A stretch of 64,000 nucleotides of DNA from Citrifermentans bremense (GTDB taxonomy: Bacteria; Desulfobacterota; Desulfuromonadia; Geobacterales; Geobacteraceae), in contig NZ_AP023213.1 of the NCBI RefSeq assembly GCF_014218275.1, positions 248,001-312,000 of the forward strand. Direction: 5' to 3'. The stretch's first letter is position 1. Every line of letters begins with the position of its first letter. Positions 1 through 64,000 of the stretch are shown here, in pieces. Both the position numbers and the translations under genes were made by a program. The notes under the pieces were generated by a model. That model searched no databases and had not been told where the DNA came from. It was given only the letters and a program-made list of their open reading frames with translations.

Positions 1-909
1 CTGCACCCTTATCCAGCCACCGCCAAACCGGTGAGCGGCATCGCCGCCATCGTGAACGACGAGATCATCACCACCCAGGAACTGGACAAGGAGTACCTCC
101 AGCTCCAGAAGGAGGCGGACAAGGCCCCGGTCTCAGACAAGAGCGGACTGCGGGGAGCGGCTTTGAACCGCCTTGTGGAGAAAAAGCTGATCGAGCAGAA
201 GATACGCGAGCTGGACATCAAGGTCACGGACGAGGAAGTGCGGCTTGCCATTGAGGACGTGAAGAAGCAGAACAACCTGACCCAGGAGAACCTGGAGCAG
301 GCGCTCGCCGCACAGGGGATGACCTTTGCCCAGTACCGCGGCCAGCTGAAGGAGCAACTGGAGCGCCTGAGACTCATGAGTCAGGAGGTTCGCTCGAAGG
401 TCCAGGTGGGCGAGCGGGAGATGCGCGACTACTACCAGGCGAACCTCGCAAGCTACGGGGGGAGCGAGCTTTACAGCGCCCGCCACATCTTCTTAAAGGT
501 GGACAAGAAGGGTGGCGCCGAGGAGTTGGCAAAGGCCCAGGCGCGCGCCGCCGAGGTGTTGGCCAAGGCGCGTGCCGGCGAGGATTTTGCGGCGCTTGCC
601 AAGAAGTACTCCGACGACCCGGCAGCAGCCAAGGACGGCGGCGATCTGGGGACCTTCAAGAGAACCGACATGCTGCCGGAGATCGGGGACACCGTGGCCG
701 CGCTGAAGCCTGGCGAGGTGAGCGCCGTGGTGCAGAGCCCAGCGGGGCTGCACATCATCAAGCTGGAGCAGAAAAAGCAGGAAGCCGGACGTCCCTTCGA
801 GGAGGTCAAGGACGCCATCGAGGACGTCCTGTACAAGAAGAAATCGGACGAGCGCTTCGCCCAGTGGGTGAAGGAGCTGCGTGCCGGCGCCGCCATCGAG
901 CTGCGCTGA
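1..909 (+). CDS. SurA-like peptidyl-prolyl isomerase, 5' end outside window
   Basis: The reading frame is open from the left edge, so the signal peptide and start lie outside the window; a GTG at 31 is internal. The visible 302 residues begin with a SurA N-terminal-type helical chaperone segment (VNDEIITTQELDKEY) and continue into one PpiC/parvulin domain starting near ARHIFLKV, with the family hallmarks GEDFAALAKKYSDDP, GGDLGTF and GLHIIKLE. Proteins of this build are periplasmic or lipid-anchored foldases for outer-membrane proteins. There is one parvulin domain, whereas E. coli SurA has two, so PrsA/PpiC-type names are equally possible. It ends 28 nt before a bidirectional terminator shared with the convergent dnaJ-like gene. 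Confidence 0.85.
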   Translation: MHPYPATAKPVSGIAAIVNDEIITTQELDKEYLQLQKEADKAPVSDKSGLRGAALNRLVEKKLIEQKIRELDIKVTDEEVRLAIEDVKKQNNLTQENLEQALAAQGMTFAQYRGQLKEQLERLRLMSQEVRSKVQVGEREMRDYYQANLASYGGSELYSARHIFLKVDKKGGAEELAKAQARAAEVLAKARAGEDFAALAKKYSDDPAAAKDGGDLGTFKRTDMLPEIGDTVAALKPGEVSAVVQSPAGLHIIKLEQKKQEAGRPFEEVKDAIEDVLYKKKSDERFAQWVKELRAGAAIELR

Positions 910-936
910 AGTTTCTGTTAGCGCCAGATCAAACAG

Positions 937-972
937 AAAAAGCCCCCACCGGGTTCCGGTAGGGGCTTTTTT
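937..972. terminator. Bidirectional rho-independent terminator
   Basis: A GC-rich hairpin (AGCCCC ... GGGGCT, with an inner ACCGG/CCGGT) is flanked by A-run and T-run on either side. It sits between the convergent SurA-like and DnaJ-like genes and can serve both. Confidence 0.85.
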
Positions 973-985
973 ATCGCTGCTGCAG

Positions 986-1879
986 TTACAACCCCTCTGC
1001 CGCCAGCTGCTCCACCAGCTCCCGCTGGCGGTGGCTCAGCTTTTCCGGGACATGGACGGCGATCCTGACATACATGTCGCCGCGTGCCTGTTCCCCGACC
1101 AGCGGGAACCCGAGTCCCTTGAGCCTCACCTTGGTGCCGGACTGTATCCCTGCGGGTATCTTGATCCGCTTGGTTCCGGACATGGTGGGGACTTCGATCT
1201 GCCCGCCTAGCACCGCCTGCGAGAACCTCACCTCGTGGTTCAGCACGAGGTCGGCCCCCTCGCGGGTAAAGAGCGGGTCCTGCCCGACGTTGACGGTGAG
1301 GTAGAGGTCCCCGGGGCTTCCCCCCATGCGCCCAGCCGCGCCGCGCCCGGCGACCCGGAGCTTGGCGCCGCTCTCGATTCCTGCCGGGATCTTCACCGAC
1401 AGCTCCTCGCGCACGCCGTCGCGCATGAAGGCGACCCTTTTCTCCGCGCCGTCGTAGGCATCGCGGAAGGTGACCTGGACCTCCATGGAGAAGTCCTCGC
1501 CCTTCGCAGCCATCCGGCCGTGACCTCCGCCGCGCTGGCGCCTTAGTGCGTCGCCGAAGATCCGGGAAAAGATGTCGTCGGTGCCGAACCCCTGGTCGCG
1601 GAACATGTCGTCGACGTTGAAACCCCTGAAGATGTCCTCCTGCGAGAACTTCTGGTGGAAGTTCGTAGAGCCGAACTGGTCGAACTGCTCCTTCTTCTTC
1701 GGGTCAGAAAGGACCGCGTACGCCTCGTTTATCTCCTTGAAGCGCTCCTCCGCCTGCTTGTCCCCCGGGTTCTTGTCCGGGTGGTATTTCACGGCGAGCT
1801 TGCGGTAGGCCCGCTTTATTTCGTCGATGGAGGCCCCTTTCTTAACACCGAGAACCTCGTAGTAATCCGTTTGTGCCAT
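986..1879 (-). CDS. DnaJ/CbpA-type co-chaperone (J domain plus C-terminal domains, no zinc finger)
   Basis: 297 residues. The J domain covers about residues 1-70 with the HPD signature at H33-P34-D35, which stimulates the ATPase of DnaK. A linker follows, then two DnaJ-C beta domains (from about residue 125 to 285). There are no CxxCxGxG repeats, so this is a type II Hsp40, closer to CbpA than to DnaJ. The ATG at 1879 is preceded by GGAGAGGA. A sigma-70-like promoter (TTGACA, 17 bp, TACATT on the minus strand) lies just upstream, divergent from the FAD oxidoreductase gene. Confidence 0.9.
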
Positions 1880-1920
1880 GGTCGATGTCCTCTCCAGCTG
1901 CTATGGGATAAGCTGCCCAG

Positions 1921-1949
1921 AATGTAATAGCTGGAACCGGCGTTGTCAA
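1921..1949 (-). promoter_or_regulatory. Sigma-70-like promoter of the dnaJ-like gene
   Basis: Read on the minus strand: TTGACA (1949-1944), 17-bp spacer, TACATT (1926-1921). Start codon is 42 nt downstream of the -10. Confidence 0.6.
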
Positions 1950-1962
1950 CATGTTGTAAACC

Positions 1963-1992
1963 TTGACAAGCTGCAGCAGCCGGGCTTATATA
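1963..1992 (+). promoter_or_regulatory. Sigma-70-like promoter of the FAD oxidoreductase gene
   Basis: TTGACA at 1963-1968 and TTATATA at 1986-1992 with a 17-18 bp spacer. It is back-to-back with the dnaJ-like promoter, only 13 bp apart, so one regulator could affect both. Confidence 0.6.
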
Positions 1993-2032
1993 AGCGCGTG
2001 ATTAACGACTCTTTAACACGAGGAGCTGCCAG

Positions 2033-3232
2033 ATGAAGCAATTCGACGCCATCGTCATAGGTGCAGGGATCAGCGGACTCAGCTTTGCCAACTATGCCGC
2101 TGCTGCGGGACTGAACACGCTGGTCCTCGAGAAGAGCGGCCGGGTGGGGGGATGCTTCCATTCGCACCGGTTCGACGGTGAGGCGGCTGGATTCTGGCTC
2201 GAACTGGGCGCGCACACCTGTTACAACTCTTACCAGGGGCTGATCGGCCTGATGGAGCAGCACGGCATGATGGGGAGCATCCTGTCCCGGGAGAAGGTCT
2301 CCTTCAAGATGCTGGTCGACAACGAGATAAAGAGCATAACCTCGCAGCTCTCCTTCCCCGAGCTGTTCGGGTCGGCATGGCGCATCTTCACCCTGAAAAA
2401 GGAAGGTGAGAGCGTCGCCTCCTATTACGGGCGCATCGTGGGGCGCAAGAACTACGACAGGGTCTTTGCGCCGGCTTTCAACGCGGTCATCTCGCAACGC
2501 GCCAACGACTTCCCTGCCGACATGCTGTTCAACAAGCGCCCCAGGAGAAAAGACGTCATCAAGAGCTTCACCCTGCAAGGAGGGCTCAACACCGTGATCG
2601 ACAGGCTCTCCACCACTGCCGGCATCACCGTCCTGACCGGCGCCGACGTGGTGCGTGTCGCCAGGGGGGGGAAGGGCTATACGGTGGAACTCGCTGGCGG
2701 CGAAGGGTTCGAGGCGCCGCGGCTGGTGCTCGCTACCCCACCCCCCGCAGCCGCGAAGCTTGCCGGCGAAATCTCACCGGAGCTCTCCCGCCTCTTCTCG
2801 CAGGTCAAGGTTGAGAACATAGAGACGGTAGGGGTCGCGGTCAAAAAGGAGAAGCTTTCGCTTCCCCCCTTGGCCGGCATCATCCCGATTGGCGAGAACT
2901 TCTATTCTGCAGTATCCCGGGACACGGTGCCGCACGAAAGCTACCGCGGCTTCAGTTTCCACTTCAAGTCCGGCGGTTTCCCGCTGGAGGCGAAGCTCAA
3001 ACGGGTGGCGGCCGTTTTGCGCGTGAACACGGCTGATCTGGAGCAGGTAGTGCAGCGGGAAAGCCAGCTTCCCTCGCCGGTAGTCGGGCACAAGGCGCTG
3101 ACCGATCAGATCGACAGTATCATTTCAGGGGAGCAGCTTTTCGTCACCGGCAACTACTTCGCCGGCATGGCGATCGAAGACTGCATCGTGCGGTCGAGAA
3201 AAGAATACGAGAGGTTCTCCGCGGCGCTTTAA
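2033..3232 (+). CDS. FAD-dependent oxidoreductase, protoporphyrinogen oxidase/amine oxidase-like
   Basis: 399 residues with an N-terminal Rossmann dinucleotide fold: GAGISG at residues 10-15, an acidic residue after the second strand (LVLEKSGRVGG), and the GG(C/R)xxS region typical of the flavin amine oxidase/phytoene desaturase/HemY superfamily. RBS GAGGAG lies just before ATG 2033. The middle of the protein (residues 100-180) carries a helical substrate domain as in protoporphyrinogen IX oxidases. Family placement is firm; the substrate is not, since heme, carotenoid and polyamine oxidases share these motifs. It has its own promoter and terminator, so it is probably monocistronic. Confidence 0.75.
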   Translation: MKQFDAIVIGAGISGLSFANYAAAAGLNTLVLEKSGRVGGCFHSHRFDGEAAGFWLELGAHTCYNSYQGLIGLMEQHGMMGSILSREKVSFKMLVDNEIKSITSQLSFPELFGSAWRIFTLKKEGESVASYYGRIVGRKNYDRVFAPAFNAVISQRANDFPADMLFNKRPRRKDVIKSFTLQGGLNTVIDRLSTTAGITVLTGADVVRVARGGKGYTVELAGGEGFEAPRLVLATPPPAAAKLAGEISPELSRLFSQVKVENIETVGVAVKKEKLSLPPLAGIIPIGENFYSAVSRDTVPHESYRGFSFHFKSGGFPLEAKLKRVAAVLRVNTADLEQVVQRESQLPSPVVGHKALTDQIDSIISGEQLFVTGNYFAGMAIEDCIVRSRKEYERFSAAL

Positions 3233-3267
3233 GCTTCAGGTGGAACTATCGGACAGACAGCTAAGAC

Positions 3268-3305
3268 AAGGCCTCCCCCACCTCAGGTGCTGCGGAGGCC
3301 TTTTT
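3268..3305 (+). terminator. Rho-independent terminator
   Basis: AAGGCCTCC ... GGAGGCCTT hairpin followed by five T, downstream of the FAD oxidoreductase gene. Confidence 0.85.
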
Positions 3306-3392
3306 GCGTCCTGGGGGCGTGACATTCTGTGTGGTAAAATCTGGAACTTCGCGAGCATGCGGTGAAGGTTCAGGCGCAGGGAGGGAGGCCAC

Positions 3393-4133
3393 ATGGAGAA
3401 AGAGGGGCTGATACCTGCCCATGGCGGGTATCGCAACCTGAAGAGCTTCCAGGTAGCACAACTGGCCTACGACGTGACAGTCCGGTTTTGCGACCGGTAC
3501 ATAGACAAGAGGAGCCGGACCCACGACCAGATGGTCCAGGCGGCGCGCAGCGGCGTGCAGAACATCGCCGAAGGGAGTCAGGCCTCGGGTACATCGAAGA
3601 AGACCGAGCTGAAGCTGACAAACGTGGCCCGCGCGAGCCTGGAAGAGCTGCGCCTGGACTACCAGGATTTTCTGCGCCAGCGGGGGCTTCCGCTTTGGGA
3701 CCGCTCCGACCCGCGCCGTGTTGCGCTGATAGCCAGGAGGTGTCGAACCGCCGACGACGTGGCACGGTGGGTGGTAGAGATCGGCAGGGGAGGGGGTGGA
3801 CGCGGTGGACTGGATGGACGCAGTGGACATGGACCGAATGGACAACATGGACCTGATGGACGCCATACCGCCACTGGGTCCACTGGGTCCACTGGGTCCA
3901 CTGGGTCCACTGGGGCTGCTGGGTCCACTGGGGCTGCTGGGTCCACTGGGGCTGCTGGGGCTGCTCGCCCCGGCTACGCCGAGATTGCGGCCAATGCTGC
4001 GCTCACGCTCATCGCGGTGGCTTGCTCGCTGCTGGAAAGGCAGCTGGCTGCCCAGGCTGCGGCTTTCGAGAAAGAGGGTGGCTTCACCGAAAGGCTCTAC
4101 CGCACACGCACTCTCTCCAGGAACAAACCATGA
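3393..4133 (+). CDS. Four-helix-bundle (S23-like) protein with internal collagen-like Gly-Xaa-Yaa repeat and C-terminal suffix domain
   Basis: 246 residues; RBS GGAGGGAGG sits 4 nt before ATG. Residues about 15-105 match the four-helix-bundle family first seen in 23S rRNA intervening sequences (LKSFQVAQLAYDVTVRF; MVQAARSGVQNIAEG). Residues about 130-190 are a low-complexity run of Gly triplets: first imperfect (GLDGRSGHGPNGQHGPDG), then GST and GAA triplets. The last ~55 residues (PGYAEIAANAALTLIAVACSLLERQL...) form a separate helical piece, as in the four-helix-bundle suffix proteins I recall from deltaproteobacteria. Role unknown: it may bind RNA or form a pentameric scaffold, but nothing in the sequence proves either. 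Repeat number could vary by slippage. Confidence 0.8.
   Translation: MEKEGLIPAHGGYRNLKSFQVAQLAYDVTVRFCDRYIDKRSRTHDQMVQAARSGVQNIAEGSQASGTSKKTELKLTNVARASLEELRLDYQDFLRQRGLPLWDRSDPRRVALIARRCRTADDVARWVVEIGRGGGGRGGLDGRSGHGPNGQHGPDGRHTATGSTGSTGSTGSTGAAGSTGAAGSTGAAGAARPGYAEIAANAALTLIAVACSLLERQLAAQAAAFEKEGGFTERLYRTRTLSRNKP
3795..3965 (+). repeat. 9-bp tandem repeat inside the four-helix-bundle gene
   Basis: Two blocks. The first (about 3797-3865) is a degenerate 9-mer based on TGGACNNNA. The second (about 3873-3965) has four near-exact ACTGGGTCC units, then ACTGGGGCTGCTGGGTCC 18-mers. The 9-bp period keeps the frame and makes Gly-Xaa-Yaa triplets in the gene frame. Confidence 0.85.
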
Positions 4134-4140
4134 CCCCGCC

Positions 4141-4644
4141 TCACGTTACTAAATACCACGCACCACACCCCAACAGGGCGTAAAGCGCGACCCCCGAGGG
4201 CCTGGAAAAAGCCACCTTGAAATCCTGCCCGGAGGGGACGGAGCTGTAGCAAAAAACGTAGATGACGACATACATGAGCAGGGTGTGCGCCAGGTCGGAC
4301 GGGAACCAACTCGCCCACTGCAGGTAAAGATAGTAGGCGACCAGGTTCAAGAGCAGGGGGGCCAAGGCCGAGGGGAGAGCGGAAACCGGACCCGGCCGGC
4401 TGATGGTGACGGAGCCCAACACCCACCTCTCCCTCCCCTCGCGCCGCGGAAAGATGCTGAACCCCACGGGCCTGCCGCCGCTCACCGCGGCGACAATCAG
4501 GTGGGACAGCTCGTGCAATATTGTCCCCGGCAAGGCCCAGCAGATCTGCCAAAACGCCCCGGCCCGCCCGACCCTCCCTTGAAGCACCGCCAGCATTATC
4601 ACCAGCAGCACCCCGGCAAAATGATGCCAACGCTCCGGATCCAT
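4141..4644 (-). CDS. Small integral membrane protein with HExxH motif (M50-like)
   Basis: 167 residues with about four or five hydrophobic segments. LPGTILHELSHLIVA places an HExxH zinc-site motif at H44-E45...H48 at the edge of a membrane segment, as in site-2-protease/SpoIVFB-type M50 peptidases and in the related M50B-like family. A second acidic ligand motif (LDG or NxxPxxxxDG) is not obvious, so it may be a non-catalytic relative or use another ligand. It converges on the four-helix-bundle gene with only 7 nt between stops and no terminator seen. Confidence 0.65.
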   Translation of the reverse strand: MDPERWHHFAGVLLVIMLAVLQGRVGRAGAFWQICWALPGTILHELSHLIVAAVSGGRPVGFSIFPRREGRERWVLGSVTISRPGPVSALPSALAPLLLNLVAYYLYLQWASWFPSDLAHTLLMYVVIYVFCYSSVPSGQDFKVAFSRPSGVALYALLGCGAWYLVT

Positions 4645-4718
4645 CTCCCCCTCCTCCGATCGCGCGCAGCATAACCTGATTCAGCCGCGGTTACAACGGG
4701 ACAAATGCAAATCGTGCG

Positions 4719-4747
4719 TTGCTCCCCCTCTTGCTCTCTGCTATGGT
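4719..4747 (+). promoter_or_regulatory. Sigma-70-like promoter of the peroxiredoxin gene
   Basis: TTGCTC (4719-4724), 17 bp, TATGGT (4742-4747). About 75 nt of leader precedes the start codon. Confidence 0.5.
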
Positions 4748-4830
4748 TTACCCGTTCATGAAAGGCGAGCCGCGCAGCCGCTCATGCTGCGTCTATCGCT
4801 GCTCCAAATCAGCAGCAGACAGGAGGAATC

Positions 4831-5307
4831 ATGTTTTTGGAAGGACAACCCGCACCGAGTTTCTCCCTGCAGGGAAGCGATGGAAAAACCCATACGCTCA
4901 AGGATTACGCCGGGAGGATCCTGGTGCTCTTCTTTTACCCCAGGGACAACACCCCCGGCTGCACCGCCGAGGCGGTCGGCTTCGCCAAGCTGCAGCCGCT
5001 GTTCGAGCAACTGGGGGCGGTCCTCGTGGGGGTGAGCAAGGACTCCCTAAAATCGCACGAAAAATTCAGCGCCGATTTCAAACTCCCCTTCACCTTGCTT
5101 TCCGACCCCGACGCCTCCGTGATGAAGGCCTATGGCGCCTACGGAGAGAAGGTGCAGTACGGTAAAACCACCGTCGGCAGCATCCGTTCCACGGTCGTGA
5201 TCTCACCTGACGGGATGGTGATAAAGCACTGGCCCAAGGTCCCCAAGGCATCGGAACACCCGGATAAGGTGCTGGATTTCTTCAAGATGCTGGCGAAGGG
5301 AAGGTAG
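4831..5307 (+). CDS. bcp: Peroxiredoxin, Bcp/PrxQ type
   Basis: 158 residues in a thioredoxin fold. The peroxidatic cysteine is C44 in the motif [13 protein letters not shown], the AhpC/TSA Bcp signature. E. coli Bcp has its resolving cysteine five residues later; here that position is V49, and C44 is the only cysteine in the protein, so this is a one-cysteine Bcp that must be recycled by an external thiol. It reduces hydroperoxides in the cytoplasm. RBS AGGAGG (4822-4827 region) precedes the ATG. Confidence 0.9.
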
Positions 5308-5379
5308 CGGCCAGATTTCCCATTTCTGTTCCCCTTTAACTTGCACCCTTGCCATCTCAACTAGATGCTGGGCCTTCCC

Positions 5380-5406
5380 TCAAGAATCCCGGGGCGGTGC
5401 CGATAC
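5380..5406 (+). promoter_or_regulatory. Sigma-28 (FliA)-type promoter of the first MCP gene
   Basis: TCAAGAAT - 11 bp - GCCGATAC, against the FliA consensus TAAAGTTT - 11 bp - GCCGATAA. It ends 50 nt before the ATG at 5456. Confidence 0.7.
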
Positions 5407-5455
5407 GCTGGAGAGTGTCGCAAACGGTGCCGCATCATGGTTGAAGGGGGGAGAG

Positions 5456-7006
5456 ATGGAAAAGACAGTTATGACTTTAGGTAAGAGGCTCAAGGTCGGA
5501 TGTGCAGTCGCACTGCTGATGATCATGGCGGTTGGTGCGACGGGGTACTGGCAGATCCAGTCGATGTCGCAGGCGAGCGACTCGATGCTGCACGTCGAGG
5601 GTAAGATTGCCGAAAGTTCCGCACGGCTGAGGGCAGACGTGCTGGGGCTGCGCCGGTACGAGAAGGACACTTTCATCAACATAGGCTCCCCGGAAAAAAC
5701 CAAGGAGTACATGGCTAAATGGCAGGAACAGTTGGGGCACGCTTCGGCAAGGATCTCCGACCTGGAAAAGGTAGTGGTCACCTCGCAGGACAGGGAAATC
5801 GTCAAGTCGATGAAGACCCACCTCGAAACCTACGTAAACGGTTTTAAATCCATCTGCGCCGGATTGGAGGCTGGTAAAATCGCGAGCACCAAGGAGGCAA
5901 ATGCCGCCATCGGGGAATACAAAGACGCCGTCCACGTCCTGGAAACTACGGCTAAGACCTATGCTGAGGATGGTGTGGCGCGCATGGCGCAAAAGGAAAC
6001 GGAACTGGATCGAACCGCTGACCGTGCCGATGCTTTCATCATCTCGCTGGTGCTATCGGCGCTAGCCCTTTTGGTCCTCTCCTTCTACATGCTGATGCGC
6101 AGCCTTGCCGGGCCTGTCGCAGATCTCAGGTCCGCCGCGAGCAATGTCCAGGCCGGCAGCCGTCAGGTTTCCGCCGGTTCGGAGGATCTAAGCGAAGGGG
6201 CAACCGAGCAGGCCGCCGCCGCCGAGGAGGCCTCAAGCAGCATGGAACAGATGAGCGCCAACATACGCAACAACGCCGACAACGCTTCCCAGACCGAGAA
6301 GATGTCCCGGCAGAGCGCCGAGAGCGCCAAAGAGGGGGGCAAGGCGGTCGCTGAAACGGTCGTCGCGATGAGAAAGATCTCCGAGAAAACCTCCATCATC
6401 GGCGAGATTGCCAGGCAGACTAACCTGCTGGCGCTGAACGCCGCCATCGAGGCGGCCCGCGCAGGAGAGCACGGCAAAGGATTCGCAGTAGTTGCCAGCG
6501 AGGTGAGAAAGCTTGCGGAACGGAGCCAGGTAGCGTCGGCCGAAATCGAGGCGCTGTCGACTACCAGCGTACAGGTCGCGGAAAAAGCTGGTGACATGCT
6601 GGCCCGCATCGTCCCCGACATCGAGAAAACAGCTGAACTGGTTCACGAGATAAGCGTGGCATGCCGGGAACAGGACCAGGGTGCGGAGCAGGTGAACCAG
6701 GCCATCCAGCAGTTGGACCAGGTGATCCAGAGAAACGCCATGGCCTCCGAGGAACTGGCCGCGACCTCCGAGGAACTCGCGTCCCAGGCTGAGCAGTTGA
6801 CCGACACCGTCTCCTTCTTCAGCATGAACAGCAACGGCGAGGGTGCAGGTGTCGCAGCATCGGGGATACGGCCTGTTGCGCGCAAAAAAGTAGTGGCCGT
6901 TTCGGGGGACCCGGTTCCCAGGACGAAGAGGCAGCTTACCAAGAGCGGCGCGCTGCCGGGTTACCAATACGAGTTGCAAGACGAGGATGAGTTCGAAAGG
7001 ATGTAG
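5456..7006 (+). CDS. Methyl-accepting chemotaxis protein (4HB sensor)
   Basis: 516 residues from ATG 5456, chosen over an upstream TTG (5441) because AAGGGGGGAG lies just before it. Membrane segment 1 is at about 13-32, a helical four-helix-bundle-type periplasmic domain at about 33-185, membrane segment 2 at about 192-215, then a long coiled-coil signalling domain whose tip contains [18 protein letters not shown]. No canonical HAMP stands out between the second membrane segment and the signalling domain. The tail ([19 protein letters not shown]) is acidic and lacks an NWETF pentapeptide. It receives an extracytoplasmic signal and controls a CheA kinase. A FliA-type promoter lies upstream and a terminator follows. 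Confidence 0.92.
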
Positions 7007-7037
7007 CTAAGAAGCCGCGATTCAATGCGCATATGGC

Positions 7038-7071
7038 GAAGGCCCCCGGAGTTGAACTTCGGGGGCCTTTC
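7038..7071 (+). terminator. Rho-independent terminator
   Basis: GAAGGCCCCCG - loop - CGGGGGCCTTTC hairpin between the MCP gene and the convergent MocR gene. Confidence 0.75.
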
Positions 7072-7170
7072 GCGCGCTAGAGGCCTGCCTCCCCCCCCGT
7101 CCCTCTGACCCCACGATTATCTTCGAAACTGCACCTTTATTTCGGGGCAGATTCGCCGTATCTTTCCAGA

Positions 7171-8562
7171 TCAGGACCATGCCTGTGACAGCAGCTTGAC
7201 GCCCCGGTCTATGTCATCGAGCCGCAACCCGCCAAAACCCAAGATCACCCTGCTGCCGCTGCTGCCTTCGGCAAGGGTGGCCGAATAGGGAAACAGCTCG
7301 ATCCCCCTGCTCCTGGCTCGGGTGATGAGCTCCTTTTCGCTTAGCTCGTGCCCGGAGAGTTCCAGTACCAAGTGCAGCCCCGCACCTTGTCCGAGTACCA
7401 TGGCTTTTGAGCCGAAATGGGTCTCAACCGCCCGCAGCGTGGCATCGTGCTTCTTTTGGTAGAGGGTGCGCATCCGCCGCAAGTGCCGATCCCAGTGCCC
7501 CTGCTCCATGAACTCGGCGAGGGTCTTCTGTTCCAGCAAAGAGACCGAGCAGGCGTAGTCGCGGAAAAGCCGCTGGTAGGAGGAGACCAGCGGGTAAGGC
7601 AGCACCAGGTAGCTGACGCGCAGGGCCGGCGACAGCACCTTGGAGAAGGTGCCGAGGTAGACGATGTTCCCTTCGGGATGCAGCCCCTGTAGAGAAGGGA
7701 TCGGCTTGCCGTGGTAGCGCAACTCGCTGTCGTAGTCGTCCTCGATAACGAAGCGATCCCCTATATTCGCCCATTCGATCAGTCTGAGCCGGTTGGCGAT
7801 GGGCATCACGCACCCGGTCGGGAACTGATGGGAAGGTGTAACGTAGACGAGGGAAGCGCCGCTTGTTTCGAGGGCGTCGAGGTCGAGGCCGCCGGGTCCA
7901 ACTGCTATGGGAACTGTGTCGAAGCCGTGGTTGCCGAAAATGGACCTGGGCAGGTGGAAGCCGGGGTTCTCGAGGGCTACCGCGGGATGCCGCTCTTTCT
8001 GGATCTGCGCGATGATGTCGAGGCTCTGTTGTATTCCGGAACAGACGACGATCTGTTCAGGGTCGCAGGCCACTCCGCGCGAACGCTCCAGGTAGAGCCG
8101 GATGCTGGAACGCAGTCTCCGCTCGCCTTGGGGCTCGCCGTACTGAGCCAGCGCGCCGCGACCCTGGCGCAACGAGTCCAGGAAGCATCTGCGCCATAGC
8201 GATGCGGGAAAGGCGTCCGGGTCGAGCCTCGCGGGGTGGAAGTCGATGTTTCCCTTTGGTTTTGGCTCGGGGAGAGAGGCGCGCCGTCGCATGGCTCGCT
8301 GCGGCGACAAAGGCAGGGCATCCGGCGTGAGCGCGGAAACGAAGTACCCGCTTCGCGGCTTGCTGTATATGTAACCTTCGGCGCAAAGTTCGAGATAGGC
8401 GCCTTCGACGGTGTTGCGGCTGACGGAGAGCTCGGCGGCCAACTCCCGCACCGAGAGGAGCTTCGAGTCCGATGGCAACTTCCCGGAGAGGACGCCTGCT
8501 TTCATCTGCTCATAAAGCTGCCTGTAAAGCGACGGTTTCCCGCGGTGGTCGAGGATGAACAT
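7171..8562 (-). CDS. MocR-family (PdxR/GabR-like) GntR-aminotransferase regulator
   Basis: About 463 residues from the ATG at 8562 (MFILDHRGKPSLYRQLYEQM); the frame is open further upstream but that segment looks non-coding. Residues 1-75 form a GntR winged helix (KLLSVRELAAELSVSRNTVEGAYLEL). The rest is a fold-type I aminotransferase domain with the PLP-lysine context YLGTFSKVLSPALR. Such proteins use PLP as effector and typically control PLP synthesis or amine catabolism. The gene is divergent from an FMN-binding flavoprotein gene of the pyridoxamine-phosphate-oxidase fold, its probable target; two inverted repeats lie between them. Confidence 0.88.
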   Translation of the reverse strand: MFILDHRGKPSLYRQLYEQMKAGVLSGKLPSDSKLLSVRELAAELSVSRNTVEGAYLELCAEGYIYSKPRSGYFVSALTPDALPLSPQRAMRRRASLPEPKPKGNIDFHPARLDPDAFPASLWRRCFLDSLRQGRGALAQYGEPQGERRLRSSIRLYLERSRGVACDPEQIVVCSGIQQSLDIIAQIQKERHPAVALENPGFHLPRSIFGNHGFDTVPIAVGPGGLDLDALETSGASLVYVTPSHQFPTGCVMPIANRLRLIEWANIGDRFVIEDDYDSELRYHGKPIPSLQGLHPEGNIVYLGTFSKVLSPALRVSYLVLPYPLVSSYQRLFRDYACSVSLLEQKTLAEFMEQGHWDRHLRRMRTLYQKKHDATLRAVETHFGSKAMVLGQGAGLHLVLELSGHELSEKELITRARSRGIELFPYSATLAEGSSGSRVILGFGGLRLDDIDRGVKLLSQAWS

Positions 8563-8652
8563 AAGGCTCCTGGTCCAAAAAAACAAAAGGGTTGTGACAT
8601 CGACCACGGCAGTTTAATGCAGCGGCGACAAAGTCGTCAAACGCAATCAGAC

Positions 8653-8669
8653 CCTGCCAGTCGGGCAGG
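8653..8669. promoter_or_regulatory. Inverted repeat, candidate MocR operator 1
   Basis: CCTGCC-N5-GGCAGG, perfect 6-bp arms, in the 208-bp divergent region between the MocR gene and the flavoprotein gene. Confidence 0.45.
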
Positions 8670-8727
8670 TTGAGGCCGACCCTTGAGGGGCAGTGCCCGA
8701 TGGAAGGACCCGCAGATAACACTGGCC

Positions 8728-8744
8728 CTGCCGCAAACCGGCAG
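8728..8744. promoter_or_regulatory. Inverted repeat, candidate MocR operator 2
   Basis: CTGCCG-N5-CGGCAG, perfect 6-bp arms, same spacer length as the first repeat and 75 bp away from it. It lies 27 bp before the flavoprotein start codon, inside the likely 5' leader. Confidence 0.45.
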
Positions 8745-8770
8745 AGTCGAAACGTAAAAAAGGAGGATCT

Positions 8771-9142
8771 ATGTTTTCGGAAAAGCTTCTCGAAGTGATG
8801 AAACATCCAGGCGTCGTCGCCATCGCTACCCAGGGGGAAGACGGCCCGCACCTGGTGAATACCTGGAACAGCTACCTGCAGCTGCCAAGGGAGGGATGCC
8901 TGCTGGTCCCTGCAGGGTACATGCACAGGACCGAGGCCAACATCGCGCGCGACAACCGCGTCCTGCTCACCATTGGCAGCCACGAGGTGGCGGGCAATAT
9001 GGGCCCGGGAACGGGCTTCCTAATTAAGGGGACCGCAGGATTTGCCACGTCCGGACCCGATTTTGACATCATCAAGAGGAAATACGCCTGGGCAAGGGGG
9101 GCTTTGGTAGTTACGGTCGAGTCAGCTACCCAGACGCTTTAG
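8771..9142 (+). CDS. FMN-binding split-barrel flavoprotein (pyridoxamine 5'-phosphate oxidase fold)
   Basis: 123 residues. The whole sequence resembles the small FMN-binding protein of Desulfovibrio vulgaris: GVVAIATQGEDGPHLVNTWNSY, HRTEANIARD, and GPGTGFLIKG near the FMN site. RBS AAGGAGG lies 7 nt before ATG. These dimeric proteins bind FMN and are thought to act in electron transfer; the physiological partner is unknown. Divergent placement from a MocR regulator suggests PLP- or flavin-linked control. A terminator follows. Confidence 0.85.
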   Translation: MFSEKLLEVMKHPGVVAIATQGEDGPHLVNTWNSYLQLPREGCLLVPAGYMHRTEANIARDNRVLLTIGSHEVAGNMGPGTGFLIKGTAGFATSGPDFDIIKRKYAWARGALVVTVESATQTL

Positions 9143-9183
9143 GAGCCGGGGCAGATTCGAGCGGGCTGCCCCTCCCCGCATAA

Positions 9184-9219
9184 ATTGAAAGCCCCCGGCA
9201 ACGGCAGGGGGCTTTCAAT
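9184..9219. terminator. Bidirectional rho-independent terminator
   Basis: ATTGAAAGCCCCC ... GGGGGCTTTCAAT perfect stem between the flavoprotein gene and the convergent acyltransferase gene. Confidence 0.85.
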
Positions 9220-9299
9220 TCCTTTGTCTGCGCCGTGCAGTACGGCAAGATTCTTTTTGCCGGCTGCTCCGCCGGCGAACCACTGTGGCGGTGGCACCC

Positions 9300-10295
9300 T
9301 CAGTTGGTGGCGGCTATTCCGACCTTCTCCATCGATGCCGCACCTGCCGCAAAAGCCCGCTTCCAACGGCGGTGCACCCAGTACCACTGGGTCGGGTGCG
9401 CCACGACGAAATCCTCCACGTAACGTGAGAGAGCCTGGATGTCCTTGGTGATTCCAGCCTCGCTCTCGTCGCCGCTGAAGCTGTACTCGGGATGAAAGGT
9501 GATTACCTGCCGCCCCTCCTCACGATGGATGAATACCGGCACCACCGCTGCTCCGCTTGCCCTGGCAATGATAGCGGGAGCCTTGGAGGCCCAGGCAGGA
9601 CGCCCCATGACCTCTATGAGCACTCCTTCTTCGGGGAGGACGGCTTGGTCAGCCAGGATCCCGACCAGTTCCCCCTTCTTTAGCGCTTTCAGAATCCCTC
9701 TGAGCGCCCCCTGCTTGTCCAGAACACGGCTGTGATAGCGCATGCGCATCCGGGTGATCATCTTTTCCAGAAAGGGATTTTTCTGGCGCCGCGCAACTAC
9801 GACCCCGTCGCCGAAAATGCTCCCCAGCGCCAGCGCCATCACTTCCCAGTTTCCGCAGTGGCCGCTGAAGCAAACCACCCCCTTACCTTTGGCCCGGGCA
9901 CGATCGAGATTTTCCCGGCCGCGTAGCTCGATGCTGTCCAAGACGCCTTTTTCCTGGCCGTGGTAGAGCCGGCTGATCTCGACCAAGTGGCGACCCAGGT
10001 TTTTGAAGTTTTTTCGTGCCAGTTCTTCGACGCTTGGATGTTCAGGGTTCCAAAGGGGGTGGGACTGCATGAAAGGTAGTGCGCGGCTGATGTTTTCGAT
10101 CACAACATCTCGGCGTCTGGGGAGTATCCGGGAGATGAACACCCCCCCGCAAGCGCCTAACCGGCAGCTCAGCGATATGGGAATACTGCTGGCAAGGAGG
10201 GTAAGGGCGTAAAAAAAAGCCGATTGTACGCCCCAGAAAACAAAAGCCGGTGCAACTCCGGTGCGGCCACTTTTGCGGGATGCTTGATCACTCAC
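9300..10295 (-). CDS. Lipid A biosynthesis acyltransferase (LpxL/HtrB family)
   Basis: 331 residues starting at GTG 10295 behind GGAGGA. One N-terminal membrane anchor (about residues 20-42) is followed by the LABLAT domain with the acyltransferase motif HCGNWE (the family's HX4D/E catalytic pair) and a later ADQAVLPEEGV block. It adds a secondary acyl chain to Kdo-lipid A on the inner face of the inner membrane. Which acyl position it serves (LpxL or LpxM type) cannot be read here. It stands alone, with no other lipopolysaccharide genes nearby. Confidence 0.88.
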   Translation of the reverse strand: MSDQASRKSGRTGVAPAFVFWGVQSAFFYALTLLASSIPISLSCRLGACGGVFISRILPRRRDVVIENISRALPFMQSHPLWNPEHPSVEELARKNFKNLGRHLVEISRLYHGQEKGVLDSIELRGRENLDRARAKGKGVVCFSGHCGNWEVMALALGSIFGDGVVVARRQKNPFLEKMITRMRMRYHSRVLDKQGALRGILKALKKGELVGILADQAVLPEEGVLIEVMGRPAWASKAPAIIARASGAAVVPVFIHREEGRQVITFHPEYSFSGDESEAGITKDIQALSRYVEDFVVAHPTQWYWVHRRWKRAFAAGAASMEKVGIAATN

Positions 10296-10465
10296 AACGG
10301 TCCTCCGTGAAAGGAAGCCTGGAAGCCTACGTTTGTCAGGCGCTTGCCAAGAGGCGGGTACTTCTTATTAATGAGACGCGTTGCTGCACCATAGGCCATA
10401 ATTGGTCAACTCTCAACCGAAAAATTCTTGGAGCCGTGTTCGGCATCGGTAGCCTCTACCGGTAT

Positions 10466-10503
10466 AAAAAAAAGGCCCTTGGCGAGCGCCAAGGGCCTTT
10501 TTT
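10466..10503. terminator. Rho-independent terminator
   Basis: AAGGCCCTTGGCG/CGCCAAGGGCCTT stem with A- and T-runs on both sides, 32 nt past the stop of the 52-residue minus-strand gene. Confidence 0.85.
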
Positions 10504-10534
10504 CGCGGGGAACCTCTCTGCGGTTCCCGCCGGT

Positions 10535-10693
10535 TCAGCCGCTGGTATTGGGAGGACCCGGTTTGTGATGCCTCCAGCCCCCGCGGCGAAAAGCCTTGAA
10601 GGAGCCGGCCACCACTTCCGCCGGGACGGCCAGCAGCCACACGGTCAGTACGATGGCTATGATCGCCAGTATTATGAGAATGAGCGTTGTCAT
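10535..10693 (-). CDS. Small single-pass membrane protein, 52 residues
   Basis: An ATG at 10693 is preceded at 6-nt distance by CAGGAGGTT, a near-perfect ribosome binding site, and the frame closes with TGA at 10537-10535, just before a strong terminator. The product starts MTTLILIILAIIAIVLTVWL, one strong membrane helix (about residues 3-25), then a basic tail (SFKAFRRGGWRHHKPGPP) expected on the cytoplasmic side. I do not recognise a family. The tight RBS-ORF-terminator arrangement is the main evidence that it is real. Confidence 0.65.
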   Translation of the reverse strand: MTTLILIILAIIAIVLTVWLLAVPAEVVAGSFKAFRRGGWRHHKPGPPNTSG

Positions 10694-11144
10694 AATGAAC
10701 CTCCTGTCTTTCCACCCTAATAAGAACTTACCACAGGGGTGTTCACATGAACAAGCCCGGCCACGGTCAAGGAGCTAGCACCGTAAAGCGGTCTTCGATC
10801 CCCTCGTCGTATGCATGTCTGGAATCTACGGTATCATTCCTAACTGTTCGCCCGAAGCCGGAGCGCCGGTAAGGAGGCACCCACCGGATGACCCCGCGCC
10901 ACTCCCCCGTGAGCGACACCTGCAAACCCTGCAAAAAGGTTCGACCACGTGAACGGGGGCTGAGTGTCGACACGAAAGCGGCGGCTGCTTTTGCGGAAGG
11001 GATTGCGGCATTGCATATCCTTGATTGCAGACGGAAATCGGAAAAGACCCAGGTGCGAACTACATATTGCACGACGCCGTTTCTCCTGCTACTATCCAGG
11101 TCATTTCAGTCTTTGACCAAAGGGTTGGATTAACGGGGGGCCGC
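10694..11144. other. Intergenic stretch without a convincing gene
   Basis: About 450 bp. An 81-codon frame at 10888-11133 has an AAGGAGG 9 nt upstream of its ATG, but its composition (a CKPCKKVRPRERG segment, no recognisable domain) does not look like a native protein. Nothing else was recognised. Confidence 0.4.
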
Positions 11145-11606
11145 TTGAAACAAACGGATCAAAAGGTCGTTGCGTCGCCGGATGAAAGGAAGAGGGACTA
11201 TATCCTCGTCCCCTTGATCGGCGTCTACCTTCTTTCCATGCTGATCACCCTTTCCCATCTGGGCCAACCGTATCCCTTCATGGGGAAGATATACACCGGC
11301 GAAGCCAGCGAATCCCTGATCTTTGTCGACAGCGTAGTGAAGCTTTATCTCATAGTCGGCATTCTTAAACGGCAGCGGCTCACCCTCTGGCTCCTCATTG
11401 CCTACAACTTCGTGGAGAGTGCCAGCGGGATCTCGAACCTGCTGCTGCTCCCGGTCCAGCAGATCGTCACCGCTTCCGGCGCTCTTGCTCCGGACTACCA
11501 CTACCGCATCAACGCCTTCTCGGTTTTCGTGTTGTTCCTGCTGCTGAACGTGTTCCTGTTCTTCAACAGGGACCGTTTCGACAACAAATCCATCTACCTG
11601 TGGTAG
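11145..11606 (+). CDS. Four-helix integral membrane protein of unknown function
   Basis: About 153 residues from a TTG at 11145 that has GGGGGG 4 nt upstream; the frame is open further upstream but that part lacks coding character, and no ATG is available. Four hydrophobic segments are visible: YILVPLIGVYLLSMLITL, FVDSVVKLYLIVGIL, LTLWLLIAYNFVESAS and FSVFVLFLLLNVFLFF. A basic/polar N-terminus (KRKRDY-like) precedes the first. No family recognised. The next feature downstream is a terminator at 11824. Confidence 0.65.
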   Translation: MKQTDQKVVASPDERKRDYILVPLIGVYLLSMLITLSHLGQPYPFMGKIYTGEASESLIFVDSVVKLYLIVGILKRQRLTLWLLIAYNFVESASGISNLLLLPVQQIVTASGALAPDYHYRINAFSVFVLFLLLNVFLFFNRDRFDNKSIYLW

Positions 11607-11823
11607 CCGGCCCATAGGAATCGCCTGAACACCCATGCGGTAGACTGGCCGCCTCCCTTGATCCAAATCCATTGCCCCTCTTATGCCTCGGCCGGTGCCA
11701 GGGCGTCCCATACTGTCCGACAGAGCATTGACTTCACCAATTGGGGGGAAGCCTGTTCCAGGCTTTGCCCCTCATCCTCGCACTGCAGACCCCCTGAGCT
11801 TGCCCTCCCGAACCTGAAGCAAA
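11607..11823. other. Intergenic stretch with one strong hairpin
   Basis: Holds no gene I can support. GGGG-GAAGCCTG-TTC-CAGGCTT-CCCC near 11740-11775 would form a stable RNA hairpin but lacks a T-run. Confidence 0.3.
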
Positions 11824-11858
11824 GAAAAAGGGCCATGCGGTTCGCACGGCCCTTTTTC
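11824..11858. terminator. Bidirectional rho-independent terminator
   Basis: GAAAAAGGGCC ... GGCCCTTTTTC stem with an inner ATGCG/CGCAC pairing, 44 nt past the satP stop (minus strand). Confidence 0.85.
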
Positions 11859-11901
11859 TAGTTGTTTTTATCGCGCAACTGGCGCTTTCAGCAGAGTAGC
11901 C

Positions 11902-12531
11902 CTATGCGGTAGCCTTGCTGGCCGCGAGAGCCTCCTCGGTCTGGGCTTTGTCCTTGATCCAGGGCTCGCCTACGGGAAGGGCGATGCCGGACTCGGCATA
12001 CACGGCGACTGCCATCAGGTAAAGTGCCGAGAAAGCGCAGATCAGCAGGTCATAAGCTGCAAAGGTTCCGGCAAGGGCGCTGCCGGTGAATTCCTTGATG
12101 TCCAGACCGATGAAGCCGAGAAGCAGGGTGAGGAAGATGAAGGCCAGCGTCGCGTGGTGCTTCATCGAGGCGATGAAGAGGATGAAGGTGAAGAGGGTCC
12201 AGGCCACCAGGTAGAAGCCGAGGTCGTTGGCGTTGAAGGCCAGGGTCGGGTAGGACGCGACCAGGGTCGGGTTCTTGCCGAAGATTATCATCAGGCAAAG
12301 GGAGATCCAGAAAGCCCCATAGCCGGTGAAGGCGCAGAAGCCGAAGTTGTTGCCGGTCCTCATTTCCATCAGTCCGGCGATGAGCTGGGCGGTGCCGCCG
12401 AAGCAGAGTCCGAGCCAGAGGACGGGGGCGATACCGCACCATCCAAGGTTGTGGCACTGCAGCACGAATGTTGTCATACCAAAGCCAGCGAGGCCGACTA
12501 CCGCAGGGTTTCCCAGTTTCAAATCACTCAT
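11902..12531 (-). CDS. satP: Acetate/succinate uptake transporter, GPR1/FUN34/YaaH (SatP) family
   Basis: 209 residues with six predicted membrane helices. The N-terminal family signature appears as NPAVVGLAGFG (residues 8-18; family NPxPLGL), and the helix 3 region GNNFGFCAFTGYGAFW is characteristic. Family members take up acetate with protons; acetate is the main carbon source of Geobacter-type bacteria, which fits. Tail is soluble and charged. AGGAGGATGT precedes the ATG. A sigma-54-like promoter and upstream palindromes (see below) point to activator-dependent expression. Confidence 0.92.
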   Translation of the reverse strand: MSDLKLGNPAVVGLAGFGMTTFVLQCHNLGWCGIAPVLWLGLCFGGTAQLIAGLMEMRTGNNFGFCAFTGYGAFWISLCLMIIFGKNPTLVASYPTLAFNANDLGFYLVAWTLFTFILFIASMKHHATLAFIFLTLLLGFIGLDIKEFTGSALAGTFAAYDLLICAFSALYLMAVAVYAESGIALPVGEPWIKDKAQTEEALAASKATA

Positions 12532-12594
12532 TACATCCTCCTATTTCCCAGTATTTGCTTCGCGATGATTTCACTTCGCCGCTGGCATGGTAGA

Positions 12595-12611
12595 AGCAAT
12601 GAGCATACCAA
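12595..12611 (-). promoter_or_regulatory. Sigma-54-like (-24/-12) promoter of satP
   Basis: Read on the minus strand: TTGGTATG-N4-TTGCT, with GG and GC exactly 10 nt apart as in the TGGCACG-N4-TTGCW consensus. It lies about 65 nt before the start codon. Matches the invariant GG/GC and TTGCT; the CAC core is TAT. Confidence 0.6.
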
Positions 12612-12695
12612 TGTTATATTCTGTTGTATTCGCTTTATTTATCTCTTAAAAACAGATACTTATGTCTCTTTGGGGGAGGCCTTAATTCCTGCCGG

Positions 12696-12814
12696 TTTTG
12701 CAGTATTGCGAAAAGTCTTTCTCGGTATTGCGCGGGCCCAGGCGAAAAATGCGAAAATCTAGCTAGTTCAGCCTTGCAGGCGGAAATGATCGGATTTTCG
12801 CAAAAATGCAAAAC
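12696..12814. promoter_or_regulatory. Cluster of TTTTYGCA/TGCRAAAA elements, candidate enhancer sites for satP
   Basis: Two imperfect palindromes of the form TTTT(C)GCA-N4-TGC(G/A)AAA (12696-12714 and 12795-12814) flank two direct half sites GGCGAAAA (12741-12748) and TGCGAAAA (12750-12757). They lie 85-200 bp upstream of the sigma-54-like promoter, the usual distance for enhancer-binding activators. Confidence 0.5.
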
Positions 12815-12821
12815 ACCTTTT

Positions 12822-15245
12822 CTACACCCTGAACCAGGAGACCATGACGTTGAGTTCGCCGGCTAGCCGTGAGAGTCCGTCGGAGGATTCACGGATGCCG
12901 CTACACGAGGCGCGGACCTCGCGCGTCAGCATGGCGATCTCGTCGACGTTCCCGGAAACCTCCCTGCTTGCGGCGGACTGCTCCTCGGTCGCTGTGGCGA
13001 TTCGCCGCACCATGTCGTTCACCTGCTCCACGTACTGTGCGATCCGTTCGATGGACCCCACAGTCGTGTGGACGCGGGCCAGTATGGTCCCCACCGCCTC
13101 CCGTTCCTCGCCCATCTTGGCCACGGAGCGCCCTACGCTCCCCTGCATGTTTCTCACGGTCTCGGTGATCTCGGCGGTGGCTGTCGCGGTCCTTTCCGCC
13201 AGCTGCCTCACGCTGTCGGCCACCACTGCGAAGCCGCGCCCCTGCTCGCCGGCGCGGGCCGCCTCAATGGCTGCATTGAGCGCGAGGAGGTTGGTCTGAT
13301 CCGCGATGTCCCTGATGAGGGTGCCTATCTCGCTGATCTGCGCCGACTGTCCGCCTAGCTCCTCCACCATATGAGAGGTCTCGGTGAAGCTGTCGGCGAA
13401 AGCCTGCAGCTCCTTGGCTGTCAGCTGCATCTCATTTTTGCCTTCCCCAGCGATCTCCTTCATCGTGTCTGCGGCGTTGGCCGTGTCGGCGGTGTTTCTT
13501 GCAACGTCGATGGTGGTTTGGCTCATCTGGGCCATGGTGGCGGCCGAGTCGTCCACCCTGCTCGCCTGCCGCTCTGCGCCGGTTTCCAGCGCGCCCGCGG
13601 TCTCTGCCATCTTTACCGAGCTACCTGCCAGCGTGTCCGTGGCCTCTCCGATCCTTCCAACCACGTCCCTGATGCTTACCAGCATCCTCGACATGGCGCC
13701 TTGCACCTGCCCCACCTCGTCGTTTCGGGAGGCGGTGAGGTTGACGGCAAGGTTGCCGCCGGCGACTTCTTCGGCGGCGGTGATGAGCTGCTGTATCGGG
13801 GTCGTGATGCTGCGGTAAATCCACATCCCCACCAGGGTGCCGATCACGGCCGAGGCCAGCGCGATTATGATTATCAGCCCCATGCTGTAGCGGATGGTGC
13901 GGTTGACCGTGCCTATGGCGACTTCCTGCCCTTCCTGGGCTACCGAGACGGTTTGCTGTCCTTTTTCCGCCTGCTTCGTGACGATGTCGCGCAGCTTCGC
14001 CGCTGCGCTCTCAGCTTTGGCCTCTAGCTGCATCTTCTGGTGCAGTTTTTCAAGGATGCCGTTGCGCATGAAGACTGTGTCCCTGATTCCCGACAGCGAG
14101 AGGGAGGCGTCCCTCAGGATCTTGATTTCCCGAGCCGTTCCTGCCGTCTTCAGAAGAGACTCCACCGACTTTTCCGCTGCGGAAAGCTTCTGGTATTGCT
14201 GGTTGAAATCCGCGGCGATCGCATCGAGCTCCTTCTCTGTAGTGGCGAGGAAGAGGCGGCTGGAAAGGGATTCGAGGGATTTGCCGTAGGAGACCATCTC
14301 GCTGTTGGTGGAAAGAACGTTGACCGCGGCGTTTGCCTTGGTGACGTAGCCCGGCAGCCGGGCTGAGACGTTGCTGACCTGGAGCTGGGACTTGTCTACT
14401 TCATCCTCAATTGAGTCCCAGACCTCGGAGAGTGCAGCATTGGCATCCTTCAGCAGGGCGTCGACGTGGTTGGAATCGGCCCCCTCTGTGCGTGCCTTGA
14501 TCGCCGCGTTGGCCTTGGAGTAGAACGCGGCGAACCCCGATCCAATGGCCTTGTTATTCTTGATGTTGCCGTTTTGCTGGACCCTGACCGCGGTCCCCGC
14601 GAACCGGTCGTGCAGCGCCTTTTTTTCCGGCGTGCGGAGTATGTCGTAGAAGATGAACTGCAGGTCCTTCAGGGACACCTTCAGTGTCTCGATGCTGGCG
14701 AGCTTTTTCGACAGCTTGTCCGCGTCCTCGTTGGCTTTTGAGTAGGCGGTGGAGCTCGACTGCTGCAGTGACCGGACCTTGTTCTCAAGATCCCGGATTT
14801 TGGCGTTGGCGTCCTGGGCCTTCTGAACGATGACCGCTCGGGCCTCGCTCGATTCCTTTTCAGACCTAAGTTTCGCGGCCATGGTGGCGAAAAGCTCCTG
14901 CGCGATGCCGTTTAGCTCCGTGGACGCCTCGAATTTCTCCCCGGAGATCTTCTCCAGCCTTTCCAAGGTATTCTGGACTTCATCAAGGGATTTCTCCGCC
15001 TCTTTCTTGGCGGCGGCATAGTCGGCATCGGTATGGGCCGCGCCCACCTTGATCAGGTCGGCGGTGGCACCCTGGAGCGCGCGCTGGAACTCCACGGTTC
15101 TGACCTGGTAGGGGGTGCTCTTCTCCGTGAGGTAGGAAAGTTTCCCCTTGATCGACGTCATGCTGATGAAACTGCTGACTGAAACGGCTCCGACAGCGAT
15201 AAGCACGATGCATGCGTTCAATATGAGTTTCGCTTTGATGGTCAC
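12822..15245 (-). CDS. Methyl-accepting chemotaxis protein with long periplasmic sensor and HAMP
   Basis: 807 residues from GTG 15245, with AAGGAG 9 nt upstream. Membrane segment 1 is at about 8-28. A very long (about 430 residues) helical, Ala/Lys/Glu-rich periplasmic domain with many heptads ([21 protein letters not shown]-like) follows. Membrane segment 2 is near [23 protein letters not shown], then a HAMP domain ([21 protein letters not shown]) and a signalling domain with [20 protein letters not shown] at the hairpin tip. The C-terminus ends MVSWFRV with no pentapeptide tether. The oversized sensor suggests a tandem helical-bimodular ligand domain; the ligand is unknown. Confidence 0.92.
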
Positions 15246-15312
15246 CTAAAAGCTCCTTGGACATAGGGATTTTTGGTGTGAGAATAAGAAAATTTACCCG
15301 CAACCAGTACGG

Positions 15313-15339
15313 TTATCGGGCGTAATGGCTTATTTCTTA
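15313..15339 (-). promoter_or_regulatory. Sigma-28 (FliA)-type promoter of the second MCP gene
   Basis: Minus strand: TAAGAAAT (15339-15332), 11 bp, CCCGATAA (15320-15313); consensus TAAAGTTT-N11-GCCGATAA. Confidence 0.7.
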
Positions 15340-15490
15340 AGAAAAAATAGTAACCAATATTATTAAAGTGGCTGCGTCAAGGAATCTCTGCCAGGCGATT
15401 GCCAGGTTTTACCCGCTTACTCCAGATCCTTATGCCTTTGTCGCATGATGTGTGGGAGAAATCGTCCCTTAGATGCCAAAAATACTGGCA

Positions 15491-15518
15491 TTGCCTCGAC
15501 TGGTAATGAAGCTACACT
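15491..15518 (+). promoter_or_regulatory. Sigma-70-like promoter of the small lipoprotein gene
   Basis: TTGCCT (15491-15496), 16 bp, TACACT (15513-15518), 40 nt before the start codon. Confidence 0.45.
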
Positions 15519-15558
15519 CAGGCATGGTGCATCCTATCAAGTAAAATGGAGGTGACAC

Positions 15559-15978
15559 ATGTTAAGCAAGTTCGCTCTGGCAATCGGGATCCTCTCACTT
15601 GTCACCGCATGCGCAGTACCCCGCGCCAACCTTGACACCAATCCCGCCTTTACTTCGCACGAGTTCGCCAATCACGAACTGGCGATATCCTGGAAAACAG
15701 AACCCACCGACAAAGGGGTGCGCATCGACGGCACAGTCAAGAACGTGCGGCCAGATCTGCCGTACAGTTCACTCCAGTTGACAGCAAAACTCCTGGACGA
15801 AAGCGGCAACACGCTGGGCAAGGGAACCAAGGACTTCCAGGGGCGCTTTACCGGGAGCGAACCGTTCAGTATGGAAATTCCAGTCCCACAGAAGGAAAGC
15901 GTGAAGAAGGTGAACTTCTCCTACTCCTATGGGACGACGGAGGATTTCCACCGCAACGACTTCGACAGCGTTCCGTAG
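15559..15978 (+). CDS. Small lipoprotein of unknown function
   Basis: 139 residues with a lipoprotein signal peptide: hydrophobic core FALAIGILSLVTA and lipobox LVTAC with C18. The mature part is mostly beta (SWKTEPTDKGVRIDGTVKNV ... LTAKLLDESGNTLGKGT), which resembles the immunoglobulin-like FxLYD/DUF3426-type folds that carry 'conserved domain in extracytoplasmic proteins'; this is a fold guess only. RBS GGAGGTG lies 6 nt upstream. A terminator follows, so it is monocistronic. Confidence 0.75.
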   Translation: MLSKFALAIGILSLVTACAVPRANLDTNPAFTSHEFANHELAISWKTEPTDKGVRIDGTVKNVRPDLPYSSLQLTAKLLDESGNTLGKGTKDFQGRFTGSEPFSMEIPVPQKESVKKVNFSYSYGTTEDFHRNDFDSVP

Positions 15979-16004
15979 CCTGCGGCAACTTCGCCGGGAA
16001 AAAC

Positions 16005-16038
16005 AAAAGGCCCTTGGGTTTAACCAAGGGCCTTTTTT
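16005..16038. terminator. Rho-independent terminator
   Basis: AAAAGGCCCTTGG-loop-CCAAGGGCCTTTTTT, between convergent genes. Confidence 0.85.
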
Positions 16039-16116
16039 CGCGCGGCGTGAGTTTGTCTTCGCTCACGGCCTGCTTACTCCGGTTTATCTATTAATCTTAC
16101 AGCAGTCCGCGCGTGC

Positions 16117-16719
16117 CTAGAGCTCCGTTTCGGTGTAATCGAAAAATTTGTTGAGCACCTCTTTCACTTTGTCAACCAGGACGTTGACACGGAGCCGGCC
16201 GCCTTCTGATGCCGCATCATCGGGTGACCATACCTGTTTCACTGTATCGAGTGAGACATTTTTGCGCCACGTTACCAGGTCGTAGTTCTCGGTTATTCCG
16301 CAACAGACAGCCCGATTCCATTCATGGCGGCTTTTTGACTTCCATCTTGCTTTGAATTCGGCAAAAGAGAGCCCATCGCCGAAGTTCTTTTCGCTGACAT
16401 CTATTGCCGTCGCCTCGCCACGCCGGTTACGGCGCACCGCCTCCACATAAGCGACATGCCAGTAATTCTTGATTGTGAAAATGACGACATCTCCCTCGGC
16501 GACTTCCGCAACATCGGTGTTCTTAAGCGCGACCATTTCATCTTTAGTAGGGATCTGGAAGGAGGGGATTCGATCTTTAATATAGTCGACGCAGTACCCG
16601 CCTCTTCCCACCCAAACATCACAGTTACAACGCTCGGCATAGCAGCGCGTTGAATTTCCTGCAATAAGCAGGGCCAGTACAACAACTGTTACAACACATT
16701 TCATGCGGTTGATCTCCAA
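16117..16719 (-). CDS. Exported cysteine-rich protein with CHAP/NlpC-like core
   Basis: 200 residues, or 195 if the ATG at 16704 is used. A signal peptide (VVTVVVLALLIAGNSTRCYA) is followed by CNCDVWVGRGGYCVDYIKDRIP, then a GDVVIFTIKNYWHVAYVEAV block and AIDVSEKNFG. The pattern Cys ... GDVVIF ... HVAYVE is that of CHAP/NlpC-P60 cysteine amidase domains, which cut peptidoglycan or related amides outside the cytoplasm. The catalytic Cys would be in GGYCVDY and the His in YWHVAYVE. The match is by motif only; GC is lower than in neighbours. Confidence 0.55.
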   Translation of the reverse strand: MEINRMKCVVTVVVLALLIAGNSTRCYAERCNCDVWVGRGGYCVDYIKDRIPSFQIPTKDEMVALKNTDVAEVAEGDVVIFTIKNYWHVAYVEAVRRNRRGEATAIDVSEKNFGDGLSFAEFKARWKSKSRHEWNRAVCCGITENYDLVTWRKNVSLDTVKQVWSPDDAASEGGRLRVNVLVDKVKEVLNKFFDYTETEL

Positions 16720-17008
16720 TGGAACTGGTGCTCTACGCCGGGCAATGCGGAAAGGGGGCCAGACCGTTAAAAGCTGAAGTGGACTGTTAATTAGCCGCAG
16801 AAGTAGCCGGTACGCTTACGAGGCGGACCGTCGGCGTCAGGTGGCGGGAAACAAATAGGGAACCTGCGGTGACGATGGCCACTAATGCGCTCGTCAACGA
16901 ACCCGCAGTCAGGAGACCAGCGGGCGCGGCGATGCAATTGCCTCACGTCGTGCAGCATTGGTGCTGCAGCGTCGAGGTAGTATGGCAACGTTTCTGAGGT
17001 GACTAGCG
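16720..17008. other. Intergenic stretch without a supported gene
   Basis: A 65-codon minus-strand frame (16791-16988) starts with TTG and lacks a ribosome binding site. It ends in a Cys-rich GYFCG, but I cannot support it as a gene. Confidence 0.3.
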
Positions 17009-17332
17009 TTACAGGGCGGGAGGGCTACGGCCGGAGCCTGAAGGAGAGGGAGCGGAGGCCAACAGTGGTGGGACTGCGGGGGAGGCGGGGGCGTAGGTAG
17101 TACACCTGCCTGGAAGAAGCGGACTCGGTAAGACAGCGACGACGTCGCTTTGCTGCTGGAGTTGAGCGGTGGATGTCTTGTGGTGCTTTTCGAATAAGAT
17201 GCGATGGATCGGCCTCGGGCGGTGGGGGCGCGAGAGGTCCGGGACGCGGGTGCCGGCAAGCAGGAGGCCGAGTGCGAGCAGCAAGGTCACGAGGACCAGC
17301 GGGCGGCGATGATTGAGGGGAAAAGTTCTCAT
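17009..17332 (-). CDS. Hypothetical exported protein
   Basis: 107 residues. The N-terminus is a convincing signal or anchor: NHRRPLVLVTLLLALGLLLAG. The rest is Pro/Ser/Arg-rich without recognisable domain (SRPHRPRPIHRILFEKHHK; APASPAVPPLLASAPSPSGSG). No good ribosome binding site precedes the ATG at 17332. Overlapping frames on the same strand are also open, so the gene call is tentative and rests on the signal-like start. Confidence 0.35.
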   Translation of the reverse strand: MRTFPLNHRRPLVLVTLLLALGLLLAGTRVPDLSRPHRPRPIHRILFEKHHKTSTAQLQQQSDVVAVLPSPLLPGRCTTYAPASPAVPPLLASAPSPSGSGRSPPAL

Positions 17333-17676
17333 AAAGTCTGTTGATGCCTTTGCGGCTTCATTAGTAGCACGTTTGAGCAGAAAAGGAAATGGAGCTGTAG
17401 CGGGTCAGTAGATGAAAGACAACGGTGGTCGTCTTTCTTTGGCAACGGCCATATCCAAGAAGACAAGGGAAGGGCAAACCGTACCGGCGGCAGATTCACC
17501 TCTAGTTGCCGCGGTGGCTTCCCCCCGAGGAAAGAACCAGCAGTACCTTCGCGATGGCTGGCTATTCAAGATGCCGGGCGACATCTTCGCCGCTCCTGCC
17601 AGGGAGAATATGCCGCTGGATAACCCGACGCTGCAAATTTCAAATGCATTCGCTTTCCCGCCAACAAAGCGGAGCG

Positions 17677-17781
17677 TCAGCAGGTTTTTCCCCCTTCTTG
17701 TTGAACATGTTTTTCCTCTTGCAAAACCTGTTTTTTCTTTTGTTGGACATGTTTTTTCTTTTGTTGGACATGTTTTTTTCG
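17677..17781. repeat. 21-bp tandem repeat with ACATGT core
   Basis: Four 21-bp units (17698-17718, 17719-17739, 17740-17760, 17761-17781) share the form TTGTTGGACATG + TTTTTTCTT; the third and fourth differ at 2 positions, and a degenerate unit precedes at 17677-17697. A single ACATGTTTTT core recurs near 17857. On the minus strand each unit would read as the heptapeptide KTCPTKE. No RBS-backed gene covers it. Confidence 0.8.
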
Positions 17782-18035
17782 GGCTCGCCAAAATGACAAC
17801 AAGATCTGAGGGTTACGGCGGTGAAAAATCGAGTGCACCGGCAAAAAAACAAACATGTTTTTTTGCCGGGAGAACATGCCTTTCGGAAAGGGAAGGCTGT
17901 TATAACCGGTGGGTTGATCGGACGGGAAGTCAGGGGCAGCGGTTCGACGGTTCGCCCTCACATGCGTCTGGATGAATCTTGAGGAGCAAGCGGCGTCATC
18001 TGCAACGTCTTAACTGCCTTTGGCAGCCTTATTCT

Positions 18036-18353
18036 CTAACTTTTCTTGCAACTTTGCAGGGTCGGCTCGCCGGGTACTCGGCTCTTGCTGCAGGTTACCT
18101 GGTCACGCTTTAGTATCTTGTCCAATGTTTTCTGTAAGATGGCGTTGTTGACGCCCATTCCCAGATACCCCGTTTGGCCGTAGGTGTCATACATCTCAAC
18201 CTTCTCCACGAGTTCGTTCAGTTCTTCTTCCAGGTGGGTAAAATCCTCACGGCGCTGAAGGATGGCGGCAATATCCAGCGCGAGGAAGTCGGGCAAATCC
18301 TGCTCGGCTTGAGCGGTCTCCACTGCCGTTCTCAGTCGGTCGAAAACCGTCAT
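18036..18353 (-). CDS. Small protein B of the desulfurase cluster
   Basis: 105 residues from ATG 18353, whose ATGA overlaps the stop of the upstream small gene, so translation is coupled. Residues 1-82 align without gaps to small protein A (83 residues): both begin M(S/T)VFD, share DLP at 19-21 and Y55-D56-x-Y58, and end in a leucine-rich helix. B lacks the vicinal cysteines of A (Y63-L64 instead) but carries a 20-residue C-terminal extension with two cysteines (C88, C102). All-helical, acidic, soluble. I do not recognise the family. Confidence 0.75.
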   Translation of the reverse strand: MTVFDRLRTAVETAQAEQDLPDFLALDIAAILQRREDFTHLEEELNELVEKVEMYDTYGQTGYLGMGVNNAILQKTLDKILKRDQVTCSKSRVPGEPTLQSCKKS

Positions 18354-18601
18354 TGTTCCTCCAGCCACCGCAGCGTCCTGGCGATGTCCTCGTGGTCGTA
18401 GGCCCACTTGCAGCATCCCGCCTCAGCGTACACGTCATACTCCCTTACCTGCGCCAGCAGGATCTCTACCAGGTACTCCTTTTCCTGGCACAGCTCTGGC
18501 GACCGTGCTACGGCCAGGAGCGGGTCTGCGAGCCACTTCGGCAGATCGCCGTGAAGGTACTGCTGATTCGTCACCTCTTCCAGTTCATCAAAGACACTCA
18601 T
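18350..18601 (-). CDS. Small protein A of the desulfurase cluster (vicinal cysteines)
   Basis: 83 residues from ATG 18601, overlapping the desulfurase stop by 4 nt (ATGA). It is a paralogue of the next gene. Residues C63-C64 in the segment YAEAGCCKWAYDHED form a vicinal pair, with a third cysteine at C38. Given the translational coupling to a cysteine desulfurase, a plausible role is as persulfide acceptor or as a regulator of the enzyme, perhaps as a heterodimer with protein B; this is inference. It is not IscU-, SufE- or TusA-like by motif. Confidence 0.75.
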   Translation of the reverse strand: MSVFDELEEVTNQQYLHGDLPKWLADPLLAVARSPELCQEKEYLVEILLAQVREYDVYAEAGCCKWAYDHEDIARTLRWLEEQ

Positions 18602-19737
18602 CGTCGGCTCCTTATTTTTCGCAGTATCCCGACCACCTCGTCCCAATCGACCTCTGGGGTCATATGGCACCAAGACAGCCTAAGCGACGTCTCGACCTGC
18701 GTGGGCGTTCGTCCCATCGCTGTCAGAACGTGGCTCGGAGTACGTGTGTGCGATGTGCAGGCGGACGTGCTTGATAACGCTATGACGCCTTTGAGGGCGT
18801 TGATTGCCAGATCCGAGGGGATGCCATCAAGACTTACGTTGACGCAATGGGGCATGGTCCAGGTTTCGTCGCCATTGTGACCGGCTCCAAGCCTATCGAG
18901 GGCTTCATGCACCAGTCGCCTGAAGGCCAGGCATGTCGTGCGACGTGTTTCGTTATCCCTCAAAGCGAGTTTGGCCGCCTCGCCGAAACCAGCTATCAAG
19001 GGGACGGGAAGGGTCCCAGGCCTTAGCCCCTGCTCCTGTCCGCCGCCGAAGGCAAGCGGTTGCAAGGGGGGACGTAGCCCGTCGCGCTTCCGGAGGATGA
19101 GAGCACCAACTCCCTTGGGGCCGTAGATCTTGTGTCCGCTGACGGCGATCATGTCGATACGCGGATCGCGCAACTGCTCGAGATCCTTGCCATACCCCTG
19201 TGCCGCGTCCACATGCCACCAGGCGTCATGTCCCGTGAGAAGTTTCGCAGTCTCAGCCAACGGGTGCACCACGCCGGTTTCGTTGTTGGCCTGCATGGTG
19301 GAGACAAGGAGGGTGTCCGGTCGGAGAGCTTCGGCAAGGTCTTCGACCTTGAAGCGCCCGTCGGGGCCGACAGTGAGGATGTCGACGTCGAAGCCCCTGC
19401 GCGCTAGCTCCTCGAAAGGCTCTAGGACCGCCTTGTGCTCGATTGCCGTGGTAATCACGTGCCGGCGGCGGCTCTTGATTCCGGCATCTGCCAGCCCGAG
19501 GATCGCCATGTTGTTGCTCTCGGTGGCCCCGCTGGTAAAGAGCACTTCATCCGGCCGTGCACCGACGACCTTTCCCACCAGCATCCGTGCGTGCTCCACG
19601 GCAGAACGGGCGAACAGCCCGTAATCGTGTATGGGGCTCGCGGCATTCCCGAAATCCTTTTCAAGAAACCTCAGCACCAAAGAAGCGACGCTTGGCTCTA
19701 CAGGTGTCGTTGAGTTGCAATCGAGATAGACGGCCAT
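18598..19737 (-). CDS. Cysteine desulfurase (IscS/NifS/DndA-like)
   Basis: 379 residues of fold-type I PLP enzyme. The PLP lysine is K203 in SGHKIYGPKG; the mobile catalytic cysteine is C327 in LSSTSACTSHTRTPSHVL. TSGATESNNMAI near 68-79 and HVDAAQGYG near 175-183 bind PLP. The short SACTS loop followed by xxPSHVLxAMG recalls DndA-type enzymes of DNA phosphorothioation more than housekeeping IscS, but no dndBCDE genes are in the window. It heads a three-gene, ATGA-linked unit with two small paralogous proteins and is divergent from a LysR regulator. Confidence 0.9.
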   Translation of the reverse strand: MAVYLDCNSTTPVEPSVASLVLRFLEKDFGNAASPIHDYGLFARSAVEHARMLVGKVVGARPDEVLFTSGATESNNMAILGLADAGIKSRRRHVITTAIEHKAVLEPFEELARRGFDVDILTVGPDGRFKVEDLAEALRPDTLLVSTMQANNETGVVHPLAETAKLLTGHDAWWHVDAAQGYGKDLEQLRDPRIDMIAVSGHKIYGPKGVGALILRKRDGLRPPLQPLAFGGGQEQGLRPGTLPVPLIAGFGEAAKLALRDNETRRTTCLAFRRLVHEALDRLGAGHNGDETWTMPHCVNVSLDGIPSDLAINALKGVIALSSTSACTSHTRTPSHVLTAMGRTPTQVETSLRLSWCHMTPEVDWDEVVGILRKIRSRR

Positions 19738-19780
19738 CCCTGCCTCCCTTTATTTTCCGCGAATGTAACAGAGGACAAAT

Positions 19781-19820
19781 TATATTGAAAATATATTATT
19801 TAGCTTGTAATTATCTACAA
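19781..19820. promoter_or_regulatory. Two AT-rich inverted repeats, candidate LysR operator region
   Basis: TATATT-GAA-AATATA (19781-19795) and TTGTA-N6-TACAA (19805-19820) lie in the 104-bp divergent region between the desulfurase and LysR genes. Dyads of this type are the usual LysR-family binding sites. Confidence 0.5.
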
Positions 19821-19841
19821 AACAGATCGAAGGAGGCGACA

Positions 19842-20756
19842 GTGGATCTGAGACAACTGAAGGTCTTCCTGGAGGTGGCGGATTGCGGAGGCTTTACCAA
19901 GGCGGCAGAAAAGCTGAACATCGCCCAGTCCGCCCTAAGCATCGCGATAAAAAAGCTGGAGGATGAACTGGAGGTAAAACTCTTCGTCCGGCGCGACAGA
20001 AAGGTTTCCCTTACGGCCGAAGGAGAATCCCTGGTGCTTAACGCCAGGGATATTTTCGGCAGGGTCGCCAAGGCCCGGCAGGACATCGCGGATCTGCGGG
20101 GACTTCTAAGGGGGGAGGTGCGAGTCGGGCTGACGCCTATGCTGAGCAGTTTCTTCTTCCCGAAGATCATCTCCGAGTTCAAGCGTCGTTATCCGGCGCT
20201 GGAGATCTCCATCTACGGGGACAGCGCAGGGAACATCCAGCGCAAGGTGGAATCGGGCGAAATCGACATGGGGATCATCAACGGAAAGGTGCCGGAGACA
20301 CTCGATTCGCATCACATGCTGCGCGAAGAGGTGGTGGCCTGTGTCGCTCGTTTTCACCCCTTGGCGGCGAAGAAGACGTGCCCGGTCCGCGACTTGCTGT
20401 CCGCACCGCTGGTGCAGTTCAAGAAAGGGTATTACCTGCGGGAGGTGGTGGACCAGATGGCGGTGAGAGAAGGTATCGCCCCGCTAGTGATGGCGGAGTC
20501 GAACCTCTTCTCCCTGGTGAGGAGCCTGGTGAAAGAGGAACTGGGGCTCGCCTTCCTGCTGCGGATGGCCGTTGCGAAAGATCCGGACGTAGCCACCATT
20601 TCGTGCGATCCCCCGCTCTTTCTGGACTTTGCCATAGCCTGGAAAAAAGACGCTCCCCTGTCGCCGGCAAACAGGGCCTTCGTAGATTTCCTGATCCAGG
20701 AGGTGGATGACTATTACGCGCTGGCGCAGGCGGCAGCGACGTTCCCGCTGCCGTAA
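19842..20756 (+). CDS. LysR-family transcriptional regulator
   Basis: 304 residues from GTG 19842, 5 nt after AGGAGG. Winged helix-turn-helix at residues 1-60 (LRQLKVFLEVADCGGFTKAAEKLNIAQSALS), then a linker helix and a periplasmic-binding-type effector domain (residues ~90-295). Its start faces the cysteine desulfurase gene across 104 bp, the normal arrangement for a LysR regulator and its target, so it probably controls the desulfurase unit and itself. The effector could be a sulfur metabolite, but nothing in the sequence shows it. Confidence 0.88.
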   Translation: MDLRQLKVFLEVADCGGFTKAAEKLNIAQSALSIAIKKLEDELEVKLFVRRDRKVSLTAEGESLVLNARDIFGRVAKARQDIADLRGLLRGEVRVGLTPMLSSFFFPKIISEFKRRYPALEISIYGDSAGNIQRKVESGEIDMGIINGKVPETLDSHHMLREEVVACVARFHPLAAKKTCPVRDLLSAPLVQFKKGYYLREVVDQMAVREGIAPLVMAESNLFSLVRSLVKEELGLAFLLRMAVAKDPDVATISCDPPLFLDFAIAWKKDAPLSPANRAFVDFLIQEVDDYYALAQAAATFPLP

Positions 20757-20835
20757 GGGGCACATTTAGGGAGCGGGAATACATTGCAAACCTTTCGACA
20801 AGCTTGTTCCGTTCTCTTTACTGGTGGGCAAACAT

Positions 20836-20867
20836 CAAAAGCCCCCGGCGGATGCTGAGGGCTTTTG
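20836..20867 (+). terminator. Rho-independent terminator
   Basis: CAAAAGCCC ... GGGCTTTTG hairpin 80 nt after the LysR stop. Confidence 0.7.
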
Positions 20868-21108
20868 GTTTAAACAGCAAATGGTGCCGGCTTCGCCTGA
20901 GCGGCTGCCTTTTTGTGGAAGACAAACCTTTTGTATCCGATGACATGAGGAAGGTACTAGAAGAATTGATAGCATCGGGGGGAAGATGATATTAGGCAAA
21001 ACGCCTCTTGTTCAACTGGGGCGCTCTTAGAAATAGACCCAAACTGATTATAGGGACATCGCGAGGGGGGGGCATTCACACCGCCTGCCCCAGAGTCTGA
21101 CCAAGAAT
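20868..21108. other. Intergenic stretch, nothing recognised
   Basis: A 61-codon frame covering 20804-20989 runs through the terminator and has no ribosome binding site, so it is not called. Confidence 0.3.
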
Positions 21109-21133
21109 AGGGGTGCCCTGCAGCACCCCTTTT
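21109..21133. terminator. Hairpin terminator near the PEP-CTERM gene
   Basis: GGGGTGC ... GCACCCC stem followed by TTTT on the plus strand; on the minus strand, where the neighbouring gene ends at 21138, the T-tract is weaker. Confidence 0.55.
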
Positions 21134-21137
21134 CCTA

Positions 21138-21737
21138 CTATGCCTTGCCGTTGCGCTTTTTTCTCCAGAAGGCTAGGCCAGCTAAACCACCACCGAGAAG
21201 GAGCATAGTTGAAGGTTCAGGGACCGGGGCAGGATTGTCTGCATAGTTATATGTTAGCTGAGTCTGTACGTTTATTGTATTCGGGTTGCTTAACGTGGTA
21301 GATTCGAAGTAATAATTTCCGTTCGGACCGTAGAGAGGGTTAGTCCATAGAGCTAAATCAGTAGGAGAAGTAAAAATATAATCATTATTTATATTCAAAT
21401 AGGTGTCTGTCAAATTATAAAACCACTCATCTTTGTAAAATTGGAATGTATCTGGATTCCAACCCGTAAAGAAAGCTGTACGATATCTGAAATCATCTCC
21501 AATAGTTAAGTCTGAAGCTATGATATTCATCGTGAGTTCAATACTTGTCAAGGTTTGGGTCGAAGCTGTATAGGGTTGATACTGCCACTGTATTGCTGCT
21601 ACATATCCATAATAGTCCCAAACACTTACGTTCCACGAGTTATTAAAGGTCTGGACAATTGACGTAGCTCCAACGGTACCGGTTGTCGTAATCATCAACG
21701 CCCCAGCAATCAATACAGTCAAAAAGCCTTTTTTCAT
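21138..21737 (-). CDS. PEP-CTERM sorting-domain protein
   Basis: 199 residues from ATG 21737, preceded by GGAGGAG. Signal peptide KKGFLTVLIAGALMITTTGTVGA; a beta-rich, Asn/Tyr/Thr-rich middle; and a C-terminal PEP-CTERM signal: VPEPSTMLLLGGGLAG followed by LAFWRKKR. Exosortase (EpsH/XrtA) recognises this signal, cuts it and releases the protein to the cell surface or extracellular matrix. No exosortase gene is in the window. Base composition is clearly lower in GC than flanking genes. A sigma-54-like promoter lies 35 nt upstream. Confidence 0.88.
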   Translation of the reverse strand: MKKGFLTVLIAGALMITTTGTVGATSIVQTFNNSWNVSVWDYYGYVAAIQWQYQPYTASTQTLTSIELTMNIIASDLTIGDDFRYRTAFFTGWNPDTFQFYKDEWFYNLTDTYLNINNDYIFTSPTDLALWTNPLYGPNGNYYFESTTLSNPNTINVQTQLTYNYADNPAPVPEPSTMLLLGGGLAGLAFWRKKRNGKA

Positions 21738-21772
21738 TTCTCCTCCGCCCAAAAGTAAATTTGGCTCATACA

Positions 21773-21788
21773 AGCAATTTAACGCCCA
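21773..21788 (-). promoter_or_regulatory. Sigma-54-like promoter of the PEP-CTERM gene
   Basis: Minus strand: TGG-GCGT-TAAA-TTGCT, GG and GC exactly 10 nt apart. PEP-CTERM genes in several genera depend on RpoN and the PrsK/PrsR pair, which supports the reading; the CACG core is not conserved here. Confidence 0.45.
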
Positions 21789-22194
21789 AGCCTACAACTG
21801 TCTGATTTACTGCTAAATGTATATTTGTAGTGTTATTAGATAGCCTCAATTATGTAAAGGAATCCAACAGGATTTAGGACTTTCAGTGAAATATTCCGAC
21901 ACTCTTAGCTTCTGTGCAGTTTTGTGCTGACTTTCTGAGCGCTAGCAGGTTGCTGTTGTTATTTCCCGCACTAACGGCGAGGGAGGAATCAACCTTTATA
22001 TTTTTCGAGTGTATTCAGAAGGCACTGGGGGGTGAGTGTATCGGAGACGTACCGGGGGAACCGGAGAAATCCAGTCTTCAGTAACCAAGAGTGAAAACAC
22101 TTTGGGGGTACAGAGAATGCTATGGGGGATGCGGTAGATGATCGGCTTGTAGGCCCGGTACCGGAAGAGGACAGGATGGACCGGAATGTATAAA
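21789..22194. other. Intergenic stretch, nothing recognised
   Basis: About 400 bp of moderate GC between the PEP-CTERM promoter and the tRNA terminator. No ribosome-binding-site-backed frame or RNA family was recognised. Confidence 0.3.
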
Positions 22195-22229
22195 CAAAAA
22201 GGCCCTTGGATTTCTCCAAAGGCCTTGAT
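22195..22229 (-). terminator. Terminator of the tRNA-Pro transcript
   Basis: On the minus strand AAGGCCTTTGGA-loop-TCCAAGGGCC is followed by five T, directly after the tRNA. Confidence 0.8.
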
Positions 22230-22235
22230 TTGTAA

Positions 22236-22312
22236 TGGTCGGAATGAGAGGATTCGAACCTCCGACCCCCTGCTCCCGAAGCAGGTGCGCTACCAGGCTG
22301 CGCTACATTCCG
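22236..22312 (-). tRNA. tRNA-Pro (anticodon CGG)
   Basis: 77 nt with encoded CCA. Acceptor arms CGGAATG/CATTCCG pair; anticodon stem CCTGC/GCAGG encloses loop TTCGGGA, giving anticodon CGG (codon CCG); the T-arm carries GGTTCGAATCC. No integrated element is seen at its 3' end. Confidence 0.95.
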
Positions 22313-22347
22313 AGGAGTGAAACTCTGACGGGCCAATCAGATAGAGA

Positions 22348-22377
22348 GATATACCAGCATTATCGCCACAATGTCAA
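22348..22377 (-). promoter_or_regulatory. Sigma-70-like promoter of tRNA-Pro
   Basis: Minus strand: TTGACA (22377-22372), 18 bp, TATATC (22353-22348). Confidence 0.55.
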
Positions 22378-22721
22378 GCTTTATGACGTAAGCTATTTAT
22401 TTTTTCCCGCGGTGCCCGTTGATATTTCATGATTTCAGTATTTTACATGACGCATCGCAACAATCTCCGGCTCCGGCATGCTCGCGATCAGTGATGGTCC
22501 CGCCGTTATCCGCGTCATCCGTCAAATCCGCGTGCGATGCCGTTGACCTTGCTTCGACTAACTTGCATCGGAATGTCAGGGAAGTAATACCAACAACAGC
22601 AGTGAACCGAACCCTGTTAACTCCTGGCTCTGCTGCCGGGAGAAAGGGGGAAGAAAAACATTGTCATACCCCTGTGGAAGTGATAAAAACTTTAGATTCA
22701 GCGCATTTTACTGGAGTTGCC
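22378..22721. other. Upstream region of the menaquinone cluster
   Basis: The frame of the UbiD-like gene stays open through this stretch but without coding character. It should hold the promoter of the mqn genes; I could not single one out. Confidence 0.3.
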
Positions 22722-24068
22722 ATGGCTTTTAAGGACTTGCGGAGCTTGATCGCCGGGCTTGAAGCTGCCGGGGAACTCCAGAGGGTGGCTGTGGAGGTGG
22801 ATCCCGACCTGGAGATCGCCTGCATAACGGACCGGCAGAGCAAGCTCCCGGGCGGCGGCAAGGCGCTCCTCTTCGAGAAGGTTAAAGGTAGCCCCTTTCA
22901 AGTTGCCACCAACCTCTTCGGTTCGCCTGCCCGGATGGCGCTCGCCCTGGGCGTAGCGGAACTTGGCCGGCTCTCGGAGGCGATGGAAAAACTCCTTACC
23001 TCCCCCGGGCTGCCCCCCCTGCCGCTGCTGGTCGACCGCGGCCCCTGCCGCGAGATCGTGGAACGGGCCCCCGATCTGTTGCGCTACCCCTTCCTGAAGA
23101 GCTGGCCCGGCGACGGCGGGCGCTTTATCACGCTCCCACTGGTGTTCACCAGAGATCCGGAGACCGGCGCTGACAACTGCGGCATGTACCGGGTCCGGAT
23201 CTTCGACGACGGCTTGGCCGGGGTGCGCTGGAAATACGGCAGTGGCGGCTGGGCGCACTACCGGAAGTACCTTTCGTCCGGAGAGAGGATGCCGGTCGCC
23301 ATCGCCATAGGCGCCGATCCGGCGCTGACGCTCGCCGCGTCGCTTCCGCTTCCAGCTGGCCTTAACGAGGTCCCCTTCGCGGGATACCTGCGCGGCGAGC
23401 CGGTGCCGATGCTGCGCTGCCTCGATTCCGACCTCCTGGTCCCTGCAGACGCGGAACTGGTGATCGAGGGGTTCGTTGAGCCCGGGGCCACCCGCAACGA
23501 AGGGGCCTTCGGCAACCACACCGGGAGTTACGATCAAGGCGAAGAGGTGCCGCTGCTGACGGTCACCTGCATCACGCGCAGGCGCGACCCGATCTGCCAG
23601 GCGACGGTGGTGGGGCCGCCTCCCATGGAGGACTGCTGGATGGCAAAGGGGGCCGAGCGCCTGCTGCTGCCCCTGGCGCGCAGGCAGTGCCCTGAGATCG
23701 TCGACCTCTCACTGCCGCTGGAGGGGATCTTCCACGGCTGCGCCTTGATCGCGATAGAGAAGAGCCTTCCGGGGCAGGGGCGTCGGGTTTTGGATAAGCT
23801 GCGCTCGGAGGGGTGGTTGCAGCGGGGAAAGCTGTTGGTGGTGGTAGACGCCGGAGACACGCCCCTCACCATGTCGGAGGGGTTTTGGCGGGCGCTGAAC
23901 GGGGTCAGATTCCCGGGCGACCTTGCCCTCACCCCCGACGGGTGCCTCGGGGTCGATGCGACCCGCAAGCTCCCGGAAGAAGGGGGCGGGCAGTATCAGG
24001 AGTTGAGACAGGATGCATCAGTTAGTGCCCAGGTTGCCAGGAGATGGCGGGAGTACGGCTTTCTCTGA
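22722..24068 (+). CDS. mqnL: UbiD-family decarboxylase of the futalosine menaquinone pathway (MqnL-like)
   Basis: 448 residues from ATG 22722 (GGAG upstream), starting MAFKDLRSLIAGLEAAGELQRV, a typical UbiD N-terminus. Prenyl-FMN-dependent decarboxylase hallmarks include an E-x(n)-R-N-E-G motif region (EGFVEPGATRNEGAFGNHTG). Next to UbiA- and UbiX-like genes and to mqnE and mqnC, the substrate is most likely the (prenylated) carboxylated naphthoquinone intermediate rather than 4-hydroxybenzoate derivatives of ubiquinone synthesis. It heads a five-gene run on the plus strand. Confidence 0.85.
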   Translation: MAFKDLRSLIAGLEAAGELQRVAVEVDPDLEIACITDRQSKLPGGGKALLFEKVKGSPFQVATNLFGSPARMALALGVAELGRLSEAMEKLLTSPGLPPLPLLVDRGPCREIVERAPDLLRYPFLKSWPGDGGRFITLPLVFTRDPETGADNCGMYRVRIFDDGLAGVRWKYGSGGWAHYRKYLSSGERMPVAIAIGADPALTLAASLPLPAGLNEVPFAGYLRGEPVPMLRCLDSDLLVPADAELVIEGFVEPGATRNEGAFGNHTGSYDQGEEVPLLTVTCITRRRDPICQATVVGPPPMEDCWMAKGAERLLLPLARRQCPEIVDLSLPLEGIFHGCALIAIEKSLPGQGRRVLDKLRSEGWLQRGKLLVVVDAGDTPLTMSEGFWRALNGVRFPGDLALTPDGCLGVDATRKLPEEGGGQYQELRQDASVSAQVARRWREYGFL

Positions 24069-24089
24069 GGCGCGGGCGGAAAGGCAGGT

Positions 24090-24983
24090 ATGAGCAGCCA
24101 AGCAGGAGTAGAGATGACATTGTACGCCAGGACCAGAGTCTTCCTGGAGATGATAAAGTTCAGCCACACGATTTTCGCGCTACCCTTCGCTTTCACCGGA
24201 GCGCTCCTTGCGGCAGGGGGGCTTCCCACCGTTTCCCAGGCGGGTTGGATCGTCTGCGCCATGGTGGGGGCACGCACCGCGGCCATGGGGCTCAATCGCG
24301 TCATCGACGCGGAGATCGACGCCAGGAACCCGCGCACCGCCGGCCGCGCCATCCCCGCGGGGCTCCTTGGCAGGGGAGCGGTGATCTGCTTCATCGTTCT
24401 CTCCGTGCTGCTCATGCTTTTCGCCGCCCGCATGCTGAACCCGCTCTGCCTTTATCTTTCGCCGGTAGCGCTCGGCTTCATCCTGCTCTACTCCTACTGC
24501 AAGCGCTTCACCGCTCTCGCCCACGTGGTCCTCGGTATTTGCCTGGCCGGTGCTCCGCTCGGCGCCTGGATCGCCATCCGCGGCAGCGCCGACCTCCCGG
24601 CCTACCTCCTCGCCTTCGCGGTCCTCTTCTGGGTCGCCGGCTTCGACATCCTTTACGCATTGCAGGACATGGAGTTCGACCAGGCCGCAGGGCTGCACTC
24701 GATCCCGGCGAAGCTGGGGGTGAACGGCTCCCTTTGGACTTCGCGCATCTTCCACCTCGTCGCCTGCCTCTTCCTCGCGGCTCTCTATTTTTCCCTGAAC
24801 CTCGGCCCCTTCTTCCTCGCCGGTCTCGCCGCCACCTGCGGCATGCTCCTGTACGAGCACTACCTGCTCCGGGGGGGGGGCCTGAGCCGCCTGGATGCCG
24901 CTTTCTTCAACATGAACGGCTATATCAGCGTGACGCTTTTCGCGGCGACGCTCCTGGACAGGGTTTCGGCGGGGGGGATGTGA
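24090..24983 (+). CDS. mqnP: UbiA-family prenyltransferase of menaquinone synthesis (MqnP-like)
   Basis: 297 residues with eight or nine membrane helices. The first Asp-rich prenyl-diphosphate motif is NRVIDAEIDARNPRT (about residues 70-84) and the second is DILYALQDMEFDQAAG (about 188-203). It attaches the polyprenyl chain to the naphthoate ring in the inner membrane. An alternative ATG at 24114 has an AGGAG upstream and would shorten it by 8 residues. The stop overlaps the next start (GTGA). Confidence 0.85.
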   Translation: MSSQAGVEMTLYARTRVFLEMIKFSHTIFALPFAFTGALLAAGGLPTVSQAGWIVCAMVGARTAAMGLNRVIDAEIDARNPRTAGRAIPAGLLGRGAVICFIVLSVLLMLFAARMLNPLCLYLSPVALGFILLYSYCKRFTALAHVVLGICLAGAPLGAWIAIRGSADLPAYLLAFAVLFWVAGFDILYALQDMEFDQAAGLHSIPAKLGVNGSLWTSRIFHLVACLFLAALYFSLNLGPFFLAGLAATCGMLLYEHYLLRGGGLSRLDAAFFNMNGYISVTLFAATLLDRVSAGGM

Positions 24984-25591
24984 AACCGAGGCATTTCACC
25001 GTCGCCATCACCGGCGCCTCGGGCGTAGCCTACGGCCTTAGGGTGGTCGAGGAACTGCTGCGCGGCGGGGCCAGGGTGAGTCTGCTCATCTCGGAGGCGG
25101 GATTCGCGGTCCTGCGGCAGGAATGCGGCCTCGACCTCGGGGGGTCCCCGGCGGAGATCCTGGACCGCGTGCGCTCGTACATGGGGCTTCCGGGCGAGCT
25201 CCTTAGCTACTACGAATTGGGCGATCTTTTCGCCCCGATCGCCAGCGGCTCGTCGGCACCGGACGCCATGCTGGTGGTCCCCTGCTCCATGGGGACCCTG
25301 TCGCGGATCAGCTGCGGCAATTCGGGGAACCTCCTGGAGCGGGCCGCGGACGTCATGTTGAAAGAGGGGCGTCCCCTGGTCCTGGTGCCGCGCGAGACCC
25401 CCTTCAACGCTATTCACCTCGAGCACATGCTGAAGCTGGCCCGGCTCGGGGTGCGCATAGTGCCGGCCATGCCCGGCTTCTACCACAACCCCGAGACCAT
25501 CCAGGACCTGGTAGACTTCGTGGCCGGTAAGGTGCTGGACGCAGTCCAGGTGGAGCACACGCTCTTTACGCGCTGGGGCAGCCGGCAGTAA
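24980..25591 (+). CDS. mqnM: UbiX-family flavin prenyltransferase (MqnM-like)
   Basis: 203 residues from GTG 24980, overlapping the prenyltransferase stop by 4 nt; GGGGGGG upstream. The flavoprotein signatures VAITGASGVAYGLRVVEEL at the N-terminus, VVPCSMGTLSRISCGNSGNLLERAADVMLKEGRPLVLVPRETPFNAIHLEHMLKL in the middle (family PCSM, GxxxNLLxRAADVxLKE) are clear. UbiX proteins make the prenyl-FMN cofactor used by UbiD-family enzymes, so it probably serves the decarboxylase two genes upstream. Confidence 0.88.
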   Translation: MKPRHFTVAITGASGVAYGLRVVEELLRGGARVSLLISEAGFAVLRQECGLDLGGSPAEILDRVRSYMGLPGELLSYYELGDLFAPIASGSSAPDAMLVVPCSMGTLSRISCGNSGNLLERAADVMLKEGRPLVLVPRETPFNAIHLEHMLKLARLGVRIVPAMPGFYHNPETIQDLVDFVAGKVLDAVQVEHTLFTRWGSRQ

Positions 25592-25611
25592 CCGATAAAA
25601 GGAAAGAATTC

Positions 25612-26688
25612 ATGACTTTTGCCACCATAGCGGAGAAGGTGCGGGTGGGCGTACGCATCACCGAGCCGGAAGCGCTCGCGCTTTTCGAGCACCCGGACCT
25701 CCTGGCGCTGGGAGAGCTGGCCCAGTTCGTCAACGAGCGGCGCAACGGGAAGAGGGTTTTCTTCAACGTCAACCGCCACATCAACCACACCAACATCTGC
25801 GTGAACCGCTGCCGCTTCTGTGCCTTCTTCCGCAAGGCCGGCGAGCCCGGCGCCTACCTGATGACGCTGGACGAGGTCCGTGCCCGCGCCGAGGAGGCGG
25901 TCAAGGAAGGGGCCACCGAGATCCACGTGGTCGGGGGACTACACCCCGAGCTCCCCTTCGAGTTTTACCTGGAGCTTCTCTCCACCATCAAGGCGGTCTC
26001 CCCTGCGCTGCACGTGAAAGCCTTCACCGCCGTCGAGATCGAGTACCTGGCCAATCTTTCCGGTCTCGGCATCCCGGCGACCCTGGAGAAGCTCAAGGAG
26101 GCGGGGCTCGGCTCCCTTCCCGGCGGCGGCGCTGAAATCTTCGCGCCGGAGATCCGCAACCAGCTCTGCCCGGAGAAGATCAGCGGCGCCGCATGGCTTT
26201 CGATCATGGAAAAGGTGCACCAGGCGGGGCTCAAGTCGAATGCGACCATGCTCTACGGGCACTTGGAGAGTGTGGCCGACCGGGTCGACCACATGCGGCA
26301 GCTGCGCGAGCTGCAGGACCGGACCGGCGGCTTCCAGGTTTTCATCCCGCTCGCCTTCCAGCCGGAGCATTCGCAGCTGAAGATCGCAGGCTCCGGCACG
26401 AGCGGCGTCGACGACCTGCGCACCCTGGCCGTCGCCCGCATCTACCTGGACAATTTCGCCAACGTGAAGGCTTACTGGGTGATGCTGGGGGAGAAGATCG
26501 CCCAGGTCTCCCTTTGCTTCGGCGTCAACGATCTGGACGGTACCGTGGTCGAGGAGCGGATCGGGCACGAGGCGGGGGCCGACACCCCGCAGACCATGAG
26601 CCGCGACAGCATCATCACCATGATCAGGAAGGCCGGGCGCATCCCGGTGGAGCGGGACACCCTCTACCGCGAGCTCCGCGTCTACTGA
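25612..26688 (+). CDS. mqnE: Aminofutalosine synthase MqnE (radical SAM)
   Basis: 358 residues. The radical SAM cluster motif CX3CX2C is at C63, C67, C70 (TNICVNRCRFCAFF). GGLHPELPFEFYLELL and the central GLGSLPGGGAEIF are typical of the MqnC/MqnE/CofH group; the former separates MqnE from MqnC. It adds the 5'-deoxyadenosyl radical to 3-[(1-carboxyvinyl)oxy]benzoate to give aminofutalosine. AAAGGAAAG precedes the ATG. Confidence 0.92.
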   Translation: MTFATIAEKVRVGVRITEPEALALFEHPDLLALGELAQFVNERRNGKRVFFNVNRHINHTNICVNRCRFCAFFRKAGEPGAYLMTLDEVRARAEEAVKEGATEIHVVGGLHPELPFEFYLELLSTIKAVSPALHVKAFTAVEIEYLANLSGLGIPATLEKLKEAGLGSLPGGGAEIFAPEIRNQLCPEKISGAAWLSIMEKVHQAGLKSNATMLYGHLESVADRVDHMRQLRELQDRTGGFQVFIPLAFQPEHSQLKIAGSGTSGVDDLRTLAVARIYLDNFANVKAYWVMLGEKIAQVSLCFGVNDLDGTVVEERIGHEAGADTPQTMSRDSIITMIRKAGRIPVERDTLYRELRVY

Positions 26689-26745
26689 GGCGCCCCCCGC
26701 AAGGCGTGCAGGTACGAACCCACAGAAAGTAGGCCAGGTTTAAAA

Positions 26746-27810
26746 ATGCTCAAAACCATCACTGAAAAAGTCGCCGCAGGCGCGGCCATAACCCGGGAAG
26801 AAGCCCTGTGGTGCCTCACCGAAGCGGAGCTCCTCGCCGTGGGACGCCTGGCCGACTCGATCCGGCGCGCCATGCACCCGGACGGCTGCGTCAGCTTCGT
26901 CGTCGACCGCAACGTCAACTACACCAACGTCTGCGAGTCGAGGTGCATGTTCTGCGCGTTCTACCGCGATGCCGATGCGGCGGACGCCTATCTGCTGGAC
27001 ACTGAAACGATCATGATGAAGATCCAGGAGCTGGTGGACCAGGGGGGAACCCAGCTCCTGATGCAAGGGGGGCTTCACCCCTCGCTCGACATCGCCTGGT
27101 TCGAGGAGCTCTTCCGGGAGATCAAGCGCCGCTTCCCCGGGGTGCAGAACCACTCGCTCTCCCCGGCCGAGGTGACACAGGTGGCGAAGCTCTCCGGGCT
27201 CGGCATCGCCGAGACCCTTACGCGGCTGAAGCAGGCAGGGCTCGACTCCATCCCCGGAGGGGGGGCAGAGATACTGGTCGACAGCGTCCGTGCCGAGATC
27301 TCCCCGAAGAAGATCGGCTGGCAGGGGTGGGCGCAGGTCATGCGCGAGGCGGCCCGATTGGGAATGCCGACTACGGCGACCATGATGTTCGGCAGCCGCG
27401 AGCGCGCCGAGGACATAGTCGAGCACCTGTTTAGGGTGCGCGCCCTGCAGGAGGAGGGGGGGAGCTTCACAGCCTTCATCCCCTGGACCTATCAGCCGGG
27501 AAATACGGAGCTTGGGGGGGAGGGGGCCAGCGGCGTCGAGTACCTGAAGGTGCTGGCCCTGTCGCGCATCGTGCTCAGGAACGTCCCCAACGTGCAGGCA
27601 AGCTGGGTGACCCAGGGAGCCAAGATGGCGCAGGTCGCGCTTTTCTTCGGCGCCAACGACCTGGGCGGCACCATGCTGGAGGAGAACGTGGTGGCGGCCG
27701 CCGGCTGCCGCTTCCGTATGTCGCGCGAAGAGATGATCACGCTGATCCGCGGCGCAGGTTTCACCCCGGTGCGGCGTACCACCCTGTACCAGGAACTGGA
27801 GCGATACTGA
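26746..27810 (+). CDS. mqnC: Cyclic dehypoxanthinylfutalosine synthase MqnC (radical SAM)
   Basis: 354 residues. C63, C67 and C70 (NVCESRCMFCAFYRD) bind the cluster, in register with MqnE. LLMQGGLHPSLDIAWFEELFREIK and GLDSIPGGGAEILVDSVR are MqnC-type. It cyclises dehypoxanthinylfutalosine, forming the second ring of menaquinone. MqnA, MqnB and MqnD are not in the window. Confidence 0.92.
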   Translation: MLKTITEKVAAGAAITREEALWCLTEAELLAVGRLADSIRRAMHPDGCVSFVVDRNVNYTNVCESRCMFCAFYRDADAADAYLLDTETIMMKIQELVDQGGTQLLMQGGLHPSLDIAWFEELFREIKRRFPGVQNHSLSPAEVTQVAKLSGLGIAETLTRLKQAGLDSIPGGGAEILVDSVRAEISPKKIGWQGWAQVMREAARLGMPTTATMMFGSRERAEDIVEHLFRVRALQEEGGSFTAFIPWTYQPGNTELGGEGASGVEYLKVLALSRIVLRNVPNVQASWVTQGAKMAQVALFFGANDLGGTMLEENVVAAAGCRFRMSREEMITLIRGAGFTPVRRTTLYQELERY

Positions 27811-27891
27811 CAGCACCGCCTCCGGGTAACGTGTGAGGTAACCTCTTCGCGGTTAACTGTGATTGCTGCCCCGCAGGGATATCAGCTGTTC

Positions 27892-27923
27892 GTTGTCAAT
27901 TGTCAATTGTCCATTGTCAATTG
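27892..27923. repeat. 32-nt TTGTCAA-heptamer element, copy 1
   Basis: Four tandem heptamers (TTGTCAA, TTGTCAA, TTGTCCA, TTGTCAA) plus a short flank, 50 nt before the hisC start. Two related copies flank the terminator at 53.1 kb. Confidence 0.75.
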
Positions 27924-27973
27924 CCTCTGCCTCTTGTTATATTCACCTATCTTTTGCCCTGAAAGGAGTCGCC

Positions 27974-29026
27974 ATGATCGCCCTGCGGGAAAACATCGCA
28001 GAAATGGCGGGCTACGTCCCCGGTTTCCAGCCACTGGATGTGGATTCGTACATCAAGTTGAACACCAACGAGAACCCGTACCCCCCCTCGCCGAAGGTGT
28101 TGGAAGCGATCGCGCGGGAAGTCGGAGAAGGGCTGCGCCGCTACCCCGACGCCGCGAGCCGGCTGGCACGTGAAGAGGCGGCGAAGGTATACGGCTTCGA
28201 TCCTTCCTGGATCATCATGGCCAACGGCTCCGACGAGGTCCTCAACAACCTTATTCGAGCCTGTGCCGGCGAAGGCGAGGAAATCGCCTTCATAAACCCC
28301 TCTTACTCGTATTACGGCACCCTTGCCGAGGTCCAGGGGGCGCGCGTCAGGACCTTCGGGCTCACCGAAAACTTCGAGCCGGAAGGGATCCCGGAGCATT
28401 ACGATGGCAAGCTCTTCTTCCTGACCAACCCCAACGCGCCGCTCGGTTTCACCTACAGCCAGCGCTACATAGCCGACCTGGCAGGGCGCCTCTCCGGGGT
28501 CCTGGTGGTGGACGAGGCCTACGTTGACTTCGCCGAAGAGAGCTCGCTGGAGCTCGTGCGCAGCTTCGATAACGTCGTGGTCACCCGCACCTTCTCCAAG
28601 AGCTACTCGCTGGCAGGGATGCGGCTCGGCCTCGCCATCGCCCGCCCGGAGGTGATCGCGGCGCTGAACAAGATCCGGGACCATTACAACCTGGACCGGC
28701 TGGCGCAGGCCGCGGCCGCCGCGGCGCTCGCGGACCAGCCGTATTTCCTGGAGTGCGTGAGAAAGATCAAGGAAACCCGCGCCTGGTTCACCAGGGAACT
28801 GGAGCAGCTGGGTTACCAGGTGATACCGTCCAGCGGCAATTTCGTCTTTGCAAGCCCCCCCGACCGGGACGGAACCCGCATCTACCAGGGGCTTTACGAC
28901 AGGAAGATCCTGGTGCGGCACTTCACCGACCCGAAGCTGGCCCATGGTCTCAGGATCAGCATCGGCTCAAGAGAAGAGATGGAGCGGACTGTCATGGCGC
29001 TGCGCGAACTGGGACCCGGGCGCTAG
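27974..29026 (+). CDS. hisC: Histidinol-phosphate aminotransferase
   Basis: 350 residues from ATG 27974, RBS AAAGGAG. Fold-type I PLP enzyme: [13 protein letters not shown] near 28-40, NPNAPLG near 152-158, DEAYVDF near 180-186, and PLP lysine K209 in [16 protein letters not shown]. It converts imidazole acetol phosphate to histidinol phosphate with glutamate. No other his genes are nearby. HisC-like enzymes can accept aromatic amino-acid substrates, so the exact role is not fixed by sequence alone. Confidence 0.9.
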
Positions 29027-29223
29027 CGAGGGACTTTCTCCCTGTGCCGGAAGAATAATTTTTACACTAACTGGCACCTTCCACTTGTACTGAAAGTGAA
29101 AAGGTTGTAATCTTTGCGGCTGGGCGCTGTCATGGTGACAGTCAGACCCCGGCCTCATCGATAACCATGAAAGCATTAAATAGATGCAGAAACGGATGGG
29201 AACTTTTGCAGAAGAAAAATAAT

Positions 29224-30339
29224 GTGACAAACCCCGCAGCGGCGCATCTGGTCACCGATCAAAAGACTTTAGACGAACTCGTCGAGCGGCTCTCCAAGGA
29301 GTCGGTCCTTGCCTTTGACCTTGAGGCGGACTCCCTCCATCACTATACAGAGAAGGTATGCCTGATCCAGGTCTCCTCCGCATCGGAAGACCGCCTGATC
29401 GACCCGCTCGCCCCCATAGACGTCAAGGTGCTGGCGCCCATCTTCGCCAACCCCGCCATCAAGAAGATCTTCCACGGCGCGGATTACGACATGCGCTCGC
29501 TTTACCGGGATTTCGGCATCGAGGTGGTGAACCTGTTCGACACCATGATCGCCAGCCAGTTCCTGGGCGAGAGCGAGTTCGGCCTCGCGGCGCTTCTGAA
29601 GAAGAGGTTCGGGGTCGAGCTGGACAAGCGCTACCAGAAGGCCGACTGGAGCAAGCGTCCCTTCTCCCAGGAGATGCTCGACTACGCCATGAAGGACACC
29701 TCCCTCCTGATCGAGCTTTACCGCCAGTTGGAGGCGGAGCTGAAGCAGAAGGGGAGGCTCGCCTGGGTCGAGGAGGAGTCGGAGCTCGTGGCAGGGGTCC
29801 GTTCCCCTTCCCGCGAGGGGGAACTGATGTGCCTGCGCTTCAAGGGGGCCAGCAAGATGAAGCCGCGCGAACTCGCCGTCCTGGAGGAGCTTTTGCGCTT
29901 CCGCGACGAGAAGGCGCGCCTGGCAGACGTCCCCCCGTTCCGGATCCTCAGCAACGACCTCTTGCGGGAGCTGGCCGAAAAGCAGCCGAGGAACAACTTC
30001 GAGTTGGTCGGCATCCACACCATGTCCTCGAAGCTGATCGAGAGGCTGGGACGCGGGCTGCTGCAGGCGATAGCGAACGGTCTGGCGGTCCCCCAGGACA
30101 AGCTGCCGCAGGTGCAGTCCGGCCGCCGTCCGGTCCTGGACCGGCTGCAGGACGAAAGGGTGAAGCGGCTGAAAGTCTGGCGCGAGGCGAAGTCGGCGCA
30201 GCTGGGCCTCGGCATCGGCCTGGTCGCCAACAACACCCTCCTGGAGGCGCTGGCGGAGCCGGGCTCCCAGAACATATCCCTTTTGAAGCGCTGGCAGCGC
30301 GAGGCGTTCGGGGACGAGCTGGCCTCGCTCATCTCCTGA
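29224..30339 (+). CDS. rnd: Ribonuclease D
   Basis: About 371 residues from GTG 29224, giving the usual family start (HLVTDQKTLDELVERL) a few residues in; an ATG at 29167 would add 19 residues but has no ribosome binding site. DEDDy exonuclease motifs: FDLEADS (motif I), HGADYDMRSLYRDFG (II) and YAMKDTSLLIELY (III). An HRDC domain occupies about residues 205-285 (LAVLEELLRFRDEKARLADVPPFRILSNDLL). It trims the 3' ends of tRNA precursors. A terminator follows. Confidence 0.9.
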   Translation: MTNPAAAHLVTDQKTLDELVERLSKESVLAFDLEADSLHHYTEKVCLIQVSSASEDRLIDPLAPIDVKVLAPIFANPAIKKIFHGADYDMRSLYRDFGIEVVNLFDTMIASQFLGESEFGLAALLKKRFGVELDKRYQKADWSKRPFSQEMLDYAMKDTSLLIELYRQLEAELKQKGRLAWVEEESELVAGVRSPSREGELMCLRFKGASKMKPRELAVLEELLRFRDEKARLADVPPFRILSNDLLRELAEKQPRNNFELVGIHTMSSKLIERLGRGLLQAIANGLAVPQDKLPQVQSGRRPVLDRLQDERVKRLKVWREAKSAQLGLGIGLVANNTLLEALAEPGSQNISLLKRWQREAFGDELASLIS

Positions 30340-30362
30340 CGCCGGCGCTGGCGCAGCATATC

Positions 30363-30396
30363 GGGCGGGCTCCCTTCGAGGGGGCCCGCCTTTTTT
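30363..30396 (+). terminator. Rho-independent terminator
   Basis: GGCGGGCTCCC-TTCG-AGGGGGCCCGCC with a UUCG-type tetraloop and six T. Confidence 0.85.
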
Positions 30397-30492
30397 CGTA
30401 TTTAGATTAGAGCGCCTTGTCCTCGCCCCTTACTGTTGTATATATATGGTGCTGTGGCGCCGGTCAGGAGACTGGGCCGGAGGAGGCGCGGG

Positions 30493-31230
30493 ATGTCCCT
30501 TTACGTCGGAACCAGCGGTTACTCGTATAAGGAATGGAAGGGGATCTTCTATCCCGCGGAGCTCCCGGAGCGGCAGATGTTGCACTACTACGGCGGGGTG
30601 TTTCGAAGCGTCGAGATCAACAACACCTTCCACCGCATGCCGACCCAGGCCCTTTTGCAATCGTGGTCGCAGGAGGTGCCTGTGGGTTTCAAGTTCGCGC
30701 TCAAGGCGCCCCAGCGCATCACCCACTTCCAACGCCTGAAGGGGGTGGACGACTCGGTGTCGTACCTCTTCGACGTGGCCGGTAGCCTCGGGGAGCGGCT
30801 GGGGCCGGTGCTCTTCCAGCTCCCGCCGAGCCTGAAGAAGGACCTCCCCCTGCTGCGGGACTTCCTGGCGCTCTTGCCGCCGGGGGCGCGTGCCTCGTTC
30901 CAGTTCCGGCACCGCTCCTGGATGGACGACGAGGTGTTCCAGCTTTTGCGGCGCAACGACGCGGCACTTTGCATAGCCGATCTGGAAGACGAGGTAGAGA
31001 CGCCTGCGGTGTCGACGGCGACCTGGGGGTACCTGAGGCTCAGGCGCGCCGAGTATGCAGAGAAGGAGTTGCGGCGATGGGCAGAGCTGGTAGCAAGGCA
31101 GGATTGGCGGGACGCCTTCGTCTTCTTCAAGCACGAGGATTCGGCGCAGGGGCCGCTCCTGGCTAAGAAGTTCCTGGAACTGGTGGGGGCGGGCCAAGAA
31201 GAACTGGGGACGGCTGAGCGGTCCCGGTAA
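30493..31230 (+). CDS. DUF72 family protein
   Basis: 245 residues from ATG 30493, with GGAGGAGGCG upstream. It begins with the family signature LYVGTSGYSYKEWKGIFYP and continues with YYGGVFRSVEINNTFHRMP and FKFALKAPQRITH, a TIM-barrel family (YecE-type) found in most bacteria. Biochemical function is unknown. Confidence 0.88.
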   Translation: MSLYVGTSGYSYKEWKGIFYPAELPERQMLHYYGGVFRSVEINNTFHRMPTQALLQSWSQEVPVGFKFALKAPQRITHFQRLKGVDDSVSYLFDVAGSLGERLGPVLFQLPPSLKKDLPLLRDFLALLPPGARASFQFRHRSWMDDEVFQLLRRNDAALCIADLEDEVETPAVSTATWGYLRLRRAEYAEKELRRWAELVARQDWRDAFVFFKHEDSAQGPLLAKKFLELVGAGQEELGTAERSR

Positions 31231-31273
31231 CAGTGCGTTTTCAGCGGTGAGCTAAGATCAGGCGGGAGGGGAT

Positions 31274-31606
31274 ATGAACATTGCAACCATTTGGGGCATC
31301 GCCAAGGTAGCGGCAACGAGGATCCCGTGGGGTCGGGTGATGGAGAACATACCGGCGGTGGTTGATCTGGCCGAGCGCGCCAAGGGGCGTTTCCGAGGGC
31401 AAGGCGGGGGGGACATCGAGGCAAGGCTCAGGCACCTGCAGGAGGAAAACCGCAGGCTGGAGCAGGCGCTGTTGGAGACCTCGGGGCACCTGCAGCAGAC
31501 CATCAGGACCATGAAGGTCGTGGTGGCCCGGCAGAAGATGCTGATGAGCGCTACGGCGGTGTCGCTTCTGACCGCGATCGCGGCACTGGTGGCGGCGCTG
31601 GGCTAG
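31274..31606 (+). CDS. Small coiled-coil membrane protein
   Basis: 110 residues; RBS GGCGGGAGGGG. A short N-terminal amphipathic part, a coiled coil at about 47-80 (RLRHLQEENRRLEQALLETSGHLQQ), and one C-terminal membrane helix (SATAVSLLTAIAALVAALG). It is tail-anchored by prediction with the coiled coil in the cytoplasm. Family not recognised. It follows the DUF72 gene by 43 nt and may be co-transcribed. Confidence 0.65.
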   Translation: MNIATIWGIAKVAATRIPWGRVMENIPAVVDLAERAKGRFRGQGGGDIEARLRHLQEENRRLEQALLETSGHLQQTIRTMKVVVARQKMLMSATAVSLLTAIAALVAALG

Positions 31607-31613
31607 AGAGCGG

Positions 31614-32354
31614 CTACCCCATGTCCCCCCAGTGGAACTGCAGTATGGCCAGCATAGCGAGACCCGCGGTCTCGGTGCGCAGGATCCTCTTTCCCAGCGT
31701 CACCGGGGTGAACCCCGCCGCCAGCGCCTGACGCACCTCCTCCGGGGCCAATCCCCCCTCCGGTCCCACCACCACCGCCACGGTTTGCGGCGCGGCGAAG
31801 GCGCCGAAACAGTCATGCAGGGTCGTCTTTTCTTCCCCCTCGTAAAGAAGCAGCTTCACCTCGTGGCTTGATGCCGCCAGCACCTCGGTGAGGGTCCCCC
31901 CCAAGGCCACCTTGGGGAAGGAAACCCGCCCGGACTGCCGGGCGGCTTCCTGCATGATCTTCTCGTAGCGTGCCAGGCGGGCAGCACTTTTATCCCCGCG
32001 CAGCTTCACCACCGAGCGCGCCGCGTCGAAGGCGACTACCTCGGCCACCCCCAGCTCGGTGCATTTCTGCAGGATCAGGTCTAGCTTCTCCCCCTTGGGC
32101 ATACCCTGCAGCAGCGTCACCCGCAGCCCCGGCTCCTCTTTGGGAGCGGCGGCGCTGGCGCTGATGCGCACGGTGAGGCTTTTAGCCCCCACCTCCTCGA
32201 CCGTCCCTTGGTGACGGGCGCCCCCGTCTTCGATCAGCTCCACCTCGCTCCCTTCCTTGAGGCGCAGCACGCGCGCCATGTGGCGGTAAAGCTCACCGGT
32301 GATGGTCACGCAGTCGCCGCAGACGGCGTTGTCGCCCAGAAAGAAGCTCCGCAT
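31614..32354 (-). CDS. rsmE: 16S rRNA m3U1498 methyltransferase
   Basis: 246 residues. SPOUT methyltransferase with a PUA-like N-terminus (RSFFLGDNAVCGDCVTITGELYRHMARVLRLKEG) and the trefoil-knot SAM motifs VVVGPEGGLAPEEV and LGKRILRTETAGLAMLAIL. It methylates U1498 of 16S rRNA. It lies 3 nt after prmA, in the same operon. Confidence 0.93.
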   Translation of the reverse strand: MRSFFLGDNAVCGDCVTITGELYRHMARVLRLKEGSEVELIEDGGARHQGTVEEVGAKSLTVRISASAAAPKEEPGLRVTLLQGMPKGEKLDLILQKCTELGVAEVVAFDAARSVVKLRGDKSAARLARYEKIMQEAARQSGRVSFPKVALGGTLTEVLAASSHEVKLLLYEGEEKTTLHDCFGAFAAPQTVAVVVGPEGGLAPEEVRQALAAGFTPVTLGKRILRTETAGLAMLAILQFHWGDMG

Positions 32355-32357
32355 GGG

Positions 32358-33278
32358 CTACAGCGGCTTCCTGAAGCTGAGGCAGGACCACTCCAGCTCC
32401 TTCGGGTTTTCCACCAGTTCAAGGGAAGTGAACGCGGCGCAGACGAACTCCTCCTTCTCGGTCAGGATGCCGGAGAGGATAAGCCATCCGCCAGGCGCCA
32501 CGCGTGCGGTGAGCTCGGCGGCAAGACGTACCAGCTCCTCGGCTAGGATGTTGGCGACCACCACCTGGAAACCCCCCGGGAGCTGTTCCAGGCTCGTGGT
32601 GGAGGCGGCGACCCGGTCGGCCACTCCGTTCAATTCCAGGTTCTCGATGGTGACCCGGACCGCTTCGGGATCGATGTCTACCGCGACGATCTCCTCCGCG
32701 CCCAAAAGGGCGGCTGCGATGCTGAGGACGCCGGAGCCGGTGCCGACGTCGAGGACGGGGCCGGGGAGCTTGCCGCCGATGGCGCCGAAAGAGATCCGCT
32801 CCAGCGCTTCCAGGCACATCTTCGTGGTGGGGTGGGCGCCGGTCCCGAAAGCCATGCCGGGGTCTATCTGGATCACCAGGTCCCCCTCCTGCTTCCGATA
32901 CTCCTCCCAGGTCGGCTTGATCACGAGCCTTTGCCCGATGCGCACAGGTTTGAAGTGGACCTTCCAGTTGTTGGCCCAGTCCTCGTTCCTGATCACCGTC
33001 ACCACGGGAGGGGCATAGACGTAGCTGGGGAAGGAGGGGCCGGTCTGGGCCAGGAACTGCTCGACACGGATGCGCATCTCCTCCAGCGAGTCGTCGAGCG
33101 GGAGGTAACCCTTCACGCTTTTCAAGGGGGTGTCCTCGAGGGTGTCGAGGGAGAAAGTGTCCAGGTGCAGGTTGTCGATCCCGACGCCGTTGCCGGTCAG
33201 CTCCACCAGGAAGTCGGCGAGGGTGTCGACCATTTCGGAGGGTACTTCACAGGCGATTTCAGCCCAGTCAGTAGTCAT
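32358..33278 (-). CDS. prmA: Ribosomal protein L11 methyltransferase
   Basis: 306 residues from ATG 33278, chosen because the upstream open frame (to 33371) is AT-rich and hydrophobic without coding match. SAM-binding class I fold: PGMAFGTGAHPTTKMCLEALE, VLDVGTGSGVLSIAAALLGAEEIVAVDIDPEAV and VVANILAEELVRLA. It trimethylates ribosomal protein L11. Pairs with rsmE in an operon for translation-apparatus modification. Confidence 0.92.
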   Translation of the reverse strand: MTTDWAEIACEVPSEMVDTLADFLVELTGNGVGIDNLHLDTFSLDTLEDTPLKSVKGYLPLDDSLEEMRIRVEQFLAQTGPSFPSYVYAPPVVTVIRNEDWANNWKVHFKPVRIGQRLVIKPTWEEYRKQEGDLVIQIDPGMAFGTGAHPTTKMCLEALERISFGAIGGKLPGPVLDVGTGSGVLSIAAALLGAEEIVAVDIDPEAVRVTIENLELNGVADRVAASTTSLEQLPGGFQVVVANILAEELVRLAAELTARVAPGGWLILSGILTEKEEFVCAAFTSLELVENPKELEWSCLSFRKPL

Positions 33279-33392
33279 AATGAGTTTGCAGCTCCTTTTC
33301 TTAGACAAAATGTCGGCATAAAGTAGCAGAAAAATAAGGGAAATGGCAATGAAAACCTTGACATCGAACAAAAGTGCGGCAGTAATTATAAT

Positions 33393-33419
33393 TAAAATTT
33401 TTCTGGGGGCTGCCGATAA
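33393..33419 (+). promoter_or_regulatory. Sigma-28 (FliA)-type promoter 1 upstream of the PpsR gene
   Basis: TAAAATTT - 11 bp - GCCGATAA: one mismatch in the -35 element and a perfect -10. Confidence 0.65.
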
Positions 33420-33454
33420 GGACTTCCAGAAACTTTTCCCATTAAATTTTAGTT

Positions 33455-33483
33455 TTGCCTAAAATAAAAAAACATGGTATATA
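33455..33483 (+). promoter_or_regulatory. Sigma-70-like promoter of the PpsR gene
   Basis: TTGCCT (33455-33460), 17 bp, TATATA (33478-33483). Confidence 0.55.
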
Positions 33484-33485
33484 TC

Positions 33486-33512
33486 TAATGAATTTGGTGG
33501 GGATGCCGATAA
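33486..33512 (+). promoter_or_regulatory. Sigma-28 (FliA)-type promoter 2 upstream of the PpsR gene
   Basis: TAATGAAT - 11 bp - GCCGATAA, perfect -10. It would give a leader of about 20 nt. Confidence 0.55.
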
Positions 33513-33537
33513 GCCCCAGTAAGAGCAGGAGTTTGGG

Positions 33538-34359
33538 GTGATTAAGATGTACCACGTGTACCTTTTATCGGATGCTACCGGCGAGACGGTTGAGCGTGTG
33601 GCTCGGGCCGCACTGACCCAGTTCAGGGATGTCGACATACGCCTGCGCCGAGTGGGGCAGATCAGGAACCGGGAGGACGTTCTTCGGGCGCTGGACGAGG
33701 TGGACCGGGCGCCGGGGATCATCTTCTATACCCTGGTCAACACGGAGCTGGCGCAGTTCGTCAGGAACGAAGTCGAGGCGAGGCAGTTGGAGGCGGTGGA
33801 CCTCATTACCCCTCTTCTCTACAAGCTGGCGGAATTCCTGGAGATGCGGCCGCAGAAGCTGCCGGGCCTGCAGTACGAGATGAACTCTGAGTACTACCGG
33901 CGCATGGAGGCGGTGGATTTCACCGTGAAGCAGGACGACGGACAGGAACCACGCAACCTGCACAAGGCGGACATAGTCCTGATCGGCGTTTCCCGCTCCT
34001 CAAAAACGCCGCTCTCCATGTACCTGGCTCACAAGGGGTACAAGGTAGCCAACGTGCCGATCATTCAGGGGATCGACCCCCCGACCGAGCTGGAGGACGT
34101 AGAGCCTGAGAGGGTGGTCGGCCTGATCATCGACACGCAGCGGCTGGTGGATATCCGCAGCGCCCGTTTGCGCAACCTGCGCCAGAGCCCGCGCGGAAGC
34201 TACGCGGACTACCGGCAGGTGGAAGAGGAGCTTGCTTACTGTCGCAGGTTCTACCGCGCACACCCCGCATGGCTGGTGATAGACGTGACCAACAAATCCG
34301 TGGAGGAGTCTGCGGCGGAAATATTAAGCAGACTTCATGGTGATATTAGGCACGATTAG
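33538..34359 (+). CDS. ppsR: PEP synthase/pyruvate phosphate dikinase regulatory protein (PpsR/PDRP, DUF299)
   Basis: 273 residues from GTG 33538, 6 nt after AGGAG; an ATG at 33547 is the alternative. Begins [22 protein letters not shown], the family signature; the P-loop-like nucleotide motif is [15 protein letters not shown] near 150-165. Such bifunctional enzymes phosphorylate (with ADP) and dephosphorylate a threonine on PEP synthase or PPDK, switching gluconeogenic flux from pyruvate to PEP. That step is central for a bacterium growing on acetate. The promoter region is unusual: one sigma-70-like and two FliA-type elements. Confidence 0.88.
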
Positions 34360-34392
34360 AGGTCGACATATTAACAAAGAGAGGAAATCAAC

Positions 34393-35067
34393 ATGAGAAT
34401 TTTGGTAGTTGAAGATGAGAAGAAGGTCGCCAGCTTCATCAAGCGCGGTCTGGAGGAGGAGCAGTACGAAGTCCATACGGCCGCGGACGGAGAGGAAGGG
34501 CTCAAGCTTGCGCTCGAGAAGCCGTTCGACCTGATCGTGCTTGACTGGATGCTCCCCAAAAAGGACGGCCTTTCCGTCCTTAAGGAGCTGAGGGAGCGGA
34601 AGAATCTGACTCCGATCCTGATGCTGACCGCCAAAGATTCCGTGGAAGATATCGTGGCAGGCCTCGACTCCGGATCCGACGACTACCTGACCAAGCCGTT
34701 CGCCTTCGCCGAGCTTCTGGCCCGCGTCCGTGCGCTGATGAGGAGAAGCGAGCTCGACCGCGGCGCCGAGATCCGCTTCGCCGACCTGCGCCTGGACCCG
34801 GTAACCCACAAGGTATGGCGCAAGGACAAGGAGATCGATCTCACCGCCAAGGAGTACGGCCTGCTCGAGTACTTCATGCGCAACCCGCACCAGGTGCTGA
34901 CCAGGACCATGATCGCGGAGCATGTCTGGGATTACACCTTCGACAGCTTCACCAACATCATCGACGTCTACGTCAACTACCTGCGGAAGAAAATCGACCG
35001 CGAAGCTGACAAGAAGCTGATCCACACCGTCAGGGGCGTAGGCTACATCCTGAAGGAAGAAGAGTAA
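34393..35067 (+). CDS. OmpR/PhoB-family response regulator
   Basis: 224 residues. Receiver domain at 1-118 with acidic pocket E7-D8 and phospho-acceptor D51 (LIVLDWMLPKKDG), plus the switch residues T and K (LTAKD; YLTKPFAFAELLARV). A winged helix for DNA binding occupies about 127-222 (LTAKEYGLLEYFMRNPHQVLTRTMIAEHVW). No histidine kinase gene is adjacent; the next gene is a DegP protease with its own promoter, so the partner kinase is elsewhere. It follows ppsR by 33 nt and may be co-transcribed. Confidence 0.92.
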   Translation: MRILVVEDEKKVASFIKRGLEEEQYEVHTAADGEEGLKLALEKPFDLIVLDWMLPKKDGLSVLKELRERKNLTPILMLTAKDSVEDIVAGLDSGSDDYLTKPFAFAELLARVRALMRRSELDRGAEIRFADLRLDPVTHKVWRKDKEIDLTAKEYGLLEYFMRNPHQVLTRTMIAEHVWDYTFDSFTNIIDVYVNYLRKKIDREADKKLIHTVRGVGYILKEEE

Positions 35068-35096
35068 ATAAGGCGCGTCACGCTCCTTTCATGAAC

Positions 35097-35139
35097 AACG
35101 GACCGCTCCCGGCTCACGCCTGGCGGTCCGTTTTTTTTT
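35097..35139 (+). terminator. Rho-independent terminator
   Basis: CGGACCGC ... GCGGTCCG stem followed by nine T, after the response regulator gene. Confidence 0.9.
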
Positions 35140-35191
35140 GCGGGTGGGGCCAGGGTGCCAGGCGCGGGGCAAAAGCCGCGCGGGTGGAGTC

Positions 35192-35220
35192 TTGACAAAC
35201 CTTGGGGCCAGTATTAGCTT
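35192..35220 (+). promoter_or_regulatory. Promoter-like element upstream of the degP gene
   Basis: TTGACA (35192-35197), 17 bp, TAGCTT (35215-35220). Confidence 0.45.
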
Positions 35221-35250
35221 AACTCTACTCAAATTTCCCAGGAGGTCGCC

Positions 35251-36627
35251 ATGCAGGCAGCAATCGTAGTAAGATTTCTGGTACTTAGCGTATTTCTCTC
35301 CTCCATTTTCTCGACCGTCGCGGGCGCGTCGGTGCTCACTCCTGATTTCGCGAAGCTCGCGAAGAAGCTGAAGCCCGCGGTGGTCAACATCAGCACCTCG
35401 AAGACCCTGGCGGTGAAGAAGCGGCAGATGGCGCCGGGACACGACCCCTTCCAGGAATACTTCGACAAGTTTTTCGAAGGGCCGCACCAGCGTCCCCAAA
35501 AGCAGAGGAACCTGGGGACCGGCTTCATCATCAGCGATGACGGCTACATCATCACCAACAACCACGTGGTGAAGGATGCCGACGAGATCAAGGTGAAGCT
35601 TTCCGACGGCAGGGAGTTCGCGGGCGACGTGAAGGGGCGCGACGACAAGCTCGATCTTGCCCTGGTGAAGATCGACGCCAAGGGGCATCTCCCCGTGGCA
35701 CCCTTGGGGGACAGCGACAAGATGGAAGTGGGTGACTGGGTCATGGCGATCGGAAACCCCTTCGGGCTCTCGCAGACCGTCACCGCCGGCATCATCAGCG
35801 CCCAGGGGCGTGTGATCGGCTCCGGGCCGTATGACGACTTCATCCAGACCGACGCTTCCATCAACCCCGGCAACTCCGGTGGCCCGCTCTTCAACACCGA
35901 AGGTGAAGTGATCGGCATCAACACTGCAATCGTCGCCGGTGGCCAGGGGATAGGGTTCGCCATACCGGTCAACATGGCGAAGGAGATCCTCCCGCAGCTG
36001 AAGTCGACCGGGAAGGTGACCCGCGGCTGGCTGGGAGTCTCGGTGCAGCTGGTGACCCCGGATCTTGCCAAGTCTTTCGGGCTCGACACGGAGAAGGGGG
36101 CGCTGGTAGCCGACGTGATGAAAGACAGCCCGGCGGAGAAGGCGGGGCTCAAGGGGGGTGACATCATCCTCGAGTACGACGGGCATCCGGTCAAGGAGAT
36201 GGGGGAGCTTCCCCGCCGCGTAGCCGCCACCCCGGTCGGGAAGAAGGTGAAAGTGTTGGTGCAGCGCGAGGGGCGCCAGGAGACGCTGCCGGTGACCATC
36301 GAGCAGCTGAAGGAAGGCAACGACGAGGATAGCGCTGTCACCAGCGACCGGCTCGGGGTGAAGGTGACGGAGCTTACCCGGGAGCGCGCACAGCAGTTGG
36401 GGGTGCGCGACGACAAGGGGGTCGTGGTGACCGATGTGGAGCCGGACAGCCTTGCCGACCGCGCCGGCATCCAGGAGGGAGACCTGATCAGGGAGATCAA
36501 CGGGGTGCGAGTTTCCGGAGTGAGCGACTACAGCAAGTTGATCGCGGCTGCGAAGAAGGGTGGGTATCTGAAGATGCTGCTGAGGCGTGGCGACGCCTCC
36601 CTGTTCGTTGCGCTAAGGCTCGAGTAG
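35251..36627 (+). CDS. DegP/HtrA-family periplasmic serine protease
   Basis: 458 residues with a signal peptide (VVRFLVLSVFLSSIFSTVAGA). Trypsin-like domain with catalytic triad H105 (TNNHVV), D135 (DLALVK) and S209 (NPGNSGGPLF). Two PDZ domains follow (about 265-350 and 375-455). It acts in the periplasm as chaperone and protease on misfolded envelope proteins. RBS AGGAGG precedes the ATG. Family length (450-475) fits a complete gene. Confidence 0.93.
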   Translation: MQAAIVVRFLVLSVFLSSIFSTVAGASVLTPDFAKLAKKLKPAVVNISTSKTLAVKKRQMAPGHDPFQEYFDKFFEGPHQRPQKQRNLGTGFIISDDGYIITNNHVVKDADEIKVKLSDGREFAGDVKGRDDKLDLALVKIDAKGHLPVAPLGDSDKMEVGDWVMAIGNPFGLSQTVTAGIISAQGRVIGSGPYDDFIQTDASINPGNSGGPLFNTEGEVIGINTAIVAGGQGIGFAIPVNMAKEILPQLKSTGKVTRGWLGVSVQLVTPDLAKSFGLDTEKGALVADVMKDSPAEKAGLKGGDIILEYDGHPVKEMGELPRRVAATPVGKKVKVLVQREGRQETLPVTIEQLKEGNDEDSAVTSDRLGVKVTELTRERAQQLGVRDDKGVVVTDVEPDSLADRAGIQEGDLIREINGVRVSGVSDYSKLIAAAKKGGYLKMLLRRGDASLFVALRLE

Positions 36628-36653
36628 GTAATAAGAAGATCGTTGCGGTATCG

Positions 36654-36682
36654 AAGGGGGCTCAGGTAACTGGCCCCCTTTT
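36654..36682. terminator. Rho-independent terminator
   Basis: AAGGGGG-loop-CCCCCTTTT between convergent genes. Confidence 0.75.
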
Positions 36683-36724
36683 CCATTGCCACGCATCCGA
36701 CGGCAGACGGGGCAGGCTACGACT

Positions 36725-37765
36725 CTAGGTCTTCTCATCCCCCTGGAGGGGGGCGGCCGTGGGTGCCGCGAACGCCTGGGCGACCTCGCGCCGCAGCTCC
36801 GCTTCGGCCCCGAGGTGCCTGGGGGAGAAGTGGAAGGGGAAGACCCGCGTCACCCCCGCCTCCCGGGCCAGCTCTCCCGCCTGCCGGGCGGTGAGGTGCG
36901 CCCGGTCGCGCGCCCGCTCCCAATCGACGTGCAGGAAGACGGCCTCGATGAAAAGGTAGTCGGCGCCCCGCGCGAGCTCCACGATGCGCCGGCGGTTTTC
37001 ATCGGTGAAGGCGGTGTCGGTGACGTAGGTGATCTTCTCCCCCGGCACCACCTGCAGCACCTTTTCCTTCAGCTCCGCTATGCTCCAGCCGCGGCCGACG
37101 CTTTCCTCCCCCGGCGCCGCTGGGTAGACCAGGGTATCGTCAGGTTCCCCCCGAAGCACCGCGCGCTTCACTTCCGAGAGCCAGGGGCCGACCGGCAGTC
37201 CCAGCTCGGCCAGCCGGTTTTTCATGAAGTTCACATGCAGCTTTTCCTCGAAGGCAAAGGCGAGGCAGGGGATGCTGTGCTCCAGGAAGGCGGCGCGGAT
37301 GCGCAGGTTCTCCTCGTCCAGCACGATGCCGCCGGAGAGGATCAGCTCCTGCTGGTTTTCCCTGGCGAAGACGCGCCGGGAGCTGAAGCTTGCCCTTTGC
37401 GCGCTGCCGTCGGGATGGAACTCGGTTACGGTGAGGACGAATTCGGTGGGGTAGCTTTGGATCAGGTTCCAGCTGTAGGAGCCAAGACGGTTTTCCACCT
37501 GCCGCAGGATGCCGGGGGGGCCGTACAGCCGCACCTCCTTGTCGCGCCCCAGCATGAGGCGCAGCATCAGGTCGAAGCCTATGAAATGGTCTATGTGGGT
37601 GTGCGAGATGCAAACGTCGCTCACCCGCAAAAGCTTGCGCGCAGGAAGCGGCGCCAGCTCCCCCAGGTCGAAGAGGAGCGCCCGGCGCGCGAAGAGGAAG
37701 TCGACGTAGAGCCCGGGGTCGCCGAAGGGCGGGTTCACCAGGGCAGGCAGGAAGTGCGGTGTCAT
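36725..37765 (-). CDS. RNase Z-like metallo-beta-lactamase-fold hydrolase
   Basis: 346 residues. The zinc motif HTHIDH (VCISHTHIDHFIGFDLMLRL, about residues 55-60) and later metal ligands in YVTDTAFTDENRR and FPFHFSPRH match the ElaC/RNase Z branch of the MBL family. Residues 1-45 include the pocket sequence LLFDLGE. RNase Z cuts the 3' trailer of tRNA precursors; many relatives have other nuclease or hydrolase roles and this one is longer and more divergent than ElaC (about 305), so the activity is not certain. It has an acidic C-terminal tail. Confidence 0.75.
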   Translation of the reverse strand: MTPHFLPALVNPPFGDPGLYVDFLFARRALLFDLGELAPLPARKLLRVSDVCISHTHIDHFIGFDLMLRLMLGRDKEVRLYGPPGILRQVENRLGSYSWNLIQSYPTEFVLTVTEFHPDGSAQRASFSSRRVFARENQQELILSGGIVLDEENLRIRAAFLEHSIPCLAFAFEEKLHVNFMKNRLAELGLPVGPWLSEVKRAVLRGEPDDTLVYPAAPGEESVGRGWSIAELKEKVLQVVPGEKITYVTDTAFTDENRRRIVELARGADYLFIEAVFLHVDWERARDRAHLTARQAGELAREAGVTRVFPFHFSPRHLGAEAELRREVAQAFAAPTAAPLQGDEKT

Positions 37766-37831
37766 GGCGCGGGCTCCTTAAATGGTGGGGTTCCCGTCTG
37801 CTATATAACCTTTAATGCGGCGGTGCAAGTC

Positions 37832-37863
37832 AAAAAAATAGGGGACCCGGTCCGGTTCCCCTA
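37832..37863 (-). terminator. Terminator of the minus-strand structured RNA
   Basis: On the minus strand an AGGGGAACCGG/CCGGGTCCCCT-type hairpin is followed by seven T. The only transcript that can use it comes from 37.87-38.07 kb. Confidence 0.75.
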
Positions 37864-37866
37864 GTG

Positions 37867-38072
37867 CTTCCTGCAACTACTCTCTCCGCCTTGCCGTTGG
37901 CTTGGGGGCCTCACAGCGAGTTCCCATTCAGGTGGGCTCCTGTAGACCGCTTTAGGCAATTCCCGCGCAATGGGGCAGCTCACCACGGTCGAAACAGTCA
38001 CCCGTTCAATAAATTATTCCGCAGGGGCGTTAAAAACCTCACGGACAGGGCAGAGAGAGCAAGTAAGTAAGT
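37867..38072 (-). ncRNA. ssrS: Structured RNA, probable 6S RNA
   Basis: A minus-strand RNA gene with complete signals: promoter TTGATT-17 bp-TACAAT, then a rod-like RNA, then a terminator with seven T. The ends pair: CTCTCTCTGCC (38059-38049) with GGCGGAGAGAG (37890-37880), enclosing 180 nt, the usual 6S length. Inner stems continue (CCGT/ACGG; CTGT/ACAG; GACCG/CGGTC; CCC/GGG near the tip) with an unpaired central region, the architecture by which 6S RNA mimics an open promoter and sequesters sigma-70 RNA polymerase. No open frame with a ribosome binding site lies inside. Identification is by structure read by eye, not by covariance search. Confidence 0.65.
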
Positions 38073-38078
38073 GGCTGC

Positions 38079-38107
38079 ATTGTAGTACCGGCAAAATGAG
38101 AAATCAA
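38079..38107 (-). promoter_or_regulatory. Sigma-70-like promoter of the structured RNA
   Basis: Minus strand: TTGATT (38107-38102), 17 bp, TACAAT (38084-38079); predicted start near 38072. Confidence 0.7.
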
Positions 38108-38218
38108 GGGCGATTTCTCTAATCCTTTGTATGAGAAATCTCCCTGCAAACGGGTTGCAATTTTGGGGCTTTGTCGTACAATGCGCCCACCAATTTTCGC
38201 AGCGACCGGGAGGGATAG

Positions 38219-38500
38219 ATGCGCCTTAAGGAAGAGCAGATCGCACGCCTGGCGGAAAAGGTGCTGGGCGACCTGGAACGTGCCCAACTCGTGGAGCAGA
38301 AACAGGGGCGGGGGGCTGTGCTGGCGGGCATCAAGGCCGCCATCGCCGAGGACCTGAAGCTGGAGGAGGCGCTGGAGCGCGACGCCGAGGCGCTGCTCGA
38401 GCAGACCCTGAAGGCGGTCGGCGGACAGGGGATAGACCGGCACAAGATACTCCGGATGATCAAGGAGAAACTGGCCAAGGAAAGGAAGATCGTCCTGTAA
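38219..38500 (+). CDS. DUF507 family protein (first of two)
   Basis: 93 residues; RBS GGGAGG. Starts MRLKEEQIARLAEKVLGDLERAQLV and is helical and charged throughout, with a conserved EDL in the centre. DUF507 proteins occur in Geobacter-type bacteria and relatives; function unknown. It is followed after 34 nt by a second DUF507 gene. Confidence 0.8.
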   Translation: MRLKEEQIARLAEKVLGDLERAQLVEQKQGRGAVLAGIKAAIAEDLKLEEALERDAEALLEQTLKAVGGQGIDRHKILRMIKEKLAKERKIVL

Positions 38501-38534
38501 CCCGCCGACGCGGCCGAGACAAAAGGAGCCTCTC

Positions 38535-38807
38535 ATGCACATCAGCGAAGACCGCATCTCCCATATCGCACACAGAATTCACGACAAGCTTTGGCGCGAC
38601 GACCTCGCCGACTTCCCCGACGAACGGCGCGCGCTGGAGGCCATCAAAGGCTCCATCGAGGGTTTCTTCTCCATAATGGAACAGGTCGACCAGGCGGTGA
38701 GGGCGAAACTTGCCTCCTACAGCCAGGCCAAGGTTCCCGGCAGCCGGGAATGGGAGATCCTCTACCAGAAGTTCTACGCCGAGGAACTCGCCAAAAGGAA
38801 GTGGTGA
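38535..38807 (+). CDS. DUF507 family protein (second of two)
   Basis: 90 residues; RBS AAAAGGAG. MHISEDRISHIAHRIHDKLWRDDLADFPDERRALEAIKGSIEGFF parallels the first copy but is more divergent. Both start with an EDRI/EEQI helix, suggesting an old tandem duplication and possibly a hetero-oligomer. Together they form a small operon just upstream of groESL; no terminator is seen between, though groESL has its own promoter. Confidence 0.78.
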   Translation: MHISEDRISHIAHRIHDKLWRDDLADFPDERRALEAIKGSIEGFFSIMEQVDQAVRAKLASYSQAKVPGSREWEILYQKFYAEELAKRKW

Positions 38808-38848
38808 CACGCCCCGCGCCGGCGGCGAATTTATTTTTCCTTCTGCCC

Positions 38849-38877
38849 TTGATTTTTGGGATCATGCTGTTTATATT
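38849..38877 (+). promoter_or_regulatory. Sigma-70-type promoter of groESL
   Basis: TTGATT (38849-38854), 17 bp, TATATT (38872-38877), immediately before the CIRCE operator. Confidence 0.75.
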
Positions 38878-38887
38878 TAGCAGGCAA

Positions 38888-38914
38888 TTAGCACTCAGCA
38901 GTTTTGAGTGCTAA
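38888..38914. promoter_or_regulatory. CIRCE operator (HrcA site)
   Basis: TTAGCACTC-N9-GAGTGCTAA, a perfect match to the CIRCE consensus, located at the predicted transcription start of groESL. HrcA bound here represses the operon until heat shock. Confidence 0.97.
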
Positions 38915-38965
38915 TATTTTTTTCAATTACCGGAGATCGAGGATCTCGCAGAAAGGAGAGCAAGC

Positions 38966-39256
38966 ATGAATCTTAGACCGCTGCAGGACCGTATCATCGT
39001 GAAGAGGGTTGAGGAAGCTACCATGACCGCCGGTGGGCTTTATATCCCGGAAACCGCCAAGGAAAAGCCGCAGCAGGGCGAAGTGGTGGCAGTCGGCAAC
39101 GGGAAGAGGGGCGAGGACGGCAAGGTGTACCCGATCGACCTGAAGGTGGGTGACAAGGTGCTGTTCGGCAAGTATGCAGGAAGCGAAGTTAAGCTCGAAG
39201 GGGAGGACTTCCTCATCATGCGCGAGGACGACATCCTCGGCGTACTCGAGAAGTAA
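38966..39256 (+). CDS. groES: Co-chaperonin GroES
   Basis: 96 residues, full length. [37 protein letters not shown] is the standard N-terminus with the mobile loop ([13 protein letters not shown]), followed by the [29 protein letters not shown] barrel. It caps the GroEL chamber. RBS AAAGGAG. Regulated by CIRCE. Confidence 0.98.
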
Positions 39257-39309
39257 TCACAGGCCCCGGACAACCCGGGCGTCCAGAGCAATTTCGCCTA
39301 ATTCATTAA

Positions 39310-40974
<1,665 letters not shown>

Positions 40975-40999
40975 CCCTGCGCCAAAACCCGCAGCAAAG

Positions 41000-41034
41000 A
41001 AGGGAGCCGGCCCCAGTGCCGGCTCCCTTTTTTT
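41000..41034 (+). terminator. Rho-independent terminator of groESL
   Basis: AAGGGAGCCGG-loop-CCGGCTCCCTT followed by T7. Confidence 0.9.
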
Positions 41035-41155
41035 ATCCTCAGGATCAGCTCCGTCAGGAGTGGGGAGGCCGGGAAGGGGCACCTTCACCGCGATTTACGC
41101 CTCGGCCACCGCCGCATTGAACGAGCCGCCTTTCCCCTTTCATTAATTCTCTGGC

Positions 41156-41184
41156 TTTACACGTTTTTTGCATCCGCGTATACT
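41156..41184 (+). promoter_or_regulatory. Sigma-70-type promoter of the HEAT/HD-GYP operon
   Basis: TTTACA (41156-41161), 17 bp, TATACT (41179-41184). It rules out an ATG at 41184 as the start of the next gene. Confidence 0.65.
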
Positions 41185-41288
41185 TGCTTGGATTTCGACC
41201 GGCCAGCGTCAGGTTTTCGTCACACCGTTTCCACATTAATGAGCACATGCCGCAAAAAAACAGATACGACAGGAATATAGAGGAACGC

Positions 41289-42983
41289 ATGGTGAATCCG
41301 GGAGGGCGACACGAAGGGGTAACCAGGGAAGAGTACGCTTCGGCCAACCTGGTCATGATCGCCATGGTGAAGGCCTCCAAAGCGCTCCGGATCTACCTCC
41401 CCAACAACCCGATATTGATCGGTTTCATGGACGATCTGGACGGCAGGATGACCCGGCACCTGGAGTCGTACGGGGAGTTCGTCCTTGATGTCGAGCCGTT
41501 CATCCTGCGCTACAAGGGAAAGGACATCTACCAGAGCCAGGACCCCAAGGAGAGCATGGCCTGCCGCATCCACGCTGACGGCATCAGGACGCTCTTCTTT
41601 CTGCCGGGAATCGAATCGAGAGAGCTGATGGCCTTCCTCGGGGTGGTCGGCTTCGAGCTCAGCACGAGCGACGAGGACGTGGTGACCCAGCTTTGGGAGA
41701 GGGACCTCCCGCATCTGCGCTACCTCCTGGAGGAGGACTTCGTCGAGGGGCACCTGGAGGAGGACCTGACCGAGCCGGGCTCCCAGCAGGCGGCGGTGAC
41801 GAGGGTTTACCAGGCCCTCGCGCAGCAGATCCCCTCCCAGCCGAGGATGATTCCCAAGCACCTGCTCATGCTGACCGGAGAAGAGGAGAAGTGGCTCCGG
41901 AAGGCCCGGCAGGTCGAGGCCCGCAGAAACGGTCTGGATGACGTGATAAATATACTCTCCGCCATCCTCGCCGGTGTGAAGGAGCCGGAGATCTTCTGGG
42001 ATTTCGTCGGCATCATGGGGAACCTCGCCAGCAACATGTTTCTCGCCGGGGAGATCGGGCACGCGCTGCGCCTGATCCGCTTCATGGACCAGTTGATGAA
42101 GCTGGGGAGCACGAAGCCGGAGCAGCGGAAGCTTCTCTCCGACGCGCTGGCCCGGATCCTAGACCTGCAGACGGTGCAGGTATTGCAGGAAACGCTGGAC
42201 GGCAGCGATGCCGTGACACACCAGGACCTGAAGGAACTGCTCCTCATCTTCGGCCTCCCGTCGCTCGGCGCCATCTGCGAGCTCTTGGGACGGGTGGAAA
42301 AGCTCAAGGCGCGCAAGGTGATCATCGAGGTGCTGGTTGAGCTCGGCCGAAAGGATCCAGGCGTGTTCACCCCCTTCCTGGACGATTCGCGCTGGTACCT
42401 CGTGCGCAACGTGGTGCTCGTTCTTTCCCTGGTGGGAACCCCGGTGGCCCTGGAAATGATCATCAGGCTGATTTCCCACAAGGAGGCGAGGATCCGGCGC
42501 GAGGTGCTCGGGTATCTCGAGCGCTCGGGCGATCTGAAGGCGAAGACGTACATCGTGAAGTACCTGCGGGACGACTCCAGCGCCCTTCGCATCAAGGCGC
42601 TCCAGATCCTGGCCCGGGAGAAGCTCCCCTTCGCGCTTAAGCCAGTACTAGCCCTGACCACAGCGGATGAATTCGCAACGAGGTCGATTGCAGAGAAAAA
42701 GGCGGTGTACGAGGCGCTGGGTGAACTGGGGGGGGACGAGATGCTCCCCTTGTTCAGGGACATGCTGCTGAGAAAGTACTGGTTTCAAAAGGCGGCCGAG
42801 AAGGAGTCCGCGCAGCTGGCGGTTGCAGGCCTGCTGCGCATGCAAAGCGGTCAGGCGAAGAAGCTCCTGCAGGAGGCGCGGAATAACAGGCGCTCGGGCG
42901 AGATCAGGGACATCTTGGATCAGGCCCTCGCCGCCTTCGACGCGGTCCGGGGGAAGAGGGGCGCTGGTGCCGTCGAGGTATGA
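41289..42983 (+). CDS. HEAT-repeat protein with an N-terminal module shared with the next gene
   Basis: 564 residues from ATG 41289 (AGAGGAA upstream); ATG 41247 is the alternative. Residues about 15-150 hold a helix plus beta module: helices LVMIAMVKASKALRIYLPNNPILIGF, a strand pair around EPFILRYKGKDIYQ, then FFLPGIESRELMAFLGV. The same layout opens the HD-GYP-like protein downstream. The C-terminal 300 residues are HEAT-like helical repeats (WYLVRNVVLVLSLVGTPVALEMI; RIRREVLGYLERSGD; SALRIKALQILAREKLPF). Probably a cytoplasmic scaffold. The stop overlaps the next start (ATGA). Confidence 0.75.
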   Translation: MVNPGGRHEGVTREEYASANLVMIAMVKASKALRIYLPNNPILIGFMDDLDGRMTRHLESYGEFVLDVEPFILRYKGKDIYQSQDPKESMACRIHADGIRTLFFLPGIESRELMAFLGVVGFELSTSDEDVVTQLWERDLPHLRYLLEEDFVEGHLEEDLTEPGSQQAAVTRVYQALAQQIPSQPRMIPKHLLMLTGEEEKWLRKARQVEARRNGLDDVINILSAILAGVKEPEIFWDFVGIMGNLASNMFLAGEIGHALRLIRFMDQLMKLGSTKPEQRKLLSDALARILDLQTVQVLQETLDGSDAVTHQDLKELLLIFGLPSLGAICELLGRVEKLKARKVIIEVLVELGRKDPGVFTPFLDDSRWYLVRNVVLVLSLVGTPVALEMIIRLISHKEARIRREVLGYLERSGDLKAKTYIVKYLRDDSSALRIKALQILAREKLPFALKPVLALTTADEFATRSIAEKKAVYEALGELGGDEMLPLFRDMLLRKYWFQKAAEKESAQLAVAGLLRMQSGQAKKLLQEARNNRRSGEIRDILDQALAAFDAVRGKRGAGAVEV

Positions 42984-44422
42984 ACATGCAGCTTGAAAAA
43001 GGGCGCGACAGCCTGAACAACGAGATGGCCAGGCTCGGCAAGGCACTGGTCCTGCAGTTCTTCATACTGCTAAAGACCTCCAGCAACTACAGCGAGGGGC
43101 ACGCAGCGCTGGACCTGCCGCTCGCGAACCTGCTGAAGGTGTTGCGGGAGATCACCAGGAGAAACGAGGATGCCTCGCTGAGACTCCGCGGCGGGCACCT
43201 CTACCTTGGCGAGCTGCGGTTGAAACCCGACATCGCCAACTTCGAGGCTCCGCGCCACGTGATAGAGGAGATGAAGCGCCACCTGCTGGGTAGGCTCTCC
43301 TTCATGCCGGAGGTAACGGTCGACGACCTGCGCCGATTCGTGTACGCCCTGCGGGAGGTGGACGCAGCCCAGCTCCCCGACGTTTACACTTCGCTTCTGG
43401 ATGGGATGCAGCAAAGGATGGTGGGGCACATCGAGGTGGAGGTCCTGCGCGATGGCGAGGTGCTGATTCCGGACTCTGTGCGGCTGCAAGAGAACAACCT
43501 CAAGGCCCGCCCCCTTTACAAGAAGGTGCTGGCCGCCATGGACGAGGTGGCGGCGCAGGTGGCGGCAGGGCGGGGCCTGAGACTTAGGGAGTCGAAACGG
43601 GTGGTGCAGCAGATCATCGACCTGCTCTTCAGCCACGAGTCGGACCTGCTCGGGCTTAGCACCATGCGCTCCCACGACCGTTCCTCTCAGCACCATGCGG
43701 CCAATGTCTGCATCCTCTCCCTGGTGATGGGGAAAAGGCTCGGCATGTCAAAGTTCCATCTCTGCGAACTGGGGCTCGCCGCGCTGTTCCACGACCTGGG
43801 AAAAGCCGACGTCCCCAAGGAGATCCTGGACAAGCCGAGCGCGCTAACCCGCGAGGAGCGGCGCATCATGGAGAACCATGTCCTTTACGGCGTGAAGAAG
43901 GTGATGAAGCTGAAGGGGTTCGATGCCCTTTCCTCCCGGATCATCACCGGGATTTTCGAGCACCACCTGCAGGCGGACTTCTCGGGGTATCCGCGCTTTC
44001 CCTACCAGAGGCTGAGCCTGTTCGGCAGGATCATCAACATCGCGGACTGCTACGACGGGCTAACCTCGTCCCGGGTCTGCGGCAGGAACGCCTATCCCCC
44101 CCACAAGGCGCTCAGGGTTATGCTCGCCCAGGCTGGGACGGTCTACGACCAGCCTCTTTTGAAGCTCTTCATCAACTGCGTCGGCATCCATGCCATCGGC
44201 TCCCTGCTGCTTCTGGACAGCAACGAGTTGGCGGTAGTGGTCGGAAACAGCGCAGACCCCACCCAGTGGGACAGCCCGAAGGTGCGCATCATCGCCGACG
44301 CCCAGGGGCACGAGGTAGAGGGGGAGATCATCGACCTGGGCCTTCCCAGCTGCTTCAGGACCATCTCCGCCACCCTCGACCCCTACCTCTATGACCTCGA
44401 CGTGAGCCGCTATTTCTATTAG
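42980..44422 (+). CDS. HD-GYP-like phosphohydrolase domain protein
   Basis: 480 residues; ATG overlaps the HEAT-gene stop by 4 nt. The N-terminal 200 residues repeat the module of the upstream protein (FILLKTSSNYSEGHAALDLPLANLL; LRGGHLYLGELRL; FMPEVTVDDLRRFVYAL). The HD domain follows: HHAANVCILSLVMG, ALFHDLGKADVP with the HD pair, EERRIMENHVLYG, and FEHHLQADFSGYPRF, a shortened variant of HHExxDGxGYP. It may hydrolyse cyclic di-GMP or have lost activity; the E and D of HHExxDG are replaced. The C-terminal part ends in a small beta domain. Confidence 0.82.
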   Translation: MNMQLEKGRDSLNNEMARLGKALVLQFFILLKTSSNYSEGHAALDLPLANLLKVLREITRRNEDASLRLRGGHLYLGELRLKPDIANFEAPRHVIEEMKRHLLGRLSFMPEVTVDDLRRFVYALREVDAAQLPDVYTSLLDGMQQRMVGHIEVEVLRDGEVLIPDSVRLQENNLKARPLYKKVLAAMDEVAAQVAAGRGLRLRESKRVVQQIIDLLFSHESDLLGLSTMRSHDRSSQHHAANVCILSLVMGKRLGMSKFHLCELGLAALFHDLGKADVPKEILDKPSALTREERRIMENHVLYGVKKVMKLKGFDALSSRIITGIFEHHLQADFSGYPRFPYQRLSLFGRIINIADCYDGLTSSRVCGRNAYPPHKALRVMLAQAGTVYDQPLLKLFINCVGIHAIGSLLLLDSNELAVVVGNSADPTQWDSPKVRIIADAQGHEVEGEIIDLGLPSCFRTISATLDPYLYDLDVSRYFY

Positions 44423-44446
44423 ACGACCCTGCCCCAAAAACCGCCG

Positions 44447-45082
44447 CTAGTCATACACCACGGTGAGCAGCGGCGCGTTATCCTGGTTTGACTCGTCGAT
44501 CTCAATCATTCCCGGCACGGTGGTGGTGAAGTCGTTCTCCTGGAATATGCGCACCTGGAAGAACCTCAATTCCCTGCGCTGGGCCTCCACCATGAGCGGG
44601 GTCACGTCGACCACCACCTCGCGGTTCACGTCCGCCGACGAGATCGGTGGGGAGATGCTGACGCTTTGCAGCGGCGGCAGCAGGATGCGGTCGAAGTCGT
44701 CGGTGATCACCGGAGGGGCGAAGGAAACCAGTTCGATCCTGATCGGTATGGTCGCAGTCGGCGGGAGCACCGTTACGCTCCTGATCACGATGCCGAGTTC
44801 GGCGGAACGGATCCTGGCGTTAAGGGGGACCGTGGTGAGCGGGAAGTGCAGGAACGCACGGTAGACGTCGTCGTTGCCGGGATCTACCCCGGCGAAGATG
44901 CCATTGACCGTGGAAGCCCGGGTCACGGTCAGCACCCCTCCGGCGTTGACGATATCAGCGTCAACCGCCACGTCGCTAGGTATCCTAGTCTCGATCAGCG
45001 GGCGATCGTCGTGTCCCCCGCCGCATCCAGCCATCACCAGCAGCAGTGCCGCGAGCACCACTCCAAGAAGTTTTCCTTTCAT
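44447..45082 (-). CDS. Lipoprotein, DNRLRE-like beta domain
   Basis: 211 residues with a lipoprotein signal: KLLGVVLAALLLVMAGC, C20. The mature part is a beta-rich domain (RAFLHFPLTTVPLNARIRSAELGIVI ... VVVDVTPLMVEAQ ... LTVVYD), the pattern of DNRLRE/disaggregatase-related surface domains, which bind or present on cell surfaces. AGGCATGCAT upstream contains the ATG; no neighbours with a linked role. It converges on the HD-GYP gene with 24 nt between stops. Confidence 0.7.
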   Translation of the reverse strand: MKGKLLGVVLAALLLVMAGCGGGHDDRPLIETRIPSDVAVDADIVNAGGVLTVTRASTVNGIFAGVDPGNDDVYRAFLHFPLTTVPLNARIRSAELGIVIRSVTVLPPTATIPIRIELVSFAPPVITDDFDRILLPPLQSVSISPPISSADVNREVVVDVTPLMVEAQRRELRFFQVRIFQENDFTTTVPGMIEIDESNQDNAPLLTVVYD

Positions 45083-45234
45083 GCATGCCTCCTGCCCAAC
45101 CTTCTAATTAGAGAATATCACGCCCAACAGTGCTCAATGGTACCAAAGGAAGGGGAAAAGAAAAGCGGCCCGCAACGACTCAATGGTCGGTGTGCCGGCC
45201 GTTGATTTTGCAGTCTCATTCCGGTCCCCTCCTC

Positions 45235-45286
45235 TTGCACATGACGCAGGTCCGGGTACAATACATTAGCTCAATTCTAATGTATT
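45235..45286 (+). promoter_or_regulatory. Promoter with overlapping perfect palindrome upstream of the prkA operon
   Basis: TTGCAC (45235-45240), 16 bp, TACAAT (45257-45262). The last bases of the -10 start a perfect inverted repeat, AATACATTAG-N7-CTAATGTATT (45260-45269 and 45277-45286), which covers the transcription start. A repressor site is the simplest reading. Confidence 0.6.
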
Positions 45287-45368
45287 AGCTGCACTAGCCA
45301 CGCTTAACTATGCTGCAGCTAGGTTTCCAGCTGGTCGTTTTTCGCCTGGAACCAGGCCAATAAAGACT

Positions 45369-45398
45369 TTGCCCAAAAAAATCCGCCCGGCGTATAAT
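45369..45398 (+). promoter_or_regulatory. Second promoter-like element of the prkA operon
   Basis: TTGCCC (45369-45374), 18 bp, TATAAT (45393-45398), 62 nt before the start codon. Confidence 0.45.
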
Positions 45399-45460
45399 TT
45401 TTCCTGGATGTCAAAATCAATGAGAGACCGCACCACACGTAAAGAACGCGGAGGGACACC

Positions 45461-47512
45461 ATGACAGCGAAGAACGAAACGCTCCGTCAACACCTGGCCG
45501 CCGTCAAGGCGGGAGAAAGGGTCTTTGAGAACGCCTTCCAGGGGATCATCCGGATGATCCTGGAGCCGGGTTTCGAAAAGGTGGTCGTCAATGGCAAGAC
45601 GACCTACGACTTCAACATATTCAGGACCGGCCGCAAGCACACCATCGGGATGTACGACGAGATCAACAGTTTCGTCTCCTTCGTCAAAGATGCGGCCGAG
45701 GGTGGGTCCAGCAAGGAGATGGCCTTCGTCCTGGTGGGCGAGCCGGGTAACGGCAAGACCTTCTTCGTGGAGTTCCTGTGCAGCAAGTACCGCAACTTCC
45801 TCCAAGGGAAGAACCGCAAATACAGCTTCAGGTTCCTAAACATGGACCGGCTTGGCAACTACGGCAGGATCCGGGAGATCGACTCCGAGACCTACGAGGA
45901 TCCAATGATCCTCGCGATGAACCTCTTCGAGGACCTGGACGAAGGGCGCCGCTTCATCGCGGAACAAGGTTTCTCCGACGCCGAGCTGGACACGCTCTAC
46001 CGGAACTACCGGCCGCTTGGCGCTAGCTCCGGCTATATCCTGAACGAGATCCGGAACTACCTCGACAACGACGTTGAAAAGATCCTGGAGAGCATCGCCA
46101 TCACGCCGGTGCCGATGAGCGAGAGCCTGGGCACCCTCACCGGGAAGTACCCGGCAAAGGACAAGATCACCTCGTCCGCGGTGGATCTGCTGGGGGAAGA
46201 ATCGATTCAGAGGCTATTGCACCTCTCCGACACCAACAACCCGTACCGCTTCGACCTGCGCCGCGGGGCGCTGGCTCGCGTGGCCGGGGGGGGGATCCAT
46301 TTCAGCGATGAGATCTTCAAGAACAAGAAGGACCTGGTGCAGGTGTACCTGGGCGTAATCCAGAACCGCGCCATTGAGATCGACGGCTACAAGTGGCCGA
46401 TCGACTCCATGATCATCGCCACCAGCAACAACTCCGAGTTCAACCGGTTCCTGGCAGAGAAGGAAGAGGCGCCGATCGTCGACCGCTGCAGGATCTGCTA
46501 CGTCTCGCACAACACCAACTACCGCATGCAGGAAGGGCTCACGAGCTACGCCATCGGCAGCGACTCCAAGACCACCCTGACCCGGGAGCTTTTGCACCAG
46601 GACCCAAACCTCAACTACGCAGCGTCCGTCGGCGTCGTGCTGACCAGGCTTCCCAGAAGCGAGAAGCTCACCCCGATCGAGACCATGAAACTCGCAGCCG
46701 GCGAGGTCGCCGGCGAGAAGAGCATCAAGGCGCTCGCCGAGGTGATCGACACGCTGGGGCAGGAGCCGGACATCACCAAGCGCTTCGGGCAGCGGGGGCT
46801 CGGGCACAGGAGTCTCGGGCGCAGCATCCAGATCCTAAAGGAGAGTTCCGAGACCAACGAGGGGCGCTGCATGGTGGCCTACGATGTCTTCAGGAGCCTG
46901 GAGCGGGTGGTGCTCGACTACGTGGTGGAGCCCAATGAACGGGCGAAGTACCTGGAGGACCTGAAGACCGGCAAGCAGCTCTACCGCGAGCGGATCATGA
47001 CCGAAATGTTCAACGCCTACATGGACGAGCCTTTCGCCATCAAGAAGGACGTGCAGAACTACGTCAACATGATCATCGGGATCGACGCCGAGAACCTGGG
47101 GCCGGACCGGATGTGGAAGTACAAGGATCCCCAGACCGGCGAGCTGAAGGCTCTGAAGATAGATGAACGCTACGTGAAGAGCGTCGAGGAGCGGATAGGG
47201 CTGAAGACCGAGGAGCAGCGCGCCTCGTTCAGGACCTCGATCCGCAAGATCTACGGACAGAAGATCTCCGTCGACCCGAGCTACGACTTCATGGACAACC
47301 TGGAGCTGGTGAAGGCGGTAACCGACGTGCGGCTGAAATCGGACATAGCCGGCGCGGGGAGCCTGATCGGCGCCCTGGCCAACCGGACCAACGAAGAGAA
47401 CCAGAAGCTCTACGACCGGATGATCGTCACCATGCTCGGCAAGCTTGGCTACTGCCGCACCTGTGCCCAGAAGACCATCGAGTACTTCTGCACCCAGGAA
47501 GACGAGAGCTAA
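45461..47512 (+). CDS. prkA: PrkA-family serine protein kinase (YeaG-like)
   Basis: 683 residues (YeaG is 644). AAA+-type N-terminal domain with Walker A GEPGNGKT at 93-100; the PrkA C-terminal domain, distantly kinase-like, follows. FLNMDRLGNYGRIREIDSETYEDPMILAMNLFED, GIHFSDEIFKNKKDLVQVYLG and DSMIIATSNNSEFNRFL are diagnostic. PrkA proteins phosphorylate a few protein substrates under nutrient stress and stationary phase; in E. coli YeaG works with YeaH. First gene of a four-gene operon with DUF444, SpoVR and a second PrkA-like protein. Confidence 0.92.
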   Translation: MTAKNETLRQHLAAVKAGERVFENAFQGIIRMILEPGFEKVVVNGKTTYDFNIFRTGRKHTIGMYDEINSFVSFVKDAAEGGSSKEMAFVLVGEPGNGKTFFVEFLCSKYRNFLQGKNRKYSFRFLNMDRLGNYGRIREIDSETYEDPMILAMNLFEDLDEGRRFIAEQGFSDAELDTLYRNYRPLGASSGYILNEIRNYLDNDVEKILESIAITPVPMSESLGTLTGKYPAKDKITSSAVDLLGEESIQRLLHLSDTNNPYRFDLRRGALARVAGGGIHFSDEIFKNKKDLVQVYLGVIQNRAIEIDGYKWPIDSMIIATSNNSEFNRFLAEKEEAPIVDRCRICYVSHNTNYRMQEGLTSYAIGSDSKTTLTRELLHQDPNLNYAASVGVVLTRLPRSEKLTPIETMKLAAGEVAGEKSIKALAEVIDTLGQEPDITKRFGQRGLGHRSLGRSIQILKESSETNEGRCMVAYDVFRSLERVVLDYVVEPNERAKYLEDLKTGKQLYRERIMTEMFNAYMDEPFAIKKDVQNYVNMIIGIDAENLGPDRMWKYKDPQTGELKALKIDERYVKSVEERIGLKTEEQRASFRTSIRKIYGQKISVDPSYDFMDNLELVKAVTDVRLKSDIAGAGSLIGALANRTNEENQKLYDRMIVTMLGKLGYCRTCAQKTIEYFCTQEDES

Positions 47513-47517
47513 CGGCA

Positions 47518-47537
47518 GGGACTAGGGACTAGGGACT
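47518..47537 (+). repeat. GGGACTA heptamer repeat
   Basis: Nearly three copies of GGGACTA in the prkA-DUF444 gap; too short to interpret. Confidence 0.6.
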
Positions 47538-47610
47538 GAAGCTAGCGGGCTGACGGCGGACAGGGGCAAGAAAGGGACCTGTCCACCGTAGCCTGATAAG
47601 GCGAAGGCGG

Positions 47611-48972
47611 ATGAAAGATCTGGAAAAATACCTGGAAGAACTGAAGGAGAAGGGTCTGGACCCCGAGCGGTACGCCCGCTTTCGCGACGAGCTGGCGGTG
47701 ACCCGCGGCGTCCCCACGACCGACCGGAGCGGTCCTTTCCCCAACTTCTCCAAGAGCATCTACTCCTGGCAGGACCTGGCCGTGCTGCAGGACCAGGGGA
47801 GGGTCCCCAACCCGTACCAGTGCCACATGAAGGCGCTGGACGAGCTACTGGAACGGGACCGGCAGAGGGAGAAGGATGGCTTCCCCAGGAAGATCAGGGT
47901 CGGAAGGCTGATCAAGCCGGGGAAAGGCGGGAAGGGAAAGATCGTGGTGGTCCCCTCCACCGAAGAGGAGAAGTTCCTGCACGACCCGACCATCCGCCCT
48001 CCCGGAGAGGGGGGCTCCACGGGTGGGAGCGGCAAGGGTGACGAAGGGGAGGTCATCGGCGAACAGAAGGTGCGTGAGACCGGCGAGGAGCCGGGGCAGG
48101 GCCCGGGCCAGGGAGAAGGGGAAGCGCACGAGATGGGGGCTTCCGCCTACGAGCTGGGCAAGGTGCTGACCGAACAGTTCCAGCTCCCCAACCTGAAGGA
48201 AAAAGGGAAGAAGCGCTCCTTCACCCGCTACATTTACGACCTCACGGACCGCAACCGCGGCTCCGGACAGGTGCTGGACAAGAAGGCGACCCTGAGGAAG
48301 ATCGTGGAGACCAACATCTCCCTTGGCAACGTGCCGGACCCCGGCGATATGGACCCCACCCGCTTCCTGATCTCGCCGCGCGACAAGGTGTACCGCATCT
48401 TCTCGCAGGAAAAGGATTACGAGCCGCAGGCGATGGTCTTTTTCCTGCGAGACTACTCCGGTTCCATGGCCGGCAAAGTGACCGAGCTGGTCGCGACCCA
48501 GCACGTTATGATCTACAGCTGGCTTTTGTACCAGTACGCGGGGCAGGTGGAATCCCGCTTCATCCTGCACGACACCGAGGCGAAAGAAGTCCCCGATTTC
48601 GACACCTACTACAACTCCCGGGTCGCCGGGGGGACCGAGGTGGCGAGCGCCTACAAGCTCGTCAACGAGATCGTGGCCAAGGAGAACCTCGCCGCCGACT
48701 ACAACATCTACGTCTTCCACGGCACTGACGGCGACGACTGGGACACCGGCGGCGACAAGTCGATCCCCGAGCTGGTGAAGATCCTTTCCTACGTGAGTCG
48801 CATGGGGGTGACCATCGCCGAGCACGCGGGAACTCAGTGGACCGAGGTGGCGCGCTACCTGGAGAACTCGGGACTTCTGCGCGACAAGCCTGACCTGTTG
48901 CGGCTGGACGTGATGAACGAGGACGCCGAGGAATCGCGGGTGATCGAGGGGATCAAGAAGCTCATCTCTTAG
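47611..48972 (+). CDS. DUF444 (YeaH-like) protein with von Willebrand A-like domain
   Basis: 453 residues (E. coli YeaH 427). A Gly-rich charged linker (GGSTGGSGKGDEGEVIG, residues ~130-150) separates a basic N-terminus from the conserved domain. D281-Y-S-G-S-M in FFLRDYSGSMAGKV is a MIDAS-type DxSxS motif, as in vWA domains. The gene almost always sits next to prkA. Partner of PrkA; exact chemistry unknown. Confidence 0.9.
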   Translation: MKDLEKYLEELKEKGLDPERYARFRDELAVTRGVPTTDRSGPFPNFSKSIYSWQDLAVLQDQGRVPNPYQCHMKALDELLERDRQREKDGFPRKIRVGRLIKPGKGGKGKIVVVPSTEEEKFLHDPTIRPPGEGGSTGGSGKGDEGEVIGEQKVRETGEEPGQGPGQGEGEAHEMGASAYELGKVLTEQFQLPNLKEKGKKRSFTRYIYDLTDRNRGSGQVLDKKATLRKIVETNISLGNVPDPGDMDPTRFLISPRDKVYRIFSQEKDYEPQAMVFFLRDYSGSMAGKVTELVATQHVMIYSWLLYQYAGQVESRFILHDTEAKEVPDFDTYYNSRVAGGTEVASAYKLVNEIVAKENLAADYNIYVFHGTDGDDWDTGGDKSIPELVKILSYVSRMGVTIAEHAGTQWTEVARYLENSGLLRDKPDLLRLDVMNEDAEESRVIEGIKKLIS

Positions 48973-49003
48973 AGGCAGAGGTGGAGCAGATTAAGGGGTG
49001 AAG

Positions 49004-49085
49004 CAGATTAAGATTAAGAGGTGAGGCAGATTGAGAGGTGAAGCAGGGTTTACTTAATCTTAATCTGGGTCTCCTCTTAATCTGG
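49004..49085 (+). repeat. Long intergenic hairpin with an alternative partner
   Basis: CAGATTAAGATTAAG (49004-49018) is perfectly complementary to 49053-49067. The overlapping segment AGATTAAGAGG (49011-49021) can instead pair with 49074-49084. Several GAAGCAGATTAAG-like units make up the gap just before spoVR. Confidence 0.75.
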
Positions 49086-49101
49086 TTTTTTAGAGGCTTT
49101 T

Positions 49102-50727
49102 ATGGAACTGATCAACCAACATACCAAAGAGATCATGGAAGGGTGCAAGGAGCGGGCGCGCGCCGCTGGGCTCTCCTTCACCGACGAGAGCCTCGAATAC
49201 ATCGTGACCAACCGCGACCTGATCGAGCTCTCCCCCAAGGTCATGATCCCGACCCTTTACGACTACTGGGTGCACGACGTCGAGGTGCTCCGGGGAAAAG
49301 GGGAGTACGAACTCTACCCGCACAACCCCTACGAGACGGTGATCAACACCCGTCCCCCGATCTCGTTCTACAACGACAATAACCCCGACTGGCTCAACGT
49401 GATGATCTTCTACCACGTGCTTGGCCACATCGATTTCTTCCAGAACAACCTTTATTTCCGCCACACCTGGGAGTACGACTTCACCGGGCAGGCGCTTTCG
49501 GACAAGAGGGTGATCGCCAAGCTGCGCGCCGAGAAGGGGCGCTGGGTGGATTACATCCTCGAGTTCGCCCGCTCCATCGACAACCTGGTCGCCTACCACG
49601 ACGAGCTGTCGCCGCTCTTCAAGTCCCCCGACACCGCCACCTCGAGCCGGCTTGACTACTACTTCGACGTCTTCCTGCAGGTGGAGAAAAAGCTGCCGGT
49701 GGCCGAGTACCTGAAGGAGGTGGCGCGGTACAACGAGGCGGTCCTCCAGGACAAGGAGGAAGGGGAGCGGATCTTCTTCGCCGAGGTTACGGCCAAGTAC
49801 CCGGAAATGGAGGCGCATTTCGCCAAGAGCCGGAGTGTGAAGAGGATCGAGCGGCGCGACCTGCTCCGTTTCCTGATCGAGAACTCGGAGTTCCTGGCCC
49901 GCGACGAGAACAGCTGGATGCGCTCGGTGCTCGAGGTGGTGAGAAAGACCTCCATCTTCTTCCAGCCCCAGATCCGCACCAAGATCATGAACGAGGGGTG
50001 GGCGAGCTACTGGCACGAGAAGCTCTTCCTCGTGGACGACCGCATCAAGGGGCACGAGGTCGACTTCGCCCGTGTGCACGCCGGCGTCACCTCAATGCCC
50101 CGGGTCGGGATGAACCCGTACGCGCTCGGCATGCGACTCATGTACCAGTTGAAGGAGATTGGGGACAAGGGGAAGACCGGGTACGACTTCCACCGCCTCT
50201 CCGACGCCAACCAGAGGAAGGAGTTCGATGCCGGGACCGGGCAGGGCGACGAGTTCCTGTTCAAGGTCAGAAGCAACTACTGCGACTACCTCTTCATCAA
50301 GGAATTCGTGGACCAGGATTTCACCAACCGCTATGACCTCTTCGTCACCGGCAAGAGGCTAGACCCGCAGCGCATGGTCTGGCAGTACTACGTGAAGAGC
50401 CGGGACGCGCGCGAGTACCGCGACATGGTGCTTGCTTCGCTGTACCACCCGCCGCACATCGAGATCGCCCCGGAGCGGGGCGAGGACGGCGCACTCTACC
50501 TCGTGCACCACTTCGAGGGGAAACAACTGGTATCGGAGTACATCGCCAACACCATGGTGGGTATAGAGTACCTCTGGGGGGCGCCGGTACAGCTTGAAAC
50601 GAGCGAGGCCGTGATCGAACAGACCCGCGGCACCGCCGGCAAGGAGGGTGGTGAGGAGGCGGAGATCACATGGCAGCGCGTGGTCTACACCATGAAGGAA
50701 AAGACACTGAGCCGGCAGGTACTGTGA
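49102..50727 (+). CDS. SpoVR family protein (YcgB-like)
   Basis: 541 residues (E. coli YcgB 510). DPTLYDYWVHDVEVLRGKGEYELYPHNPYETVINTRPPISFYNDNNPDWLN, and further on WASYWHEKLF, match the family. Named after B. subtilis SpoVR, a spore-cortex protein, but widespread in non-sporulating bacteria beside prkA and DUF444. Biochemistry unknown. RBS is weak (AGAGG, 9 nt before the ATG) and lies 3' of the intergenic hairpins, so translation may depend on RNA folding. Confidence 0.92.
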   Translation: MELINQHTKEIMEGCKERARAAGLSFTDESLEYIVTNRDLIELSPKVMIPTLYDYWVHDVEVLRGKGEYELYPHNPYETVINTRPPISFYNDNNPDWLNVMIFYHVLGHIDFFQNNLYFRHTWEYDFTGQALSDKRVIAKLRAEKGRWVDYILEFARSIDNLVAYHDELSPLFKSPDTATSSRLDYYFDVFLQVEKKLPVAEYLKEVARYNEAVLQDKEEGERIFFAEVTAKYPEMEAHFAKSRSVKRIERRDLLRFLIENSEFLARDENSWMRSVLEVVRKTSIFFQPQIRTKIMNEGWASYWHEKLFLVDDRIKGHEVDFARVHAGVTSMPRVGMNPYALGMRLMYQLKEIGDKGKTGYDFHRLSDANQRKEFDAGTGQGDEFLFKVRSNYCDYLFIKEFVDQDFTNRYDLFVTGKRLDPQRMVWQYYVKSRDAREYRDMVLASLYHPPHIEIAPERGEDGALYLVHHFEGKQLVSEYIANTMVGIEYLWGAPVQLETSEAVIEQTRGTAGKEGGEEAEITWQRVVYTMKEKTLSRQVL

Positions 50728-50742
50728 CAGGCGGATAAGCTC

Positions 50743-53031
50743 ATGCCAGATCTAGAGACAGTCATAAAGCAGTTGAGCCGCACCATCGTGGAGCACAAGA
50801 ACGCGGCGCACATGTCCTTCGAGGAGTTCATGCAGCTCGCAACCGAGCAGCCTGAGAGGGTGATGCGCAACATCTTCCAGCTCTTCCACGACATGGTGAA
50901 GAACTACGTGAGCGAAGGGACCGACGAGTATCCGGAGGACCCCGAGTCGATCAACTTCGTCCCTTACGACACCCGCAAGCTCTTCGTGGAGAACTCGGAC
51001 CGCCCCTTCTTCGCGGACCGCCTGTTCGCCAACCGCTTCATCAACCACGTGGCCGCCATGAAGAGCGGCGCCCGGCAGAACAAGATCTACATCTTCGAGG
51101 GGCCCCCGGGTTCCGGCAAAAGCACCTTCTTGAACAACATCCTGATGAAGTTCGAGGAGTACGCGAGCACCGAGCAGGGGACCTGCTACGAGGTGGTGTG
51201 GCACCTGGACCGCCGCGTGCTGGGGAGCTTCAAGGAGCACCAGGTGAGCGCCTTCGTCGAGAAGCTCTCCCACCTCCTGGACGAGTACGAGCTGGAGACG
51301 CACGAGCATATCGACACCCGGGCCCTTCTGCGCGGCGGCGACGTGGTAGAGGTTCCCTGCCCGTCGCACGACTCGCCGATCCTCATGATCGACAAGGCGC
51401 AGCGCAGGGCGTTTTTCGACGACCTGTTCCAGAACGATTCCTTCAAGTGGAAGCTCTTCACCGAGAAGGAATACGACTGGGTCTTCCGCGATTCCCCCTG
51501 CACCATCTGCACCTCCATCTTCCAGGCGCTTTCGGCGAGGCTCGAGGACCCCGCAGACCTCTTCCGCATGATCAAGGTCCGTCCCTACCGCTTCAACCGC
51601 AGGCTCGGGGAGGGGATCACCGTATTCAACCCCGGCGACAAGTCGATGAAGCAGAACATCCTCACCAACGACATGCTGCAGAGGAAGATCGACCTCCTGC
51701 TGGGCGACAGCAACGAGGTGAAGTACATCTTCTCCAACTTCGCCAAGACCAACAACGGGATCTACGCGCTTATGGACGTGAAGTCGCATAACGCCGAGCG
51801 CCTTTTGGAACTGCACAACATCATCAGCGAGGGGATCCACAAGGTCGAGGACATCGAGGAGAACGTGAGGAGCCTCTTCATCGCCCTGATGAACCCCGAG
51901 GACGAGCGGAGCATCGAGGGGGTTCAGTCCTTCTCGGACCGCATCGAGTTCATCAACATCCCCTACGTCATGGACCTGAACACGGAGGTGGAGATCTACC
52001 GCAACATCTTCGGCAAGCACATCGACGCGAGCTTCCTCCCCCGGGTGCTGCACAACTTCGCGCGGGTCATCATCTCGACCCGGATGAACGTGAAATCCGA
52101 TGCTCTTTTGGAATGGATCGGCGACCCCGAGAAGTACCGGTTCTACTGCGACGAGAACCTGCAGATCCTGAAGATGGAGATCTACACCGGGCACATCCCC
52201 GAGTGGCTCACCGAAGAGGACAGAAAGCGGCTCACCGCCAAGAGGCGTAAGAAAATCATCGCCGAGAGCGAGCACGAGGGGGACCACGGCTTCTCCGGGC
52301 GCGAGTCGATCAAGATCTTCTCCGACTTCTACGCCGCCTACGCCAGGAAGGACAAGATGATCACCATGAGCCACCTTTCCACTTTCTTCACCAGGTGGCA
52401 CAAGGAGCTCAAGGAATCTATCCCGGAAGGTTTCATGGAGTCGCTGGTGCACAACTACGACTACGTGGTGCTCCAGGAGGTGAAGGAGGCTCTCTATTAC
52501 TACAACGAGTCCCAGATCGAGCGCGACATCCTGCACTACATGTTCGCCGTCAACTTCGAGCCCGGCGCCGTCGAGGTCTGCCGCTTCACGGGCGAGAAAC
52601 TGGAGATAACCGAGGATTTTCTGGCAGGAATCGAGAGGCGGCTGATAGGGCCCAAGGCCGAGGACGAGGCGCGGCTTTCCTTCCGGCAGGAGACCCAGAG
52701 GGAGTACACCGGCCGCACCCTGACCCAGGAAATCATGGTGGAAGGGAAGCGCGCCCAGGATACCGCATTGTTCCAGTCGCTGCACGACCGCTACGTCTTC
52801 AACCTGAAGGAAAAGGTGCTGGAGCCGTTCCTGGAGAACGCGAACTTCCGGCGTGCCATCAAGGATTTCGACACCGACGCCTTCAAGACCTACGACAAGA
52901 GGATCCGGGACGACGTCACTTTCCTGATCAACAACCTCAGTTCCGTGAAGTTCAAGTACACCAAGCAATTCGCCAAAGAGATCTGCGTCTACGTCATAGA
53001 CAACGACCTCGCCCGCAAGTTCCATGTGTAA
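50743..53031 (+). CDS. Second, divergent PrkA-like serine protein kinase
   Basis: 762 residues. Walker A is GPPGSGKS at 120-127. MFEDL-type segments of standard PrkA are replaced, but RLEDPADLFRMIKVRPYRFNRRLGEGITVFNPGDKS and SFSDRIEFINIPYVMDLNTEVEIYRNIFG belong to the PrkA AAA domain, and the C-terminal kinase-like part continues to the end. Sequence similarity to the first PrkA is low, so this is an old duplication or a separate subfamily that travels with SpoVR. It starts 15 nt after spoVR. Confidence 0.85.
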   Translation: MPDLETVIKQLSRTIVEHKNAAHMSFEEFMQLATEQPERVMRNIFQLFHDMVKNYVSEGTDEYPEDPESINFVPYDTRKLFVENSDRPFFADRLFANRFINHVAAMKSGARQNKIYIFEGPPGSGKSTFLNNILMKFEEYASTEQGTCYEVVWHLDRRVLGSFKEHQVSAFVEKLSHLLDEYELETHEHIDTRALLRGGDVVEVPCPSHDSPILMIDKAQRRAFFDDLFQNDSFKWKLFTEKEYDWVFRDSPCTICTSIFQALSARLEDPADLFRMIKVRPYRFNRRLGEGITVFNPGDKSMKQNILTNDMLQRKIDLLLGDSNEVKYIFSNFAKTNNGIYALMDVKSHNAERLLELHNIISEGIHKVEDIEENVRSLFIALMNPEDERSIEGVQSFSDRIEFINIPYVMDLNTEVEIYRNIFGKHIDASFLPRVLHNFARVIISTRMNVKSDALLEWIGDPEKYRFYCDENLQILKMEIYTGHIPEWLTEEDRKRLTAKRRKKIIAESEHEGDHGFSGRESIKIFSDFYAAYARKDKMITMSHLSTFFTRWHKELKESIPEGFMESLVHNYDYVVLQEVKEALYYYNESQIERDILHYMFAVNFEPGAVEVCRFTGEKLEITEDFLAGIERRLIGPKAEDEARLSFRQETQREYTGRTLTQEIMVEGKRAQDTALFQSLHDRYVFNLKEKVLEPFLENANFRRAIKDFDTDAFKTYDKRIRDDVTFLINNLSSVKFKYTKQFAKEICVYVIDNDLARKFHV

Positions 53032-53033
53032 AC

Positions 53034-53065
53034 CAATTGACAGTTGACAATGGATAATTGACAAC
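53034..53065. repeat. 32-nt TTGTCAA-type element, copy 2 (inverted)
   Basis: Heptamer array on the minus strand, 28 of 32 positions identical to the reverse complement of the copy at 53181. Confidence 0.75.
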
Positions 53066-53081
53066 TAAAACCTGGAAAAAT

Positions 53082-53127
53082 CAAAGGGGGATGACCGCGA
53101 ACCTGACTGCAGCGGCATCCCCCTTTG
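53082..53127. terminator. Rho-independent terminator between convergent genes
   Basis: CAAAGGGGGATG ... CATCCCCCTTTG with an inner CCGC/GCGG, between the second prkA-like gene and the MCP gene. Confidence 0.8.
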
Positions 53128-53180
53128 TCTTTGCTCCCGAAGCCATTTAGAATCAATGCACGTCGCGGCTTCGGCTTTTC

Positions 53181-53212
53181 GTTGTCAATTGTCCATCGTC
53201 AATCGTCAATTG
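53181..53212. repeat. 32-nt TTGTCAA-type element, copy 3
   Basis: Same orientation as the copy upstream of hisC (28/32 identical); forms an inverted pair with 53034-53065 around the terminator. Confidence 0.75.
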
Positions 53213-53215
53213 GTT

Positions 53216-54397
53216 TTAGACGGTTTTGAACCGGTTCACCATCTCCTGGAGGGTGCGCGCCGAGGCGGCCAACTCCGCGGCGGCGCGGGCCGAATTCCTC
53301 GCTCCGCTTGCAGCCTCCTCCACCACCCCGATTATGTCCCTCATGCTGCCGGTGATGTTTGACGTTGTCGCCGACTGCTCTTCCGCCGCAGTCGCGACTT
53401 GCGCCACGTACTCCAGAAGCGGGTTTATCTGCTCCTTGATGGTCCCTATGGCGCGGCTGGAATGCTGCACGTCCTCGGTCCCGCTTCTGACGCTGTCGGC
53501 GCTCCGTTCCATGAGCCCCACCACGTTCTTCACGTCTCCTTGCAGGCTCTGGATGATAGTCTGCACCTCTTGGGTCGAGGCGGTGGTTCTTTCTGCGAGC
53601 CTTCTCACCTCGTCGGCCACCACCGCAAAGCCGCGTCCCTGCTCCCCGGCGCGTGCCGCTTCGATGGCGGCATTGAGCGCCAGCAGGTTAGTCTGGTCAG
53701 CGATGTCCTCGATGGCCACCACGATGTCGCCGATCTTATCGGAGTTGGCCCCCAGGGCCTTGACCGCGTCCACTGTGCCGATCACCATCCGCTCGATCTC
53801 CCCCATCACTGCGGTCATCCGGACGATGGTCTCCTCTCCCCTGCTCGTGGCGCTGTTGGTGCTGCCGGCGCGATCCGCCATCTGCTGGCAGCTTAAGGCT
53901 ATGTCGTTGCTCACCCCCGCCATCTCGACCACCGCACAGGAGACGGAATTGGATTGCCGCGAGGCGTGCTCGGTTCCTTGCGCCATCTGCTGCGAAGTGG
54001 AACTCAACTCGGAAGACGCCAGGGTGAGGTGGTCGGCGGTCTGCTTGATGCCGGCGATCATCCCCCGCATCGACTCCTGGAGTTTCTTCACCGCGTGCAG
54101 CATCTGGCTGATCTCGTTATGGCGGTTCACCACGATCTGCTCGCTCAGATCCCCTTGTGCCATGGTCTCTAGGTAATCGACGGTTCTGGCGAGTGGAGTC
54201 CTGATGGACCAGATGTTGATCCAGCCGAACAGCCCCCCCAGGGCAATGAAGAGGGTGACGGAGCCGAACTTGATCACCGGCGAGTCCGCCTGCGCCGCGA
54301 CCGCGGACGCAATGAGGCAGAGGCTGTAGCAGATGCATAAAAGGCTCAGCCTGAATTTGATGGTGAGGTCGAGGTAATAGTTCCAGATCTGGTTCAT
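53216..54397 (-). CDS. Methyl-accepting chemotaxis protein, short type
   Basis: 393 residues from ATG 54397, chosen for the AAGGAG 6 nt upstream; the frame opens further upstream. Two membrane segments near FRLSLLCICYSLCLIASAVA and VIKFGSVTLFIALGGLFGWIN are almost adjacent, so there is hardly any periplasmic domain. A HAMP-like piece (RTPLARTVDYLETMAQGDLS) and a signalling domain with [21 protein letters not shown] follow. Without a ligand domain it may sense membrane state or work with a partner. The FliA-type promoter is 71 nt upstream. Confidence 0.9.
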   Translation of the reverse strand: MNQIWNYYLDLTIKFRLSLLCICYSLCLIASAVAAQADSPVIKFGSVTLFIALGGLFGWINIWSIRTPLARTVDYLETMAQGDLSEQIVVNRHNEISQMLHAVKKLQESMRGMIAGIKQTADHLTLASSELSSTSQQMAQGTEHASRQSNSVSCAVVEMAGVSNDIALSCQQMADRAGSTNSATSRGEETIVRMTAVMGEIERMVIGTVDAVKALGANSDKIGDIVVAIEDIADQTNLLALNAAIEAARAGEQGRGFAVVADEVRRLAERTTASTQEVQTIIQSLQGDVKNVVGLMERSADSVRSGTEDVQHSSRAIGTIKEQINPLLEYVAQVATAAEEQSATTSNITGSMRDIIGVVEEAASGARNSARAAAELAASARTLQEMVNRFKTV

Positions 54398-54467
54398 GCC
54401 TTTCTCCTTGCCGGTGGTGCGCCAACGTGTAAACAGTGCTGCGAACGATGTTTTGTTACCTTCTGAC

Positions 54468-54494
54468 TTATCGGGGGGCGACGGCAAAACTTGA
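54468..54494 (-). promoter_or_regulatory. Sigma-28 (FliA)-type promoter of the third MCP gene
   Basis: Minus strand: TCAAGTTT (54494-54487), 11 bp, CCCGATAA (54475-54468); two mismatches from the consensus overall. Confidence 0.7.
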
Positions 54495-54666
54495 CGGGTC
54501 ACGTGAGCAAAAGGCGGCGGATTGGTGGAAAATAATCTGCATTCGAGGCGTGTCGGCAGCAGTTTTAGCCGTGGGAGGAAACAGGGAAAAGTTTGCGTCC
54601 TGGCGCCTGCAAAACATGGTATTCTTGAGCGCCGTCAGCCAAGTGAAGAATTTAAGGAGGGTGCAA

Positions 54667-55488
54667 ATGGACGGGATCATCTCTGCAGAGATAGGTCGGT
54701 TCGTTCGGGAAGAAAGCGGCAACCGGTTCGGTGAGGGAGGGGAACGCTACTTCGATGATCCATTGGTTGGTTTCGCCGCCGCGGACGATGCTCTGTTCAT
54801 GCAGTACAAGTCGGTGATCGGGGAGTTCCACCTCACCCCGCACGAACTGGCTTTAGCCGACGCAGGAGAACCCTGGCATCCCCGTACCGTGATCTGCTGG
54901 GTGCTGCCCATCACCGAGGCGACCCGGACCAGCAACCGGCCGGAGACGGTGTACCCCTCGCGGGCCTGGGCGCAAACCCGGCAGCACGGGGAGACCTTCA
55001 ACGCCTCGCTGCGCCGGCACCTGGTCCGTTTCCTGGAGGAACGCGGCCACCGCGCCTTGGCGCCGCAGCTGCACCCCGCCTGGCGCGAATACGGCGAGAC
55101 CCCGGTCGGCATCGCCTCGTCCTGGTCCGAGCGCCATGCAGCCTACGCCGCAGGGCTTGGCACCTTCAGCCTGAACGACGGGCTCATCACGGAGCGCGGC
55201 ATAGCGCACCGGTTGGGAACGGTGATAACTGACCTGGCGCTTAAGCCGTCGCCGCGCCCCTACCTGCACCACAAGGTCAACTGCCTGTGGCACCGCGACG
55301 GAACCTGCGGCGCCTGCATCGGCCGCTGCCCTGTCGGCGCCCTTTCCAAGGAGGGGCACGACAAGAGGATCTGCCGCGATCACGTCTACGGCACCATTCC
55401 GGCAAAGGTAGCAGAGACGTACCAGGTCACCAGCACAGGTTGCGGTCTCTGTCAGACCAAGGTCCCCTGCGAGGGGAAGATACCGTAA
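54667..55488 (+). CDS. QueG-like 4Fe-4S protein
   Basis: 273 residues from ATG 54667, with AAGGAGG just upstream. The C-terminus holds iron-sulfur cysteines: CGACIGRCPVGAL and CGLCQTKVPCEG, the arrangement of the two-[4Fe-4S] epoxyqueuosine reductase (QueG/YjeS) group. N-terminal domain resembles the cobalamin-binding part (AYAAGLGTFSLNDGLITERGIAHRLGTVITDL). QueG proper makes queuosine in tRNA; this shorter protein (QueG ~380) may act on another substrate. Confidence 0.78.
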   Translation: MDGIISAEIGRFVREESGNRFGEGGERYFDDPLVGFAAADDALFMQYKSVIGEFHLTPHELALADAGEPWHPRTVICWVLPITEATRTSNRPETVYPSRAWAQTRQHGETFNASLRRHLVRFLEERGHRALAPQLHPAWREYGETPVGIASSWSERHAAYAAGLGTFSLNDGLITERGIAHRLGTVITDLALKPSPRPYLHHKVNCLWHRDGTCGACIGRCPVGALSKEGHDKRICRDHVYGTIPAKVAETYQVTSTGCGLCQTKVPCEGKIP

Positions 55489-55557
55489 CGGGCCGGCGGC
55501 GAAAACTGCCCTTCATCCGGGGCGGGAGGGGGGACCTGCTGGGTCCTGCGCTGTCTG

Positions 55558-56454
55558 TCATTTTTGCTTCTTGCCGTTTCCCTTCGAGGCCATCGCCGTC
55601 TGCATCGCCTCTCCCATCTTGGTGGGGCTTGCCGCGACGGTGACGCCGCATTCGGTGAGGGTGCGGATCTTGTCCGCGGCTTTTCCTTTGCCGCCGGTGA
55701 TGATGGCGCCGGCATGCCCCATCCTTTTGCCAGGAGGCGCGGTCACCCCGGCGATGAACGCCGCCACCGGCTTGGTCATGTGCTTCTGGATCCAGACCGC
55801 CGCCTCTTCCTCAGCCGCCCCCCCGATCTCGCCGATCATGAAAACCCCCTCGGTGCCGGGGTCCTCGTTGAACATCTTCAGCACGTCCACGAAGTTCATC
55901 CCGATGATGGGATCCCCCCCGATGCCGACGCAGGTCGACTGCCCGAGCCCCATGTCGGTGAGCTGCTTGACCGCCTCGTAGGTGAGGGTGCCGCTGCGGG
56001 AGACGACCCCTATCTTGCCCGGCTTGTGGATGTGACCGGGCATGATGCCGATCTTGCATTCTCCGGGGGTGATCACGCCGGGGCAGTTGGGGCCGACCAG
56101 GCGCATCTTGCTTTGCTGCAGAACCGCCTTTACCGGCACCATGTCGCGCACCGGTATCCCCTCGGTGATGCAGACGGCTAGCTCCAGGCCGGCGGCGGCC
56201 GCCTCAAGTATGGCGTCCGCGGCGCCGGGAGGAGGCACGAAAATCATGGAGACGTTGGCGCTGGTGTACTTCACCGCCTCGGCTACCGTGTTGAAAACGG
56301 GGATCCCCTCGATGTGGATCCCCCCCTTGCCGGGGGTGACCCCCGCCACGATGTTGCTGCCGTACTCGCGGCACTGCTGGGTGTGAAAGAGCCCGCTGCG
56401 GCCGGTGATCCCCTGCACCACGATTCTCGACGACTTGTTGATCAGTATGGACAT
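55558..56454 (-). CDS. sucD: Succinyl-CoA synthetase, alpha subunit
   Basis: 298 residues. [27 protein letters not shown] and [21 protein letters not shown] are standard; the phospho-histidine is in [20 protein letters not shown]. It carries the CoA-binding Rossmann domain. With sucC upstream on the same strand, it makes succinate and ATP (or GTP) from succinyl-CoA in the TCA cycle. Confidence 0.97.
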
Positions 56455-56538
56455 ATTGACTCCCCACTTTCCTTGTTCTTTTTGGTAGCCGCGCTCTCCT
56501 CCTCTTATACGGGCGGTGCGCCGTCGCAGCCGCCGAAG

Positions 56539-57702
56539 CTATCCCGCCAGCATCTTAACGATGCGCGCGGCCGCGTCCCCGAGGTTGTCGCCGCACTGTA
56601 CGTTCAGGCCGCTCTCGGTCAGAAGCCTCTTCCCTTCCTCGACCTGGCTCCCGTCCATGCGGACCACGATGGGGAGGGTGCAGTTCACCTCGCTGGCCGC
56701 TTCTATGATGCCGTGGGCGATCACGTCGCAGCGCATGATCCCGCCGAAGATGTTGACGAAGATCCCCTTCACGTCGCTGTCCTGCAGGATGATCTTGAAC
56801 GCCTCGGCCACCTTCTCGCGGGTGGCCCCGCCCCCTACGTCCAGGAAGTTGGCGGGCTCGCCGCCGAACTCCTTCAGGACGTCCAGGGTCGCCATGGCTA
56901 GCCCTGCGCCGTTAACCAGGCAGCCGATGGTGCCGGTGAGCTTGATGTAGGCGAGGTCGTATTTCCCGGCGTTGATCTCCAGCGGGTCCAACTGGGAGTA
57001 GTCCATCATGTCGGGGTACTCGCGGTGCCTGAAGATGGCGTTGTCGTCGAAGGTGATCTTCGCGTCCATGGCCATGAGCCACCCCGCGCGGGTCACGACC
57101 AGCGGGTTGATCTCCACGAGCGCGCAGTCTTTTTCCAGGCAGACGCGGTAGAGGTTGAGGATGAGGCTGACGCAGTCCTCGCAGACGCTCCCGGAAAGCC
57201 CCAACTGCAGCGCGATGTGGCGCGCCTGGAAGGACCGAAGCCCGGTGAAGGGGTCGATGGTCAGCGTGTGGATCTTCTCGGGGCTCCTCGTCGCCACCTC
57301 CTCGATCTCCATCCCCCCTTCCGCCGAGGCGATGAGGATGTAGCGCGAGGTGCCGCGGTCCAGGGTGATGGAGAGGTAGAATTCACGGGCGATGTCGACC
57401 GCCTCCTCGACCAGGATGCGCCTAACCTTGAGCCCTTCCGGACCTGTCTGCGGGGTCACCAGCGTCTTTCCGAACAGCTCCTTGGCAAGGTCCTGGGCCT
57501 GCTCCGGGTGGTGCACCAGCTTGACGCCGCCGGCCTTGCCGCGCCCACCCGCGTAGATCTGCGCCTTGACCACGCAGCGCCCCCCCATTTCCTTGGCGGC
57601 GCGCTCGACCTGGTCCGCGGTGAGCGCCACCCGACCGCGGGGCACCGGGATACCGAACGCGTTCAGTATTTCCTTCGCCTGGTACTCGTGGATGTTCATC
57701 AT
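56539..57702 (-). CDS. sucC: Succinyl-CoA synthetase, beta subunit
   Basis: 387 residues: [24 protein letters not shown]-grasp domain with [16 protein letters not shown], and [20 protein letters not shown]. Forms the ATP-grasp and nucleotide-specificity half of the enzyme; the 84-nt gap to sucD marks an operon. Confidence 0.97.
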
Positions 57703-57925
57703 TATCTCCTGTCTTGAAGCTTTGGTTGCCGGCTGCGGACCCTACGGCGCCGCACGTTATTGTTCTACCAGCCTTTTCTAAGAAAAAAAGTGGAGCGGCC
57801 GTTTAATTTTATCGTTTTGTGGCAGACGGGATAGGAGCGGAGTGGTAAGGCTTTGGAATGGCGATGTAAAGTTTACGGCTGACATGGAAGGGGCAACGAG
57901 GTGGCAACTGCTGTTTCCATTAGAG
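57703..57925. other. Intergenic stretch upstream of sucC
   Basis: Holds the likely sucCD promoter; none singled out. No gene seen. Confidence 0.3.
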
Positions 57926-57959
57926 CAAAAAAAAGGGGGCCGGAAACCGGCCTCCTTTC
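57926..57959 (-). terminator. Rho-independent terminator
   Basis: On the minus strand GGAGGCCGG-TTT-CCGGCCCCC followed by T8, downstream of the two small exported-protein genes. Confidence 0.85.
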
Positions 57960-58015
57960 ATGTGTCTGTCTTCTGCGCGGCTCCGCCCGTAGCGGGCTGA
58001 GATCCGGTCCGGCGG

Positions 58016-58339
58016 CTAGCGTTCCGTCTGGATGATGCGGCGAATCTGTGTTTTCTCCGATCCCCGGGTACAGTCCAGCTCCACCTCGGACATCCTTCGG
58101 AAGCTCCCGCCGGGGTTTTTCCTCGCGGCTCGTCCCTGCCGCTCCAGGGCTATTTTCCGGCATTGCTCCAGGACCGCGCCGATGTCTGCGCCGGTAATCC
58201 CGTTTACCTCGAAGCGGTGTTTCCTGGCGATTATCCCTTCCCCCTGGGTGCTAAAGATGTTCCCCTGGCAGACAAGGTCTTCCGCGTGGGCGGCGCCCGC
58301 TGTCAGCAGCAGGCCCGCAATCAATACTGTTCTGGTCAT
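58016..58339 (-). CDS. Small exported protein
   Basis: 107 residues from ATG 58339. Signal peptide RTVLIAGLLLTAGAAHA; mature part has two to three cysteines (DLVCQGNIF; EQCRKIALERQ; LDCTRGSE) and a helix rich in Arg and Lys. It follows the DUF4124 gene by 20 nt on the same strand. Family not recognised. Confidence 0.65.
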   Translation of the reverse strand: MTRTVLIAGLLLTAGAAHAEDLVCQGNIFSTQGEGIIARKHRFEVNGITGADIGAVLEQCRKIALERQGRAARKNPGGSFRRMSEVELDCTRGSEKTQIRRIIQTER

Positions 58340-58359
58340 GTGCGCTCCAATATCCTCGG

Positions 58360-58785
58360 TCATTCTTCGCCGGAACCGCGCTGCCTGCGGGGGGCTCTCT
58401 GGCGTCCCACTTGCGAACGCTGCTGAGGTGCGGCGGAGACCGCGCTGGACGGAGCCGCAGGCGCCGGGGCGGCGAGGGGCGAGGCCGCCGGCGCGGCAGG
58501 CTGTGGCTGCGGGACCGCCGACTGCACCAACGGTGGTGTCTGCTGTTGAGGGGACGCGCCGCCCGCCACCGGTGCCGCCGGCGTACCAGGATGCTCGAGG
58601 GCCGGCCCACCCTTTTTCCCGGTCGCCACATCCAGGACCCTGGCCCTTTTAACGTAGCGCGCCGGGATCTCGTGCAGGCTGTTGGTATAGAAGGTGGTTC
58701 CCTTGGAATCCTTCCAGGTATACATCTCCGCAGCGGCGGCGGATGCAGTCAGGGTGAGCGCCAGCAGCATCAAACGTGTCTTCAT
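58360..58785 (-). CDS. DUF4124-domain exported protein
   Basis: 141 residues. Signal peptide MLLALTLTASAAAA, then a DUF4124 domain (EMYTWKDSKGTTFYTNSLHEIPARY), then a long Pro/Ala/Gln-rich tail (PQPQPAAPAASPLAAPAPAAP). DUF4124 proteins occur in many proteobacterial envelopes and may bind peptidoglycan or another wall component, but the role is not known. Confidence 0.8.
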   Translation of the reverse strand: MKTRLMLLALTLTASAAAAEMYTWKDSKGTTFYTNSLHEIPARYVKRARVLDVATGKKGGPALEHPGTPAAPVAGGASPQQQTPPLVQSAVPQPQPAAPAASPLAAPAPAAPSSAVSAAPQQRSQVGRQRAPRRQRGSGEE

Positions 58786-58989
58786 TGTTCCTCCAGGGCT
58801 GCAATCTGAACCTGGCTATTATTGAGGATAACCGGCATCCGTTCAACCTAAAAATGCCCCTGAAAGTATCGGCACAGTTGAGCATGCCTTAGCTCACCTC
58901 ACTGCAACTGTCATGAATTGTTACGGCCTTTATGCTATCCTAAGAGCTGTGAAAAAGGGATATGGAACAGCCTACAGGAGAATAAGGCC

Positions 58990-59532
58990 ATGAAGAAAGC
59001 GACATTTCTAGCAGGGTTGCTGACAGTTCTCGTTGCGTCAGTTCTGGTCGTTCTTGAATCTGGCAAAGATTCGGCAATAGTTAACGCTGCATCGCGGATC
59101 AAGGTCTTTTCGGCCGAGAAGGGGACCTACGTCATGAGCGACGAAGTAGTTAAAACCAAGGAAGAGTGGAAGAAAATACTGACTCCGGAACAGTTCCATG
59201 TACTGAGGGAGAAAGGGACGGAGCGGGCCTTCACCGGAAAATACGCCACCAGCCATGAGCACGGCGTCTACCGGTGCGCCGGATGCGGCCTCGATCTGTT
59301 CCGGTCCGAGGATAAGTTCGAATCCGGCACCGGCTGGCCCAGCTTCACGGCGCCGATAGCCAAGGAGAACGTCAAGACCGAGGTGGACCGCAGCTGGTTC
59401 ACTACGCGCACCGAGGTCCTTTGCCGTCGTTGCGGTGGGCACCTGGGACACGTCTTCAACGACGGGCCGAAACCGACCGGGCTTCGCTACTGCATGAACT
59501 CGGCGGCGCTGCAGTTTGTGGCGACCAAATAG
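58990..59532 (+). CDS. msrB: Exported peptide methionine (R)-S-oxide reductase MsrB
   Basis: 180 residues from ATG 58990. A hydrophobic N-terminal segment ([20 protein letters not shown]) makes it exported or membrane-tethered. MsrB zinc cysteines CAGC and CRRC and the catalytic cysteine in [12 protein letters not shown] are present. It reduces the R diastereomer of methionine sulfoxide in proteins, here probably in the envelope. RBS AGGAG upstream. Paired with msrA downstream (87-nt gap). Confidence 0.92.
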
Positions 59533-59618
59533 CGGAGGTCCTTCGGAATCCTGCCGCGACGGGAGTCTGACGCCGCGGCGGGCGACTCCCGCTGGGTCTA
59601 AGCAGAGGAGGAGCAGTG

Positions 59619-60263
59619 ATGAAACCTCTAAAAATCATGATACTTACCATGACGGCGTTTTTTTGCGCCGCGGGATCCGCCCTGGCCGCAAGCGCTACGG
59701 CGCAGGGAGGCAAGGGGTCCCAGCCGACAGGACATCTGGAGAAGGCGACCTTTGCGGGAGGGTGCTTCTGGTGCATGGAGCACCCGTTCGATGAACTGCC
59801 GGGCGTGGTCTCCGTCACCTCGGGCTATACCGGTGGCCACAAGGTAAACCCCACCTACGAGGAAGTATCCTCCGGGACGACGGGGCACGCCGAATCGATC
59901 CAGGTGCTTTACGACCCGGCGAAGATAGGGTACGCAAAGCTACTCGACGTCTTCTGGCACAACATAGATCCGTTGGCCAAGGACCGGCAGTTCTGCGACA
60001 GCGGCGAGCAGTACCGGAGCGCGATCTTCTACCAAAACGAGGAGCAGCACCGGCTGGCTCTGCAGTCCAAGAAGGAGCTGGAGGCGAGCAAGAGGTTCAG
60101 GGAACCCATCGCCACCCAGATCGTGCCGGCGGGGGTATTCTATCCGGCCGAGGAATACCACCAGCATTACTACAAGAAGAACCCGATCCGATATTCCTAC
60201 TACCGTCTGAGCTGCGGACGCGACCGGAGGTTGAAGGAACTGTGGGGTCCCCCTTCGCGGTGA
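59619..60263 (+). CDS. msrA: Exported peptide methionine (S)-S-oxide reductase MsrA
   Basis: 214 residues from ATG 59619 (GGAGGAG upstream; a GTG 3 nt earlier is less likely). Signal peptide KIMILTMTAFFCAAGSALA; catalytic GGCFWCMEHPF; EYHQHYYKKNP near the C-terminus. Reduces the S diastereomer. With the upstream MsrB it forms an envelope methionine-repair pair, as the fused MsrAB or MsrPQ do in other bacteria. Confidence 0.93.
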   Translation: MKPLKIMILTMTAFFCAAGSALAASATAQGGKGSQPTGHLEKATFAGGCFWCMEHPFDELPGVVSVTSGYTGGHKVNPTYEEVSSGTTGHAESIQVLYDPAKIGYAKLLDVFWHNIDPLAKDRQFCDSGEQYRSAIFYQNEEQHRLALQSKKELEASKRFREPIATQIVPAGVFYPAEEYHQHYYKKNPIRYSYYRLSCGRDRRLKELWGPPSR

Positions 60264-60350
60264 ACCCGCTATGGGGGACAAGCCCCCCTTCGCGATGAGG
60301 CTGCTATTCCCCTTCGCGGTACAACTGCTTCGGGGACAAGCTGGACAAGC
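60249..60350 (+). repeat. Imperfect direct repeats after msrA
   Basis: CCCCTTCGCGGT-like units occur three times, two of them followed by GGGGGACAAGC or GGGGACAAGC. The first unit contains the msrA stop codon. Confidence 0.6.
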
Positions 60351-60391
60351 TCGCTATGTTTTGGTGATTACCCGTATCATCGGGAGAGGTC

Positions 60392-62125
60392 ATGAAAAAC
60401 AGGGAAATCGCACGGATCTTTTCCGAGATCGCGGACATCCTGGATCTCAAGGAAGGAAATATCTTCAAGATCAGGGCTTACCGGCGCGCGGCACTCAACC
60501 TGGAAGGCTTCAGCCGCGACCTGGCGCAGCTCTCCCACAAGGAACTCCTGGAGATCCCGGGGGTGGGGGCGGATCTCGCGGCAAGGATCGAGGAGTACCT
60601 GCAAACCGGGACCATGGCGGTCTACGAGGAGTTGAAGCAGGAGGTCCCGGCCGGAGTCTTCGCGCTCTTGGCCATCCCGGACCTGGGGCCCAAGACCGCG
60701 AAGGCGATCTACGACGCCCTGCAGGTCGCGAGCATCGAGGAGCTGGAGAAGGCCGCCCTGGAACACAGGCTCATCGGCATCAAGGGGATCAAGCAGAAGA
60801 CGGAGGAAAACATCCTCAAGGGGATAGCGGCGGTGAAGCGCGGACGCGAGCGCCAGCCGCTTGGACGCATGCTCCCAGCGGCGCAGGACCTGGTGGAAGC
60901 CCTCAAAGAGCGGGCCCCGCTGGAACGGGTCGAGGTGGCGGGAAGCATCAGGAGGCGCAGGGACAGCATCAAGGATATCGACATAGTCGCCACCTCACCC
61001 GATCCCGCCGCCGTCATGGCGGCTTTCGTTGATCTTCCGCAGGTGCACGACGTCATCATGCGCGGCCCGACCCGGGCCAGCGTCACCATCCGCGAGGGGG
61101 TGCAGGTGGATCTCCGGGTGGTGGATCCTGCCTCCTACGGCGCCGCCTTAGCCTACCTGACCGGCAGCCAGGCGCACAACGTCCGCTTGCGGGAGATGGC
61201 CCAGAAGCGGGGGATGAAGATCAACGAATACGGCATCTTCCGCGAGGAGGACAACCAGCGCCTGGGGGGCGAGAACGAGGAAGACATCTATCGCCTCTTG
61301 GATTTGGCCTTTGTTCCGCCGGTGCTGCGTGAGGACCGCGGCGAGATCGAGGCTGCGCTTCTGGGCAAGCTGCCGCACCTGGTGAGCCAGGCCGATATCA
61401 GGGGAGACCTCCACGTTCACTCCAGGTGGAGCGACGGCGCCCACCCCATCTCGGAGCTGGTGGAGGCGGCAAGGCAGCGGGGGCTTTCTTACCTGGCCGT
61501 CACCGATCATTCCCAAGGGCTGGGGGTAGCCCGCGGTCTCACGGTGGAGCGGCTTCGGGAACAGGCCGCCGAGATAAAGGAACTGAACCGGGAGCTGAAG
61601 GGTTTCCGGGTCCTGCACGGCACGGAGATGGACATCCTGGGGGACGGGGCGCTCGATTTTCCCGACGAGGTGCTGAAGGATCTCGACATCGTGGTCGCAT
61701 CGATCCATTCCGGGTTCAACAACTCGAAGGAAGTCATGACCGCGCGCATCGTGGCCGCCATGCGCAACCCCTACGTCTCTATCATCGCCCATCCCACCGG
61801 GCGCATCATCGGAGAGAGGGAAGGGTACCAGATCGACATGGACGAGGTGCTGCGGGTAGCGAAGGAAACCGGAACCGCCCTGGAGATAAACGCCTACCCG
61901 ATGCGGCTGGACCTGGAAGACAAGCACGTGCGCCGGGCCAAGGAGCTTGGAATCATGATCGCGGTAAATACCGATACCCACGCAAAGCTGCAATTCGATT
62001 TCCTACCCTATGGCATATCGGTCGCCCAGCGCGGTTGGCTTGAGCCTGCGGATGTGCTGAACACGCTGGAGCCCGACCAGTTGCTGAAGAAGCTCAGGGA
62101 GAAGAGGAAGATGGTCAAGGGATAG
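60392..62125 (+). CDS. polX: DNA polymerase/3'-5' exonuclease PolX
   Basis: 577 residues. Helix-hairpin-helix region (IPGVGADLAARIEEYL; IPDLGPKTAKAIYDAL; IKGIKQKTEENILKGI), an X-family nucleotidyltransferase with GSIRRRRDSIKDIDIVA (the carboxylate metal pair) and VQVDLRVV, and a C-terminal PHP domain from about residue 337 with DLHVHSRWSDG, AVTDHSQ, HGTEMDI and later His/Asp metal ligands. It fills small gaps in base-excision repair and proofreads through the PHP domain. Confidence 0.95.
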   Translation: MKNREIARIFSEIADILDLKEGNIFKIRAYRRAALNLEGFSRDLAQLSHKELLEIPGVGADLAARIEEYLQTGTMAVYEELKQEVPAGVFALLAIPDLGPKTAKAIYDALQVASIEELEKAALEHRLIGIKGIKQKTEENILKGIAAVKRGRERQPLGRMLPAAQDLVEALKERAPLERVEVAGSIRRRRDSIKDIDIVATSPDPAAVMAAFVDLPQVHDVIMRGPTRASVTIREGVQVDLRVVDPASYGAALAYLTGSQAHNVRLREMAQKRGMKINEYGIFREEDNQRLGGENEEDIYRLLDLAFVPPVLREDRGEIEAALLGKLPHLVSQADIRGDLHVHSRWSDGAHPISELVEAARQRGLSYLAVTDHSQGLGVARGLTVERLREQAAEIKELNRELKGFRVLHGTEMDILGDGALDFPDEVLKDLDIVVASIHSGFNNSKEVMTARIVAAMRNPYVSIIAHPTGRIIGEREGYQIDMDEVLRVAKETGTALEINAYPMRLDLEDKHVRRAKELGIMIAVNTDTHAKLQFDFLPYGISVAQRGWLEPADVLNTLEPDQLLKKLREKRKMVKG

Positions 62126-62178
62126 CAGGGCTCGAAGGCGGCGGGCTTCACGGTGGGAGCTCAGAAGGAGTGCCAGTC

Positions 62179-62331
62179 ATGACCGATTTCATCGAGGATC
62201 TGTTCGCTGTACTGATGGTGACACAAGAAGAAAAGACCTGTAATGTTTGCGGCCGCACATTCCTCAAAGACATAGCAGATACTCAAACAGAGGATGTGTG
62301 CCCTGACTGTCAAGAGGCTGAGAACCAATGA
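62179..62331 (+). CDS. Zinc-ribbon microprotein, 50 residues
   Basis: ATG 62179 lies 8 nt after AAGGAG. Product: an acidic helical start (MTDFIEDLFAVLMV), then C21-x2-C24 and C41-x2-C44 (CNVCG ... CPDC) with 16 residues between, a classic small treble-clef or zinc-ribbon spacing. The C-terminus is acidic. It falls between polX and the EVE-domain gene, all on the plus strand. Family not recognised. Confidence 0.72.
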   Translation: MTDFIEDLFAVLMVTQEEKTCNVCGRTFLKDIADTQTEDVCPDCQEAENQ

Positions 62332-62351
62332 CGTGCCCTGAGGAATGAACC

Positions 62352-62819
62352 ATGCCCAACTACTGGCTATTCAAGTCCGAGCCCTCCAGCTTCTCGCTGG
62401 AGGACCTGAAGCACCGCCCCGGCGCAACCGAGCATTGGGACGGCGTGCGCAACTACCAGGCGCGAAACTACCTGCGCGATGAGGTGCAGGTAGGCGACCT
62501 GGTGCTTTTCTATCACAGCAACATAGCCGAGCCCGCGGTAGTGGGGATCGCAGAGGTGGTAAGGGCGGGGTACCCCGACTTCACCGCCTTCGATCCCGAA
62601 AGCAAATACTTCGACCCCGGCAGCAAACCGGAAAAGCCGACCTGGTACATGGTGGACGTGAAATTCGTCCGCGAGCTGCCGCGCCCGGTGACCCTGGCGG
62701 AGCTGAAGACGGTGCCGGAGCTCTCCGACATGGCGCTTTTGAACCGGAGCCGCCTCTCGATCCAGCCGGTCCGCAAGGAAGAATGGGACCGGATACTGAA
62801 ACTGGCCGCAATCCACTAG
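62352..62819 (+). CDS. EVE domain protein
   Basis: 155 residues: NYWLFKSEPSSFSLEDL, WDGVRNYQARNYLRDEVQVGDLVLFYHSN and the ADL/VVGIAEV core are typical of the EVE (PUA-like) family. Some EVE proteins read modified bases in DNA or RNA; others are of unknown role. RBS weak (GAGGAA). Starts 20 nt after the zinc-ribbon gene. Confidence 0.9.
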   Translation: MPNYWLFKSEPSSFSLEDLKHRPGATEHWDGVRNYQARNYLRDEVQVGDLVLFYHSNIAEPAVVGIAEVVRAGYPDFTAFDPESKYFDPGSKPEKPTWYMVDVKFVRELPRPVTLAELKTVPELSDMALLNRSRLSIQPVRKEEWDRILKLAAIH

Positions 62820-62827
62820 AGGGAATC

Positions 62828-63889
62828 ATGTCGATAAAGAAGCGCTCGAAGAAAGCGGGACTTGCCCCCGGAACCCTGATCCACATGGGGCGCGCCAAAA
62901 GCGGCGCCACCCGTATCGACCTGGTCGAATACGACGAGTCGCACGTTGAGGCGCGGCCGGTCGAGTCGATAGACCGATGCCTGGTGAAAAAACCGCTCCC
63001 CACGGTGACCTGGGTCAACGTGGACGGGCTTGCCGACCTGGAGGTGCTGCGGCACTTCGGCAGTTGCTACGGAATCCACCCACTGGTGCTGGAGGACATC
63101 CTCGCCACCGACCAAAGGCCCAAGGCTGCGGACTACGGGGAATACCTGTACGTGGTCCTCAAGATGATCACGCTCGATGGCGAGAGCGGTGAGTTGAGGT
63201 CGGAACAGGTGAGCCTGGTTCTGGGGCAGAACTACTTGATTTCGTTTCAGGAGGGGATTGAGGGGGATGTCTTCGAGCAGGTCAGGAGCAGGCTGAACAA
63301 CGAACAAGCGCGGCTGCGCAGCATGGGTCCCGATTTCCTGCTGCATGCCCTTCTCGACGTCATAGTGGACCATTACTTCCTGGTGCTGGAGCAACTGGCC
63401 GACCGCATCGAGGACATCGAGGACGAGCTGATCGGGAACCCGACGCCGGCAACGGTTCAGTCCATCTACCAATTGAAGCGGCAGATGCTGTTCCTGCACA
63501 AGGCTTTGTGGCCGCTGCGCGAGGTAGCGAGCGGCCTGCAGCGGCGCGACTCGCAGCTGATCAGGGACACAACCGTCATCTACCTGAGGGATCTCTACGA
63601 CCACACCGTACAAGTGCTGGACACCCTGGAGACCCTGCGCGAGATGCTCTCCGGGATGCTGGACATCTACCTTTCTAGCGTATCCAACCGTCTGAACGAG
63701 GTGATGAAGGTGCTGACCATCATCGCCACCATCTTCATGCCCCTCTCCTTTCTTGTCGGGCTGTACGGCATGAACTTCAAATACATGCCCGAGTTGGAAT
63801 GGCACTACGGTTACTTCATGGTGCTGCTTCTCTCCGCCGTGATCGGCGGAGGGATGCTGATCTATTTCAAAAAGAGGCGATGGATATAA
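62828..63889 (+). CDS. corA: CorA-family magnesium/cobalt transporter
   Basis: 353 residues from ATG 62828. Long N-terminal cytoplasmic funnel (YVVLKMITLD ... VSLVLGQNYLISFQEG), then two C-terminal membrane helices and the signature YGMNF in the loop between them (LVGLYGMNFKYMPELEWHYGY). Pentameric channel for Mg2+. Starts 8 nt after the EVE gene. Confidence 0.95.
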   Translation: MSIKKRSKKAGLAPGTLIHMGRAKSGATRIDLVEYDESHVEARPVESIDRCLVKKPLPTVTWVNVDGLADLEVLRHFGSCYGIHPLVLEDILATDQRPKAADYGEYLYVVLKMITLDGESGELRSEQVSLVLGQNYLISFQEGIEGDVFEQVRSRLNNEQARLRSMGPDFLLHALLDVIVDHYFLVLEQLADRIEDIEDELIGNPTPATVQSIYQLKRQMLFLHKALWPLREVASGLQRRDSQLIRDTTVIYLRDLYDHTVQVLDTLETLREMLSGMLDIYLSSVSNRLNEVMKVLTIIATIFMPLSFLVGLYGMNFKYMPELEWHYGYFMVLLLSAVIGGGMLIYFKKRRWI

Positions 63890-63916
63890 AGAGTGCCAGC
63901 CGAGTTCCCAGTAAAC

Positions 63917-63950
63917 AAAAGAGGGCCGGGGAAATCCCCGGCCCTCTTTG
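63917..63950. terminator. Bidirectional rho-independent terminator
   Basis: AAAAGAGGGCCGGGG-loop-CCCCGGCCCTCTTT, between corA and the minus-strand gene at the right edge. Confidence 0.85.
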
Positions 63951-63970
63951 CGTCTGAAGAATTCGGAATG

Positions 63971-64000
63971 CTACAGGCTCTTCGCCGCGAGCTCGTAGAC
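63971..64000 (-). CDS. C-terminal end of a minus-strand gene, cut by the window edge
   Basis: A frame that closes with TAG at 63973-63971 reads VYELAAKSL at its end; only nine residues are in the window, so no family can be given. Its position next to a bidirectional terminator supports a real gene end. Confidence 0.4.
   Translation of the reverse strand, partial: VYELAAKSL

Follow-up and report, generated by a model that had tools for sequence, protein, structure and literature searches.

The window, as we call the whole 64,000 nt stretch of the Citrifermentans bremense genome that was analyzed, contains a unit of four plus-strand ORFs within 45461-53031, in which two PrkA-type proteins, here PrkA1 and PrkA2, bracket a DUF444 protein and a SpoVR family protein (Table 1). 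This four-gene unit is no local oddity and recurs across relatives and several phyla. From their motifs, both PrkA proteins look like AAA+ ATPases, and in PrkA2 an Asp takes the place of the Walker-B Glu. We tentatively favor the view that the unit encodes an AAA+/vWA remodelling machine, with PrkA2 as a hydrolysis-impaired partner of PrkA1 and with SpoVR as client or effector. ORFs and Pfam matches agree with the sequence-only reading of this locus, which had described PrkA, DUF444, SpoVR and a fourth, PrkA-like gene of 762 residues in one run.

Table 1. Positions in the window of the four genes, their diagnostic motifs and the putative promoter-like sites.
Feature	Position	Strand	Description and conservation
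Promoter-like site TTGCCC-18-TATAAT	45369..45398	+	Just 5′ of PrkA1; scan match, putative
PrkA1	45461..47512	+	683 aa, AAA+ protein with PrkA C-terminal domain; Pfam
PrkA1 Walker A GEPGNGKT, residues 93-100	45737..45760	+	K99 in 75/75 with letter; 61/61 nonredundant
PrkA1 Walker B GGIHFSDE, residues 277-284	46289..46312	+	Asp283 and Glu284 each 76/76; 61/61 nonredundant
DUF444 protein	47611..48972	+	453 aa, vWA-like with MIDAS; Pfam
DUF444 MIDAS DYSGS, residues 281-285	48451..48465	+	D281, S283, S285 in 85/85; 75/75 nonredundant
DUF444 MIDAS Thr342	48634-48636	+	85/85; 75/75 nonredundant
DUF444 MIDAS Asp373	48727-48729	+	85/85; 75/75 nonredundant
SpoVR family protein	49102..50727	+	541 aa; Pfam
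SpoVR HVLGH (H105, H109)	49414..49428	+	First half of candidate metal site; 104/104; 85/85 nonredundant
SpoVR NEGWASYWH, residues 297-305	49990..50016	+	Second half of candidate metal site; E298 in 105/105
PrkA2	50743..53031	+	762 aa, divergent PrkA-type AAA+ protein; Pfam
PrkA2 Walker A GPPGSGKS, residues 120-127	51100..51123	+	K126 in 115/115; 86/86 nonredundant
PrkA2 CPSH (C206, H209)	51358..51369	+	Half of zinc-site-like motif; C 115/115, H 112/115
PrkA2 CTIC (C253, C256)	51499..51510	+	Other half of zinc-site-like motif; each 115/115
PrkA2 Asp345	51775..51777	+	At canonical PrkA Walker-B Glu position; Asp 113/113; 86/86 nonredundant
Promoter-like site	53125-53153		Beyond PrkA2; scan match, putative

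The genes are separated, in gene order, by 98, 129, and 15 bp, and a scan retrieved no terminator-like sites on the plus strand within the unit. The −10 of the putative promoter preceding PrkA1 has a counterpart in four of five aligned relatives, being absent from the fifth (L020); the searched stretch holds two promoter-like sites against 1.7 expected by chance, a number that is not above chance. Allowing up to two mismatches to the consensus, we found 11 sigma-54 matches in the whole window against 15.2 expected; none lies between 41172 and 50132 and, therefore, none is upstream of PrkA1, so a sigma-54 promoter for this gene was rejected.

Both PrkA proteins score above the cut-offs (25 bits) of the two Pfam models of the family, PF06798 (130.4 bits for PrkA1 and 173.0 for PrkA2) and PF08298 (49.6 and 39.9 bits), and far below the 576 bits required by the YeaG equivalog model (NCBIfam PRK15455; 42.9 and 17.5 bits, respectively). 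The description of the fourth gene as a second, divergent PrkA is thus apt for PrkA2 but incomplete, because PrkA1 is also divergent; it is 23% identical to Escherichia coli YeaG over its full length, while the match of YeaG to PrkA2 covers a third of the length. As had also been noted from the sequence, the two proteins are only weakly similar to each other (best blastp E-value of 0.003, over 45 residues). A sequence search of the PDB matched PrkA2 to entry 9xip (E-value 3e-18), which is not among the matches listed in the fold searches with the models of SpoVR and PrkA1. In a phylogenetic tree, PrkA1 and PrkA2 each formed one long-branched group, indicating that PrkA2 is a separate lineage and not a recent copy.

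Walker A, the sensor-1 Asn, the Arg of the Arg finger and the sensor-2 Arg are invariant in both the PrkA1 and the PrkA2 sets. PrkA1 has the AAA+ set of Walker A, the Walker-B Asp-Glu pair, sensor-1 Asn and Arg finger, all invariant; its Glu284 was placed as the Walker-B Glu by an ungapped hhalign alignment, although a five-class MAFFT alignment is shifted by one and sets Asp283 opposite the canonical Glu. PrkA2 departs from the full set in a single point, the change of the Walker-B Glu to Asp, and also carries a zinc-site-like CPSH/CTIC motif that is common to most canonical PrkA. The sets behind these counts include close relatives, with at least two genomes present under two locus identifiers each (L109/L028 and L097/L031), and were recounted as nonredundant after dropping near-copies. 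Replacement of the Walker-B Glu by Asp can leave ATPase activity, and for this reason impaired hydrolysis by PrkA2 is offered as a prediction.

The affiliation of PrkA1 within the AAA+ proteins is less clear. Its model (pLDDT 65.2) resembles AAA+ folds at large, CbbQ and NorQ ranking level with ClpA and proteasome ATPases, and a Foldseek search retrieved no match at E ≤ 0.001. Likeness to RavA is limited to Walker A, with a score under that of the ABC-ATPase control RbsA, and a kinship with MoxR proteins is therefore not established; likewise, the AAA_5 match at the ATPase of the unit (23.5 bits, cut-off 22) is confined to Walker A. In a published study of the Bacillus anthracis protein, PrkA is instead assigned by a model to AAA+ clade III (PMC13001217).

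The sequence-only reading had taken the two PrkA proteins for kinases that target one another or form a series, a proposal that fits poorly with the retention of the AAA+ motifs and with the variability of the Lys corresponding to K426 of YeaG, which occurs in 10/15 canonical PrkA, in 33/52 PrkA2, including that of the window, and in none of 29 PrkA1, all of which have Arg. We consider it very unlikely that they are serine kinases with each other as substrates, or working serially on DUF444 and SpoVR, as the family name and the Pfam description would have it and as the Lys retained by the window's PrkA2 might suggest, because the AAA+ residues are invariant in both proteins. Published reports diverge on this point: in vitro kinase activity is stated for recombinant YeaG, whose K426A mutant fails to complement (PMC4664914), whereas purified B. 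anthracis PrkA is reported to show undetectable kinase and protease activity and no detectable autophosphorylation, its C-terminal part containing Hanks-type kinase motifs but no P-loop (PMC13001217). In favor of the AAA+/vWA machine, YeaG mutant K116A, in the Walker-A lysine, also fails to complement, and deletions of yeaG and yeaH have similar phenotypes (PMC4664914). We also considered whether PrkA1 and PrkA2 share out the YeaG residues K426 and R232 in complementary fashion, and dropped the idea because both positions vary among canonical PrkA themselves, with R232 present in 3/15.

DUF444 (PF04285, 118.8 bits, cut-off 27) contains the vWA-like motif DYSGSM described previously, and its MIDAS is complete in 85/85 sequences; all five MIDAS residues are also invariant across eight divergent DUF444 proteins. 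Comparison with the vWA domain of ViaA aligned DxSGS and GGT in register, with a low probability of 2.2% against 0.04–0.2% for five reversed or unrelated controls. The unit resembles the MoxR pairs NorQ/NorD, RavA/ViaA, and CbbQ/CbbO in that an AAA+ ATPase gene lies beside a MIDAS vWA gene; it differs from them in having two ATPases, in the C-terminal domain proper to PrkA, and in a likeness of PrkA1 to RavA restricted to the motif mentioned above. MoxR-type AAA+ proteins with VWA partners are reported to assist metal insertion (PMC13036017).

In SpoVR (PF04293, 208.4 bits, cut-off 27), residues H105, H109, N297, E298, G299, W300, and A301 are invariant in 11 highly divergent homologs, which include E. 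coli YcgB and those from a third four-gene type described below; conversely, H305 is not invariant, being Glu in the third type. This conservation, together with the published role of the NorQ/NorD pair in driving metal insertion (PMC13036017), would suit a metal-insertion chaperone in which both AAA+ proteins, together with DUF444, supply SpoVR with a metal at H105/H109/E298. We regard this as unlikely, given that the metal site is a candidate deduced from sequence, that HVLGH lacks the Glu of the peptidase motif HExxH, and that searches with the SpoVR model (pLDDT 75.5) gave no Foldseek match at E ≤ 0.001 and no zincin among the matches listed in a VIA structure search. The matches in that list (best Z 5.8) covered mainly the C-terminal part, and the absence of zincins from it therefore does not count as an exclusion.

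The association of these genes was examined in other genomes. Of 58 relatives, 38 have PrkA2; exactly these genomes also have PrkA1, and the remaining 20 lack both. In two genera (g15 and g16), some species have both and others neither. Among 247 genomes sampled from the phylum, 16 contain a window-type PrkA1 or PrkA2 and all 16 carry both, with PrkA1 from one of them (G216) typed by score and spacing. Considering only loci with at least 5.8 kb of upstream flank, the order PrkA1-DUF444-SpoVR-PrkA2 is found in 41 of 42, from several phyla, and the genome with the single exception has PrkA1 on a different contig; of 198 genomes from the phylum of this exception, six were above the cut-off, five with the pair and one with a canonical-like single PrkA. 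A scan of genome contigs confirmed at least 60 among 594 stretches listed, and absences from it carry no meaning. The matching distribution of the two PrkA genes and the conserved order bear out the idea that the four families form a set. Distances also match (Mantel r 0.89), but only as would be expected for any co-inherited genes. Searches of plasmids with tblastn gave no match for PrkA2 or for T3D, as we call the second PrkA in the third four-gene type, and four records for PrkA1 with 21–23% identity.

Mean identity across 40 loci was 72% for PrkA1, 53% for PrkA2 and 57–72% for the three proteins other than PrkA2, which suggests that the constraints on PrkA1 and PrkA2 differ. The two could then be separate homo-oligomeric AAA+ machines that share DUF444 and SpoVR and differ in partners or steps, which would also agree with the large distance between them and with the sufficiency of one canonical PrkA in 12 of 34 positive genomes of the phylum sample; nevertheless, we find this rather unlikely, since their joint presence and absence and the Glu/Asp split are fitted more simply by a division of labor within one machine. 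It is harder still to credit that PrkA2 is a scaffold or remnant paralog with no distinct role and kept through linkage: it is the fastest to diverge and lacks the Walker-B Glu, but more than 110 sequences show no change at its Walker A, sensor and Arg residues, and it is retained where PrkA1 is 40 kb distant (L079/L080) or on another contig.

In the remodelling machine that we favor, PrkA1 would be the hydrolysing AAA+ subunit and PrkA2 an obligate second subunit, in the same ring or stack, that would bind nucleotide and hydrolyse it poorly; DUF444 would act as a MIDAS adaptor linking the motor to its client, and SpoVR, with its candidate metal site, as client or effector. Under starvation or stress, the motor might remodel or mature SpoVR, or SpoVR's own target. 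We infer the heteromer, the impaired hydrolysis, the roles of adaptor and client, and stress as the trigger, the last carried over by analogy from yeaGH and prkA in other bacteria.

Related sets have been described previously. A cluster of two PrkA-related genes always with DUF444 and SpoVR was published in 2011 for ten haloarchaea (PMC3102087); going by the published description, the two prkA genes are adjacent there, instead of bracketing DUF444 and SpoVR as they do here. The sequence-only reading was to be refuted if the second PrkA proved to be a common, standard part with a known characterization, and this is borne out in part: it is a regular member of the unit and the haloarchaeal cluster is in print, but we found no characterization of it in the literature searched, which covered mostly titles and abstract openings of papers largely available without subscription. 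The same search retrieved no second PrkA beyond haloarchaea and no description of the Glu/Asp difference in the Walker B of PrkA. Rhizobium etli prkA-vWA-spoVR, reported as one operon with prkA strongly ppGpp-dependent (PMC3188799), and PrkA-YhbH-SpoVR from Thermomicrobium roseum comprise three of the families in the same order, with one canonical PrkA and none second alongside. E. coli has, as stated in the sequence-only reading, adjoining yeaG and yeaH and a distant ycgB, from the same three families, and no second PrkA within the two stretches around them. PrkA-DUF444-SpoVR is a widespread, stress-linked set lacking an agreed biochemical function and whose kinase label is disputed (PMC4664914 vs. 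PMC13001217). The naturally occurring two-PrkA version, whose second member lacks the Walker-B Glu in all 113 readable sequences, suggests that evolution has parted the ATPase roles, and brings the question of kinase or AAA+ machine within reach of a handful of point mutants and a single pull-down.

The third four-gene type was found in three loci (L083–L085) from genomes of the window's phylum. T3D shares C-terminal features with PrkA2, yet their treatment as one lineage was dropped because canonical PrkA is about as close in profile comparisons (E-value 5e-25, against 3e-16 for PrkA2, or 7e-21 with a larger set) and because the tree gives warning that long branches may be meeting. This type differs from the unit in that its first PrkA is near canonical PrkA and its DUF444 is shorter (355–363 aa), and resembles it in the order PrkA-DUF444-SpoVR-PrkA and in the Walker B, with Glu in the first PrkA (3/3) and Asp in the second (3/3), two of the three being nearly identical. 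It is possible, although doubtful, that hydrolysing and Walker-B-Asp forms of PrkA parted long ago, a split seen in at least two gene architectures (the window type and the third type), that the second form depends on the first within hetero-oligomers coupled through the MIDAS protein, and that the window type spread as a block. The four-gene block would then have moved through several phyla, among them Desulfobacterota and Bacteroidota, with haloarchaea as a possible further source or recipient.

The four genes lie where the sequence-only reading had placed them, on one strand and separated by 98, 129 and 15 bp, and their products match the Pfam families PrkA, DUF444, SpoVR and PrkA, in this order. 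That reading was also right in calling the second PrkA (PrkA2) weakly similar to the first (PrkA1): BLASTP between the two returned only scraps of alignment (best E-value 0.003). Both Pfam PrkA domains are present in each protein, and neither PrkA1 (42.9 bits) nor PrkA2 (17.5) reached the cut-off (576 bits) of the equivalog model for YeaG, the E. coli PrkA; the DUF444 protein belongs clearly to NCBIfam PRK05325.2-4 (806.9 bits vs 421). The whole one-contig genome (4.46 Mb) contains two matches to PF06798, which are PrkA1 and PrkA2, and the four proteins share 91–97% identity with their counterparts in Geomonas oryzae and G. azotofigens, which makes Geomonas the most likely genus.

Features of the unit and its surroundings (positions in the window)
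Feature	Position	Strand	Remarks
HD-domain protein	42980-44422	+	upstream of the unit
PrkA1-DUF444-SpoVR-PrkA2 unit	45461-53031	+	683, 453, 541 and 762 aa
Antisense open frame, 770 aa	50752-53064	-	covers almost all of PrkA2; at a guess, a shadow of codon usage
Methyl-accepting chemotaxis protein	53216-54502	-	downstream of the unit

The best-supported reading is that the unit encodes an AAA+/vWA machine with labour divided between PrkA1 and PrkA2; the evidence at the gene level is strong, while we infer the biochemistry. The two-PrkA cluster is prior art from haloarchaea, where two PrkA genes stand side by side in the ten genomes compared, in every case together with DUF444 and SpoVR genes (PMC3102087); the unit is therefore less surprising than the sequence-only reading supposed. 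No description of a second PrkA in bacteria was found in the literature searched. A study on Rhizobium etli describes a prkA-vWA-spoVR operon (RT-PCR stated without data), a more than 27-fold lower prkA level in an rsh mutant and unimpaired growth on 384 nitrogen sources (PMC3188799). Canonical PrkA genes were also found in 16 phage records (Thermus phages in 11), and a Ralstonia jumbo phage is reported to carry SpoVR and PrkA genes (PMC8504454).

In a quick tree of 57 sequences (16 PrkA1, 17 PrkA2, 17 canonical PrkA, and three first and three second PrkA from a third type of four-gene set), each of the five sets was split off from all others by a branch with SH-aLRT support of 97–100. PrkA1 and PrkA2 are therefore distinct lineages rather than the outcome of a recent duplication; how the deep branches are ordered should not be relied on, since the tool gave a warning of long-branch attraction. 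Over 40 loci, distances among PrkA1 and among PrkA2 were correlated (Mantel r 0.887, as high in 0 of 999 permutations), which shows joint inheritance only. Mean identity over these loci was highest for PrkA1 (72%), followed by SpoVR (59%), DUF444 (57%) and PrkA2 (53%).

Of 58 relatives, 38 carry PrkA2; these same 38 carry PrkA1, and the other 20 lack both. Since two genera (g15 and g16) mix species with both genes and species with neither, the two were gained or lost together. In a sample of 247 genomes from the phylum, PF06798 matched in 34, which we sorted by score, spacing and later typing: 16 have the window-type pair, three the third-type pair (G075, G226 and G283), 12 a single canonical PrkA and two a pair of canonical PrkA on different contigs, and one is below the cut-off. 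The canonical pairs (G094 and G297) are a doubling of a separate kind. The two C-terminal PrkA domains lie 5.2–5.8 kb apart on one strand in 14 of the 16 window-type genomes; the PrkA1 of G216 was typed from score and spacing only. These domains are 40 kb apart in G273, where no SpoVR was seen within the two stretches read, and G170 carries the unit in two places of one contig, with PrkA2 cut near the contig end, which is either a rearrangement or a wrong assembly. A short PrkA piece lies elsewhere in G170. At another locus (L078), SpoVR is in two pieces (6889-7866 and 7903-8562, minus strand) within an otherwise intact unit, which reflects either a disrupted gene or an error in sequencing. 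The third type occurs at three loci (L083, L084 and L085) of the same phylum; its first PrkA is near-canonical and its second is long (832–863 aa).

A scan of genome contigs retrieved at least 60 PrkA2 loci. Labels among those listed are mostly deltaproteobacterial; the others are Bacteroidetes, Bacteroidales, Flavobacteriales, Cytophagales, Ignavibacteriales, Fibrobacter, Aminicenantes, Chloroflexi, Riflebacteria and Niyogibacteria, and belong mostly to metagenome-assembled genomes, whose labels may be wrong. SpoVR directly precedes PrkA2 in 56 of the 57 listed loci with at least 1 kb upstream, and the complete order is kept in 41 of the 42 whose sequence extends 5.8 kb or more beyond PrkA2 on the upstream side. 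The exception to the order, L148, has PrkA2 alone, with a PrkA1-type gene (typed, 1232 bits) on another contig of its genome. PF06798 matched in seven of 198 genomes from the phylum of L148, six above the cut-off; five of these have the PrkA1/PrkA2 pair, and the sixth has just one PrkA, of canonical-like type, accompanied by a DUF444 and a SpoVR of its own.

Residues were counted over 77 PrkA1 and 116 PrkA2 sequences, sets that include many close relatives. Wherever a letter is present, both proteins show an invariant Walker-A Lys, sensor-1 Asn, putative Arg-finger Arg and sensor-2 Arg. At the Walker-B position, PrkA1 has Asp283-Glu284 in 76/76 sequences (61/61 without near-copies at 90% identity) and PrkA2 has Asp345 in 113/113 (86/86). 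An ungapped profile alignment sets Glu284 and Asp345 opposite YeaG Glu263, whereas a five-class MAFFT alignment pairs Asp283 with that Glu and leaves Glu284 within an insert; whichever alignment is taken, a Glu follows the Asp in PrkA1 and none does in PrkA2. The third type has Glu in the first PrkA (3/3) and Asp in the second (3/3), two of the three genomes being nearly identical. PrkA2 keeps a Cys/His set (C206, H209, C253 and C256) that is absent from the PrkA1 consensus; a like set occurs in most canonical PrkA (CPxC in 14/15, CPxxExP in 11/15), and YeaG has neither motif.

What makes the unit interesting is that it opens the kinase question to testing. In an E. coli study, yeaG and yeaH mutants behave alike after nitrogen starvation, and YeaG K116A, R232A, K426A and a truncation did not complement (PMC4664914). 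The position of K426 is Lys in 10/15 canonical PrkA, Arg in 29/29 PrkA1 and Lys in 33/52 PrkA2, including that of the window. For B. anthracis PrkA, one study reports no detectable kinase or protease activity, oligomers upon ATP addition, phenotypes in sporulation and osmotic stress, Hanks-type motifs and, by model, membership of AAA+ clade III (PMC13001217).

The five MIDAS residues of DUF444 are present in 85/85 sequences and in eight divergent members, including YeaH. Aligned with ViaA, its DxSGS and GGT motifs are in register at low probability (2.2%; 0.04–0.2% for five reversed or unrelated controls). SpoVR H105, H109 and N297-A301, kept in 11 members as distant as the third type and E. 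coli YcgB (which has one residue more between the two His), may form a metal site and are a candidate for one. NorQ/NorD is described as an AAA+/VWA pair in metal insertion (PMC13036017).

AlphaFold2 models of SpoVR (pLDDT 75.5) and PrkA1 (65.2) were moderate, and Foldseek gave no match to either at E ≤ 0.001. A second look with VIA matched PrkA1 to AAA+ proteins, which ended in a tie (CbbQ, Z 9.3; ClpA, 9.2; proteasome, 9.2; NorQ, 8.9); that at SpoVR covered mainly the C-terminal part and hardly the candidate-site zone. A canonical PrkA has been solved (PDB 9xip, 9xiq and 9xir; 'Serine protein kinase', 692 aa, 30 chains in three entries). These entries were not among the matches to PrkA1, and matched the Thermomicrobium PrkA (E-value 2.8e-171) and PrkA2 (3e-18).
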